A DNA stretch of 64,000 bases, taken from positions 102,128,893-102,192,892 of the forward strand of contig CM077594.1 in the NCBI GenBank assembly GCA_039654915.1, given 5' to 3'. Position numbers and translations under genes: made by a program. Below are positions 1-64,000 of the stretch, in pieces. Position 1 is the first letter of the stretch, and each line of letters begins with the position of its first letter. Under the pieces are notes generated by a model that did no database searches, was not told the DNA's origin, and saw only the letters and a list, made by a program, of their open reading frames with translations. Source of the DNA: Aquilaria yunnanensis. Lineage: Eukaryota; Streptophyta; Magnoliopsida; Malvales; Thymelaeaceae.

Positions 1-82
1 TATAAGCTGTCATTTGTCTTTTCTTTTGACAATAATGTACTTGCTTCTGTAAGTGTAATAAACGCATTATCCCTTTCATCAC

Positions 83-90
83 TATAAATA
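83..90 (+). promoter_or_regulatory. TATA box upstream of the Cys-rich ORF
   Basis: TATAAATA lies 59 bases before the ATG at 149. It is preceded by CGCATTATCCC (63-73), which resembles the as-1/CCAAT part of pararetrovirus promoters, and by GACAATAATGTAC (28-40), a block that recurs in the repeat array before the LOG-like gene. A short ATG-initiated ORF (101-124) would be in the leader only if transcription starts unusually close to the TATA box. Confidence 0.5.
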
Positions 91-148
91 TGTGTTAGTT
101 ATGTTCGTTTCCTACAATCACTAATTTCTTTCTTTGCCTCCTTCATCA

Positions 149-697
149 ATGGAGTCTTCTCTTTCCGCCCTACGAAAGTATTTTCCTTCCTTCCCAATAA
201 ATGTTCTTAAAAAGATTTATCAAGCTAGATGTGAACGATTCAGAGTATTTATGCACAAAGGCATTCCTGATAATGTGCGGTGGCTAATTGAAGCTAAGGT
301 TCGTTCAGCTGGTGAAGTTCCCGAAGCGTTCTTTCCTCGTATGCCCGGCTTTGGTAAAAGCGCTTATGCCAAAAAAAGAAGAGCAAAGAGGCTAGGCGTT
401 TGTCATAATTGTGGATGGTGGATTTGCGGCAATAAATGTCGTGCTCCAGGAGTGATCACCAGAAATCGTAATGATAGAATAAGATTCATTAAGAATGGCT
501 TGCGTAAGGAATCTCTAGAAGATATTCGAGAGGTTCTTGAAGCGCATTCTTGCGGAATAGTGCAATTTGAGGTTGTTGGATTATGGATAATTTTTCAAAA
601 AGAACGAGATCGTTACAGTCTTGGGAATCTGACCCTAAACGACCCTGTTTGCCAGTTTGTGAGAAAGCTAGATGAGATGCAAATCACCGATTCATAG
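149..697 (+). CDS. Cys-rich basic nucleic-acid-binding-like protein (viral NABP type)
   Basis: This is a 182-aa intronless ORF. I chose the ATG at 149 because the in-frame extension to 134 starts with TTG. The N-terminal ~60 residues are mixed and helical-looking. A basic block (residues 75-81, KKRRAKR) leads directly into a compact zinc-finger-like cluster Cys85-x2-Cys88-x4-Cys93-x3-Cys97 followed by RAPG. A basic run immediately before a small Cys cluster is the hallmark of the C-terminal Cys-rich proteins of carlaviruses and relatives (Viral_NABP family), which bind nucleic acid and often suppress RNA silencing. The Cys spacing is tighter than in typical carlaviruses, so this is a distant resemblance. 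The frame is open for 549 bases in AT-rich DNA, which suggests past selection. It sits inside a retrotransposon internal region upstream of a LOG-like gene. A retroelement accessory protein convergent with the viral type is the alternative. Confidence 0.6.
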   Translation: MESSLSALRKYFPSFPINVLKKIYQARCERFRVFMHKGIPDNVRWLIEAKVRSAGEVPEAFFPRMPGFGKSAYAKKRRAKRLGVCHNCGWWICGNKCRAPGVITRNRNDRIRFIKNGLRKESLEDIREVLEAHSCGIVQFEVVGLWIIFQKERDRYSLGNLTLNDPVCQFVRKLDEMQITDS

Positions 698-740
698 AAA
701 GCATTGAAGCCATTACTGGACGCAAAGCCAGTGGAAGACG

Positions 741-1290
741 AGGATCAAAGTCACGATTACTGTACGTGCTAGCTGTCGCTTTTGAAATTTTCCTCCCCTT
801 TTGGTAATAATGTATCCACTCCTGACGTGAACCAAAGTCACGATTACTGTACGTACTAGCTGTCGCTTTTGAAATTTTCCTCCCCTTTTGGTAATAATGT
901 ATCCACTCCTGACGTGAACCAAAGTCACGATTACTGTACGTACTAGCTGTCGCTTTTGAAATTTTCCTCCCCTTTCAGCGATAATGTATCCACTCCTGAC
1001 ATGAGCCATAGTTACGATTACTGTACGTGCTAGCTGTCGCTTTTGAAATTTTCCTCCCCTTTGGCAATAATGTACCCACTCCTGACACGGACTACTGTAT
1101 ATAGCTGCTACTTTTGAAATTTTCCTTCCCTTCCAACAATCACATACCTACTCCTGACGTAAGCTACAGTAGTGACTACTGTACATGCTAGCAGCTATTT
1201 TGAAAATTTTCCTCCTCTTTTAACGATAGTGTACCCATACCTGACCAGAGTCATACTCGTGACTACTGTGTATAGCTGGCAATAATGTAT
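741..1290. repeat. ~87-bp tandem repeat array between two ORFs (possible enhancer/promoter array)
   Basis: The block AAAGTCACGATTACTGTACG recurs at 747, 834 and 921 and, mutated, near 1008, an exact 87-base period. It then decays into shorter units up to 1290. Each unit includes CTAGCTGTCGCTTTTGAAAT, CCTCCCCTTTTGGTAATAA and CCACTCCTGACGTGAA. TGACGT(G/A)A is an as-1/bZIP (TGA factor) core as found in caulimovirid and some plant promoters. The last unit runs into the TATA box of the LOG-like gene, so the array looks like that gene's upstream regulatory region. A minus-strand open frame through the array (713-1009) is just repeat read-through. Confidence 0.75.
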
Positions 1291-1331
1291 CCACTCTTGA
1301 AAATAAAATTATTGCCTTATCTCTTCATCTC

Positions 1332-1339
1332 TATAAATA
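1332..1339 (+). promoter_or_regulatory. TATA box of the LOG-like gene
   Basis: CTATAAATAT occurs 40 bases before the ATG at 1372, in the same context as the TATA box of the upstream ORF (pyrimidine-rich CTTCATCT, CTATAAATAT). The in-frame ATG at 1285 lies upstream of this TATA box, which argues for translation from 1372 with a very short leader. Confidence 0.55.
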
Positions 1340-1371
1340 TATCCTCTTTTCTCACAAGGATAAGGATAGGA

Positions 1372-2001
1372 ATGGAGAAAACCCCAACTCGTAAATCCCG
1401 AAGTATTTGTGTATTTTCTGGGGCTTTTCCTGGAAAAGATGAAGAGTATTTAAAGGCAGCCAACCATTTGGGTAGAGTATTAGCTGAGCGAAAAATACAT
1501 TTAGTTTATGGAGGAGGTAGTGTCGGATTAATGGGAGGTGTAGCATCAGCAGCATCTCTAGGAGGAAGTCAAGTTCTGGGCATTATCCCTGGACCTCTGA
1601 AATTTATTTCCGGGGGCACGATTGGAGAAGAATTAGTGGTTAAAAATTTGCAAGAGCGTGTGTTACAAATGCTTTTAAATGCTGATGCTTTTATCGCTCT
1701 ACCAGGTGGTTTTGGCACATTGGGAGAAGTCTTTCAAATTGCTTCCATGGCCCAACTTAATTTGCATAAGAAACCCATTGGGCTTTTAAATGTTAACAAT
1801 TTCTTTACAGGTCTGATAGCTTTTATGGATTATGCTATGCAGAAGAATTTCATATCAAGAGTGGCACGGCGAATCATAATATCCGCAACAACTGCTGAAG
1901 AATTGCTAGATAAAATACAAGCTTTTGTTCCTGAACCAGATCCAGCAATGATTCAGATAGACTGGACACGACAGTCTTTCCCGACCAGTTCACTCCCATA
2001 A
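1372..2001 (+). CDS. LOG-like cytokinin riboside 5'-monophosphate phosphoribohydrolase
   Basis: This is a 209-aa intronless ORF of the LOG (possible lysine decarboxylase) family. Family members release active cytokinin bases from cytokinin nucleotides in the cytosol or nucleus. Visible landmarks are the Rossmann-type start SICVFSG (11-17), the phosphate-binding YGGGSVGLMG (46-55), LGIIP (69-73), and PGGFGTLGE (111-119) in place of the usual PGGYGTLEE. Arg96 and Glu119, equivalent to the catalytic Arg and Glu, are kept; the surrounding MHxRK motif has become LQERV, losing its His and Lys. Length is close to plant LOGs (~210-230 aa). Ordinary plant LOG genes have several introns, so an intronless copy inside a retroelement implies capture through RNA. 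I chose the ATG at 1372 over 1285 because the TATA box lies between them. Activity cannot be judged from sequence alone. Confidence 0.82.
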   Translation: MEKTPTRKSRSICVFSGAFPGKDEEYLKAANHLGRVLAERKIHLVYGGGSVGLMGGVASAASLGGSQVLGIIPGPLKFISGGTIGEELVVKNLQERVLQMLLNADAFIALPGGFGTLGEVFQIASMAQLNLHKKPIGLLNVNNFFTGLIAFMDYAMQKNFISRVARRIIISATTAEELLDKIQAFVPEPDPAMIQIDWTRQSFPTSSLP

Positions 2002-2530
2002 TGGTCATCTACTCACCCTGTTGAAGTATTGTGGAAGAAAGAAGCGATCTGATCCGTTTTTCTTGTCCTTTAGTTTTATTATCAGCATTTTCTTTCGCGT
2101 TTCAGTTTTTCTTTTCAGGGAATTTCTTTTTTTATAATATAGCTTCGTCCATGCTGATATTAAAACCATAGGACAATGCCTTTAGGTTGGAATGGCTGAG
2201 TAAAGAGTAATTTTTATTACTCTTGAGACGCATCCTATTAGGTCTACTAGGCATAACATTTTGGGGTAGTTAAGCTTTAACCTTATTTGGATGACATATC
2301 TCACAAGGGAATCTATATTTACTGAAGAAAATATTAGATGAACCTTGGATATTGATTCCAAACATCCGTTCCCTTTACATAATTTGTCAGTGTTATTGTC
2401 ATCATCAAGATTCACTCGTTTTATCGAAGCCTAATTCTTTGCGCTCGCCAATTATGAAAATTCACACTTTCGAAGAAAATTATTCCAATTTCAATTGCTT
2501 TCATATAAATTTCGCTCGAGGTCCTAAGGA
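2002..2530. other. non-coding spacer after the LOG-like ORF
   Basis: AT-rich, with several T-runs just after the stop that could serve in 3' end formation. No ORF of note. The first degenerate copies of the downstream minisatellite begin near 2520. Confidence 0.6.
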
Positions 2531-5215
2531 AAGCTCCTTAGCCTCAAAATCAATTTTCATCATCGGGGTTTTAAGGATGGAACCTTTGCCTCGAAAACAA
2601 TCAATTTTCATCGGGGTTGTAAGGATGGAACCTTTGCCTCGAAAATAATCAATTTTCATCGCCGGGGTTTTAAGGATGGAACCTTTGCCTCGAAAACAAC
2701 CAATTTTCATCAATTCGGGGTTTTAAGGATGGAACCTTTGCCTCGAAAACAATCAATTTTCATCATCGGGGTTTTAAGGATGGAACCTTTGCCTCGAAAA
2801 CAATCAATCAATTCGAGGCTTTAAGGATGGAACCTTTACCTCGACATCAATCAATCAATTCGAGGTTTTAAGGATGGAACCTTTACCTCGACATCAATCA
2901 ATCAATCCGGGGTTTTAAGGATGGAACCTTTGCCTCGAGATCAATCAATCAATCCGAGGTTTTAAGGATAGAACCTTTGCCTCGAGATCAATCAATCAAT
3001 CCGGGGTTTTAAGGATGGAACCTTTGCCTCGAGATCAATTATCAATCCGAGGTTTTAAGGATGGAACCTTTGCCTCGACATCAATCAATCAATTCGAGGT
3101 TTTAAGGATGGAACCTTTACCTCGACATCAATCAATCAATCCGGGGTTTTAAGGATGGAACCTTTGCCTCGAGATCAATCAATCAATCCGGGGTTTTAAG
3201 GATGGAACCTTTGCCTCGAGATCAATTATCAATCCGAGGTTTTAAGGATGGAACCTTTGCCTCGACATCAATCAATCAATTCGAGGTTTTAAGGATGGAA
3301 CCTTTACCTCGACATCAATCAATCAATCCGGGGTTTTAAGGATGGAACCTTTGCCTCGAGATCAATCAATCAATCCGAGGTTTTAAGGATAGAACCTTTG
3401 CCTCGAGATCAATCAATCAATCCGGGGTTTTAAGGATGGAACCTTTGCCTCGAGATCAATTATCAATCTGAGGTTTTAAGGATGGAACCTTTGCCTCGAC
3501 ATCAATCAATCAATCGAGGTTTTAAGGATGGAACCTTTACCTCGACATCAATCAATCAATCCGAGGTTTTAAGGATGGAACCTTTGCCTCGAAAACAATC
3601 AATTTTCATCGGGGTTGTAAGGATGGAACCTTTGCCTCGAAAATAATCAATTTTCATCATCAGGGTTTTAAGGATGGAACCTTTGCCTTGAAAAGAATCA
3701 ATTTTCATCATCGGGGTTTTAAGGATGGAACCTTTGCCTCGAAAACAATCAATTTTCATCGGGGTTGTAAGGATGGAACCTTTGCCTCGAAAATAATCAA
3801 TTTTCATCATCAGGGTTTTAAGGATGGAACCTTTGCCTTGAAAAGAATCAATTTTCATCATCGGGGTTTTAAGGATGGAACCTTTGCCTCGAAAACAATC
3901 AATTTTCATCAATTCGGGGTTTTAAGGATGGAACCTTTGCCTCGAAAACAATCAATTTTCATCATCGGGGTTTTAAGGATGGAACCTTTGCCTCGAAAAC
4001 AATCAATCAATTCGAGGCTTTAAGGATGGAACCTTTACCTCGACATCAATCAATCAATTCGAGGTTTTAAGGATGGAACCTTTACCTCGACATCAATCAA
4101 TCAATCCGGGGTTTTAAGGATGGAACCTTTGCCTCGAGATCAATCAATCAATCCGAGGTTTTAAGGATAGAACCTTTGCCTCGAGATCAATCAATCAATC
4201 CGGGGTTTTAAGGATGGAACCTTTGCCTCGAGATCAATTATCAATCCGAGGTTTTAAGGATGGAACCTTTGCCTCGACATCAATCAATCAATTCGAGGTT
4301 TTAAGGATGGAACCTTTACCTCGACATCAATCAATCAATCCGGGGTTTTAAGGATGGAACCTTTGCCTCGAGATCAATCAATCAATCCGAGGTTTTAAGG
4401 ATAGAACCTTTGCCTCGAGATCAATCAATCAATCCGGGGTTTTAAGGATGGAACCTTTGCCTCGAGATCAATTATCAATCCGAGGTTTTAAGGATGGAAC
4501 CTTTGCCTCGACATCAATCAATCAATTCGAGGTTTTAAGGATGGAACCTTTACCTCGACATCAATCAATCAATCCGGGGTTTTAAGGATGGAACCTTTGC
4601 CTCGAGATCAATCAATCAATCCGAGGTTTTAAGGATAGAACCTTTGCCTCGAGATCAATCAATCAATCCGGGGTTTTAAGGATGGAACCTTTGCCTCGAG
4701 ATCAATTATCAATCCGAGGTTTTAAGGATGGAACCTTTGCCTCGACATCAATCAATCAATCCAAGGTTTTAAGGATGGAACCTTTGCCTCGACATCAATC
4801 AATCAATTCGAGGTTTTAAGGATAGAACCTTTGCCTTGAGATCAATCAATCAATCCGGGGTTTTAAGGATGGAACCTTTGCCTCGAGATCAATTATCAAT
4901 CCGAGGTTTTAAGGATGGAACCTTTGCCTCGACATCAATCAATCAATTCGAGGTTTTAAGGATGGAACCTTTGCCTCGAGATCAATCAATCAATCCGAGG
5001 TTTTAAGGATAGAACCTTTGCCTCGAGATCAATCAATCAATCCGAGGTTTTAAGGATAGAACCTTTGCCTCGAGATCAATCAATCAATCCGGGGTTTTAA
5101 GGATGGAACCTTTGCCTCGAGATCAATCAATCAATCCGAGGTTTTAAGGATAGAACCTTTGCCTCGAGATCAATCAATCAATCCGAGGTTTTAAGGATGG
5201 AACCTTTGCCTCGAA
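2531..5215. repeat. ~47-bp minisatellite with higher-order structure
   Basis: More than 50 head-to-tail units share the core TTTTAAGGATGGAACCTTTG followed by CCTCGA. Variable tails are AGATCAATCAATCAATCC, ACATCAATCAATCAATTC or AAACAATCAATTTTCATC. The core is partly self-complementary (GAGG...CCTC, AAGG...CCTT). Types recur in order: a five-unit block of about 235 bp repeats near 2915, 3130, 3320, 4110, 4340 and 4570, and the AAACAATCAATTTTCAT type forms separate runs at about 2550-2800 and 3580-4000. Long tandem arrays in the region before the 3' LTR are common in Ogre-type elements. Open frames through it (for example 3556-3912) are repeat artefacts. Confidence 0.92.
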
Positions 5216-5390
5216 AACAAATAATCAATCAATCAGTCCATCTTACAACGATAGGAGCTTTCCTATCGTTAGAGGTTCTAAGGACATTTCCTTAACCTAA
5301 AACAAATAATCAATCAATCAGTCCATCTTACAACAATAGGAGCTTTCCTATCGTTAGAGGTTTTAAGGACCTTTCCTTAAACCTTACTGT
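5216..5390. repeat. duplicated ~83-bp unit with perfect hairpin
   Basis: Two tandem copies begin AACAAATAATCAATCAATCA and contain GTCCATCTTACAACRATAGG. In the first, AACGATAGGA-GCTT-TCCTATCGTT (5247-5270) is a perfect 10-bp stem with a 4-base loop; the second has one changed base. Both end in a derivative of the minisatellite core (AGGTTYTAAGGAC). The pair bridges the minisatellite and the 3' conserved block before the PPT. Confidence 0.8.
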
Positions 5391-5477
5391 TTGGGCGGCG
5401 AGAACATTCTCAATGCCTACCTAAGCCGGACGAAATTTGGTAACGACTTTGCATACATCATGTCCCATGAAGCATGC

Positions 5478-5490
5478 AAAGGGGGGCAGC
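5478..5490 (+). other. polypurine tract of the retrotransposon
   Basis: AAAGGGGGGCAGC lies immediately 5' of the LTR start TGTTGACACC. This is the position of the plus-strand primer for reverse transcription and fixes element orientation as plus. Confidence 0.82.
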
Positions 5491-5992
5491 TGTTGACACC
5501 CAATTTCGTCCAGGTGTTTTAAAATTTTGAAAAAAATTTTATTAAAAAAAATTAATTTAAAAAAAAAATATATTACTATTATTATTAAAAAAAAATTAAT
5601 TAGTTTAAAATATATTTTTGTTTTGTGAAAATTTGATTTAAAATGATATATGTGTGAATATGTGTATGTTTGAAATAAAATAAAATTTCATGAAAAAATG
5701 ACAAAAAATTAAAAGTTTGAGGTAAAAATGACAAAATTGAGAAGTTGCGGAAAAAATTGACAAATTCTAAAAGTTCCAGGAGCATTTGGTAGTTTGTCAC
5801 ATAAAATTTTGAGCCTGCCGACGTTTTTGGCTCAAATTGACAGAAAACGACAAAATTGTCAAAATCAGAAGCTTCAGGAACTTATCCTGAGGCTGAGAGA
5901 CGTAAAGGACTAAAATTGTCATTTTACCAATTTAAGAGATAAGTTTGAAATTTTTTATTAATTTATCCATAAACAGTTCAGCTAAACTTCCT

Positions 5993-6000
5993 CTATAAAT
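5993..6000 (+). promoter_or_regulatory. LTR TATA box (putative U3/R promoter)
   Basis: TATAAATA is followed by AGCCCCCC about 500 bases into the LTR, upstream of a pyrimidine-rich leader-like region. It is the only well-formed TATA box I see in the LTR before the low-complexity arrays. Confidence 0.5.
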
Positions 6001-6479
6001 AGCCCCCCAAATTTTGTGCTGAACATAGAAAAAAAATAGAAATGAAGCTTAGAGCTCCGTTTTGAAAAAAGAAAAAATTATAGCCTAGGTCCCTGGCCCT
6101 CTTCTCTTCCTCTCCAGAAAACCTAAACCTTCTCTGACCCTTTTTTTTTTTTTTTTTTTTTTTTTCCTTTTTTTTCTCTCCCCCCGCGCGCGTGCGTTCT
6201 GTTCTTCACGTTTCCAGAATTTCAAATTCAGTTTTTAAGGGTACAACTCTCATTTAATCCTTCATCTTTTCAATTTTCTTTCACTTTGGTTACTAACCTT
6301 TTATTTTGTTCTTGCAGAATTAATTACTAACCCTTTTAATTTTTACTTGTTTGTTTATTATTTGTTTATTACTAACCCCTTTTTTTATTGTTGTTATTAA
6401 CTTACTAACAACTAACTTTTAATACTATTATTGTTACTAACCTTTTAATTTTTGCATTATTACTAACTTTTATAATTGT

Positions 6480-6990
6480 TGTTAACAATTAATTAACTTT
6501 TTATTATTGTTGTTAATTAATTAATTTAATTAACTTGGCTAACTTTTTATTATTGTTGTTAATTAATTTAATTAACTTGTCTAACTTTTTATTATTTTTG
6601 TTAATTAATTAATTAACTTGGCTAACTTTTATTGTTGTTAATTAATTAATTAATTAACTTGGCTAACTTTTATTGTTGTTAATTAATTAATTTAATTAAC
6701 TTGGCTAACTTTTATTGTTGTTAATTAATTAATTTAATTAACTTGACCAACTTTTTATTATTGTTGTTAATTAATTAATTTAATTAACTTGACTAACTTT
6801 TTATTATTGTTGTTAATTAATTAATTTAATTAACTTGACTAACTTTTTATTATTGTTGTTAATCAATTAATTTAATTAACTTGACTAACTTTTTATTATT
6901 GTTGTTAATCAATTAATTTAATTAAACTTGGCTAATTTTTATTATTGTTGTTAATTAATTTAATTAACTTTGCTAACCTTTATTATTATT
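6480..6990. repeat. ~48-bp AT-rich tandem array in the LTR
   Basis: Roughly ten units of TTAATTAACTTGGCTAAC plus TTTTTATTATTGTTG, drifting in length. Later units have GACTAAC instead of GGCTAAC. This is LTR-internal sequence with no coding potential. Confidence 0.85.
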
Positions 6991-7219
6991 TATTTTTAAA
7001 GTGGATGGCCAAAAAGCCCCACTTTATTATTATTAATTTTCCTTTATATAATTTTTTTTATTTAATTCACCTTTACCCTTACTTAAATAAATAAATGAAA
7101 ATTAAAAGAAGATTATTTTTTAAGCCTAATAAAAATAATTTTTTAAAAAGCCAATTATTTTTATTTTTCTTTTATAAATTGAATAATTATTTAAATAATA
7201 AATAACTTTCACTAAAAAA

Positions 7220-7412
7220 AACTAAAAGAAAGATAAGAAAAAGAAAAGAAAGATAAGAAAAACATAAAAAAAGAAAAGAAAGAAAGAAAAGAAAGAAAAG
7301 AAAAAGAAAAGAAAAGAAAAGAAAGAAAAGAAAGGAAAAATAAAACTAAAAGAAAGATAAAATCAAAAAGAAAGAAAAGAAAGAAAGAAAAGAAAGAAAA
7401 GAAAAGAAAATG
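7220..7412. repeat. AAAAGAAAG-rich purine tract in the LTR
   Basis: Nearly pure A/G strand built of AAAGAAAAG variants. It is low complexity, probably expanded by slippage. Confidence 0.85.
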
Positions 7413-7658
7413 TAAAGAATAAAAAATAAATTTTTTAGATTATTAATAAATCTAAAAAACAAAAGACTTACAAATTAGTAATAATAAATTCCATAAAAAT
7501 AATAATTATATAACTAACAATTAATTAAAGTAATTTCCATATCCGGATGATCCAGCAGGATCTACGGTTTGGAAAATATCAAACTTTCAAAATAAATAAA
7601 TTAAATAAAAAGATAAAAATCCATATTTTTACGATATGGATTAAAATTTTCACCAAAT

Positions 7659-7745
7659 TCCGTGTCCAAATGACTCGGCAGAGTCCATGGTTCGGAATAA
7701 AAATCTTCCGTGTCCAAATGACTCGGCAGAGTCCATGGTTCGGAA
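7659..7745. repeat. direct duplication, ~38 bp, in the LTR
   Basis: TTCCGTGTCCAAATGACTCG followed by GCAGAGTCCATGGTTCGGA occurs twice, separated by about ten bases. A related, diverged copy may lie at about 7538-7575 (ATCCGGATGATCCAGCAGG). Confidence 0.8.
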
Positions 7746-8068
7746 GTATAAAATTCTATACAAATTAATTACCAAAAATCCACATCCGATTAATTCAGTT
7801 AAAAATTCTAGATTGAAAATTAACTGAAATTTATTTAAAAGTAAAGCGAAACAAAATTAAAATCAACTAAGGTGCCAATTTTTGGGCGTTTTAACAAAGT
7901 TGTTTTAACGTAACCGTACTCCCGAACCCCCGAACTCTCGCAGACCAATATTTAAGGTGACCAATCGACCTAGGTAAACTGATTGGTGGCGACTCCCGAA
8001 AACCCGACGTTGCCACAATTTAAAATATAAAATAATTGTTTTTTTTTTACTAGTGTCAAGTGCCAACA

Positions 8069-9741
8069 ACTTTGTACCATTTTTAACCGCACTAGATTTT
8101 TAGAATGGCAAGAGTATGTTGTACTTTTACCCAAAATTTCATGGGTTTCTTTCCCCATGAAATACGCTTTGCAGTAGGGGGGAAGCTATCCTACATTGTG
8201 CCAAACTTCTACTTGAGCACAAACAATAGATTGGATCCTAAAAAGGATGAAATATGAAAAGAAAAAGTGGGAATCTTTGAACGTTCCTGTAAACACAAAG
8301 TAAATAGCACTCCACTTATTCGTTTATTAAAGTGAAAGGGTGATCTCCGTTTCGTTCGTCGTCAGATGTGGGGCGCTGGGGACCGTCTGATGTAGATGTG
8401 AAAAGGAACACTTCCATGATGTGTGGCTCCGATCGGGTGATGTGATTTGAGCTCCGGAAGCGAATTAACCATGGGGTGGTCCTTGGTTTCTGTGGGGCCT
8501 GACAATTAAGGCCCTTCTTCAATTAGATAGTCCAGGAAGATCCATAATACTTGACCGCACCAAATCAGAACATGTAGCAAATAATGGGGCCGCTGAATAA
8601 TGCATAAACTCGCACGTTGAACGTGACAGTCGATAATTCAATAAATTACAAATGCTACATTCATCACATACGCTCAAAATTGGGCAGCGTCAGATATTAA
8701 AAAGAGCATATATTAAAAGATATTTGGATATTGAATATATATTAAAAGATATTTGGATATTGAGTGGTGTTTATTGATAAAAAAAATATAGATTTATAAT
8801 TAGACATCAATCTTATGCGTTTAGGGAAGTGGTAAGTTTTTCGATGGGTCCTCAATCCTTGATTTGTGTTTCATTTTATATAATGTTTTTTTTTACACGG
8901 TACCTCTGAAATTTATTTCACAAAATAAACCAAACAAAACTTATTGAAAACCAAAAAACGTCAGGGGCCTACGTACGCTCGAGGTTCACAGTATAATCAA
9001 GGCTGTACATACTAGAAATTGAAAGGAAAAGGAAAGGAAAGACTGAGGGATTAAGTTCTACTTTAGAACCAATTTATTTTAATTTTTATATTTTTTGGTC
9101 CAAAAGCATTTTAATTTTATTTGAAAAATAATAATATGAGATACAATAATATATTGATCATAAAATTTTTATATATTATGAAATTTTTATGAGCTTTTTA
9201 AAAGCCTACAAGTTGTTTCACCTGAAGCACAATATCTTCTGGTTTCCTTGCTGGATTAGACGAGTATAGCCCGTTGTTATGCTCCTCCCATAGGAAACAT
9301 AATGGATTCTTTCATCACAATTCACAAGGTATATGGAATTTATTAACTGCGTGTAAAGAATAATACATATGCATGTAGCCCGATGAGGTCCCTTTTTAGA
9401 TCGTTGAGGATATATACAAACTAAATATGTTCACGAAACGAAAATTGGAGACGGTCATTTATTTCACTTCAACTCAGTTCTTTTAAGTTGTAAAGGGCAC
9501 AAAAGCGTCCCAAAACATCACATGAATAATCTGATCTACTGTAAGTAACTTGTACCAAATTGCACAAACACACACACATAAGTTGTAAAGGGCACAAAAG
9601 CGTCCAAAAATATTACGTTTAACCACTATCTTTTTTATCGTTTGAATGATGCGTTAAGTACTGAGTTATTTGATTTATTTATTTACTTTCCTGAAAAATT
9701 GAATCCTTTAGGATCTTAGTAAGACAAAAACATAAGGATCT
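8069..9741. other. intergenic, no gene seen
   Basis: Contains a direct duplication TATATTAAAAGATATTTGGA (about 8707-8760) and a 27-bp direct repeat TAAGTTGTAAAGGGCACAAA (about 9485 and 9580). A minus-strand open frame at 8316-8522 lies in the only GC-richer patch and is not recognisable. Confidence 0.6.
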
Positions 9742-10010
9742 TAGTAAGACAAAAACATACTCCCATTATCATAAAAACTGATTATTTTACTATTCACAAC
9801 AATTAATTTATGATTTTATTTTTTAAAAAATTTATTATAAAAATATGAATATTTTATTTGAAAATGAAACTTTAAAAACTATAGTGTATAAATATCATTT
9901 TTAAGAATTTTTTTTAATAAATATTTATATGAATATGCTTAAATCAAACTTCAGTTATAAAAAATAAATAAAAGAGTCAAATTAATATAAAATGGAGAAA
10001 GTAGTGTATA
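9742..10010. mobile_element. probable mariner/Stowaway-like MITE
   Basis: The left edge ACTCCCATTATCATAAAAAC and the right edge (inverted: ACTTTCTCCATTTTATATTA) are diverged inverted ends of the CTCCCTCCGTCCC type, enclosing about 270 AT-rich bases. No clear TA duplication is resolved. Confidence 0.45.
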
Positions 10011-12033
10011 GCAGTACTATTTATTTGGATTGTACTCTTAACTTTCTTTCTCTAGCAATTTATCTGAGTAATATTTTTAGTTCAAAGTTGTTTCGGAAGC
10101 TTAAGGCTATGGTGAATACTTAACAATCCAGAGAAAAAGAACCACCAACAAAATTTCTTTTTATAATCAGACATAAATAATTAAGGGAAAAGGACATTAG
10201 AAATAGAAAAGGCGGATGCGATGACGCTGATGAAGGAGGAAAGTGGGCCTGTAGCCCACTACAAGAACATGATTGAAGGTTAGGAGACGAGTGGGCTATT
10301 CCTGCTAGACATTGGGACGCTTCGTTTATTCAAAAGCTTTATGATTTCTATATGCGCCGTGAGTTAAAGCCTGTCGCCTGGCCCTGGCTCTGGCCCATGA
10401 ACCAAGTTGGACTTGGACATCCCGACAAATTCCGATTTCTGGTAACAACTAAATGGCAGGTGGGTTCCCCCACCCCAAAAAACAAGAGATAGAGAGAAGA
10501 GACAGAAGGAAAAAAATGTGGGGGAAAACGGTCGGTTAAGTTCCTCGGCCTCACAAATTTATTTTATTTTTCTATTTTAGTTCTTAAATTTTAAATTAGT
10601 ATTAAAATTTTATTCAAATGTTAATAATTAATCATATAATTAGTAAAAAAAATAATGAATAAAAATATGAATTACCGGGATGAAAAACTAATAATTTAAA
10701 TAATTAGTTAAAAGTAAAAAAATCATCTCACATTTTAGATTTATTATAATATAGTTATTGAACAGTTTAAATTGTAGTTTAAAAAAATTTTGATTCAAAA
10801 AATTGTAAGTTCTATGAGTAACCCTACACAGTGTTACAATTTTTTTTTTTAAGTTTCTGTAACTTTAAAATTTTATGAATCTTTAAAAAATGAAAAGTGT
10901 TAGAAGTAAAAATGCATTTTCCCTTATCATTTAGGTCCATTCATACTATAATTAAATTATGATTTAATGGTTATAATATCTGGCCTCACGTGGGGATAAT
11001 TTTACCCTTGGTTTATGCAAAAAAACCTGTTTGGCTCATAAACTAAAAAAACATGACATTTTGACCCTGCCCAAATGGTTGGGGTGTTTGGAATCGATAG
11101 GGGTATTCTTTCTACCTTGTCATGGCATCATCTCTAACCTCCTCTTGCCCATTTTCATTGTTCAGGTGTGATCTCCTAATCTGAACCATGATTTGTTTTC
11201 CCGTTGATGACGTCAAATTGATATTCAAAGTATGTTGGTGGTAATATGCCTGAAATTTTATAGAAGGCTACACTTGCAGTAACAAAAAGGGAAAGGCCTA
11301 AGAGTTGGATGTCCATAGAAGACGACCATATGATACTTAAGTCTGAACCGACTTGAAAAGATTGTCTAGAGCTTAGAAAAAGTTGTAGTTCAATATGTAA
11401 AACGTCCCTAACAATGCTATGAAGAAAGCTTATTATATGCCTAAGGACATGGTGGTAATGGGGGGAAACTTCTTGATGTGATCTTGAGGGTTACCTTCTT
11501 GACTCAAGTTAAACCCCTACCGGTCAACTCATTGCTCTCTAACCCATGAGCGGTACTCTAGTGGACTTATGCAAGCCCAACTAATAAGTTGACCTCCAAC
11601 AAATCTTAAACAGAAGCAGGCCAAAGCCCAATACGACATCAATTGGTATTTTTCCACCTAGACAAGAAGATGATAAGCAGAATGATCATGCTATATAAAT
11701 ATGTGAGAAACATCCTTTATACTTCAATTAGTTCACATAAAATCACAAATATGTTAACAATTTACCTTTCTAGAGTGACAAACAAAGTAGCACATGATAT
11801 TAATTACACAACTTTATGACGTTCATGTTTGCCAGGGGATATCCACTTAGTCTTCACTTTTAGTTCTGTTAGAATATGTGGTTAAGTCAGTTTCTTTACT
11901 CAAAGAACCGAGAAAAAATATTTTTATTTTTATTTTACATCTTGTTAACTTAAATGAAACTTTATCTGAAATGATTTATTTTTATTTTTACATATCTTTT
12001 TAGTTGAACCCAATTTGATTTGAAAAATAACGC
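10011..12033. other. intergenic, no gene seen
   Basis: AT-rich. A GC-richer patch (10200-10550) and 11080-11650 have many stops in all frames and no recognisable protein. They may be old transposon remnants. Confidence 0.5.
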
Positions 12034-12283
12034 TCTATCCGTCCCAAAAGTTTTACTTGAACCCAATTTTATTTGTTTTTGACAATTAATCTATGATTTT
12101 TTATTTTTAATATTTTAATATATAAATAAAAAATCTTTGTATATAAATGATAATTCAAGATATGCAGTTTCTAAATATATTTCTTTTTATTTTTTTTAAC
12201 AAACAATAATATGAATAAAATTAAGTCAAAATATAACAAAAAATCAAATGTATCAAAACTTCTATGATAGAGGAAGTATTATG
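12034..12283. mobile_element. mariner/Stowaway-like MITE
   Basis: Left end CTCTATCCGTCCCAAAAGTT; right end, inverted, CTTCCTCTATCATAGAAGTT. These are diverged inverted ends of the plant mariner CTCCCTCCGTCCC class around a 250-bp AT-rich body. Confidence 0.6.
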
Positions 12284-14670
12284 TATGTGTAACTGTTCAA
12301 AATAAAATTTTTATGATATTATTAAATTTTCATGAATTTTTCCTTTTCAATTACTAAAAAGGATATGTGTGTGTGTGTGTGTGTGTGTGTGTAAACTATA
12401 TCTAAACAATATTAACTTTTAAATAAAATTGGTTACAGATAAAAATGATAAAAATAAAAACAATCAATCAGATTAAGTTAGTTTAAGTCAAAATGAATTA
12501 GGTGTTAATGTGAATCGGTTTAGATGAACCATTCTACATGGATGCTCCGAAGAGAAGCTAGTGTACAGAGTTTAATATTTTCAACAATTGGTATTATATA
12601 ATTTTGATTATACATAAAATTACTAAATGATATAAATGATGCAAGCGCTAACACTTATTTTTTCGTATTCAGTAATTATTTCCCAATATAATAAATTTCT
12701 TATTGTTTCTAAAGATAATTCTTATTTATTCTTCTTACTCAACCACAGGATTGCAATATAGGTTCTCATATACCAATTATCACTGTAGTATATTGAATCT
12801 AGAGCAACTTCAAGCAAATGCATGTAAAAGATGAGAATTTTCAACTTGAATTTTTGAAGATTTTATCATAAATCTTTGATGTCAATAGTTAAATTTATTG
12901 ATGGTACTCAATATCATGTAAGATAAGTTTGGTAATTTTTAAATTGATATTTTAATGACAATAATTTTTATTAATAATATTTATTTAGTATTCAAATGTA
13001 TGTTATTTTTTCATACTCAATATAATTTAAAATTTCATGGAAACGTCGGACCGTAAACTAATTTAAAATAAATCCCTGACTTTATTTGTATATTAATTTA
13101 TGCCCCGGTATAGAATGATTAAAAAATGCAGAAATAATCAATAAGAGATTTTTTTCTAGAGAATTGTGAGTCATCCATGTTACACTTTATAATCCATCTA
13201 CAAACTAATTAAAATTAAATGCACTAAATATTGAATTTAAGTAGTCTTATTGAAATGTTTAATGATTAAAAATTTAATAGGACATTCAAAACACAAAACT
13301 ATATTATTTTTTTTCAATTTTCAATTAATTAGGATTTAAGGAGAAGTAATTAAAGGGAAACATTAATATAGGTTTTAATCATTCATACCTATGGTGTGAG
13401 AGAGAATCAACAATAAGAATATAGAGTGAGAATCTAATGACTTGAATACATAAAAAGTAGAAGTTTGATGATTTCATACTTAAACACATAGAACCAATTA
13501 AAAATCACTCCTATCATCCTATAACTCAAATTTCGAAATCTGGATACATGAGGACTAAGAGTTTAAATATTATAAATGAGACACCAAATTAAACTAACTT
13601 CTAAAAGCTTGAAGCACCCTTGTTCGAATTACAGGCTAGAACATTGTGATTTGATTTTGCCCTTGCGTTTCTCACTGCTGGCCTTTTTTTATTTTTTTTG
13701 CTTATTCCAACTTATGGTCAAACTTCTCTTTTGGTCCCTAAATGTTTCACTTCTGTAATAATGCTCCCTACTTTTGCTTTCTGTCGCCTGTTTTTGGTAT
13801 TTAATATGATTAATAAAAGCATGTTTTTTATTTTATTTTGGCTATGGTTCTGATTGATTCGGCTTTAATTAAATTTTTTTATTCTTTTTATTTTTATGTT
13901 TATTAAGTTAATGGTTAAATTGTAAATTTATTAAGATAAATTAAGCACAATTTTGTGTTTCAATCATATTATTCATGGTTTAATAAAATAATTTTCTCCA
14001 TAATTGCTAAAATTGAAAGTAAATTTTTCTAAATAAATTTTTTATTGATATTAAAAAATTAGAATTTAAGTGAATAAAAGAGGAAATTTTTAGTGAACTA
14101 TTTTTAATGAAAAAATTATACATTATTTCAAAATACATATGAAGTTATGTTTCTATTTACCTAATTTTAATTATTGTTCAGGTTAGTTGGCCTTTAATCA
14201 ATTTATTTTTTCATATTTTTAAATTATTTATTATTTAAATTTTTTATACTGAATTTATTATAAAAAAATTCCCGCTCCATGGTGGGGGTTAACATAACTT
14301 GTACTATTCTATGAGGCAATCGGATATGGATTAAATATATGGCTGAAACGCCCAATAAGGATTTCAATTAGTAAAGTATGTTCCTTTTTGTCCCTGAATT
14401 ATTATGCCAGTGTGATCCACTTTTTCTTGATTCGTGGGAGATGGGGAGATTTTCTCGCGCTCTTAAACAAATCACAATTTTATTTTTTTTTATGTTCAAT
14501 CAGCTTAAGACATATAATATATTCTTAGATTCACTATCACATTAACAATTTGGCAAATTATGAGTCATGACAAAAATAATATGTAACTAGTTAATACTAA
14601 GAGAAGTGGCCTAGAAGAATGAGTGAGTTTCTCCTTTATACATACACACATAAGGAGAGAAAGAGAGAGA
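12284..14670. other. intergenic, no gene seen
   Basis: AT-rich throughout, with a (GT)n microsatellite at about 12367-12392. The short open frame at 13576-13758 is not recognisable. Confidence 0.6.
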
Positions 14671-16560
14671 GATTATAGCTAAAATGCAAAAAGATATTGA
14701 TCTTTTCCTTAACTTATAAGAGCAGATTTTTTTAGTTTTTACTTATTTTTTAACTTTTCACAAGTCATTTATATCATTTAGTATGAAACTATTACTAATT
14801 TATGAACTGATCTTAACACCGCCCTATAAATATTTGAAACAAAGACCTCCTAACAGCTCTAAAGTAATTAGCCATGAGGCCAAGCACTTGATTTTTTTTT
14901 CTTTTGCACATCTATAAAAAAGATGATTTTAGGCCACTTTTATGAATATTAACTTCCTCATATGGACGCTAGCATCCTAGGTACAGACAATTTTAGGCCT
15001 CGGTCATCTTTCTTCTTGTTTTTTATTTTTTTATAATTTAAAATCATTTACAAGTAGAAATTTGGGAGCTTATAGTTGAAATGTAAAAAGATACCATTCC
15101 ACTGGTATTTTCCTTAACTTATAAAAACATATGTTTTTAGTTTTTAAATAATTTTGTTATTTTTTCACAAGTTATCTATATTCATTTAGTATGAAACTAT
15201 TACTAATTGGCCAAAATGCATCATTAGTCCCTTAACTTTGTCAACTCGCGCGAGTTAGTCCCTCAACTTTGATTCATCATGACTTAGTTCTCTAACTTTG
15301 AAAATGATGCAATTTAATCCCTAAACTTTGATAAAGTGCGCGAGTTAGCCCATCAGTAGACGGGGACTACAGTGCAAAACACGTGACAGTAACTAAACTG
15401 CAAAATAAATAACACTAAATGCCAAAGCATATTTATCAGATGAAATAAATGACTAACATGAAGTTTCCCCAGTTATAAACCTGGATCTTCTTCAACCGAC
15501 GATAGAGTATCTGTCGTTCCCGTGACGTTGATCGACCAAACTCGGCCAGGAAGGATGATGGCGAGGTCGTAATCGGAGGTGGGATTAGGGCAAGAAATCG
15601 GAGGTAGAAGCAGATCCTTGACCGTTCAAGGGTTGGGTTTCGGTTTTTTGGACAACAGGGGGATGGCGATTGTTGTTGAGAGGTGAGTCTGGAGCAGATC
15701 CTTGACCTGTCAAGGGTTGGCTTTGTTTTGTTCCTATCTCGAATCGATCAGATCTGATTGTCGCTGTTCGTTTTGCTATTCTTTTTCCATTTCATTGCAG
15801 GGTCGTTGATGGACATGGCAGTGACGGCAAGCGAGGCCGATGGGCAGTGATGCGAGGTCCGACTGGAAAACGAGGCTGATGAGAGGGGAGGCGAGGACGA
15901 TGACGAGGCGAGGGGGGCAAGGACGACGACGAGGTAAGGGGAGGCGAGGTCGAAGGGAATGACACTGGGGAAGTAAGGCCAGTCGGCGGCGTTGGAGAAT
16001 ATAGCTGACGGCGAGGGAGAAAAGAAACGCTGCCAATTGGGTTTCATGACTGAATTGAAAGTATAAAATATCTAGGCACAAATGTAAACTACCAAATAAA
16101 GTTTAGTGACTTATAGCATAATTTTACCTCAGCAAGCCACTAACCCCGTAGCTCATTCCGTTAGCAAGGGACTAAGTCGCACCATTTTTCAAATTTAGAG
16201 GATTAGATCGTGCTAAGTCTAAGTTAAGGGACTAACTCGTGCGAGTTGGAAAAGTTAAGGGACTAATGATGCATTTTGGCCTTACTAATTTATGAACTGA
16301 GCCTAACACTGCGCTTTAAATATTTGAAACAAAGACCTCTTAATAGCTTAAAAGTAGCTAAACCATGAGGCCAAATGCTTGATTTTTTTGTTGCACATCT
16401 ATGAAAAAGGAGGATTTTAGGCCACTTTTATGAACATTAGCTTCCTCATGTGAGCATTAGCATCCTAGCTACAGACAATTTTAGGCCTCAGTCATCTTTC
16501 TTCTTTTTTTTTTTTAGGTATTCAAAATAATTTACAAATAGGAATTTTGGAGCTTGTAAT
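14671..16560. repeat. ~400-bp tandem duplication, second copy interrupted by a MULE
   Basis: Copy A (14671-15069) and copy B (15070-15208 plus about 16291-16560) share long stretches, for example TTTAGTATGAAACTATTACT, TATTTGAAACAAAGACCTC and CACTTTTATGAA. Copy B is split by the inverted-repeat element at 15209-16281. Copy A keeps the uninterrupted target (single TTACTAATT at 14792-14800). Confidence 0.88.
15209..16281. mobile_element. non-autonomous Mutator-like element (MULE), 1073 bp
   Basis: Terminal inverted repeats begin GGCCAAAATGCATCATTAGT at both ends and stay similar for about 65 bases. They are followed by further CTTAACTTTG / CGCGAGTTAGTCCCT subrepeats. A 9-bp target duplication TTACTAATT flanks it (15200-15208 and 16282-16290). 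The GC-richer centre (about 15490-16060) is purine-rich with GAGG/GACGA motifs; minus-strand frames there (15748-16081) are low-complexity and not identifiable. No transposase is present. Confidence 0.92.
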
Positions 16561-18180
16561 AATTGGTTAGTTTCATGAAATTTGGAGGGCATTAGACCAC
16601 TTTTTGAGCATCAGAATTTGTAATTTCAATGCAAGTAGGGGCGAGGATATTTTAACCCTTGACCTGGGAGTTGAAAGCCAAAACTTCAGCCAAGTCCTGT
16701 CCAAAACTAGAAAATAGAAAAATTACATAATAGTCATTCAACTTATGTGTGATAATCTCATTTCATCCTCAAAATTTTATATTAACCATTTTTTGCCACT
16801 ACTTCAAATAACATTGAAGATGTCTTCAAATCCCGACATTAGCATTTTTGGCTTTGGACTTTCATGGCTTACAATTAAGGCATTTGTTTGTGCTGAAATC
16901 TCAAAATCACTACTTTGACTTTATGTTGTATGTTTTCTATTTACCATATTGGTTACCAACAACATTGAAACATTTCAATCTTATAAAAGCTTTGAATTGA
17001 TTGTTAATTATTTTTATTCAATCATTCTTTAAATCTTCTTTAACATTTTTATCTTTATAAATATAATTCATATGATAAATTTGTATTTGTGACAAATTCA
17101 TAAATTTTGGGCAACATTCAAGCACCAACTTTGACTGTGATGCCAATTAAATTTGGAATATGTAAAATTTGTTTTCTTAACGATTATTAATTCGAATTAA
17201 TTTGTTTTCTTAACGATTATTAATTCCACGCTCCAAAAATGTGGGATTGACACTGACCATAACATGGGATTTGAATAGCAAGAACTTCCAAATCTCTGTA
17301 TCTTCATATGAACCATGAAACGATTATCTTTTTAGCTATTTTTGTAATGTTTGAATGACTTGTACAGTCAAAAGAATATTTTTTTAAATTAAAAGAAAAA
17401 GAAAACTAACGAACCCCGCGACGGGGGCTTTTGTTGATGAATAAATTCGAATGTGCATGCTCCTAATTGCTAACTATCATCAAGAATAGAAAAATAAAAA
17501 AGTGAAAACATATTCGTCCCTTTCTTTAGGTTTCATGCAACGGTCGGGTAATGATGCTCAATTCAAGTTAAGAACTTCAAAGTGTTATTATAACTCACAC
17601 AAACATCTTACTATAAATAAAAAATCACGTTTTTTTTTATCTATAAACTATTATTGATATATTAGATTACATTCAAGCACTTTATAGAAGTTAATGACCT
17701 TCTAAAATTGATGTAATAACCCCTTAATCTTGTCATATTTTGTTCAAAACACTTCCTTTTTATGTTTCAGCAGCAATTTCAAACTTTTATGCCACTGAAA
17801 AAAATACGAGACGTGTTTCATTTCATGGTATTTATGTTGTGACTTTATTTCCTTAGAGAGAGAGAGGGATGTCCGTTGAAATTTTATTGCCGTTGTAGAA
17901 ACATGGGCCAATGTCCTCGTCCGGAAAAGCAATGTATGTTGGGCCCGTTTACTGGGTAACATTAAATGTCTAATTTAACCTCCTTGGCCGCGGTCAAGGA
18001 CTAGCTCTAGTCTGGGCTAACATTAACAAGCTGCTAAATCGCAAGGGCAAAACAGGAAGCAGGTGTGAAAAAGTCGAATTTCGCCTTTTTCCCTCGTCTT
18101 CCTAGTTCACCTAGTCACATCTCAAAGATGCATAGCTACTTCGATCATCTCTATTTCCAGCCCCACAAAATCCATATTTC
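16561..18180. other. intergenic and putative promoter region of the WEB gene
   Basis: No gene. A 28-bp direct duplication (TTTGTTTTCTTAACGATTAT) lies at about 17170-17225. The last ~150 bases become GC-richer and pyrimidine-rich, consistent with a promoter/5'UTR for the gene starting at 18275. No convincing TATA box was found. Confidence 0.5.
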
Positions 18181-18274
18181 CGGTTGTCATCGAAACCTTC
18201 GAGGTGGGGTTTTTCTTGGCTCCAGTTTCTGAGTTTTGTTTACACCAGCTTCTGGGCATTTTGTTTCTACCCTG

Positions 18275-20385
18275 ATGGCGGAGACCGAAGAACCCTGGCT
18301 TACGGAGCCCAGTGGCTGCACCCTTGTCCACTCCGATTCGGGGACGGGTCCGGTGAACGGGAATTCAATGGAGGAAATAAGTTCAAGAGCTGAGATCGAC
18401 ACGTCTGCGCCGTTTGAGTCTGTGAGGGAGGCTGTGAGAAGATTCGGAGGAATCGGCTTCTGGAAGCCCTCTCCGCATAAGGTTCAACCCTCTGCTGAGG
18501 TTACACTTCTAGGCCCAAGTTTTGAAATTTATGGTTCTTTTGGATACTTTTAAGTAATTTCGCTGTGTTGAGTGCGTTATTTCCCATTTAACTTGTTTTA
18601 TAGGCATTGTTTTGTTTGAGAATTTGGTTATATACTCTTATGAGATTGAAATTGCAAATGAAGAAACTATGAGCCCAGAAGATTCTCTGCATACGGTTCA
18701 GTGTTCATACTGTTGGGTTTTTCCCACCTCTTCTTTCCTTTCAGCATAAATCTTGTTCTTTTACCAACAGAAATCGGAAGTTTCTACTACCTACGTAACT
18801 TTTCTACTATTACACTTTGTATCCGAGTCTTTATGATGCTGGATTTGATATTGTCCTGAGGGGTTTTTTCATGACCAAGCAGCCTGACGTGGAAAAAGTT
18901 GACATAGCAAAATTGGAAGAGCAGGCGGCAGAGTTGGAGAAAGATCTTGTTCTTAAGGAAAGGGAAACACTTGACGTGTTGAAAGAGCTTGAAGGAACCA
19001 AAACCATTGTGGAAGAACTAAAATCCAAGCTCCGAAAGGGAACACTTGAAGCCTCTAAGTCCCTAGAAATAGAACTGCACAAAGATGACAATAAGAATGC
19101 TATTGTGAATGAGGATGACAAAGAAAATCATCAAGGCAACGTTATTGGAAGTTTGAGCCGATGCCCGTCTTCTGCAGCAGGTCCAGTCTTGATGGAACTG
19201 AAACAAGCGAAGTTGAACCTTTCTAGGACAACCAGTGATCTGGCTGGTATTCGGGCGTCTGTTGAATCGCTGACCAAGAAACTAGAGAAGGAAAAGGTTT
19301 ATCTTGAGAAGACAAAAGAGAGGTTGTCTCTGAATTCCTCAAGGATGTCATATCTTGAAAAGGAGTTGAATGAAACAAGGCTGAAGCTGCAAGTGGCCAA
19401 AGATGCCGAAGCTAAAAGCAGTTTTGATAATCCTTTAGACATTTCAAAAGAGCTCAAGCAGTTGAGTTCGAAGGCTGAGCGTTTCAGGAAAATGGGAGAA
19501 GAGGCTCAAGATGGTGTTTCAAGAGCAATTTCTGAGGTCGAACAGACAAAAGCGAGGATGAAAACAGTTCAGCTGAGGCTAGTAGCCGCCAGCAAAATGA
19601 AGCAAGCAGCTAGAGCTGCAGAAGCTGTTGCTTTGTCAGAGTTCAAGGCTCTCTCAACTAGTGAGAGAGTGGCTGGAGCTCCAATTCAAGACGCTGAAGG
19701 AGTGACTATTTCGTATGAAGATTATACTGCTTTGACGTCCAAAGGTCAAGATGCTGTGGAACTTTGTGATAAGAGAGTGTTGCATGCTTTGGACCAAGTT
19801 GATGAAGCGGATGTCTCGAGGTTGGAAGTGTTAAAGAAGGTAGAGAAAGCCACAGAGGAGGTCAGAATTAGTAAGAAAGCTCTGGAGGAAGCATTAAATA
19901 GGGTGGAGGCTGCAAATAAGGCCAAGCTTGCAGTGGAAGAAGCTTTGCGCCAGTGGAGATCTGAGCATGGTCAGAGAAGACGGTCTGTAAACAGCTCTAC
20001 CAAGTTCAAGCATGCTTGCCATTCTCAGAGTGGCAGAGATGCTCGCATAGTTGATGTGAATGGACTGAATTTGGTTAACGATGGATCAATGCCTGTTCTT
20101 AAGTCGACCTTGTCAATAGGGCAAATACTGAGCCGAAAGCTGCTGTTGCCTGAAGACTTGGAAAGAGAGATGCCTACAGGAAAAGGCAAGGGGAAGCTAA
20201 ATGTGTCATTGGGCCAAATGCTCAAGAAGCAAAATTCTGATCTTACCTTGGGTGAGAAGACTGATAGAGAAAGCAGTCACAATCAATTTTCTGGGAAGAG
20301 GAAAAAGTTGGGGTTGGCACGGTTTTCTCAGTTCTTGGTGAGGGAAAATAAGAAAAAGAATAAGACCACGCTTAATCTTAGGTAA
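18275..20385 (+). CDS. WEB family (DUF827) coiled-coil protein, At2g40480-like
   Basis: Exons: 18275-18499 and 18883-20385 (575 aa). Exon 1 encodes the WEB N-terminal signature EIDTSAPFESVREAV followed by FGGIGFWKPSPHK. Exon 2 opens after GCAG with PDVEKVDIAKLEEQ and is almost entirely coiled coil (LEEQAAELEKDLVLKERET onward). It contains the family block SYEDYTALTSKGQDAVELC and ends in a Lys/Arg-rich tail. The exon 1 donor may instead be after 18481 (AAG/GTTCAA); both donors are phase 0 and neither is a strong consensus. Family members such as WEB1 and PMI2 act in the cytoplasm in blue-light chloroplast movement, but this subgroup is functionally uncharacterised. The exon 2 frame is open upstream to 18817 only by chance. 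Confidence 0.88.
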
Positions 20386-21430
20386 TACATCTGCGAGATC
20401 AGAGGGCACACACCTTCACCCTCTGTAATCTCTGGTTCTGATAAACCCATTGGGCTTTATATTATCAGAACAATACCCTGTCTATTCTTGGTTTAGCTCT
20501 GTTGGTTGTTCTGTGGTCGATCTTCTTCATATGATGATATGGGCAATGGTTTGATTCTGATTCAGCTTGTGAAAAATTTCATGCCCAAGAATCCTTCAGT
20601 TTACTAGTCAGCTGAAGTTATGTACGACGATTTGTTGTTATTTTTCTTAGTATTGTTACTAATGCCATACCTGTTCCACTGGTACAATGCCTGTTCCAAG
20701 GAGAAGTGAGAGGTTCTGCATTTAGTTTTTCTTTAGAGAATCTGTTGTGCTTCTATTGAATTTCAACTTCTATGGTGAAGCAAGGGTTCCTCTGCTTCTA
20801 TCGGTACTCACGAATGTTAGAAAAATTAAGGGTTGCTTGAGTCCAGAATGAAATCACTTTCCTTAAAGTAAATTACTTTCAGGATAAAACACGCGTAAAG
20901 AATTTGTGAGAACAAATTATTTATAGGGGAAAAAGAGTTGAACCTTTTAAAAGTGTCACAAAAAAAAAAAAAAAAGGCACCTCTGTGAAGACTCTTATCC
21001 CTTGGAAGAGTCACAACCCTTAAAGAAAAGAACCCTATCTCATAAAACCTATCATTTTTTATAATACATGTAAATTAGGATTTATCTACTTTTTCTTTCT
21101 TTCTTTTAATATAAAATTATTAGTTTATTTATTTTTATATAAAGTACATGTACTTATCTAAAAAAAATTATCAACATTTGTACTTTTCAATGAGCCTCAC
21201 TTATTTTTACTTCTTAATTTTCTCAACTTTTCTCCTTTCAATGTTTGATATATATATATAAAATAATAAAAATTTATTTTATTTGGAAAGATAAGAAGGG
21301 AACAACCATTTTGAAACTGCCAAAAAAGGAATAGAGGCTAAATATTGTAAAATGAGAGGAGTATATCCTTTTAAGAGTTACAACTTCAAGGGAAAACATA
21401 GAAGAGTGATATCCTTTAGAGAGTCATAAC
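20386..21430. other. 3' flank of the WEB gene, no further gene
   Basis: Likely 3'UTR for the first ~350 bases, then AT-rich spacer with an A-run at 20959-20974 and TA repeats near 21251. Confidence 0.5.
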
Positions 21431-22385
21431 TAGGGGTGATTATTCGGTTAATTCGGTTAAAACCGACCCGAAATTTTTGTTTATTTTGGTTTTCGGTTTT
21501 ATATTATAAAAAACCCAAATAACTGAATTGAATGATGGAGCCGAAGTAAAACCAAACTGAAATTTTTATTTCAGTTCGGTTTTAAACTGAAATAACCGAA
21601 AAAAATACTTATATTTAATCCAGTGACTAAAATGTAAAATGAAGGATGTGTATGTCTTCATTAACTATTTAACAAGAAATAGATGACTAAGTTTAGATTT
21701 TATTAACACTTCACTTTTTCTTTCAAGCTTTACGGGCAAAACTAGAGCAAGGTGAGTCAAGCTCAAGGCTTTGATTTGCTTCCCTTTATAATTCCATTCT
21801 CCAGATGTACAATCCTCAAAACCAGTTCATCCACTATCTCTCCCAATTGCTCAATGAAGCCGCTCATGCCGCTGCTCTCGCGCTAGCCCCTCCTGTTGCT
21901 AGAAGATCGCAAGGCCACCTAAACCCGCCAAGTGCGAGTGATGGTGACCTTGACAACCGATTGAGTTACCTCCTATGCGGTGATGACGAGACCGTGTAGG
22001 AGTGGATGCAGATTTCAAGGTTAGCCGGCTTGCACACACGAAGAGCAAACCAAATCTTGATGCCGCTGCCGCAAATACAACCGGTTTCCGTCAACGACGT
22101 TGAAGATGAAGGACAGAAAGCCAAACCCCAGTAGAAGCCATTAACCTTCTATTTCCCTTCCACTTAGCCCTACTCATTTTAAATTCATCAACTTGCCCTT
22201 CAAAATCCCAAATATGAAATGAGAAAATTTCGGTTATTTCGGTTACCGAAATAACCGAAACCGAAATTCTTTCTATTCGGTTTCAACCAAAACCGAACCG
22301 AACAACTTAAATAATTGAATCTAATTTCTGAACTATTTCAATTTTTTTTATTTTTTCGGTTTTAACCGAATAGTGATCAACCCTG
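21431..22385. mobile_element. hAT-like element with internal gene-like patch
   Basis: Ends are TAGGGGTGATTATTCGGTTA and, inverted, CAGGGTTGATCACTATTCGG, each followed by CGGTTAAAACCG-type subterminal repeats. The 8-bp flanks GTCATAAC (21423-21430) and GTCATAGC (22386-22393) match at 7 of 8. The core (21805-22130) is GC-rich with a 64-codon open frame beginning MYNPQNQFIHYLSQLLNEAA. I do not recognise it; it could be a captured host fragment. No transposase. Confidence 0.7.
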
Positions 22386-22787
22386 GTCATAGCTCTTCCA
22401 AAGGAAACAACATTTCCAACTATCACGATACAATAAATCCCAAAGTAATTAATTATGAAAAATAAATTCAATCGGATTTCTATACAAGGCCCAAATTGGC
22501 CTAAGTGCCCCAGACTAATGGATCTTTAGTAGCAAATTTTATGAATTTCACAAACTATTTAACAATCTCCCACCCAATTTGTGAAGTTATTCAAAAAATA
22601 ATGTGCATCAATAAAGGTATTTTCCGATTTCTACCTACTAAGTGTTTGAAAGCTTTAACAAAATTTGTGCTGTTTACAGATTGAACCCTAGCTTGCTTTG
22701 TTGAAATAGAAAACACCTTATACATGATATTTATTTCATGTCTTTTGGAAAACCTTAACAGCTACTATAACACTGTTATATATAGTT

Positions 22788-23972
22788 GGGAAAAGTACAA
22801 AAAAACTCACTATAGTTATGAGTCTGGAACAATTTACTCTTCATTTTTTTAAGTGGTGCCAATTTCCTCACTTAAGTTTTGGTTCATGTCCAAATTCATC
22901 ATTGAGCCGTTAATAGTGCTGATGTGTAAACTAAATGATGACATGGTGACGTAATTGTCAACTTAACTCTTAACTTTCTTGAATCATACAAATTAACCCA
23001 TCAACACTTAAAGACTCCAACCATACTATCTCCTCCGCCTTGTCAATTGTTACCAAACTTGTGTGAGCATGGCGGAAGGAAACATGCTCTTAAATGTAGC
23101 AATGGAGTCTTTCCTGAGCGGACCCCCTAGCAACCAACCTACTCCAGCGAACTCAAATCGAAGCCTCCCCATAGCCATCACCACCACCATTGACAGCAAT
23201 GCCACCATGTAGCCCGACCATCGCATTTTCCCTAATTCAGACAGTTCCATGACCACTACTACTTCGCCCACCACCATAACCTTTAGTATTTTCCTAAATT
23301 CAAACCGCACCATGTACATGACCATTACCGGCAACTCTTTCTCGCATGCCACCATGTGAAAGCCCATTGTGATGGTGATCAGATTCCTGTAAGTCGGTGT
23401 CACGCCTTTCACTCTGCTAGTAGTGCCGGACGAGTACAAGATGGCCCCTGTACATTATTGGGCTTTAAGTTGTAAGGAAACCATGCGTTTGATGGAAGTC
23501 CTAAATCAAGCTACCAATTTTAGAGAATGTTATGGAGGGTGGGGATGAGACGGAGACGGAGAGGTTGGGCAGGGATGGTTGGCTGATAGTGGAGGGGTGT
23601 AATTAAGGAACTGGGGCCTGGGCGTGAGGGATGAGCTCGACGGTGGAGGCGAGCCAAAGGATTGATTTTCGCCAAATGCCACACATTTCCATAAATGCTA
23701 CAGAATTCCCCAAATGCCACATTTTGCTTAATTGGCATAACACTTTGACCCATTTTTTGCCACATAATCATCTCTAAACAAAATATTCTAGTATCTAACG
23801 AAAAGCTCCAAATGTCAATTACATCAATGTTGTAATTGGTACCTAATTAAAAACTTCAGTAAAGAATTAGGCCCAAACTAAAACTTCAGTGAGAAAATTA
23901 GCACCACATAAAAGAATAATGAACAAATTGGTACAAATGCATAACTACAATGAGTTTTTTTATACTTTTCTT
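22788..23972. mobile_element. Pack-MULE, 1185 bp
   Basis: The inverted ends GGGAAAAGTACAAAAAAACT and AAGAAAAGTATAAAAAAACT extend for tens of bases (CTCACTATAGTTATG versus CTCATTGTAGTTATG). A perfect 9-bp target duplication TATATAGTT occurs at 22779-22787 and 23973-23981, diagnostic of MULEs. The interior carries a host-derived 4CL-like fragment on the minus strand and no transposase. Confidence 0.88.
23050..23460 (-). pseudogene. captured fragment of a 4-coumarate:CoA ligase-like gene
   Basis: Minus-strand translation contains ILYSSGTTSRVKGV followed by YRNLI, matching the AMP-binding signature (LYSSGTTGxxKGV...HRNLI) of acyl-activating enzymes such as 4CL. Downstream are FEFRKILK and GGPLRKDSIATFKSMFP, corresponding to the F(D/E)xxKML and GAAPLGKDVxxxFKxRFP regions. 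The intervening parts are shortened or degenerate, the Gly after TT is Ser, and there is no N- or C-terminal domain. So this is a captured, decayed fragment and not a working ligase. It is enclosed in the MULE at 22788-23972. A 4CL-like paralogue, not 4CL proper, may be the donor. Confidence 0.72.
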
Positions 23973-23981
23973 TATATAGTT

Positions 23982-25680
23982 TTGTGCTAATTTTGTAAGT
24001 CGCAAATATTTATAAAAAACCACAGTCCTTTTATTGAAGCGACTCAACTTCAATGTTCACTTGGTGGAGTTTCAACCTTGTCCTAGCTACCAAAAACATA
24101 AAATTACAAAAAAAATCCATTAAGAGAAAACTCATCCTACCATTCGACGCAATTGATAGCATTATAAGTGTCATTTGCTATTAACTTTTGTTATGGAATA
24201 TAGCGTACTGCTTACTTCTTATAAGTGCTTAAAGATGACTTGTTTGTATCCTTTGAGCTTTAGAATTAGTGTTTCACTAATTTAAAATTGAGATCCCATC
24301 AATGGTGATAGATTTTAGGATTTTTACATCCCAAGCCATTGGAGGCACGTTTTATCAAATTCCTTGGTAAACCTTTTGTGAAAGTTTCTGCCATACTATT
24401 ACTAGACTTAGCATAAGTTATAGTGATTACCCCACCAAGTATTAATTCTCTTGTGTAAGTATGTCTCAACCAATATGTCTAGATTTTCTATTATACACTT
24501 TATTATATGCTTTCTACAAAGTAGTTTCAATATCATAATGCAAATAAATAGTGACATTGATTATGACAACAACTCTCTTTTAGATAATAACCTACTATCT
24601 TCAACAGCCAAAATGATAAACTTCGATAGCAATTAATAAATTTTTTTAAATGGCAAAATTTATAGCAGCCCCAACAAATATCCACCAAAAGTGGTTTGCT
24701 AAAAATAGTATTTTTCATTCACTTAATGTCACAATACCCTTATAAAATAGGATGATAATTTGGGTACAATAAGTCCAAATCATTTGTCCTTTTCAAATAT
24801 TTCAAACCTCTTGAAATTTCTTTCTAATGTTATGTGCTAGGTTTGCTTGTACATTCCAAACAACATATGCTATATATAGTCTCATGTAATTTTTGGCATT
24901 ATACATTAGACTACTAATAGCATTTGAATGCTCTTTTCTAAACAACAATTTTTTCAATTTTATTTTATAGTTTTCTGAGTGCTAAAGCTTTTGTAGCTTT
25001 ATCCAATCTAACTTAAGCAAAGTTAGTTTATCCAAGCATGATGTAATTTTCTCCGGATAAAATTGTATGAGGCCCACACAACCAATAGTGGCCAGGGAGT
25101 AACCCATGTTATGGGTTTACAAGTGGTTTTGTGTTGTTGAAGTTTCTAATATTTGAATTTATCTTAAACGAGTCTCTTTCAACTTCATGACCAGTAAAAA
25201 AAAAAAAAGCAATGATTAGTCGTCATATAACCATAATAAGTATATGAAATCAAAGATAACATGGAAGAAAAGTTAATTTCAAATTCCACATAACTTATTG
25301 TCGATTTTTTCTCGATGCATCCTTATTCTTTTCAGGGATAAAATATACTAGTTTTAAAGCAACGGTAGCTTTTCTGATGTTTTGACGAGGTATGGAGCAT
25401 TAAGCTCGTAAGTCTCACCAATTTTATATCGGAAAGTTGGGGCAGATCTATACGACCAGGCTAGTTTGGGCCGAGGTTTCGGCTCGACCAAAACGAGTTT
25501 TGCTGGGCTACTTTCTTTAAAAAATAAATAAAAAAAAAAAATTATGGGCTGACTTTCGTGTTCGCAAAGAAATGCTGGGGAGAACTATAAAATATAAATA
25601 TTTAATCCTACCAGACAGATCCCAAATTCGTTCCCGAAAATTTCTTTTTCTCCCGGCCCTCTATCTGCTCTCGATCCATC
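23982..25680. other. intergenic and PBF1 promoter region
   Basis: AT-rich and gene-free to about 25370. Toward the gene are TTTGGGCCGAG (about 25467) and TTATGGGCTGA (about 25542), which resemble the TGGGCY site II elements often seen in plant housekeeping promoters. ACTATAAAATATAAATATT (about 25584) is the best TATA candidate, about 95 bases before the start. Confidence 0.5.
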
Positions 25681-28099
25681 ATGACAAAGCAGCAAGCGAA
25701 CTGGTCCCCTTACGACAACAATGGCGGGTAATTTCTCTTCTGAAACAACTCACTTGATTGGCTGGGAAAGGCATGGTTTGTCCTTCTGCTTGGGATTTAT
25801 ATGTTTATTGTTTGTCGACAGAACTTGCGTTGCGATCGCTGGAGCCGATTACTGTGTTATTGCGGCGGACACTCGAATGTCGACCGGATACAGTATTCTT
25901 ACTCGTGACTACTCCAAAATACGTAAGCTGTACGACTACGAATTCTTAGCTAAGCTGCTCTCTTTTTCTTCCTTATTTTTCATCTGGTTTCTTTCCGAAT
26001 CTGATCGAGCCAAGTTCTGGACGGTTAGAAGTCATTTTGAGGTTAGAAGTTTAGAAGATTGCGCTTGTGTTTGTTTGATTTCATTGTTTTTGGCCTTTTT
26101 ATCGATTGGAGGGAATCACCATCTTATTTCTTAAAATTAATGGGATATTATTGAATTTGAACAAGTTGGTCAATGACTTAATAATTAGTTCAGTGGTTTA
26201 TAAACAAAAACAAAAAAAAGAAAGAAAATTAGAAAATTATAGTTTTAAGATGATTCGGGTTGGGAAGCGGCTTTGTTCCTATTTCCAACAGTTTATTGAT
26301 GCCTTTCATGCTTGGACGGCATAGCTATCACGGCATTTTGAAAAGCTGATCGTGCCCAGTAATACTCATCTGTGGTTCCAACGTCTGAATAGCTTTGCAG
26401 CCCTCTTGACTAATTCAAGTTTAGTTGATCATTCTGCACATTTTGTTTTTTAATCAACCACCATAAACAATCATTCGGTGTTTGGGGGATGAATTTTGTA
26501 CTGTCATTGTGGAAATTTGCTTTAGTGTTGCCACGTTGTATTGTGCAAGGATCGAGAAGTAGAGGTAGTTGTATAGTACTGAGTATTTAATGCTTGGTAT
26601 TATATATGTTTGGTATTTGTTTAGGGCGGACAAATGTGTGATGGCATCTTCTGGATTTCAAGCTGATGTGAAGGCTTTGCAGAAGCTATTGTCAGCTAGG
26701 CACTTGGTGAGGTTTCAAATCTGATCAAATTTTTCTGAAAATGGATGATGACTTAAGTTTGTGTCTCCTGTGTCACAGCGTGAAGAAATGGGATTATTGG
26801 ATAGTTTCAATAAAAAATGGGTCTCCATTACCCTTTACTAATGTTTCCTAAAAATTGTGAATACCTTCTGTTGCTAATGCTAATTGCCATTTGTGTTTGG
26901 AATACAGATTTATCAGCATCAACATAACAAGCAAATGAGCTGCCCTGCAATGGCTCAACTACTTTCAAACACCCTTTACTACAAGCGTTTCTTTCCTTAC
27001 TATTCCTTTAATGTTCTGGGTGGCCTTGATAGTGATGGTAATCACTTGGTTCTTTCTTGCTCTTCTGAGGCATCTAAATGTATCTCCCTGTTCCATGAGT
27101 TAATTTTCTCAACATCCTCCAGGAAAAGGTTGTGTTTTCACATATGATGCAGTTGGTTCTTATGAGAAAGTTGGTTACAGCGCCCAAGGATCTGGTGCTA
27201 CACTTATCATGCCTTTTCTGGATAATCAACTTAAGTCTCCCAGCCCCCTCTTGCTGCCTGCCCGGGTACATCATGTTCTTGGAATTGGTGACATTTAGTT
27301 AGAGATGCATTCTGTTGAAGTTTCTGCTTGACTAACATATTGCTTGGTCAGGATGCTGTAACTCCGTTAACAGAGCTTGAAGCAGTTGATTTGGTAAAAA
27401 CATGTTTTGCATCAGCTACTGAGAGAGATATTTACACTGTAAGAGTCTTTCCTCTGGTCCATGTTCTACAAAATGTATGATCTACTTCTTTATTTTGGTG
27501 CTTCTATGTTGCAAACTTGGCACGCTGATGTGCTTTTTAATTGGTATTTGTGGATTAGAGTCTTTTGACTTAGTTGGTCTAAATCTTAAGAGAGGCGATT
27601 TGTTCATGGAAAATGTTGCAGCTATTCGTAAGTTTCTTTGATTTGTAAATCTGAACCTTGTTCCTGCAAGGGTGACAATATCCAAGTTCAAAACTGGTTC
27701 AGGCTTGGCTTTTTCCTTATTCTTTTTTCTTTAAAAATGAAAACAATGAAATTGGGTTAACTGTCCTTGCAAACTAATCACCACAATGATGCCGTTATTA
27801 GTTGGGGGAATAAAGAGAAGCAGTGAACAAGCTTGTGTTGCTGCCTATACTGTGAAGAGTTGTATCCCATATGATATGTGTTGTTTGCTGGGAGCTGTTG
27901 TTCTTGTGGTACTCTGTGTACAATCACTTGGTCTTATAGCTTTCCTTCATAATTTTAGCATTTTTTCAGATCTTTGATTTGATAGTTCATTTATGTTTCT
28001 TTATCCAAACTTGATGTTTAACAGGGAGATAACCTTGAAATCGTTATCCTGAATGCTGAGGGTATTCGTCGTGACGAGATGCAACTGAGGAAGGACTGA
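25681..28099 (+). CDS. PBF1: 20S proteasome subunit beta type-1 (beta-6/PBF)
   Basis: Seven exons: 25681-25727, 25822-25929, 26625-26706, 26908-27037, 27123-27265, 27352-27438, 28025-28099. They join in frame to 223 aa, the length I recall for Arabidopsis PBF1. The start is MTKQQANWSPYDNNGG, and the protein continues with TCVAIAGADYCVIAADTRMS, SSGFQADVKALQKLL, YQHQHNKQMSCPAMAQLLSN, FNVLGGLD, FTYDAVGSYEKVGY and LDNQLKSPSPLLLP. The beta-1-type subunit in this nomenclature is a structural, non-catalytic member of the 20S core beta ring; there is no N-terminal catalytic Thr and no propeptide. The exon 2 donor is at CT/GTACGA, not the more consensus-like GTAAGC seven bases upstream, because only the former restores KLADK. 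The gene appears intact. Confidence 0.96.
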
Positions 28100-29963
28100 T
28101 CTTTCTTTCTATTGGCCTGCAGAGTGCGAACTACTGCCGTTTCTAAAGGCTGTCTTTACTGATGAATCTGTTGGCTGACAAGATTTGTCTGTGTTCAACA
28201 TGATATCATCTTTCATGTGTCTGTGATAAGATAAACTCTTATGGTTTTGCTAATTTTATGTGCTAGTTCCTTCATTGAGCTCCATGAACATTTGGACGTT
28301 TGGGAGTTGCGTCCTCAAGTAGCCTTTCTATTCCCTTTCCTACAGTCGAATGCTCTTACTTACTGTCCTCTCCGTTGTGATTCCCGCGATATGGGAAATC
28401 GGAATGAAAACATGTTCACTATATGATACCATGAGTAAAAGACTTCATAAAAATCTGCAGTATTTTCTCGACCTGTAATTAATATGGGAAAATTTTAGGG
28501 ATAAAAGATGAATGAACAGCTTAAGCTTGGGTCGAGTTTTGACTTTGCATAAAATTTGTTTATGACTCATTCATATTGTTATTAAGCCAAGATTGAAAGA
28601 AATTTCAAGTTTTGCATATTTTAAATAAAATTCGATTTACTTTTTATTTAGCTTAGCCTTGCTCAATTTTAACTTTTTTAATGATTTATGTGAACAACTC
28701 AAAATCAATATATTTCAAACTCATTCATGACTCGTTTTTATTTTTTTATTCAATGCAAATATAAATAAAATATCAAACTTGATTCACATTTTAAGTTTAA
28801 TATAATCAACCTATCACTTGGTGTGGCTCTGTTCAGCTTGTTTTTAGCCTGGTTCGTCTCTCTAGTTAGTAATTAGTTAATTGCAATCACTTGAATACCT
28901 TAAGTGATTGATAATTTACAACATTTCAAATATCTAAAGCTTCACAAATTGCAGGGCTTACCCAAGAATGAACGATCATGAATTGCATAGATTAACTTGC
29001 AGGATCTCTAAAAGCATATGTCAGATTAACATGTATTTTCTTACTTTTGCATAAATTTAGAGTCAGTACAATTCAATAGGTGATGGACATTATGAGCTCA
29101 ATGCTACCAACTCTATCGTAAACTGAGGTTAAGGTGCTGTAGATATAATGACGCATCAGGCACCTAAGTCTTAGTGGACATTTTGTGCTCTCAAGGCAGA
29201 ATGTCTACAGTCTGAAAAAGCTTAACAGATGAACGAACATGTCAGAATGTCTGCAGAATGTAGTGACTTGCAAGTCGCAAATGTTTGCTGCAGATGAGCT
29301 GTAATTGCTGCAAATAAAAAATAATCAATGGTAGGCAAATGAGAAGCACGAGCTTTGGTTTGGCCATTGGTAAAATACGTTTTTCTTTACTACTCTTTTC
29401 AGGTGTTGACTCGTTTGATGCAGTTGAATTGTCGTGATCAGAGGGGAGGTTGTCTAGAAGCCTGTAGCCAGTTTCTCATCTCTCGTATCGTACCAGACAG
29501 AAAATCGAACCTGATAATTACAACTCAACCTTATTCCAAGATTCTTAGTTTGTTACACAAATTCCTTCCATTATTCTCTATTATGATTTATATGTGCCCG
29601 GAGAACAATAATATTTTCCGATAACCCGCAGAAAATGGGAGTATTTTTAATGGGTAACCGACATGACAGAAGCTGGCTAGAAGATCAATCGATGGCATGT
29701 GTAATATACAATAATTAGCCCCAATCGGGTATGGGGGGCAGTTGTGGTGTTGCGCTCATAGCAAAGATTGAAAAATTCCACGTGCTCCAAAGTCAAATCC
29801 TTAACAAAGATTTCTCCCAAATTAAAAATGGTTTCAGGTAAAGGAAGGACACAAACACAATCATATGAAGAGGTAGCAGCAGATTAGGCCCTGCCTTGGC
29901 CAATCCTTTCGACTCACATTTTCTCTTCATTCTCATCTAAAGCCTCTGCAGTGAAGTTGCAGA
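28100..29963. other. spacer between PBF1 and the COBRA-like gene
   Basis: 3'UTR of PBF1, AT-rich DNA, then the COBRA-like promoter. An open frame at 29355-29624 and a nearby AG acceptor (about 29401) are not recognisable as coding. No repeats stand out. Confidence 0.5.
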
Positions 29964-31794
29964 ATGGGTCTCGACAAGCTTGGATATGCACCAACTCTTG
30001 CTGTTTTCCTTGCCATCACATTCTCCCTTGCTGGTACGAATCATATATCCCCTTGCTTCATTAAATCTTCTTAATATTCCCTCATCTGATTAACTCGTTA
30101 CATATTCTTCATTTCGTGTCTAGTGGCTTATGATCCATTGGACCCGACCGGGAACATAACAGCCAGATGGGATATCATATCCTGGACCCCGGATGGTTAC
30201 GTTGTGAGTAGAACAAATCTTTTGAATTTGGATAAATTTCATGCCACTGGCATCAATGTAATTTGATAGAAAACGAAACGACTTTCTTAAATGAGGTTTG
30301 CAAATTGTATAGGCAGTGGTGACAATGACCAACTTCCAAATGTACCGGCACATAATGAACCCCGGGTGGACCCTGGGCTGGGTGTGGGCTAAGAAAGAGA
30401 TCATCTGGTCCATGGTGGGAGCTCAAGCCATCGACCAGGGGGACTGCTCCAAGTTCAAGGCCAACATCCCACATTGCTGCAAGAGAAACCCAACAGTCGT
30501 TGATCTGCTACCGGGAGTTCCCTACAACCAGCAGGTTGCCAATTGCTGCAAAGGCGGCGTCCTTTCCTCCTGGGGCCAGGACACTTCCTCTGCCGTCTCC
30601 TCTTTTCAGCTCAGCGTAGGCCTCTCCGGCACCTCCAATAAAACAGTCAGGCTCCCCAGGAACTTCACTCTGCTCGGTCCGGGCCTCGGCTACACTTGCA
30701 GCCCCGCCAAGGTGGTCCCTCCCACCGTCTTCCTCACCCCAGACGGACGCCGCAAAACTAGAGCATTAAGTGAGTTCTGTTTTCCCTTTCCGAACTTCGG
30801 CTGTAACAATTCATCTTTCACTAGTTGAGATCGGTAACTTGAATCCAATTGTTCCACCCAGTGACATGGAATGTGACATGCACCTATTCACAAATGCTGT
30901 CCTCCAAGAACCCAAGCTGTTGCGTATCCATGTCATCTTTCTACAACCCCAGCGTCACTCCTTGCCCAGCTTGTTCCTGCGGCTGCCAGAACAAAAACGC
31001 CACTTGTGTCACGTGAGATGAATTTCCAAACCTATCCGCAATTCAAATTTTTTATTTACCGCCATGTACCAACTTCTAGCAATTAATTAACACAAGAAAT
31101 AAATTCACGTCAGTAGCCAGAAGCAGATAAGAAGCATCATGGAAACAGGTGCATCGAAGAAGTCGGCGAGTGGCCTGGTGTCGCCGGTGCTCAAGTGCAC
31201 GGAGCACATGTGCCCCATTCGAGTACATTGGCATGTGAAGCTGAACTACAAGGAGTACTGGAGGGTGAAGATATCCATTACCAACTTCAACTACGTCTAC
31301 AACTACACCCAATGGACCCTTGTGGCTCAGCATCCTAATCTCAACAATGTCACTCAAGTTTTTAGCTTTGGCTACAAGCCACTCATTCCCTACCAGTCCA
31401 TCAGTAAGTCCTCTCACCCGGCCCAAGTTCTGTGTGTATATATAACAAGTGTTATGGGTCGGTGACATGAAAATGAAATTCATAACTGGTTTGATGTGTT
31501 GGTGCAGACGATACGGGGATGTTTTACGGGACTAAGTTCTTCAATGACATACTAATGGAAGCCGGACCGGATGGGAACGTGCAGACAGAAGTGATACTTA
31601 AGAAGGACATGAACACATTCACGTTCAAGGAAGGATGGGCATTTCCTCGAAAGATTTACTTCAATGGAGATGAATGCAAGATGCCTCTGCCTGAGAACTA
31701 CCCCTACCTACCAAATTCTGCCAATCCTAATTTCCCCACTTCAATATCAGCTGTCTTGTCCCCAGTAATACTTCTGCTTTTGGGTTTTCTCTGA
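29964..31794 (+). CDS. COBRA-like GPI-anchored protein
   Basis: Exons: 29964-30033, 30124-30203, 30313-30769, 30862-31012, about 31114-31403, 31508-31794 (about 444 aa). There is a signal peptide (residues ~1-24, hydrophobic LAVFLAITFSLA). Next come AYDPLDPTGNITARWDI, NPGWTLGWVWAKKEIIWSMV, HCCKRNPTVVDLLPGVPYNQ and the family CCVS motif (NPSCCVSMSSFYN). The Cys-rich PCPACSCGCQNK and HMCPIRVHWHVKLNYKEYWR follow, and the hydrophobic tail (ISAVLSPVILLLLGFL) fits a GPI-anchor signal. COBRA/COBL proteins act at the outer plasma membrane in oriented cellulose deposition. The exon 5 start is uncertain: 31114, 31117 and 31135 all keep frame. The linker between CVT and LVSPVLKC is less like the family than the rest. 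The COB/COBL1 versus COBL4 subgroup is unresolved. Confidence 0.92.
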
Positions 31795-32506
31795 TTTCTT
31801 TAATTTGGTGAAATCAATTAATGCATTTTCTCTTACTCCCATTTTGTAAGGTCAATAAGAGATTATTTGCCATCCATTTTTTAATTATATAAATGTTGTG
31901 AATTGGAGAATATACAAGAACACAATGAAAGCTGTAATTACATGCATTAAGAAGAATTTGATGCATATTTCACTGACGGTTTTATCCTTCAATTATGTGC
32001 TCTATTTCTTTTCTTTTATTATTTAAGTATTTAGTGATCCTCAAAGATCGATTTAACTTTACTTAAAATTGCCATCTGCTTGATTCTGAATTTTCAGTTA
32101 TATATACCAGCTGATCAGAGAAAATGCTGCAAATCTGCAACCACTAATTAAGAGTATAGTCCCACATTTCCTTTGCATTGAAAAATATGTGCTTCCAGCC
32201 GGCCGGCGGAGCACACGTATTCCAACATTGCGATACCCCCCAGGCCTGCAATTTGTCTTTTGTCAACAACCATCCATGCATCACCACACCGGTTAACAAA
32301 TCTGAGCATGTATTCTCCCATATAATATTCTTTAAACAACATTCTACGCCTCTTCCTCTCTGTTAACTTCTCATACCAACCTTCATTAGTTGATCTCTCT
32401 CTCTCCCTCACTCACAGACACACACACACACACCTGACCTGCATATAATATAACACAAGGCGCACCCGTAAAAAAAATATTAAAATATTAATTTAAGATG
32501 TAAAAT
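31795..32506. other. 3' flank of the COBRA-like gene
   Basis: 3'UTR-like sequence to about 31900, then AT-rich DNA with a (CA)n run at about 32417-32432. No gene. Confidence 0.5.
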
Positions 32507-34509
32507 CATTACTAAAATTTGCCAATTTTCCAACGTACGATCTAACTGTTGGAAATTACCAATGCATTAGATTGTTAGTCCAATAGCTTAAACCGTTGGT
32601 AAAGCTTAAGCTATTAAAAAGTGAAAAGAAGAGACCAATTTGAAACAATTATGTAAATTTTGGGACTAAAGTGGACTTTTTCTCTATTTCAATAATAATA
32701 ATAATAATAATTTATTATTATTATATATTAATTATAAACATTTTTATTATTATATTTAATGTATGTATGTATCATATTATATTAATCCATCATATATGTA
32801 TTTATAATATAATATATCTTATATATATATATATATATATATCATATTTATTTTACAATTTTAGAAAGTAGTATTATGAAAATATTTTTTTATAAATAAT
32901 AATAATAATAATATACATATTTATAATGTACATATTTATAATGTGTATGAACATATGTATATGTATAAATATATCATAATATAATTTGTATCATTTGTAT
33001 CATAATATAATGTATCTTCTATATTATAATGTATCATATAATTATGGTTTTAAATACTATATTAAATATGGTGAAATTACAAATTATGGTTTTAATGTAT
33101 CACAATAATATTAAATCTCCCTAATATATTATTATTATTATTAGGAAAAGCCCATATGTGTGTGTGTAAAAGCCAATAAAACCCTAACCTATCTCTCACC
33201 TTTCATTTCCCCTCACCCTGCCGCCTCTCACCTTCTTCTCCCTCTCTGCTCTCGTACGTCTCCCATCCTTCCTCGCCCAGCTGCCTTGCCCTCTCGTCTG
33301 CCTCCCTTCACAGTCTTCGGCCCTCCGCCTCCCTTTGGCTTACTGCCTTCATTTGCCCTCATCTTCCCTCCAATTTTTCCTCCTCTTTCCTCCGGTCGCA
33401 TCGAATCTCCTCAGTCCCCTGACATCCGTTCTTGGTCTCTTCCATTTGTGTGTCTCTCTTTCATCCCCTCTTATTCTCTGGTCACCGTCCTCCTGATACT
33501 CATCACTCTCTGGCCGCCATCTGCCTCACACTGATTGCCGTACTCAGTCGACGAAATGAAGTCTCCGTGGCTCGTTGAATCATCTGTCGTTCTCCACAAT
33601 TCTAATTGTTTTTAGTTTCATTTTGATTTTGTATTTTGGCTTGATTTAGGTACAAATCTTATCCAAATTTGGTTTAATTTTTTAATTTACATGTTGATTT
33701 TGGTGCAAATCAAATCTGATTTTTCATTTTGGTTTAATTTTTTATTTTTGATTTTTGGTTTGATTTTTTAATTTTGGTGTCATTTTTAAATTTTGTTTTA
33801 ATTTTTAAATTTAGGTTTCATTTTGGAATTTTGGTTTGATTTTTTATTTTTGTGAAGATTTGATACGACTTTGAATTTTAATTTTTAATTTCCATGATTT
33901 TGTATTGAATTTGAAAATTTTTTATTGACTTATCTTATTTTGGATTGATTTTGTAATTTTTGAAAATATAATTTCTTTTTGTAAATATAAAATATAATGT
34001 TACTAAAATACAAAACATATTTTAAATAAATTATTTTACTTTTTTTAAATGACAGTTTCCAATGGCTTCACAATGAAAATTGTTATAATTTTTTAAAAAA
34101 TATTTACAATTTTACCAATAGTTTTGACCGTTAGTAAATACCAACAGGTTTAGCCATTGATAGATTGCCAATGGCTCAATTTGTTGATAAATATCAATAG
34201 ACTGAACCGTTGGTATTTTACCAACAGTTTGAACTATTGGTATTTTACTAACGGTTTCATGTTGGAAAAAACTTTCGCTCGTTGGAAAACATGTCTGGTC
34301 TACGACCGTTGGTAATTACCAACGATCAAATTTCCAACGCGTTCATATAGGAAATTATCAACGGTTCAAATTTTGGCCATTGATAATATAATTTCCAATG
34401 CTTAATTTACCAATGGGTTGCTTCCAATGGTCACATGTTGGTAATTTTGAATTTTTCAATGCATGACCATTGAAAATGACTGGTGGAAAATGTCTGTTTT
34501 TTAATAGTG
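32507..34509. mobile_element. non-autonomous CACTA (En/Spm-like) element, 2003 bp
   Basis: Left end CATTACTAAAATTTGCC; right end TTTTTTAATAGTG, so inverted CACTATTAAAAAA. The 3-bp target duplication AAT lies at 32504-32506 and 34510-34512. Many subterminal copies of CCAACG/CGTTGG, ACCAACGGTT and TTGGTAATTACCAACG occur in both orientations. The interior has AT-rich microsatellites and a GC-rich pyrimidine patch (33160-33600, CCTCACCCTGCCGCCTCTCA) shared with the element at 61429-63683. The 124-codon frame at 33160-33534 is low complexity and probably not a gene. Confidence 0.88.
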
Positions 34510-34512
34510 AAT

Positions 34513-35679
34513 TTTAAATCTAGTTTTTTTTTGTCAATTATATTTTATCATTGTGTGTGTGTGTGTCTGTAATTTAAAATAAAAGAAGAAAAAATTTTAT
34601 TGTTTCCCCTAGCCTATGTACTGCTATATATCGTGGTATAAATTTAAAAATGTGCCCCTTTGTCTTGCTTTACTTGGTCCTTTTATCTTTTCTTCTTTTA
34701 ATTAAATTTTAACTTGAATATATTCATATTAATTTTGAAAATTTGATCTTTGAAGTTCCATTTTCATATAAAAAAGTTCATTTTCTATAATAAATTTTGA
34801 AAAAAATAAATTCATGAATTAATTGTTATGAATAATTAAAAAAAGTTAACTTTTGTGAGACCAATGGAATATAAAAATGAATCAATGTGAAAAATATCAT
34901 ATTATACCGCTCGATAAATTAAAACATGTAAAAACAAATGTACCCGACAATGCATGCTTATAATACGGTTTACAGTGGCATTTAAGACCATGTTTGAAGC
35001 CCTTATCTCTTAAGTTTTCAAATTTATCATGTCACACAACCTAGGGTCCCAGACAAACCTCATTGTTAATGGCTTTCTTCATCCACCTATAACAAGAATC
35101 GTCGTCAATCGTCCGTCGAATGGATTTTGCTAAGTTGGTTCCCAAACATTCCTTGGGACTGTCAGTCATTGTTGGTGATTAGGGATCTTCACAATCCATA
35201 TCTGAATCTTGGAGCTGGGATGGGTTAGTGTGACTTGGAGTGGGGCTTGGTATCGGCAGAGACAATGACGGGGGAGAAGGCGGCAAAGTCTTAGGGGTGG
35301 TGGTCGAGGATGATGTCGGAGCCCATGGCCGTATTATTGCTTGATTGGAGATGGCTATCGCCTGGTTAAAGAAGGCGTAGATCAGGGAGAAGAGGGGGGA
35401 GAAGGCAGTTTCTGGATAGGAACAGAGGAGCTTCTGGAAGAGTCAGAGGGAGAAAGATGGGGCGGTAGAGTTAGATGGTAACAAGTCGTGGAGAGTTGGC
35501 AATGGTAGTGGTGGTAGAGAAGCAACAAGAGGTTGAAGTATTAAATTTATAGGTTTGAAGGTGCTTTGAGTGTAAGGAATAAAATGTAGGGATTAAAATT
35601 GACATTTTTCACTAAGATTCCATTAAATTTAACTATGAAAGTAATGGAATAGTGCTTATTGGGATACCATCTCCCATGT
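34513..35679. other. intergenic, unresolved GC-richer patch
   Basis: About 35080-35520 is G-rich (GGGGGAGAAGGCGGCAAAG and similar) in AT-rich surroundings. No frame is long or recognisable. It may be the core of a decayed inverted-repeat element whose ends I could not define. Confidence 0.4.
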
Positions 35680-35871
35680 TGGGGACTTTAAGAGAAAAGA
35701 GTAAAAATTAGAGATCGTTTAGACAATGTAAAAATATTATAGACAATAAATAAATTTTACCCTTTAAAATATTATAATCGTACTTAGAAAGATTTCTAGG
35801 GTTTTGAAGTTGTTTACGTCCATCAATGAACCAATATCGTCCATGTATTGAAATTAAATGTCATACTCTCA

Positions 35872-36543
35872 AGGGGCTGATGTACGTGCTATATATGGAG
35901 ATCCATGGACCACCCTTTTTTAGAAAAAATATTAATAAAAAATACAAAATTTAGCAATTGGAATCCTTTAAATTTTTTATTGGACCCTCATAATTTTCAT
36001 GGTATCCATTAGAACAAAATAATGAGTATATCATATTTTAAGAAAGAAAAAATAGGGGTAAGTTTTTTTGTGTACTAATAATTTATTAATGGAAAAAATC
36101 TATACTAGCCCGTAAACTTTCATACATTTCTCATCCAGACCTTAAACATTTTTTTTTACTCACTTTTTTGTTTAAACAGATGAAAAAATTAATGAACTTG
36201 TCATATAAGATAAAATCCAAGAACCAAGTGGCAAGAAATGAATTAGTTTAAGTGCAATAAAAATAAAATTTTTCTTTTACATTCTATACAACATACACAT
36301 CTCATTTATATTTTCCACAATTCATATAAATTTTATAATTGGTGTTGTAGTTTTTCCAAAATTAATATATGCTAGATTCGAGCATTTTTTAGATTTTATT
36401 CAACAAAGATTTTATCATTACGTTATATATGGGTTTAGACTTTATGTCACATATGCAAATTTCTAAGTTTTATTATTTAATGTTAAGTTTAATATTTCTA
36501 TATGTATATGGGCCCCTTTATAAAATTTCTAAATTCATCGCTG
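35872..36543. mobile_element. 0.66-kb dispersed element, copy 1
   Basis: Highly similar throughout to the element at 36869-37530: shared TGCTATATATGG, GCAATTGGA, CATAATTTTCATGGTATCCA and TTCTATATGTATATGG. The flanks ACTCTCA and ACTCTGA look like a degraded target duplication. No coding potential. Confidence 0.7.
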
Positions 36544-36868
36544 AAACTCTGATTTTATCTTGTCCGTTTGTGTTAATTGAGATTTCAAGTCATGTGTAGG
36601 ACTAATGGGACTAATGAAATACATATTAAAAGGTTCAAAACTTTTATTGAAAATGTTGAAGATTATTGGTAACCTAGATGATAAGTTATAACTTTTAAAA
36701 ATTATGGTATCTTCAAAGAAAATTAAAGAACTCTCAATTTTAGCAAAATTGTTAAAGATTTTGGTGTTGAAACCAAAATCTTATGCCTAATTCATTTTAC
36801 ATTTCTGCATTTTAAAAATGTGTTTGCTTCAGTTAAAATCACAGTCAATATTTACCCAAATTCTAAAT

Positions 36869-37530
36869 AGGGGCGAATGTACGTTCTATATATGGGGGTC
36901 CATGGAGCCCCCTTTTTTAGAGAAAATGCTAATAACAAATACAAAATTTAGCAATTGGACTCCTTTAAATTTTTCATTAGACCCTCATAATTTTCATGGT
37001 ATCCATTGAAACAAAATAATGAGTATATCATAATTTAAGAAAGACAAAATAGGGGTCAATTTTTTTTGTGTACTAATTTATTAATGGAAAAAATCTATAC
37101 TAGCATGTAAACTTTTATACATTTCCCACTCATACCTTGAACATTTTTTTTACTCACTTTTTTGTTTAAACAGATAGAAAAATTAATGAACTTTCCATAT
37201 AAGATAAAATCCAAAAGCCAAGTGGCAGGAAATGTATAAGTTTAAGTGCAATAAAAGGAACATTTTTCTTCTAGCATTCACATCTCGCTCATATTTTTCA
37301 CAATTCATATATAATTTTATAATTGGTGTTGTAATTGTTCCAAAATTAATATATGCTAGATTTGAGCATTATTTCTTAGATTTTATTCCTCAAAGATTTT
37401 ATCATTATGTTATATATGAGTTTAGATTTTATGTCACATATGCAAATTTCTAAGTTTTATTATTTAATGTTAAGTTTAATATTTCTATATGTATATGGAA
37501 CCCCTTTATAAAATTTATGGATTCGCTACT
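36869..37530. mobile_element. 0.66-kb dispersed element, copy 2, with target duplication
   Basis: Begins AGGGGCGAATGTACG and ends GGATTCGCTACT, giving short imperfect inverted ends (AGGGGCGAAT / AGTAGCGAAT). Perfect direct repeats AATTCTAAAT flank it (36859-36868 and 37531-37540). Superfamily is uncertain: a 10-bp duplication suggests a MULE-like element, while 8 bp plus chance identity would suggest hAT. The short open frames inside are not recognisable. Confidence 0.78.
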
Positions 37531-38834
37531 AATTCTAAATGAGTAAGAATAGTTTTGTGTTTCCATGAAATTACAACTTATGTCACTTCTCCTCTGTTCA
37601 AGTCTGCCAGTTACTCAGCTAAAGCTTAATTCATGCTATTGCCCCTCCTGTTGCCCTAAGCCTCAGTGACGACCGTCATAGGTACGACCTTACCTAATGT
37701 GTCACCTGCTCTTGGTCGTGGTTGTGATTCACCTGAGAAGTCCATTCCAACATTAATGATCCTCACCTAGATCCGTTCACGAATATGTAAATCTGGAATT
37801 GGTCGAGGATGAATCTGATGTTCTCACGATTCGGCACTCTATCATTGTGGGGAATCTGGTGTTCTCACGGTGAGGAATTGATCGGCACTTTACCAAGGTA
37901 GGGAATTCGGCGTCCTTGTGGTCCACTGACTTGAATCTATGGATGAAGGCCTAAAATCATGTCAAAACTTTGAAATTGAGCAAGCTTTGACGGAGCGGTG
38001 TGAACGGGGGGTTAGAAATCAAACAGTGATATAAATGTCATCTGATTAGTAGTAGGCAAGTGGGATGGAATAGCAGGGCTTTAGTTCATGGTAAGTTTTG
38101 AGTGAGGACGAGACAAGCGATGATGACAGGGATAATTTGGAAATTGCAATGTACAAGTCACTACAATGACCTGTGAATCAACTTAACCCAATCTGATTTT
38201 AACGAGTTAACACACACCCCTACATCCAAAATAAACTAACCCTTATGCTAAAATTCAAATTTCACTTTAGATGAGAAATGGATAGTACAAGGGATTAATA
38301 TGAAATTAGAGTCCTTTCTATTTTATAGTGCAACTTGGCACATTGAATTTTCTATGGACTAAATTTATAATCGTTATTATTATAATTTTTTAAGATTATG
38401 TCAATGATCATAGTCGGTTCATCTTTGGAAGAGGAGATGACCACATCACAAAGCCACTTAAAAAAACGATGATAAGTCAAAATTGGGCTGTGCTTATAAT
38501 AGAATAATAAAACTAAGAATAATGACGATGATGATAATAGAGAGAATAAACAAAGAAATCATATATACGGCTCTGCAACCGGTCACGGATTGACTGACTG
38601 GCATTGGTGTGTTGCAACAAACAGTCTAACACGTGAGTTTAGCTACTTACGCTGGGGGACTTTGAGAGAAAAAAACATAAAAATTAGAGATCGTTTAGAC
38701 AGTGAAAAAAATATTAGAGACAATAAATAAATTTTACCCTTTGAAATATTATAATTGCACTTAGAAAGATTTCTAGGGTTCTGAAGTTGTTTACCGCCAT
38801 CAGTGAACCAATATTCTCCATGTGTTGAAATTAG

Positions 38835-39190
38835 CGTAAAGTTTGTTTTAATTTAAACTAATTGATTCCATAGTAATTTTTTTTATTCTTAAGTCCTTTT
38901 TATATGGAACTAATTTTAATTATAAATCAATATTATGTAGCTACAATAATCTATTGAAAATATAATTTTTATAATCTTACTAAATTTTTATAATATTTCT
39001 AGTTTAAGATATTAAAAAAAATTTATAAAAATTTAACAATATCATAAAAATTTACTTTTAAATGGATTATAATATCTACATAATATTAGTTTTCAAATAA
39101 ACTTTGTTTTAGATAAAAAAAAAATATAAAAGTAAAAATAAATTAACTTAGGTTGACTTAAGTTAAAACAAATTGACTCTAAATATTATA
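38835..39190. mobile_element. MITE-like insertion in duplication unit 2
   Basis: Absent from unit 1 of the segmental duplication. Its ends, GTTTGTTTTAATTTAAACT on the left and (inverted) ATTTGTTTTAACTTAAGTCA on the right, form an inverted pair around an AT-rich body. Superfamily is not determined. Confidence 0.6.
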
Positions 39191-39830
39191 CTATGATTTT
39201 AGCTTGTACGTTTATGTCAATCGAGATTTTAGGTCATGTGTGGGACTAATGAAATACATAATAGAAGGTAAAACTTTTATCGAAAATGTTGAAGATTGGT
39301 AACCTAGATGATAAGCTATACCAACTTTTACAAACTATCAAAGAAAATTAAAGAAAAACTCTCAATTTTAGCAGAGCTGGTAAAGATTTTGGTGTTGAAA
39401 CCAAAGTTTTAAGCTAAATTCAAATTTCACTTTGGGTGAGACATGGATAGTACAAGGGATTAATATTAAATTACAGTACCTTCTATTTTATAGTACAACT
39501 AGGCACATTGAATTTTCGATGGACTAAATTTATAATTGTTAATATTATAATTTTTTAAGATTATGTCAATGATCATAGTCGGTTCATCTTTAGAAAAGGA
39601 GATGGCCACATCACAAAGCTACTTCAAAAAACGATGATAAGGTCAAAATTGGGCTGTGCTTATAATAGAATAACAAAAATAAGAATAATATTGACGATGA
39701 TGATAATAGAGAGAATAAACAAAGAAATCATATATACGGCTCAGCAACTGGCCTTCGATTGACTAACTGGCATTGGTGAGTTGCAACAAACAGTCTAACA
39801 CGTGAGTTTAGCTACTTAAGCTACCTAATG

Positions 39831-41581
39831 AACTTGCCCCTGAAACAAACCTATATATATTACTTTCTGAATTTGTTTTCATGCCCTATATCAGAAAAAG
39901 GAAAAGATAAATAAAGAAAATTGTTTCCGCATGCTGCTATAAAATTGCAAAGATCTGAAAATTGTTGTGAAAACTTTTGGTGGGGTGAATTCATAAAATT
40001 GAATAAACAATAAAAAAAGTTACACTTATTAATCTTTACCATATGAATCATTGGCAAGTCTAGCGTACTTATCTAATATGACACTTTTAAAAAAAAAAAT
40101 TCAACATCTTAATTTTTTTAGAGAAGTTACAGAAACGTATTAATTGAATCAAAATAAAAAATTTCATGAATGATCTTGATGAATGGAATATCAAATCTGA
40201 ATAAATAGATTAATTTTTTTAATTAATAAGAAATTATTGAAGGTGTACAAGTTATTAGCTCTTACATCTACACCAATGTAAATGGATACAAGCTGTCTTT
40301 TTTTACATCTACACCAATGTAAATGGATACAAGTTATTAGATATAGCATGATTTCCAAGTTATGAATACTTGTGTGATTTGTTCTAATTTAATTTTTTCA
40401 ACCGTCCCTTGACGATAATTTCTTTTTATTTTTTAAGAATATCTTAATATCCAAAAGTGTGATGAAATTTATCATTACCTTTTTCAAGCTACCCTAGTAA
40501 TAGAACCACCCCAAACCTAATATCTTATTGATATAAATATACTCAAAGTATACATTTTTTAAAAAAAAAATGTTGTATCAAAGTACTTGTCTTATTTTTT
40601 AGTTTTAACTGCATCCTCTCCATTAGTTTTACTGTTAAATCAGAAAAAAAAAATATTGATATGACATTAATTAATAATAAAATAAGTTAAAAATAACAAA
40701 AGCAACTGGAGATTAAACAGAAGAAAAAAAGTGAAATCAATCAGAACAAAAAGAAAAAAATCAAATGACTAAACAAAAGAAAGAGATTTATAGGAAACCG
40801 ACGACGCGAACGGAGAGAAAATCTGGGACGGAATTCTGTTGATTCAAGATCTGGAGCTCAAACGACCTCATCAGAATCACGAAGCTGCTGCTGGCGGCCC
40901 CCAAGCAAGATGGTTCTTGTTGATGGCAGTGCCATCGTGGTAGTGGCGGAAGCGCCATCAATTTCATTCACACCGTAGATTTCGCAAAATCCATGCCGTT
41001 TATTTCACAGATAAGCGTCTAAAATCCACGTCGTATGAAATCACCGCCGTTGATTTCACGAAATCCATGATGGAGGTAAGGGACATGAGCAGGCTGTGGA
41101 GGGCGGCGATGGGATCGAGGGGGAAAGTCCAAGAGAGAAACCAGGAAGCGAAACCTGCACAGAGGCATGCCGAAATGGGGAAGACTAATAGTGGCAGAGA
41201 CTGGTAAATTGGGGAAGATGAACAGTGGCGAGAGGTATTTAGTTAAAATTAGGGAGGTTATGACTTAGGTGTATAAATAGTAGATTTAAAAACTTAATAT
41301 TTAGAATTATTGATTTAAAAATTTTTTAGAACCAAAATTATTATTTTATATTTATTTAATGTAAATTAACTTCACATCAACAATCTCCGTCTGATTTATT
41401 GCTGAAATTGATAACAAATACCTAACTGAAACACCAAAATGAGGTATGGAATTTCGATAGGATAAATTTAAGGTAGGGTATCCATTACCGTTTAGAATAC
41501 AAAAATAAGCTAAGGGACCTTCAAAGTAATTTACCTGCATTTCTCTAATTAAAAGTTTTGAGTCAATCTACTGAAAAATAA
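39831..41581. other. intergenic, with a ~50-bp tandem duplication and a GC-rich patch
   Basis: TTACATCTACACCAATGTAA ATGGATACAAG occurs twice in tandem (about 40262-40335). About 40800-41230 is GC-rich (GACGACGCGAACGGAGAG, GGGCGGCGATGGGATCG) without a recognisable frame, like the cores of the other long inverted-repeat elements here. I could not fix its ends. Confidence 0.45.
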
Positions 41582-41950
41582 GGGAGAACTCCACCGATCG
41601 TCCATAAACTATATCTAATATTACTTATTCGTTTCTAAACTATCAAATAATACTTAATAATTCATAAACTATATCTATTGTTACTTAATCGTCCTGACTT
41701 CAATCACAATCATTAAGGATTGAAGGAAAAATGATGTAAGAAAAATGATGTAATTGTTGATATAGTATGGAAAAATGACATGGCAGCTGATATGACATCA
41801 TTTTTCCATCAATGTCTTAACGGTATGATAGATACCAGGACGATTAAGCAACACTAAATATAGTTTAGGGATGATTAAGTAACATTTGATAGTTTAGGGA
41901 TAAGTAAGCAACTTTGGATGTAGTTTAGGGACCACCGGTGAGGTTTACCA
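41582..41950. mobile_element. MULE-like MITE, 369 bp
   Basis: The ends, starting GGGAGAACTCCACC and (inverted) TGGTAAACCTCACC, continue into long inverted similarity (TAAACTATATCTAATATTAC and related). 9-bp direct flanks GAAAAATAA occur at 41573-41581 and 41951-41959. Non-coding. Confidence 0.78.
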
Positions 41951-41959
41951 GAAAAATAA

Positions 41960-43076
41960 AGTACGTGATTATAGTGTTGCGGCAAGAGTGTATAACAATG
42001 GGTCAATTCGATTGTGTTTAATTGGGGTTAATGGCCCTTTATCTTTGGTCCATAGGGTAGTAAGTTCTTGATAATTACGGGGCATGCCATTAAGGGCTGG
42101 TGTTTGTCCGTAAAAGGAGGTTGTTTCTTCTCTTTCTCCCATCACTCTTGTCCACCAACCCCAAATTGCACGAAGACTCCATCACACCATCCGGCATCTA
42201 TTCCCCACCATCACACTCTCCCTGCCGACTAGCCTCTGTGTGGATTCCGATATAGGGTGCCAAATTTGACTCATATTTCCCCTTGTTCGCCTTGGCTTCT
42301 CCTAGTCCAACTTCTCCAGATTTTAGTGAAAATTAGCGTTGCCCCAGTCCATTGAGGTAATGTACCATTCATGCCATATGCTTGAGTTCCCCAAACAATA
42401 TTCATCTTCTTGTTTCACCATTGTTAGGCTACCATTTGGGTTAAAAAATTAGGCACATTGCATAGCAAAGTTGCATTAGTCAAAATATTTTTTTTTATCT
42501 TCATTTCCTACGGAATTAGACATTTTCGAGCCAAATTCAATCGATCCAAGTTTGCAACATCCTCAACATTGTGCATTCTTTCCATGAATCTAGGCATGAT
42601 TTTATTAACTGGGTCTGTTATGCAAAACAATTGACCTGCTAGAAAAAAGCTTGACCTATATTGGAGGTTGATGACAAAGAAGAAAAGAAATTTGTGGTGG
42701 ATGATTAGATCTAATATAGCTAGTAGTGTTGTTGGAGTTTTTTGAAGGGAAGTATGAAATTATTGAGAGAAGAGATAGAAGCCTTCTATGCGAAAATATC
42801 TAGTGGCATATGAGGTTAAATAACCCAAAACCTCTGACTACTTTTGAGTCCACATAAGTTGGTATTCTTCTTCATACAATTAATGAGGTCTCATTAATCG
42901 ATTTAAACTAAAACAAATTGGCCCTATATTTTTTCATCAACATGAAAGTTATTCTGAAAATAAGTTTAATTTTATTTTTTCATCAAAACGTCGTAAGGCT
43001 TTTGGCATAAAATTGGAGCATTTTCATTAATTTAAAAAGTTTGAAGCATAAGAAAATGTGACAAAAATGAGTAAAT
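41960..43076. other. intergenic, no gene seen
   Basis: A pyrimidine-rich patch at 42120-42310 and otherwise ordinary AT-rich sequence. No open frame of interest. Confidence 0.5.
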
Positions 43077-44358
43077 TTCATTGGTAATCCGTAAACTATA
43101 TCTAATATTGCTTATTCATTCCCAAACTATCAAATATTGTTTAATCGTTCTTAAATTATATTCAGTGTTATTTAATCGTCATGCCGTCTATCATATTATT
43201 AAATATGGATAAAAAATGATATCATATCAACAATCACGTTATTTTTCCATACCAAATCAGCAGTCACGTCATTTTTCCATGCCAAATCAGCAGTCTCATT
43301 ATTTTTTTGTCCATATTTAATGGCTGTAATGGACGACAGAATAATTAAGCAATACTAGATATAAATTAGGGATAATTAAGTAATACTCCCTCCGTCCCAT
43401 ATATTTTGCTCCATTTTCCTTTTTTGGCTGCCCGATAACCTTTGCACCATTTCCATTTTAAGTAACTTTTTACACCTCATTTACACTTATACCCATAACT
43501 TAACCCATCTCTCTCCTTTTCCCATCCAAACAGATTTCTCTCTCTCTCTCTCTCTCGCTCTCTCTTCCTAATTTCGATTCTATCTCTGTCTCTGTCTCTC
43601 CCTTCCTCCCTCCCTACCTTCCTCCAGTGTGCTTACACAACAATTGGTGATGGAGGCGCGACCGATAGATGCTCGATTGACGGAGGTACGATCGACAGAT
43701 GCGCGATTAACAACGGACCCGTAATCGACGACGGATGCGCAAGTGACAACGGACGTACAATCGGCGATGGACGCACATTCGACGATGGATGCGTGATGGA
43801 GCTTTGATTTGAGGTAAGAGGGACGAGAAGAAGACGAAGAAGGGCTGGATTGAAGCAGAGAGTCCGGCGCGAATGAGGGCGGTGCAATCGAGGACGACAT
43901 GAATCGACGCCGGTGAATCAAAGGCCGACGCGAATTGACGCCGGCGAATCGACAACGAGAATGAAGATGGACACGAATCAATGCTGCGATCGAGGACGAC
44001 GCGAATGAAGATGGTGCGATCGGGGACGAACGCGAATCGAGGGTGGCGAACCGATTTTGCGATTGAAGAGACGAATCGAGGACGGAGGGGGCTCGGGTGG
44101 GACTATTAGGGTGGGTTTCGTCGTCGTGCTCTCGCCTTTTGCCCTCACCCTCGTCCATTGTCGCCGGTCTCCGACTTCATCGCAGAAAGAGAAAGGGCAA
44201 AATTAGAAAACGTATGAGAAACAGTAAAATATCTAAAATTACGTGAAAACTCAAATTGTGCAAAATAAACGGGACGGATGGAGTATTTGATAGTTTAGAG
44301 ATGAATAAGTAATATTAAATATAATTTAGGGACGACTGATGATATTTAGCCGGAAAAA
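43077..44358. mobile_element. second MULE-like MITE of the 41582 family, split by a mariner-like element
   Basis: The left part (43077 to about 43383, with TAAACTATATCTAATATTGC) and the right part (44286 to about 44358, with ATAATTTAGGGACGACTGAT) are the two inverted ends of the family at 41582-41950. They are separated by the CTCCCTCCGTCCC element. The exact target duplication is not resolved. Confidence 0.65.
43386..44283. mobile_element. mariner-like non-autonomous element, 898 bp
   Basis: Starts CTCCCTCCGTCCCATATATT and ends GGGACGGATGGAG, the classic plant mariner terminal motif. TA dinucleotides flank both ends (43384-43385, 44284-44285). It contains a (CT)n run near 43540 and a GC-rich core (43630-44160) rich in GACGCGAATCGA and GCGATCGAGGACGA motifs. 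Open minus-strand frames there (for example 43580-44158) are Ser/Arg-rich low-complexity translations. No transposase is seen. Confidence 0.88.
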
Positions 44359-44869
44359 GAAATTAATAATTGTAGTGTTATTGTTATTGGGGCCCATAAG
44401 CTACAGTTATGAGATGTTTCTCACTCCCCCCGGGCGCAGCAAAGCTAACCCAATGTCAAAGGACATGTGGCGGATTGAATCGAATGAAACGCACCCCCAC
44501 CCCCCAAACAACGGGAGTTCTTGCATCGCATTCAGAGAGGAGAGAGACGGAATACTGTGCGGCGTGACCTGATGTGGAGGACGCGTGGATGGCCCAGATT
44601 GCTCTTGTTCCCAGGCAGGCAGTCGTAGGGACTCTAACTGTCAGGTTTGGAACTTCCCTCGCTCGTCTGTCGCTTCCTTGAGCTCCCATTTTTGGATTTG
44701 AGCCATGAGCATCCATTTTTTTCTTTTTTCTTTGCTTTTTCATTCTTGGCCTATCAAATCAAACGATTTTTGCAACGCTTCCTGGACCTGCCTGCCTGTC
44801 TCGACCTGGTAGGTCCCCCAATATTAAAAACCCTGTTACCATTTCTCTTCGTTACTCTTTTATGTACTA

Positions 44870-45530
44870 CTGATCCGTCTTATATTTTTTATTTTTTTGT
44901 TATTATTCTACAAAATTCACATTATTTTCTTTTTTAGTAACTTTTTTATATTTTATTTACTATTACACCCAAGCTAACACATCTCTTCCTTCTTCATAGA
45001 CCTCACTCTCTCTCTCCACCTCCTCTCCCCCCCCCCCCCCCTCCCCATTTCATCTGTTGAGGTTTTATCCCTTATCAACTAAATGTGATAGCGACTGACA
45101 CAAATAAGGATTGTGTCTGGTGAGATGAATTATGAGGGAGCAATGTGAGAGGGAGGTGAATTGAAGAGGGGACGCCAACTAAGGATAGAGGTGAGTAAGC
45201 TAAGGTGAATCCAGACCGGAGACAAAGAGGTGACGTGAATTGAGGTTGGAGTTAGAGAGACGATACAAATCGAGCCTGGTGATGGAGAGACAAAGTGAAT
45301 TAAGGTTGGAATAGAAGGATGGAAAAGAATTCGGACTTGAATGAACGAACAATGATGCAATTAAGGATATATGGATGTGACGAATAGGTCACGGACGGAT
45401 AAATGAGAATCCAAAATGAACAAAAAACATATGAAGAAGAGAGATAATGGAGTAGCAAAAATGTAAATCGATAAATTTTCTTAAACTATGTGCTATTGTA
45501 AATGAAGCAAAGATCCCTAGACAGAGGGTT
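44870..45530. mobile_element. probable diverged mariner-like element
   Basis: The left edge CTGATCCGTCTTATATTTTT and the right edge (inverted: CCCTCTGTCTAGGGATCTTT) resemble decayed CTCCCTCCGTCCC ends. Between them are a (C)15 run at about 45027-45041 and a purine-rich core (GACGTGAATTGAGGTTGG) similar in style to the element at 43386. Confidence 0.45.
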
Positions 45531-45729
45531 ATAAGAAGTCAACCTTAAACTTCATACTGTCATATCTTAATAAGTTAAGAAATAATTCACACCGATAGTC
45601 CCTTTATTTTTTTTTTGTTACAATTAATAATGTCCCCCCAACCCCAATATTCTCACGAGTATATTTATTTGATCATAAGTGGCTGGCTGGCCCTAGTGTC
45701 CTGTTGCACGCACTATTATGTCATAAGGG

Positions 45730-46738
45730 TCTAGGTGTTGTGCGAATATAACAGAGACTGCTCCTCTTCTCTTCTCTGCTCTGCTCTGCTCTGCTCCTCA
45801 CTCCTCACAATTTCCAGAGTTTTGCGATTGTCCCACATCCACACGGTCCACCAAGCTTCAATATTTTTCCTTGGAAAAAATCAGCCGGGACTTGGTGAGT
45901 GAGAATTCGGGAAAGTATTCTTCTTCATCATTTCAAAGATAGATTATCTACCTATCTTCTACTCTAGCCGGATTCCTTTCCTCCTACTTTGGATTGCCTT
46001 GTTCTTTTTCCTTGGCTTTCTCATCCTTGTTTAGATGCCCAGAAACGCTGGTATGCTAGAAAACACTCTTGCCTCTTTTTCTGTTTTGTTTTCTTTTTTT
46101 TTGTTGTTGTGGTTCATTCCCGCGTGCTCAAGCTACTCTGATTTCCTTTTTGAACCTCTCTCTCTCTCTTTGTTTTTCCCCCCTAAGGGTTGAACATTTG
46201 TGACTTTCGAATTCAAAAGCTTTCCTTTAATTTGAATGGATACAATTTGATGAATGGTTGAAATGGGGGCATAGGTAGATGACGCTGACAGTTGACTCTG
46301 GCATGGGTTTGGGTTGTAAGTTACATAACAACCATTACCACTCTTCTATCTGTTTTGGTTTCCTCTATCTTCACCTTATTAATGTGTTCCTTAGTACTAG
46401 TAGCGTTTCGTATAACTCACCACCTCAGACCAATTTGCTATCTGTATCCTTTTTCTAGTTAGTGACATACTTCTATTTGTTTCTCTTTCCTCAGGTCAAT
46501 ATCTAATTTGCGTAGACTTGTTCTAGCGGTGACATGCTTTAAACCAATGCGCGAGGCAATGGTGAAAGATGTGCTTGACAGCCGAACGCTATTCGTGTAA
46601 GGTTGATGTACCTGTGGTTGTTTGGGCCTGCACTTCAACTGTACAATATGATGTTCCTCTTTTAACTTGCAGCCCCCTTTAGGTACAACGATCAAACACC
46701 CGGTTTGGCTAGGAGCTGAGGTACTAGAAGGCCTTGTA
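45730..46738 (+). promoter_or_regulatory. CIPK 5' leader with a probable 5'UTR intron
   Basis: A pyrimidine-rich leader (CTCTGCTCTGCTCTGCTCC at about 45776) is followed by a strong donor TTG/GTGAGTG (exon end 45894). A strong acceptor TTTTAACTTGCAG ends at 46672, giving a ~777-bp intron. No ATG occurs between the acceptor and the start codon at 46739. A leader intron in front of an intronless coding region is inferred, not proven. Confidence 0.62.
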
Positions 46739-48118
46739 ATGGATACAAAAGGCGGTGTTTTGATGCATCGGTATGAGTTAGGGAGGTTGTTAGGCAAAGG
46801 AACTTTTGCCAAGGTGTACCATGCAAGGGATCTTGAGACCGGCGTAAGTGTGGCAATCAAGGTAATTGACAAAGAGAAAGTCTTGAAGATTGGCATGATG
46901 GATCAAATTAAGCGAGAAATTTCAGTGATGAGACTCGTTAGACATCCGAATGTTGTTCAGCTTCATGAGGTGATGGCCAGCAAAACAAGGATATACTTTG
47001 TTATGGAATATGCTAAAGGGGGTGAGCTCTTCAACAAAGTGGCTGGAGGCAAGCTGAAGGAAGAGGATGCAAGAAGGTACTTTCAGCAGCTAATTGGTGC
47101 TGTTGACTACTGCCATAGCAGGGGGGTTTGCCACCGGGATCTAAAACCCGAGAACCTGCTGCTGGATGAGCATGGAAATCTGAAAGTAACTGATTTCGGA
47201 TTGAGTGCCCTTGCCCAGTCCAAGCATCAAGATGGGTTGCTGCACACAGCCTGTGGAACTCCAGCTTATGTTGCTCCAGAAGTTATCTGCAGGAAAGGCT
47301 ATGATGGGTGCAAAGCTGACATCTGGTCATGTGGAGTTATCCTATATGTTCTTCTGTCAGGCTTTCTCCCATTTCAGGACTCCAATCTGATGGTGGTTTA
47401 CAGGAAGATACGTAAGGCCGAGTTTAAATTCCCAAACTGGTTCACCCCAGAAGAACGCAGACTACTGTCAAAAATGTTGGATCCAAACCCGAGTGCAAGG
47501 ATAACAATAGGAAAAATAATGGAGAATTCCTGGTTTCGCAAGAATTTACTCCCCACATCCAGCCTGACCAGAACCGAGGTAAAGGAAGCCATATCTCCTT
47601 TTGGAGCTGATGCTGATGTTGATGCTGCTTTGAGCCTGAAAAAGAGTGCTGCTGATGAAACAGAACAACAACTGGCCAAGCCTTGCAATAACTTGAATGC
47701 CTTCGGTATAATCTCCTATTCTGCGGGCTTTGATTTGTCGGGTTTGTTCGAGGAGAAACATGAAAAGAAGGAAGTTCAGTTCACATCCAACAAGCATGCG
47801 TCAACCATCATATCTAAACTTGAGGACATTGCGAGGTGTCTGAGACTGAAAGTGAAGAAGAAAGGTGGAGGATTGCTGAGAATGGAAGGCACGAAAGAGG
47901 GCAGGAAGGGTGTCCTGGGCATAGAGGCCGAAATATTTGAAATCACTCCGGACTTCCATCTGGTGGAGGTGAAGAAGAGCAGTGGGGACACCTTGGAGTA
48001 TCAGAAGGTGATGAAGCAAGAGCTTCGGCCGGCTCTCAGGGACATCATTTGGACGTGGCAAGGGGAGAGACAGCAACAAGACTTAGAGTTATCGCTGCCT
48101 TTTCTTCCAGATAGCTAG
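46739..48118 (+). CDS. CIPK: CBL-interacting protein kinase (SnRK3 family)
   Basis: 459 aa, intronless. The kinase domain spans about residues 12-270: [12 protein letters not shown] (P-loop, 19-30), VAIK Lys41, HRDLKPEN with catalytic Asp134, DFG at 152-154, and [10 protein letters not shown] in the activation segment. The NAF/FISL motif ([18 protein letters not shown], Asn320 onward) binds CBL calcium sensors. The C-terminal part holds the regulatory domain ending in [15 protein letters not shown]. CIPKs decode calcium signals with CBL proteins to regulate ion transporters and stress responses. The sequence is most like the intronless CIPK2/10/20/5 clade; exact orthology is not assigned. The residue before HRD is Cys131 where Tyr is usual. 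An in-frame open extension to 46667 spans the splice acceptor and is not coding. Confidence 0.95.
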
Positions 48119-49057
48119 GCTGAGTCAAAGTACAATTTAACAGTGTCTCTTCTCTTGTCGAAATCAATGTATATTCTCGGCTTTTAGTAGTTTGCACAAT
48201 CCATATACGACCTGTACGCTTTATAATTACGGAAATTATCTTCTTGAGTTCCCAGGCATCACATTCTTGTCGCTCCCTGGCTATAAATGTTCAGAATCTT
48301 TGGATGAGTAATCTACCCGTTATTTCTCCCATATCTTGAACTATCCAACTTCATACCAACGTATCATCAATTTATTCGATTTTAACTTTGGAGAAAAGAT
48401 GGGGGTATACACCGTCATTGTTATGCTCCCTAAGTTGTACGGTTCAGAGTCTGACAGTCCATGAAGTAATCAATACTCTTTCAACTATTATTATTTATTC
48501 TTCCGCTAGGATTCCTCTTTTTCCAGCCTTTCAGAATCATAAACACCATTGGTATAAACTCTCTGCGAACCTCATACATCAAAAGTGAAAACTAATAGAC
48601 AGGATGGACGGGGAGGGAGAGAGAGAGATTGCCGGCTTTGTCCTACAGATTACTGATGCTATTGAAAGTGCAGATGAACCAAGTGACTGCTTTGCATCAA
48701 AAAGCACAACAGCAACTTTTTCAAGCAAGACGGAGAAGGGGTTCTGAAACTGGGTTCCTGGGTCTGTCTTCGTTGATGTTCTGCCAAAACTAAATCCCAC
48801 CCCCGGAACAAAAACCATAACGGAAAGATCCCTCTAGATATCAGCAGATAAATAAAGGTATGAGGGTTGTGGGAACATGAGAGATGCAGCTGTTACCCAG
48901 CTTAGATGCGTGTATTCCTGCCCGAACTAATGTTAAGTAAATCTCCCTCATACAGAAGATAAGGAAGATACAAATGCATCCAGTATTCTAAGCTTTCTCT
49001 GCCCCTTGAGATCAGAGATATATTAAAATGTCCCTCAAAAGTGTCTCTTTTCCTATT
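48119..49057. other. spacer between convergent genes
   Basis: Contains the 3' ends of the CIPK (plus) and the NST1-like gene (minus). A minus-strand frame at 48579-48818 is not recognisable and probably lies in the downstream flank. Confidence 0.5.
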
Positions 49058-52000
49058 TCAATCAATTGGCCAAACCGACTGTACATCTGACTTGGGAAAC
49101 AAACCTACAACTGGGGGCTTTCCACCATACCACTTTCCAACACCTTCTCCACTCTGCCCAGCCCCTCCCTTCCTGCAAATACCAAAAAAATATTTCCTTT
49201 AGTTTTGTCATATACATGACAGCCTTGTTTCATACACATTCAACATTATGCCACAATCTACTAGAAGCTATTTTTCTATCATCCGACAGAAACACTACAA
49301 GAACTAATCAAGTATCGGAGGTGCTTGCCACTAGCCCCCACATAAGCTCATTTATACCATGACGAAAGCAAGAATACACACAAGAACACACACACAAACC
49401 CTGCGGGAGCTTAGAAAGAACAGTAGTTATCACTATAGACTGTGTGACAGATCATACCAAGTCTAGGATTCACACTAGTGGCAAAGAGGAAGATGATATT
49501 GGTGCTTGGTCAAGCAGAATAAGAATTTCTAGAGCAATATCTCTATGATTCAATCAACATCCTAGCTTTCCCTTTCTCAAATTTCATTACTTTTTAAGTG
49601 ATTATTATTTTTTTTAATTATCACACCTAATTGAAATTTTAGTAAACACTAAGATTTTCCTTACTAGGAGATAGCTACAGCTTTGTCTTCTGAATGCTTT
49701 AACATCTGATCGCACTAAAGGCATGAATTAAATATCTGTTAGAAAAAAAAAAATAACCTATCCGAATTCTAAGCCGAAAAAAAACACCAGACTTACAACA
49801 AAAAGAAAAGGTAAGAAAAGATTGTTTCATCTAAAATATATAAATAGCAAATGTAGGAGCAATTTTATTTCTGCACAGCTAGAAAAAGAAAATGCCATCC
49901 ATTTTAAAAGAAGTTAAGGCCAAAGAACTCACTTTGACCAACCATTCACTGAAGATGGCTCAAATGCATGGCTGTTGGAAGCTCCACGGGGACTTGCATA
50001 GGCTGCTTCACCTTTCTCCTCTTGAGGCATGAGATAAACATGGTTCTCTCTTCCTGATAATGAAGGAAATAAAGCTTTCTGTGCCCATAGATCCTGATTA
50101 CTTGAATAAGTAACAGGACTAAATGATCCACCGTTCTGGCTGGCACCAATAAAAACCTTATGAGGAGAATGTGCACCAGCAATCGTGGGGTCCTCATCAG
50201 TGAACAATGATGCCATAGTTTTCTGAGTTGAAGGGTGCATGAAATCTTCTTTATTCAATATGTTCCGTTCTGACTGTAAAAGCCAGCTTGATGGACCACC
50301 AACCAAACCTAGGCTATCCTGACCAAGGGAAGGACCATTCCACATTTGCCATGTCCCCTTCTCATTTGCATTTCCATTATCCACATTGAAGTCTTGAGGT
50401 TTAGGTTTACCAGGGACCCTAGTAGTACAATTATGCTTTTCATCAGTGACACGTGATCTTGACAATGGCGACTCAATAGGAGACGGCCTGCTAATTTCAC
50501 AAGAAGTGGATATGTTCCTCAAAGCACGGGTCTTCTCCAGTCCCATATCCGTGCGAACGCCACAACCATAGCCTGACTCAAACTCATAAAGCGACTCAGA
50601 TACAGGTCCAAGCAAGGATTCAGGATTAAGATAGGGATCAGGAACATAACATGGGTCCTCAAATAGCTCCTGCTCCTCAGGAATGAATTGAGGCACTTCC
50701 ACAGCCTGATGGAAAATGGGCTCAGAGACTGCTGAGTAACCTAAGCTAGTGCTAGTTGTGGGAACAGTGTTTGAATATGTAGAAACGAAAGGAGATGGAA
50801 GTCCAAAACTGATGGGATTATCAAACATTTGCATAGAAGACGGGTGTCCAGGTATTTGCTTGCTTTGACCTTCTGTTTGCAGCTTGTTGTTTGGCCTGCT
50901 GATAACATTAGCATTAGAAGAAGCAGGGACAGCTGCAGAGCGAGTAAACAGCTGATGCCAAGATTTTTTGGGTGTTGCTGTTTGATAGGATTCGGAAAAC
51001 ACCTGCAACAAACAGCTCAATTAAGTAAACAGACTTCCATCAAGGAAAAGCTTAAAAATCAGGGAGAGAGAATGTGTATGTCAAACATTTTTCTTAAGCA
51101 TGCCCAAGAAATGTACTCATCAAAGCCAAAAAAAACCTATGTAGAAGGATTTTGGGGGGGGGGGGGGGGGGGGGGGGGGGGCGGGAATTTAACTGTCAGC
51201 TGACTAGAGCTATGGCAATGAAGTTGCTCTGTTGCAACTATTGTATGTTTAACTAGCAAATGAATAACTAATGGAAGTTAAATTCAGATGAAAACACAAA
51301 TCATAATTACCAACTTCTTTTACCAGCATAAATACAGATAAAAGCATTTTCTAAAACTATAAGCACTGGCGAGGAAGGAACTTACAGGACGATTGGTGTT
51401 CGAGTTCTTATCATCTGCATTCGAACTCAGTCTTCCTGTCAGACTCTCAGCTGGAGAATTGTCTCTTCTATGCAAATTATGGAAATGATCAACAGAACCG
51501 TTAGCCTTCGTCTCCCTTAAAATTGTGGCAGAAGGGCTCTTTCCAAAAAAGCCACCTTCAGTAAAAGCCTTGGAAGAGGACAAAAATGTACCCTTCATAC
51601 GATCAAGATACCTATTTCCAGCACTTCCTCTGTTAAAACTATTTGCAGGAGTATTTTTAATTCCTTGTCCATGACCTACTTCCATACAATGGTTCTTGAC
51701 AGTGTCTGTCCCAAGTTTCTGATTTTCTTGGCGGTCAATTTCAACCTTCTTATCAAACTCACGTTTTCGTTCAGTTTCCTTACCAGCTCGCTTTTCCATC
51801 TCTTCAGCGTCAGAGTTACTTTTACTGGATGCCTTGTTCTTATCTTTTCTCTTCTCCTGCCGCCTCTTTTCAGCTTCCTTTCTGCCTTCTTTATCCCTGA
51901 TAGGGGGTGATGATTTGCTACGATCATTTTCAGCCCCCATCTTTTCATCCCTTAGTTTCCTGCGTTCCTCCACTAACCTTGCAACCTCCGCTCTTTGCTT

Positions 52001-52882
52001 CCTCTCCTCCTCTTCTAGAAGCTCCTTTTCTAGTCTAGCCTGCCTCTTCTCTTCAGCTTTCCTTCGTGCTTTCTCACCTCTGCTTTCATGGCAATTTGCT
52101 CCATTATCACCCCGCTTAGAAAATATCCCCCTGTGGTCTGCATCAGACAAACCATTATCCCTAGATGAACCAACCCTGAAAATCTTTCTCCAAAGCCACC
52201 AAATGCTCAAGAAAAAGGAAGTTGGAAGCTTGCAAGCAAAAATAGCGACTCCTGAATAGGACTTCTCAGCCAAACAATTTTCATCTCCTCCGAAAGTCCC
52301 ACTCCCATTCTTTCGCCAATAGGAAGGCTTACCACTTACCCAACTGCCATTGTCCAACCAGTCCTGTCCACAAATCCACCCACTCTCAGACCAAGCCTTC
52401 CCATTCAAAATCTTCCCACCCTTTCCAACCAGATCCTTAATGATCCCAGAGTTCGAAATTCCCATTCCAGGTGGCACAGGCAAGTCCAAAACAGGCCTCT
52501 TCGAAATGTGCCCACAATAAGAACACATAAAGCGACCACCACCTGGATTCTGATCTTTATACGGGGTCAAGCAGTTTCTACACTTGCGCGTTGCAGTCTT
52601 GCGCAGCTTCTGCAATTCTATAGCCTCGAACCTCTTCCTCTCCCGGAGGCGGGCATTCCTTCTCACTCTCCAAGCTGAGAGCTGGGGCATCAAAACTTCA
52701 TACCAGAAAAGAGTAACCAAAAGCACAAAAACGCAAGCAAGCCTAGGCGAGGTAATCTCAAAGCGAAAGGCGGGTGGTAAAAGCTGAGAGAGAGCCCACA
52801 AACCTATCAGCGGTATAACCAACCAAGGCAGCATCGTAGCAACCCGGCGAGACCACTTCTGGATAGCACAAAGTATACACAT
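49058..52882 (-). CDS. NST1-like membrane and zinc-ribbon protein
   Basis: Minus-strand exons: 52882-51386, 51002-49933, 49172-49058 (893 aa). Exon 1 encodes two hydrophobic segments (about 17-35 and 48-66), a zinc-ribbon-like Cys101-x2-Cys104 / Cys120-x2-Cys123, and conserved Trp-rich ESGWICGQDWLDNGSW. A third hydrophobic stretch (SFFLSIWWLW) and a long charged Arg/Lys/Glu coiled coil follow. Exon 2 joins at NTNRP/VFSES (CCT/GTAAGT donor) and reads KKSWHQLFTRS, then low-complexity Ser/Pro-rich sequence. The frame appears to stop at 49929, but that TGA is part of the donor AAA/GTGAGT. The last exon restores the conserved end VVGLFPKSDVQSVWPID. Plant homologues are usually labelled 'stress response protein NST1-like'; their function is unknown. 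Confidence 0.85.
51154..51181. repeat. 28-base poly-G tract inside an intron
   Basis: Uninterrupted G on the plus strand, which is C in the transcript of the minus-strand NST1-like gene, within intron 1 (51003-51385). It could be real slippage, or its length could be an assembly artefact. Confidence 0.9.
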
Positions 52883-54912
52883 TATCCTCTAGCTAACGCC
52901 AATAGTTCCCGCGTCGAAATGCGCCCAAATACAAAACCCTAAACAAGAACGCGAATGTTTTCGAATTTCTTCCACGAAGCAAGCCAGATGTAAACCCTAA
53001 CCCTAGCTTCCCGTAAAAAATGAAACATGAAAAATCGACGCACCAATTCCTCAGAGCCTCAAGAACCCTAAGCGCATCAGAATCGCGAATCCTTCAAAAA
53101 GGAAATCCACAACAGCCTAAACAGCATTAATATCCATACACTCATCAGACCAGAGGATTTAGTATTTCGAATTCCGAGTAAGCTCGAGAAAAATGGATCG
53201 CCTTAGGGTTTTCCGCAACTGAAAGGACAAACGGTGCCGGCAGAGGTGCGATTGACGAATGCTCGCTGGAGCTCAATGAATGGAATGGTAAGGGATTGTG
53301 GGACTTGCAGATTCGGGGTCCATTTTAGCGGGTCCGGAGTCGAATCGGGTCGTTCTAACAAGCGAAGAAACTGAGAATATTAAGACTCAAAAGAGATAGA
53401 AATTGTGAAAGATAAGAGAGATTGAGAAGAAAGATACAGAAAGAGGGGAAGAAAAACAAATTAAAATATTAACACTGGGAGAGGGGAAAAAACCCGAAAT
53501 GTGGATCGGGTTCCGGGTCAGACCGCTTTGGTAAAAGTTGTCGGTTCGAATTCTACGATGAGCCTTTTCTTGTCTTGTTGGGTTGTTCTTGTTCTTGTTC
53601 TTGTGCCTTGATATTATCTTCTTTTGGCCGAAAACCGGAACCAGAAGGCTTTTGATAATAATTATTCACATGAAATATAAGGGTATTGCGCAAGGCCAAT
53701 TGACCTTCTAGACTCCCTCCATTCTATGCAATTGTTACTTTTCAAATATTTTTTACTTCTGAAAAATGAAAATGTTTCCTTTTATCTGAAAAATGGAGGA
53801 TTTTTCATAAGATCACATGTTTATTTTATAATGGACGGTGACGTGGATATTTCATTAATGAATAATAGTACATGTAAAAAACAGGTTATGTTTCTTAGTT
53901 TTAGTCCCTTTTTTAGAACTGATACCATTTGAAAATTAATGCTTATTTACATAGTAATTAATTAAATAGTATAATTTTTTATAAAGTAATTAATTTTAAT
54001 AAATATTTTTTCTTTATCTAATCAAAAAAATTAAAAAAAACTTCCTCTTTTTATATAAAATATTTTAAAAATGATTTTCAAACCTTTTAAAATATAGGAT
54101 CTCAGTTAATATATGATTTAAGTAAATAATTAATATATATATAAAATAATTACTAATAACTCATTTTTAAAAACTTTTATTGAGTGATGAGTGTATGTCC
54201 CAATCATAGTGAAAAAGGCGGAGGCTCACATTAAAAATAATGATATAACAAAATATTCTTATTATTTTTTTTTTTTACAAAAATAGGGGGAATGTGATTT
54301 TAATTTTATTTGTGTAGTTCACTCTTTTTTCCAATCGATGGACTAGATGATGGGTCATCCCAGACATATGACCTTATTTTATGCGTGATTTGCACCAAAA
54401 ATTAAATTCAGCAGTCGGTGATTCCATGATTGCTAAGCTTCGAATGTGTAGCCTAAAATTTTCTTTAATTATACAGGTCCCCTTCGCTTATTTATATCCC
54501 TACTTGTCTCCCACTTGCTACTTGCTAGTACGATTGGTCATGTAATAAATAACAACAATCCAAAGCATTCTGTTATTCTACATATTTGGATTTTCCGTTT
54601 ATTTTGTTAGTCTTTAGTTCTTTCTTCTGCCATTTTACATGTCATAAAAAAAATTTACTATTCCTTCCATTTCATAATTTTTGACACATGGATTTGATGT
54701 AGATATGAAGGAAGAGAAAAAAGTTTATATGTTGTTTCTAATTTTGTCATGTACCCTTTGGAAGGAAATAAAAAAAAAATGAAAAAAATTGAATATTAAA
54801 ATAGTGGTTTGAAAGATAATATGATAAAGTATATCATTAAATATGAAAATGATAAATATTTAAAATAATTCAAAACAATGATTTTTAGAAACAAATGTGA
54901 GACAAAATAGTA
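52883..54912. other. 5' region of the NST1-like gene, then spacer
   Basis: About 52883-53420 is GC-richer leader/promoter sequence for the minus-strand gene. The rest is AT-rich, with no gene seen. The open frame at 53726-53932 is not recognisable. Confidence 0.5.
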
Positions 54913-54922
54913 TATCTTAAAA

Positions 54923-55918
54923 GGGTAAAATTTACTGGGGGTAACCTAGTTTTTTTTTTCTTAATTAGGTCCTCTACCTTTAAATTGTCTTGTCAAGGTA
55001 CCTTACCTTTAATTACGTGTCCTATCTAAGTACTTTCTGTTAATTTTAGAATTATTTCTGACAGAAAATGCTGATGTGGCATAAAAAATATTAAAATAAA
55101 TTATAAAATAACACTTGTGGTCCTCTAATTTTTTCTATCAATAATTCTAAACCCTAAACTTCTCCATCTCCCTCATCTCTACCACCCCCTTTGTCGACCA
55201 ACCCATTCTTTGTCAGCCAACCCCTTTGTTGGTCAACCGATTCTCCGATTTTCCCACTTTTCTCCAATTCTCGCTCTTTTTTTGACTCTTGGATCTAAAA
55301 TTGTGCGATGATGGGTTTTCGTTGTCGGTGTCAATATCGATTCTAAGAAATCAAAGAGGCGTACGGGTCAGGAAAAGCGGCGGTGAGCAAAGAGGGAGGA
55401 TATAGAGGTGATGACAAGCAAGGAGCGAGGAAGGAGAGGCGATGGCGGGCGACGAGCAAGGAGCAGCGGTGAGTGAGTAGTGAGGAGTGAGCACCAGCGG
55501 CTGCGCACAGTGATAGGTAAGCACCAGCCGTGATGAGTGAGTAACAAAGAACGAGCACCAGAAGCGAACAACGAGCAACGAGCGAGCAGCGGCGGTAGCC
55601 TCGATGAGCGAGCAGCAACGGCGATGGTAGCAGTGAAGCAGAGGAGCTAGAGATCGTCCGAGGTTAGATTTAGAATGTTAGAATTTAAAATTATTGATAG
55701 GAAAAAATTAAATAACCACAAGTGTTATTTTATGATGTATTTTAATGTTTTTTATACCACATCAATATTTTCCGTCAAATATAGCTCCGAAATTAACGGA
55801 TAGTACTTAAATAGGACACGCGATTAAAGGTAAGGTACCTCAATATGATAACTTAAAGGAAGAGTACCCAATTTGGACCAAAAAAAAAAAGCTATGGTAC
55901 CCCCGGTGAATTTTACCC
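54923..55918. mobile_element. MULE-like element, 996 bp
   Basis: Inverted ends GGGTAAAATTTACTGGGGGT and GGGTAAAATTCACCGGGGGT are followed by AGGTACCTTACCTTTAAT/A(C/T)TA stretches repeated inverted near both ends. Direct flanks TATCTTAAAA occur at 54913-54922 and 55919-55928 (10 bp, or 9 plus one). The GC-rich core (55350-55660, GAGCAACGAGCGAGCAGCG) gives only low-complexity frames. Confidence 0.85.
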
Positions 55919-56198
55919 TATCTTAAAATATTTAGAAGCACTTCCACAATGTTCTCCTTCTGAGTCATATCTTGATCAATTTTCCATTTATATATTTATG
56001 TGATGTTTTCAGAAATATCTACCAAATCAAACTCTCATCAATTTCATGATAATATTGAAATTAGTAAACATTTTTGTTTTTTTTTCCGGTATGGCAAGGA
56101 AATTAAACAAAGTTGAAAGCCTAAGCCAATGAAGACCTCAAAAGTCTCCTAACATAAACAAACCTAAACAACTAGACGAATGCTCAAGGGTCTAAAAT

Positions 56199-57158
56199 AA
56201 GGGTATTCATAGTACGGGTTAATACGGTTTATGGTCAAATTTGTAACCGCACCACATAATAAGCAGTTTTACAGTTTAGAAACTGTAACCGCACCGTTTT
56301 ATATACAAATCTGAAAAAAAAACCCGCACTATATAAATGTGGTTCAATCATGGTTTGGTTGCAGTTTTTTCATGCCACAAATCTATCATATTAAATCTAA
56401 ATAATTAATATAAGCACATAACATAAACAAAATAAAAATAAAAATAAAAATACAATTCAGTTCATAAAATCAACACACATAAGAAATACAAATTTTAAAT
56501 AATTCAAATTTATTATCCTAAATCTTACACACATAAGAAACTTATTGTCTATTTTCTATCACCAAAACATATAAACAATAAACTTCTTGTCTGCACAATG
56601 ACGCCAAAAACATCATCCACAACTGAACATAACAACATCATTTTATCATATTCAAATGGGTTAGGAAAACAAAAGTAAAAAAATATGCATCCATACTTAA
56701 AAAGGAAATGCAAGAATAACATTTCAACTACCATTGATATTAGGAGGAAAATGGGACCTAGGTGGTTTTGCGGAAAAATTTATGAAAATGTAAAATAAAT
56801 AATATCAATAAAATTTTTATAAGTATCAATATAGATTGGGCAATCCTTTAAGTATTGGACTTTAATTTTTGGTTTAAAAAATTAGTTTTAAAGAGTACAA
56901 TTAGAGATCAAAAGGAAGAAAGAATTAGCCAATTAGGTATATAATTTTAATTTATATTATATTAGACTTCTCCTATCAGGTCAGTGCGGTTTTTACCGGT
57001 TATGACATTCAAAAATCGTAATGGTACCATATGATATTCGGTTTTAAGATTTTTAAACCTGGATCATAACTAAAACTGCATAAAATTGTATACTGTCGGT
57101 TTGGTGCATTTCGATTTATGCAATTTTACGAGTTAATCAGGTTTCATGCATACCCCTA
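56199..57158. mobile_element. hAT-like element
   Basis: Ends AAGGGTATTCATAGTACGGG and (inverted) AGGGGTATGCATGAAACCTG, with subterminal GGTTTATGGT / AACCGCACC and GTCGGTTTGGTGCATTT repeats, resemble the element at 21431. No convincing 8-bp target duplication. The interior is AT-rich, without transposase. Confidence 0.55.
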
Positions 57159-57497
57159 ATTTGAAATGTTGTAGTAATTAAGAGAGTGACCCAAATTAAC
57201 CAACTAGCCCACTCACCTATTCCCTGCTTGAAAGATGTGAGTGACATAAGTCCCCAAATAGAACCTCATGAAGTTAAGGCAAATCCTAAATGAAAAAACC
57301 AAAAGGATGGGAGAAACAATAGTCACTAATCAACTTGGTTGCCACTCAAGAATCAATTTCAACCAAAAAGTTAAAAGGCCCAAGCTGCCAAAGTAAATGA
57401 AGATCAAAGCGAATGGCCAATAACTCCGACAAAAGTATAGAGTAGTTGCAAAGTCTAACTTGCAAAGCCTAGTCGTGAAACACATGATGAAATTTAG

Positions 57498-58178
57498 AGG
57501 CAGACCCATAGGTTACAAATGAGAGTCCATGGATCACTTTTTTTGAAAAAGATGTTAATACAATATACATAATTTAATAATTGGACCCCTTTGAATTTTT
57601 TAGTAGACTCCAATTATTTTCATAACATTTGTTAGAATAAAAGAATAAGCATCTATTACTTTAAGAAAGACAAAAAATGAGTCAGCTTTTTTTATGTATT
57701 AATAATTTTCCAATAACAAAAGTCTTTATTGCCCCTAAATTTTCATACATTTTTCCATCTAGACCTTGAATATTTATTTTACCCTTTTTTTAAGTTCAAA
57801 AATATGAAAAAAATTAAAAGAGTTAATCAAACACATGATAAAATGTAGGTGCTAAGTAGCAAGAAATGTATAGGTTTAAAGGCTAAAAAGAACATTTTTC
57901 TTTTACATTCTACCTAGCACGCACATCTAGCTTATATTCTTCATAATTCATATATAATTTTATAATTCATGTTGTTATTGTTAGACTAACGGCAAAAAAA
58001 ATAAATGGTAAATTTGGGCATTTTTTAAATTTTATTAAAAAAAATCATCGTTATATAGTATATGAGTTTAAATCTTATGATACACGTGTGAATTTATAAG
58101 CTTTATTATGTAATGGTGAATTTAATACTTGTATATGTATTCAGACCCCTTTTATAAAACTTATGGATCCGTGATTGA
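57498..58178. mobile_element. 0.66-kb dispersed element, copy 3 (diverged)
   Basis: Same order of blocks as 35872-36543 and 36869-37530: GAGTCCATGGATCAC, AATTGGACCCCTTTGAATTT, TTTTCATAACATTTGTTAGA, and CTTATGGATCCG at the end. It is more mutated than the other two, implying an older insertion. Confidence 0.68.
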
Positions 58179-58179
58179 T

Positions 58180-60737
58180 AAAATTGGCAAACATTATTAA
58201 ACAAAGAGCATAATATTTACAGTTATCATTACAATAGAATTATGTTGGAGTGACTGGTCAGTTGATGGTCAAATGGTGGCTAAATGAACCTTTTTAATTG
58301 CCAGATGGTCACCGAAAGCCTAGTCCTCAAGGATCGGCCCCCATTTCTTTTGGTTGCTAGGAGCAAAACAGACCATTTGTTTTGATCGTTGCACTATTTT
58401 AGTAATATTAATTTTTATTTATAATTTTTTTTGTTATTTTGAATTTTTTTGATAATTACTATGATTCAATTTTCAATGTTTCTATTTAAAATTGCCAATT
58501 AATTTAATAATTAGTTAATTATTGGTAACATTTAAAAATCCCCACCACCAAATTTTCATTTTCAGGCATTTGTTTTAAGAAAAGGGCTCGATACGAGATG
58601 AGAGCAGAGATTTCATAGATGAATAAAAAACATATTTGGTTGGACATGAGATGATAGCTAAGATTTGGGAAAGAATGGGTGCGCTGCTTCAATCGGGGAA
58701 GAAATTGGAAAGGAAGACACGTGGGAAGTCAGTAAGTGGAGGGATGATGAGGTTTGCATTTCATCATCTATTCACCATGATCCGCGATCGTCTCTAGTGG
58801 GCGTTTTCTTCATGTCGTTCAGACTTCATACCACAATAAAAGTAAAGCAACTAGAGAGGAGGAGTGGAGGGAGCTATAAATAACAAAAAACAAACGAAAA
58901 AAGAGATAGACATTTAAGGGAAGAAAATATTGGGCTGAAGGATTGGGTGTGAAGAAGGTGGTGGAAAAGATTGAACAAGTAACTTAAGAGAGAGATGGTG
59001 AGGAAAATTTAAAGGATTTTTATAGAATGATTGAGAGACTTTCAACCAATATGAACCGTATATTTGTTTATAGATCTGCGGCTTAAATCATTAGATTGGT
59101 CAACACACAAATTGCTGACATGGATCATAAGATGGGCACAACCATCCGAGCAACTATCTTGTCGACTGCAAAAAAAGGGGTCACTGTCTGAGGCGACCGT
59201 TTTGGCGATCGATTTGAAATTGTGCCCAGACGGTTGGTATAAATATGCTTTATCTTTTTTGCCACCGTTATTGTGGCTACCGAATATATGGTTACCATAA
59301 ACAGTCTCAAAAACCTATTTCTCTTATAATGTTATCCATGTGATTACTGTTGTTTATTTTTTGTCAAAAAATATACCATTTGTTTTATATGCTTAAAACT
59401 TCTTTATGCAATTTCATATACTTTACGTTTCACAAGTTACATTTATTCAAGAAGCAGTCATCAAAATTAATATGCAGAACAAACGAATTTGGAATAAAAT
59501 TAATTTTAACATCATTCGTGTACATAATATCAATAGTTTTTAAAAAAAATTAGAAATTTTGGAATGATATGCAAGTTGCGGTATATCTCAAGGTATACAT
59601 ATTGTGCTATGTATATTCCGCAGTAGCTAGCTTTATTAAAGACCTAAGATCTTAAATAAATAAATTGGTGATCAATTATTCTAAAGTCCCTAGCTAACTA
59701 GTTATATTAATGTGCTTTATTTCATCGATCTCTTATTAGTCTTTAACCGGTTTTATGACTCATTTACATGTCTCTCTCGCCGGCAACGGCAATTGTAACT
59801 TTGCAAAATGAATTGATTCTTAGATTTTAGTGGGACCATCACCATAACCATACAACAATCCAAAAACTCCCGCATTGCTTCCTTCCAACACTCACCATGC
59901 AAGAAGGGTGTTTTCACATATAATTTTGGTCTCATTTCCCCTAACCAGTAATATGAAATCAAGGTGTCATATTTGTGACAAGATAACTCAGTCATGGAAA
60001 CGAACTCGATCCCTTCCGGTGTCGGTCTGGGTTTTAACTTTTAACAATCTATAGCTAGTTAGCATGAATGGTAAATTAAAGAAGCAGCAGCAGGTTACAT
60101 TAAATTCGCAATCCAAGAGATCAGGCAACACTAATTAATGTAATATTGCTTCATGATTAGAGTTGTTGGGAAGAAAAATTATTCCCTAGATTTGTCCAAA
60201 AAAAATTACGCTTGTCTTTATGTTAGAAAATTTAACAAGGTTGTACTCTACAATTTTTCATACTGTGAACTCTCGTTGCTTTCCCTGGAACATATACACG
60301 TCTATCGTCCTTTGAAGGTCTCCCTCTATATATATAAGACGTAAAATTAAAAAAAAAAAAAAAAAGTGAATTTTTCAATTCCTATGAGACATAAACGTTA
60401 CCCAGTTCCGCAGTAAAGCCGTTGGCAGAGACAGGACGGGTTAAAATTGTAGGGGAAGAAGTTTCAGCTGACCGACTTTCCGTGTCATTTCCTTGATTAT
60501 TTGTTCACCTGTGAAATAAAAGTTTGTGTGTGTGTATTAATTTGTCAAACTAAACATCGTCACAAAGAAGTTAACTAAACATTCTTAGGTGTTTGGAATG
60601 TTCCACCCATGTCATGCTGTTCAGCAAAATGAAATATATTTAAAAGCATAATGATGAATATTGATAGAAAAAATAAAATAATGTATTAAAAATAGAGTAA
60701 TTATAATTTTCCAAGTTCTTTTAATCAAACTTTAATA
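58180..60737. other. intergenic, no supported gene
   Basis: A moderately GC-richer stretch at 58560-59300 has short frames (58665-58883, 59064-59300) with no family resemblance. The rest is AT-rich, with an A-run at about 60349-60365. Confidence 0.5.
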
Positions 60738-61623
60738 CTCTCCCTATCCTGGGTTGTTTAAAATGTTTCGATTCAGCACAAAATTTAAGATAGCCTCACT
60801 TTTTATCATTGTTTCCAATTTTGCCATTTGTTTTCTCTGTCGTTTTAGCCTTCACTTTTGGCCAAACCTACATCCATCTCCATTTCAGAATCATGCGCCC
60901 AGACCTTAAAAAATCAAGCACCCAACAATTCGTTGCTTCTAGTGTTACGACATGAATTCGTCGATTGAAGCAACCGAAGGTGGGAGAGGACAACGATTCA
61001 CCTAGATCTACTATCACCTCGTTGCCTCCGTCCGCCACCTATCTCCACCATCAAATCATCTTACATCTTTGCCATCGAATCGCCATCTATTACCTCGTTG
61101 CCTATCACCGTTGAATTGCCTCATTCATTAAATCACTACAAAATCATATATGTCTCCTTGTCGCTTATACCTGCCATTAAATTGTTGTCTGTCACCTATC
61201 GCTATTGAATCGCCTTTTATCCCAGTTGTCGAATCACTGTCAAATTGTCTTAAACTATCATCGGAATATTCATTGGAATTCCAGCCAGGTGAAAGAAAAA
61301 GTGAGAGTAAAGATGAAATGGCGAGAGAGAGAGAGAGAGAGAGAGAAGAGTTAAAATGGGGGTATAATGATAAATGGGATGAGAAAAGTTTATTAAATAA
61401 TAAAATATTTCAAAAAATTTGGGACAACCATTACTAAAAAAACTTGGTTTTTCAACGGTCAAATTACCAACGGCCTGACCGTTGGTAAAAAAAAAATTAA
61501 TTTACCAACAGCCAAATGCGTTGGTAATTTACCAACTGTCCAACGCTTTGGTAACTCAGCTATTTTTCAACAGTCAGATTACCAATGTGCATGCCAATAT
61601 GCTTGTGCGTTAGTAACCGTTAA

Positions 61624-61662
<39 letters not shown>

Positions 61663-62188
61663 TATTATTATTATTATTATTAAAAATATAATAATATATA
61701 TTTAAAATATATCATATACATTATAATTTTTAATGATAATAATCATATATAAAATAATATATTTTAGAAAATAAAGTTTTAGAATTTTTAAAACACTTTT
61801 AAAAAAATAAATATAATTTAAAATATATATTCTCATACACTTATTTAATAATATTAGTAATAATGTATCATATATAATAATATGTACTTAAAATATATCA
61901 TATATATATACATTAAATATATGACACATACATACATACATAAAATAATTATATTGTCAATTTTATCATTTTTATATAATATTTATATTTAAATATATAT
62001 AACTCTCTATATATATAATATACAATTTATAAGTCTTTAGTTGTAATAAATATATTCTTATGGTTAGTCAAGATTTAAATTTTGGCAGGCTTGTATAAGA
62101 AATTTCTTCTCTCTATAGACTCAGGTAGGAGTGGGCCACTTCTAATATAAACTTATTAATAAAATTACTTTTATAACTTTCTCTTATA

Positions 62189-62220
<32 letters not shown>

Positions 62221-63727
62221 CTACAATAATAATAATATGTATCATATGTATATTTTTATAATAATAATAATAATAATAATAATTTATTATTAATATTATT
62301 ATTATTATTATTATTATTATGTATAGAAAGTTTTGAAATTATAAAAATAAAGTAGTAGTAATATTTTTAAAACATTTATTACAATTAATAATTACAATTT
62401 AAAATATGTGTAAAAGCCCAAAACACCCACAAAGCCCAAACAAAACCCAAAACCCTAACCTAACCCATATTTATACCTAAATCTATCTCCCTCTCATTTC
62501 CACAGTCCCACCCTGCCGCCTCTCACCCCATTTTCTATCGCCTCTCACCTTCTCCTCATTCTCTCCGATTCTCTAGTCACCTTTCCTTCTCCTCCATGGC
62601 TACCGATCACGCTCCATCCGTCCCCAGCCTCGACTCACCTTGCCGCACCACCTCTTCTTCTCCTTCTTGGCCGCTGATCTACCCCTGCTGTTTTCCTCCA
62701 TTGTCTCTTCTTTCTGGCCACCGGTCTCCCTCCTTGCGTCCTCAACCCAGCCTCCTTACCTAACCGCCACGCCCTTCGCCGGATCACCGACGCCGGATCG
62801 CCTCTTCGTCTCGTAGACGATCCCTCTCAGCCTCTCTGCCTCACGGATGCGTGCTCATCTCCCAGCAGCGTTCACCTTCGCTTAGCAACCCACTGCCTAG
62901 CCCGATGCCGCAATGGTCTCCTTCGATCTTCATTGATTTTAACTGATTTTGTAATTTTTGAATTGATTTTTGTGTATAAACTTGTGGATCGGTTGTCTCG
63001 TTTTCATTTGTTATATGTGGTTGTTTCATTGTAGATCCGTTTGATTGATTTCGTAGATTTTGTAGATCCGGTATTTTGATTGTAGATTTAGTTTTAATTT
63101 TATGATTTTTTAGTTATTTTTGTCAAATTTTGTGAATTTTTGGTTAATTGTTGTGATATTTTTAATTCTATTAATTTTTTAATTTATTTTCAACTTTTAA
63201 AACTTCCGTGAATTTGAAATTTTTTATTAATTTTAGTGAACTTTTACCCAATTTTGTGAATTTTTTTTAATTTTGTGAGTTGTAGAAATATTATTATAAA
63301 TTTGTGCAATTTGCAATTTTTCAGGTTATGAATTTTTGTGAATTTTTTTATACTAATAAATTCTTTTTGAATTTTTATTGATTAGTTTTTGGTTTTCGTA
63401 ATATTAATTTATGTAATAATAAAATCTTAGTTATCTAATTTCTTTGCACGTTGGTAATGTGTTTGCACATTGGAAAATGTTGCTGTTATATGACTGATGG
63501 TAATTACCAATGTGCACGCGTTGGAAATTACCAACGCGGGTATTTTTGCACGTTGGTAATTTTTTTTTCCAACGAATGGTCTACTAACGCGCATTTACCA
63601 ACGGCTACGCGTTGGAAATTCAAAATTACCAACACTCAGCCGTTGGTAAATGCTCGTTGGTAAATGCCAAAATTTTAGTAGTGAACTCAAAATGAAAAAT
63701 GTTGTAAAGAATGTGGGACGGAAAGGA
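60738..63727. mobile_element. mariner-like element interrupted by a CACTA element
   Basis: Left end CTCTCCCTATCCTGGGTTGT after TA (60736-60737); right end, inverted, TCCTTTCCGTCCCACATTCT before TA (63728-63729). Both are diverged versions of the CTCCCTCCGTCCC mariner terminus. The body (60738-61428) has a pyrimidine-rich core and a (GA)n run near 61330. Its right part is displaced by the CACTA insertion at 61429-63683. Confidence 0.68.
61429..63683. mobile_element. non-autonomous CACTA (En/Spm-like) element, 2255 bp
   Basis: Left end CATTACTAAAAAAACTTGG; right end CCAAAATTTTAGTAGTG, so inverted CACTACTAAAATTTTGG. The 3-bp target duplication AAC lies at 61426-61428 and 63684-63686. Dense subterminal CGTTGGTAA/TTACCAACG repeats are present. 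It contains ATT/AAT microsatellites, a (GT)n run at about 62191-62220, and a pyrimidine-rich core (62440-62960) related to that of 32507-34509. No transposase frame. Confidence 0.9.
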
Positions 63728-63729
63728 TA

Positions 63730-64000
63730 TGTTAATTCAATTTTTGTAGCTTAATGAATTCTTATAGTTTTCTTATGAGGAAAAACTAATTTTATATGAT
63801 TAAAAAATTCTTCTTCTACTCATATTGTTATTTCCTTCCTATAGTATCCTTTACAAATGTACTTTCAAAATATTTCTTAATTTTTTTTCTTAATAAAGGA
63901 CGTTTAAAAAGTAAGTTTATATTTCAATCTTCATTATATATTTTTCTTCAAACATCAAGAAGAATATAACCAATTAAAAGAGACAATTACAATCTGCTCA
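63730..64000. other. AT-rich end of window, nothing identified
   Basis: No frame, repeat or terminus recognised. Confidence 0.5.

Follow-up and report, generated by a model that had tools for sequence, protein, structure and literature searches.

Organization of the locus

The window (the whole 64-kb stretch of DNA that was analysed) carries at its left edge two uninterrupted open reading frames on the plus strand, each behind a TATA box (CTATAAATA) and both upstream of a polypurine tract (PPT) and a 3' LTR; this arrangement, reported in a first-pass annotation of the same DNA, was confirmed in the sequence. ORF1 (149..697, plus strand) encodes a 182-aa NABP-like zinc-finger protein (Viral_NABP/Carla_C4). 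ORF2 (1372..2001, plus strand) encodes a LOG-derived protein of 209 aa with an altered base pocket and without an LxLxL tail. The longest ATG frame of ORF2 is 1285-2001, but comparison with related proteins points to the start at 1372.

Promoter-like regions were located on the plus strand at 27..91 (TATA box CTATAAATA at 82-90, ending 58 bp before the ATG of ORF1) and at 1277..1340 (TATA box at 1331-1339, 32 bp before the ATG of ORF2). The two regions align with each other with a score of 37, the maximum in 200 simple shuffles being 24. On both strands of the window CTATAAATA occurs seven times against 1.41 expected, a number reached in one of 100 shuffles. Both regions are regarded as putative internal promoters.

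A stretch of the plus strand starting at the ORF1 stop (695..738) is conserved in a second locus, L001 (2345-2388; see below). It is followed by 87-bp tandem repeats (746..1086, plus strand), which contain TGACGT at positions 823 and 910 and may act as an upstream element for ORF2. Degenerate copies were followed by eye to about 1310, and a third TGACGT lies past the repeats at 1155. The interval between ORF2 and the PPT is mostly taken up by a 47-bp unit repeated in tandem about 56 times (2567..5230, plus strand), the copies of which can fold into hairpins; the finding in the first-pass annotation makes no mention of this array. Two 85-bp repeats follow (5214..5380, plus strand), where inverted repeats were also read by eye.

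The PPT-like tract AAAGGGGGGCAGC (5478..5490, plus strand) directly adjoins the LTR (5491..8068, plus strand), which starts with TGTTGACAC at 5491, ends with GTGCCAACA at 8060-8068 and has its own CTATAAATA at 5993. A PPT and an LTR with TG..CA ends, as expected of a Ty3/gypsy LTR retrotransposon, thus occupy 5478-8068. No second copy of the LTR was found within the 64-kb window (a single 21-bp match lies at 63213), nor was there a second copy of bases 1-2500 or of the ORF1 and ORF2 proteins. A scan of the window for reverse transcriptase, integrase and protease motifs returned two isolated, chance-like YxDD matches, and Rfam gave no match in it. If gag-pol and a 5' LTR are present, they lie to the left of base 1. 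In this copy, ORF1, ORF2 and the LTR are presumed to belong together, as judged only by continuity, strand and the parallels described below.

ORF1 and its relatives

The ORF1 protein matched two flexivirus Pfam families above their cut-offs, Viral_NABP (E 4.8e-6, 27.1 bits, cut-off 23) and Carla_C4 (E 1.7e-4, 21.9 bits, cut-off 20.9), in agreement with its original assignment to a viral-type Cys-rich NABP family. In viral NABPs a basic stretch is followed by a Cys finger. The same layout was found in ORF1, where the finger (401..439, plus strand, aa 85-97) comes directly after the basic AKKRRAKRL. The protein therefore shares with the flexivirus NABPs (PF01623, PF05515; for example CVB p12) both the Pfam models and the order of basic stretch and finger. 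It differs from them in being encoded by a retrotransposon, in its length of 182 aa, in conserved N- and C-terminal parts peculiar to it and in the finger spacing C-x2-C-x4-C-x3-C. CVB p12, a carlavirus protein, is described in the cited text as activating host transcription and suppressing silencing (PMC7588395).

122 NABP relatives were scored, with identities of up to 89%, which rules out chance open reading frames; those that name an organism are from plants. Among the 120 listed, 40 are exactly 182 aa long and 57 are of 180-186 aa. One relative, P0100, is annotated as an ordinary plant gene. Of 39 aligned rows, 37 matched Viral_NABP and 34 Carla_C4 (E <= 0.01), and the finger pattern was present in 34, finger residues or the finger region having been lost in the other five. 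No relative was found in the viral contigs scanned with ORF1 alone and then with the ORF1 alignment.

ORF2 and its active-site pocket

ORF2 belongs to the LOG family, as originally proposed, with a Lysine_decarbox/LOG match of E 1.8e-30 and 2a33 (At2g37210) as its best PDB relative (9.3e-52). It contains PGGxGTxxE and the catalytic Arg and Glu (Arg96, Glu119). The adenine/prenyl pocket is not conserved: the positions of Met96, Lys100, Glu121, Glu125 and Trp129 of CgLOG are occupied by Leu, Val, Gly, Gln and Met, respectively.

The closest relatives were compared with cellular LOGs using two best-120 lists, drawn from 7829 and 7993 scored proteins; the cellular list apparently holds LOG1/3- and LOG8-type proteins only, and location in an element was shown for at most part of the 120 relatives. 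The catalytic pair is kept in 114/120 relatives and 120/120 cellular LOGs, and all six tested active-site residues in 4/120 and 120/120. Lys is found at the Lys100 position in four relatives and Glu at the Glu125 position in five, against all 120 cellular proteins in either case. The relatives are thus of the same family as the plant LONELY GUY enzymes AtLOG3 (2a33) and AtLOG8 (1ydh), with which they share PGGxGTxxE and the catalytic Arg/Glu, and most of the best 120 are unlike them in the replaced Lys100 and Glu125 positions and in a basic and LxLxL tail. P0197, P0219 and P0229 are annotated as host LOG genes. Scanning of viral contigs with the LOG alignment gave 30 loci, all at <=33% identity.

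LxLxL was found within the last 15 residues of 100/120 closest relatives and 0/120 cellular LOGs (101/120 relatives with a looser pattern or with the last 30 residues), and is usually preceded by a basic run. LxLxL is an EAR-type motif, which binds TOPLESS. The window copy lacks it. The missing tail in P0122, P0123 and P0183 may be an artefact of the gene models. Land-plant LOGs carry, according to the cited text, a distinctive C-terminal motif 8 (PMC11593424), and a search of the open-access literature found no report of an LxLxL tail on a LOG. In the LOG tree the element-like rows form one side of a branch (support 100/95), a single clade among the rows sampled, in which the full-pocket rows P0183 and P0190 branch first. 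This tree is the second of two; compared with the first, the long rows P0210 and P0082 were dropped and P0190 and P0183 added, and P0122 and P0123 are in neither.

The name 'cytokinin-activating' given to ORF2 at first is doubtful: the catalytic pair is retained, but the window copy has Val in place of Lys100 and Gly in place of Glu121. According to the cited account, alanine substitution of AMP-binding and catalytic residues of CgLOG, including Lys100 and Glu121 and with the exception of Ser19, nearly abolished activity (PMC4979012); these are alanine changes in a bacterial LOG. A plain cytokinin activator was rejected on these data together with the pocket replacements. The same evidence bears on the model of the first-pass annotation, a reading of the two genes in which an NABP activator/suppressor and a working LOG bring about a proliferative, cytokinin-rich cell state. 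The activities attributed to CVB p12 (PMC7588395, as cited above), the catalytic Arg and Glu in 114 relatives and the full set of six residues in four would suit such a function, but Lys100 is replaced in 116/120 and Glu125 in 115/120 closest relatives, Met96, Glu121 and Trp129 are likewise not conserved in the window copy, and two of the positions concerned are those that CgLOG hardly tolerates losing. We regard this reading as unlikely.

Retrotransposon context and recurrence of the pair

A scan of genome contigs yielded a single locus, L001, on one 3.3-kb plant contig misfiled in a bacterial MAG. It shows an RNase H end (recognized by eye), then an integrase and then an NABP. The integrase frame (~104-1594) matched rve (2.4e-16) and H2C2 (1.4e-12) in Pfam, and the NABP gene (1799-2347) lies on the same strand, 204 bp behind this Ty3/gypsy integrase. 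Pfam gave only H2C2 and rve in the integrase frame and no further domain between or after integrase and NABP. L001 has neither an LTR nor a TATA box before the NABP gene. Behind the ORF1 stop the window (695-738) and L001 align with a score of 38 (shuffle maximum 19); no such parallel was found behind the LOG gene (25, shuffle maximum 33), and the regions before the NABP genes do not align (24, shuffle maximum 28).

The NABP genes of the window and of L001 gave a dN/dS of 0.23 at a dS of 1.19 for this one pair, so that a ratio below 1, suggested in the first-pass annotation as a check for both frames, was obtained for the NABP only. This value argues against a chance capture in which transduced host and viral pieces are carried as functionless, dead-end passengers, as do the relatives of both proteins across several plant genera and the identical two pocket replacements and tail throughout a clade. 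The absence of tail and pocket residues from the window ORF2, the five NABP rows with damaged fingers and the great heterogeneity of extra ORFs in plant elements, as the cited text has it (PMC6317226), would be expected under such a capture, which we hold to be quite unlikely.

NABP and LOG-type domains were found in one gene model in P0082, P0103 (Citrus) and P0120 (Acer) using precomputed domains; on rescanning, P0082 fell just under the cut-offs (LDcluster4 24.9 of 26.3 bits, Carla_C4 18.4 of 20.9 bits). Among contigs of >3 kb (18 NABP and 16 LOG entries) two sizes, 8723 and 4511, were identical (null 0.00045), equal size being no proof of one contig; sizes under 3 kb, for which chance matches are expected, were not counted. 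In L001 no LOG was found in the 983 bp behind the NABP gene (the top tblastn match covered 13 residues at E 0.03), and the pairing is therefore not obligatory. The expected recurrence of the pair is supported by the three Citrus/Acer gene models and the shared contig sizes. Because relatives of each protein occur in several plant genera, integrase and NABP are linked in L001 and joint gene models exist in Citrus and Acer, the two genes are widespread retrotransposon cargo, and L001 bears out this part of the first-pass annotation.

The alternative named there, a virus fragment integrated in an unrelated element, or an older insertion inside it, is not favoured. ORF1 does match RNA-virus families and the window is without pol, but integrase and NABP share a strand in L001, on which context a stray virus insertion was rejected; moreover, LOG partners are multi-copy and dispersed, three NABP-LOG gene models come from two plant genera and the LOG partner is plant-type, its closest PDB entry being an Arabidopsis protein. 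We consider this origin very unlikely. It is highly improbable that the frames are domesticated host genes adjoining a solo or truncated LTR element, as their own TATA boxes and the annotation of P0100 and P0197 as ordinary plant genes might suggest: Reevesia pubescens accounts for 35/120 listed LOG relatives on 16 chromosome numbers (hand count from locus tags), and the integrase link in L001 and the PPT-like tract immediately ahead of the LTR likewise speak against it.

P0085 (Orobanche) is a gene model in which NABP is joined to an N-terminus without a Pfam match; this N-terminus resembles the end of a Gypsy protease. The integrase motifs of L001 resemble, in our estimation, those of Athila. 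An aRH domain marks the Tat clade in the cited text (PMC6317226), and since the part of pol present on L001 shows no further domain, Athila is considered likelier than the Tat/Ogre assignment made at first, a preference that concerns L001 and not the window's own pol. The element is probably of Athila type.

Proposed model

With some reservation, we favour the reading that the window opens within a Ty3/gypsy LTR retrotransposon, most likely Athila-type, of which it contains the 3' part from behind pol to the 3' LTR, with a cassette of a remodelled LOG and an NABP in the env position; the lineage would carry foreign genes where a retrovirus has env. The best reading of the cassette is that its two genes serve to manipulate the host, by a mechanism that may be pictured as follows. 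ORF1, a flexivirus-type NABP either captured or shared, would probably enter the nucleus by means of its basic stretch, bind nucleic acid through the C4 finger and, to judge from kinship with its carlavirus relative, dampen RNA silencing or alter host transcription. ORF2 would go back to a single uptake of a plant-type LOG in the clade, capture probably being followed by tail gain and then by pocket change. Most of its relatives would have retained the catalytic pair while the adenine/prenyl pocket changed and a basic and LxLxL (EAR-type) tail was acquired. Because of the altered pocket and the tail, most members are probably nucleotide-binding proteins in contact with the TOPLESS corepressor and no longer ordinary cytokinin activators; the early-branching full-pocket members may still activate cytokinin. 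Since the window lineage has lost the tail and additional pocket residues, the ORF2 seen here has probably decayed or been altered anew. The protein functions and the TOPLESS contact are predicted from sequence.

We put forward more tentatively, as a possibility, a counter-defence cassette in the env position of a widespread group of Athila-type plant retrotransposons, in which the NABP is a zinc-finger silencing suppressor or transcription factor common to these elements and the +RNA flexiviruses, and the LOG has become a nuclear nucleotide-binding protein that recruits or titrates TOPLESS and does not make cytokinin. If this were true, a retroelement would attack silencing and corepressor-based repression simultaneously, and RNA viruses and LTR retrotransposons would have traded a gene module.

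Comparison with known elements

The role of the extra ORFs of plant retrotransposons is a long-standing question, and here both have a recognizable, testable ancestry, one in a viral silencing-suppressor family and the other in an enzyme with countable pocket replacements and an acquired tail of repression type. Should the functions hold, plant retrotransposons would deploy virus-like effectors against host silencing, and a family now filed as viral would be common to LTR retrotransposons, in whichever direction the transfer went.

The first-pass annotation considered the pair undescribed. This holds for the NABP half, as no report of an NABP in a retrotransposon was found in a search of the open-access literature. 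Athila-like elements with LOGL4 similarity were reportedly described by Steinbauerova et al. in 2011. The LOG half is in print: LOG/YgdH was described inside Gypsy elements of Citrus and Populus (PMC9289625), the same LOG-family domain within Ty3/gypsy as here, and the available text of that report makes no mention of an adjacent NABP gene, an LxLxL tail or an altered pocket.

Like the Retand elements with antisense TRP28 ORFs (PMC11963269), the present element has a long region between pol and the 3' LTR, tandem repeats and extra ORFs; these ORFs, however, belong to different families from those of Retand, and the NABP of L001 is in sense. With the Athila clade of the OTA Ty3/gypsy elements it shares the non-chromovirus type, and most OTA elements, according to the cited text, contain extra ORFs as well as long non-coding stretches in which tandem arrays are frequent (PMC6317226). 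The extra-ORF survey of OTA elements described there took ORFs of >=250 codons, a threshold under which the 182-aa NABP and the LOG proteins of 209-217 aa fall.

Organization of the element

The first-pass annotation had placed two open frames, each with its own TATA box, upstream of a PPT/3' LTR junction, and this arrangement was recovered. ORF1 (149–697, + strand; 182 amino acids) scores above the cut-offs of two Pfam flexivirus nucleic-acid-binding families, ORF2 (1372–2001, +) encodes a LOG-like protein and the 3' LTR (5491–8068, +) lies directly behind the PPT-like sequence GGGGGGCAGC. A CTATAAATA box precedes ORF1 and ORF2 alike, the upstream regions of the two genes resemble each other and a third CTATAAATA box lies within the 3' LTR. 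Repeats of 87 bp at 746–1310, 5' of ORF2, include pieces of the promoter-like block and contain TGACGT motifs at 823, 910 and 1155, which we take to be reminiscent of as-1-type elements.

Between ORF2 and the PPT, approximately 56 copies of a 47 bp unit form an array (2567–5230). The units could form a hairpin of 7 + 4 or 6 + 4 bp (−11.6 to −13.2 kcal/mol for the six units folded). The outer arms in 53 of 56 units are CGAGG/CCTCG (26), CGGGG/CCTCG (25) or CAGGG/CCTTG (two), the last with a compensated base pair. The window opens, at base 1, within the element. Neither pol nor a second LTR was found in the 64 kb of the window, nor were further copies of ORF1 or ORF2.

The NABP-like protein and its probable Ty3/gypsy context

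A search with the ORF1 protein gave 149 candidates, and 122 relatives were scored at E ≤ 0.001, with identities as high as 89%. Among the best 120 of these 122, 40 are exactly 182 amino acids long, 57 have 180–186 residues and all those with a named organism are from plants (Xanthoceras, Populus, Acer, Citrus, Orobanche and Parasponia). In an alignment of 39 rows (the window protein and 38 of the 120 relatives), Viral_NABP was matched at E ≤ 0.01 by 37 rows and Carla_C4 by 34; 34 of 39 contain the finger C-x2-C-x4-C-x2-4-C, which is preceded in this family by a basic AKKRRAKRL-type stretch.

ORF1 probably belongs to a Ty3/gypsy element. A separate contig of 3,330 bp, L001, contains an integrase frame at 104–1594 (rve, 2.4e-16; H2C2, 1.4e-12) and, 204 bp behind it on the same strand, an NABP gene whose product has 110 of 182 residues in common with ORF1. 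A 44 bp stretch beginning at the NABP stop codon is likewise shared by L001 and the window. L001 is catalogued as part of a Candidatus Nomurabacteria MAG (DAIEQH010000041.1) and is evidently plant retrotransposon DNA contaminating a bacterial bin. For this one pair of NABP genes dN/dS was 0.23 (dS 1.19; Nei–Gojobori), and the protein has therefore been kept under constraint; the dN/dS below 1 proposed as a check for both frames was thus obtained for the NABP gene.

No LOG gene was found in the 983 bp behind the L001 NABP, where the best match (13 residues at 2967–3005 to part of the LOG relative P0136; E = 0.03) is either chance or a LOG remnant. The 204 bp 5' of the L001 NABP lack a TATA[AT]A box. 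By eye, this gap (1595–1798) holds a pyrimidine-rich tract ending in CTCTGCAG, the final bases being CAG. It may be a splice acceptor, so that NABP expression may depend on splicing in L001 and on a TATA promoter in the lineage of the window.

Recurrence of the gene pair

The pair recurs: the gene models P0082 and P0103 (both Citrus) and P0120 (Acer) are each annotated with an NABP domain followed by a LOG-type domain, and a fourth, P0119, shows this by eye. On rescanning, P0082 scored slightly below the cut-offs; its LOG part nevertheless has the typical C-terminal tail. Contigs longer than 3 kb (18 NABP and 16 LOG entries) have two exact sizes in common, 8723 and 4511; two shared sizes were reached by jittered sizes in 0.00045 of trials. 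Among the top 120 LOG relatives out of 7829 scored, 35 come from Reevesia pubescens and are spread over 16 chromosome numbers (hand count), which fits a mobile element and not a small gene family.

Remodelling of the LOG-like protein

The 120 best of 7829 scored ORF2 relatives were compared with the 120 best of 7993 scored hits to an Arabidopsis LOG3/LOG8 profile, assumed to be cellular. In the bacterial CgLOG, which provides the residue numbering, replacing the AMP-binding and the catalytic residues by alanine nearly abolished activity, with the exception of Ser19 (PMC4979012). Both the catalytic Arg and the catalytic Glu are retained by 114/120 ORF2 relatives versus 120/120 cellular LOGs. 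Lys100 is kept in four (Met, Ile, Leu and one Thr elsewhere), Glu125 in five and the set Met96, Arg99, Lys100, Thr119, Glu121 and Glu122 in four of the 120, versus 120/120 cellular LOGs in each case. The window ORF2 additionally lacks Met96, Glu121 and Trp129, losses common to its nearest relative, P0121.

An LxLxL motif lies in the last 15 residues of 100/120 ORF2 relatives versus 0/120 cellular LOGs (in the last 30 residues of 101/120 relatives); its frequency in shuffled sequences was 1.6%. A basic run immediately precedes it in 95 of the 100 tailed proteins, as in KKRKLDLSLRL. LxLxL is the EAR repression motif, which binds TOPLESS. The tail is not present at the end of the window ORF2 or in P0121, whose record may be incomplete at its end.

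A maximum-likelihood tree was calculated from 49 rows: the window protein, 25 relatives and 21 cellular LOGs drawn from the respective sets of 120, and two bacterial LOGs. The 26 element-like LOGs fall on one side of a branch with support 100/95, and an earlier quick tree with slightly different rows gave the same split; they have a single origin among the rows sampled, from which other plant LOG groups are probably absent. The first-branching element-like rows are P0183 and P0190, both with the full pocket; the others have the changed pocket. P0190 also has the tail. In P0183, which sits on a long branch, no tail is visible, and this gene model may be incorrect at its end. The early branching of these two rows suggests the order capture, tail gain, pocket change and then tail loss in the window lineage.

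Proposed function and relation to published elements

The p12 protein of chrysanthemum virus B activates transcription in the nucleus and suppresses silencing in the cytoplasm (PMC7588395); by this kinship ORF1 may protect the element against RNA silencing or alter host transcription. ORF2-type proteins would probably bind a nucleotide, the ligand no longer being the standard cytokinin precursor, and tailed members would probably contact TOPLESS, recruiting repression or titrating it. The window ORF2 has probably passed beyond such a function.

Gypsy elements with extra ORFs are known as a kind, and LOG/YgdH domains in those of Citrus and Populus are already published (PMC9289625), so the earlier claim of an undescribed pair fails for the LOG half. 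As far as searches of open-access papers go, it holds for the NABP half and the pairing: no report of an NABP gene in a retrotransposon, or of an LxLxL tail on a LOG, was found in them. The NABP half, the NABP–LOG pairing and the LOG remodelling therefore look new. A large survey of extra ORFs took only those of at least 250 codons (PMC6317226) and would miss both ORF1 and ORF2.

Other features of the window

Just 3' of the LTR, CCATGAAATACGCTTTGCAGTAGGGGGGAAGC (8155–8186) resembles the PPT region before the LTR (CCATGAAGCATGCAAAGGGGGGCAGC) and may be a remnant of another element. Two related blocks approximately 1.49 kb apart at 14792–16515 (pieces 88% identical), with a 96-nucleotide inverted repeat whose arms lie at 15209 and 16186, are possibly a nested or duplicated element. 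Two ordinary plant genes follow: a WEMBL-family gene (18799–20385), presumably WEB1/PMI2-type, and a kinase with a NAF domain (46652–48118), which we take to be CIPK-type.
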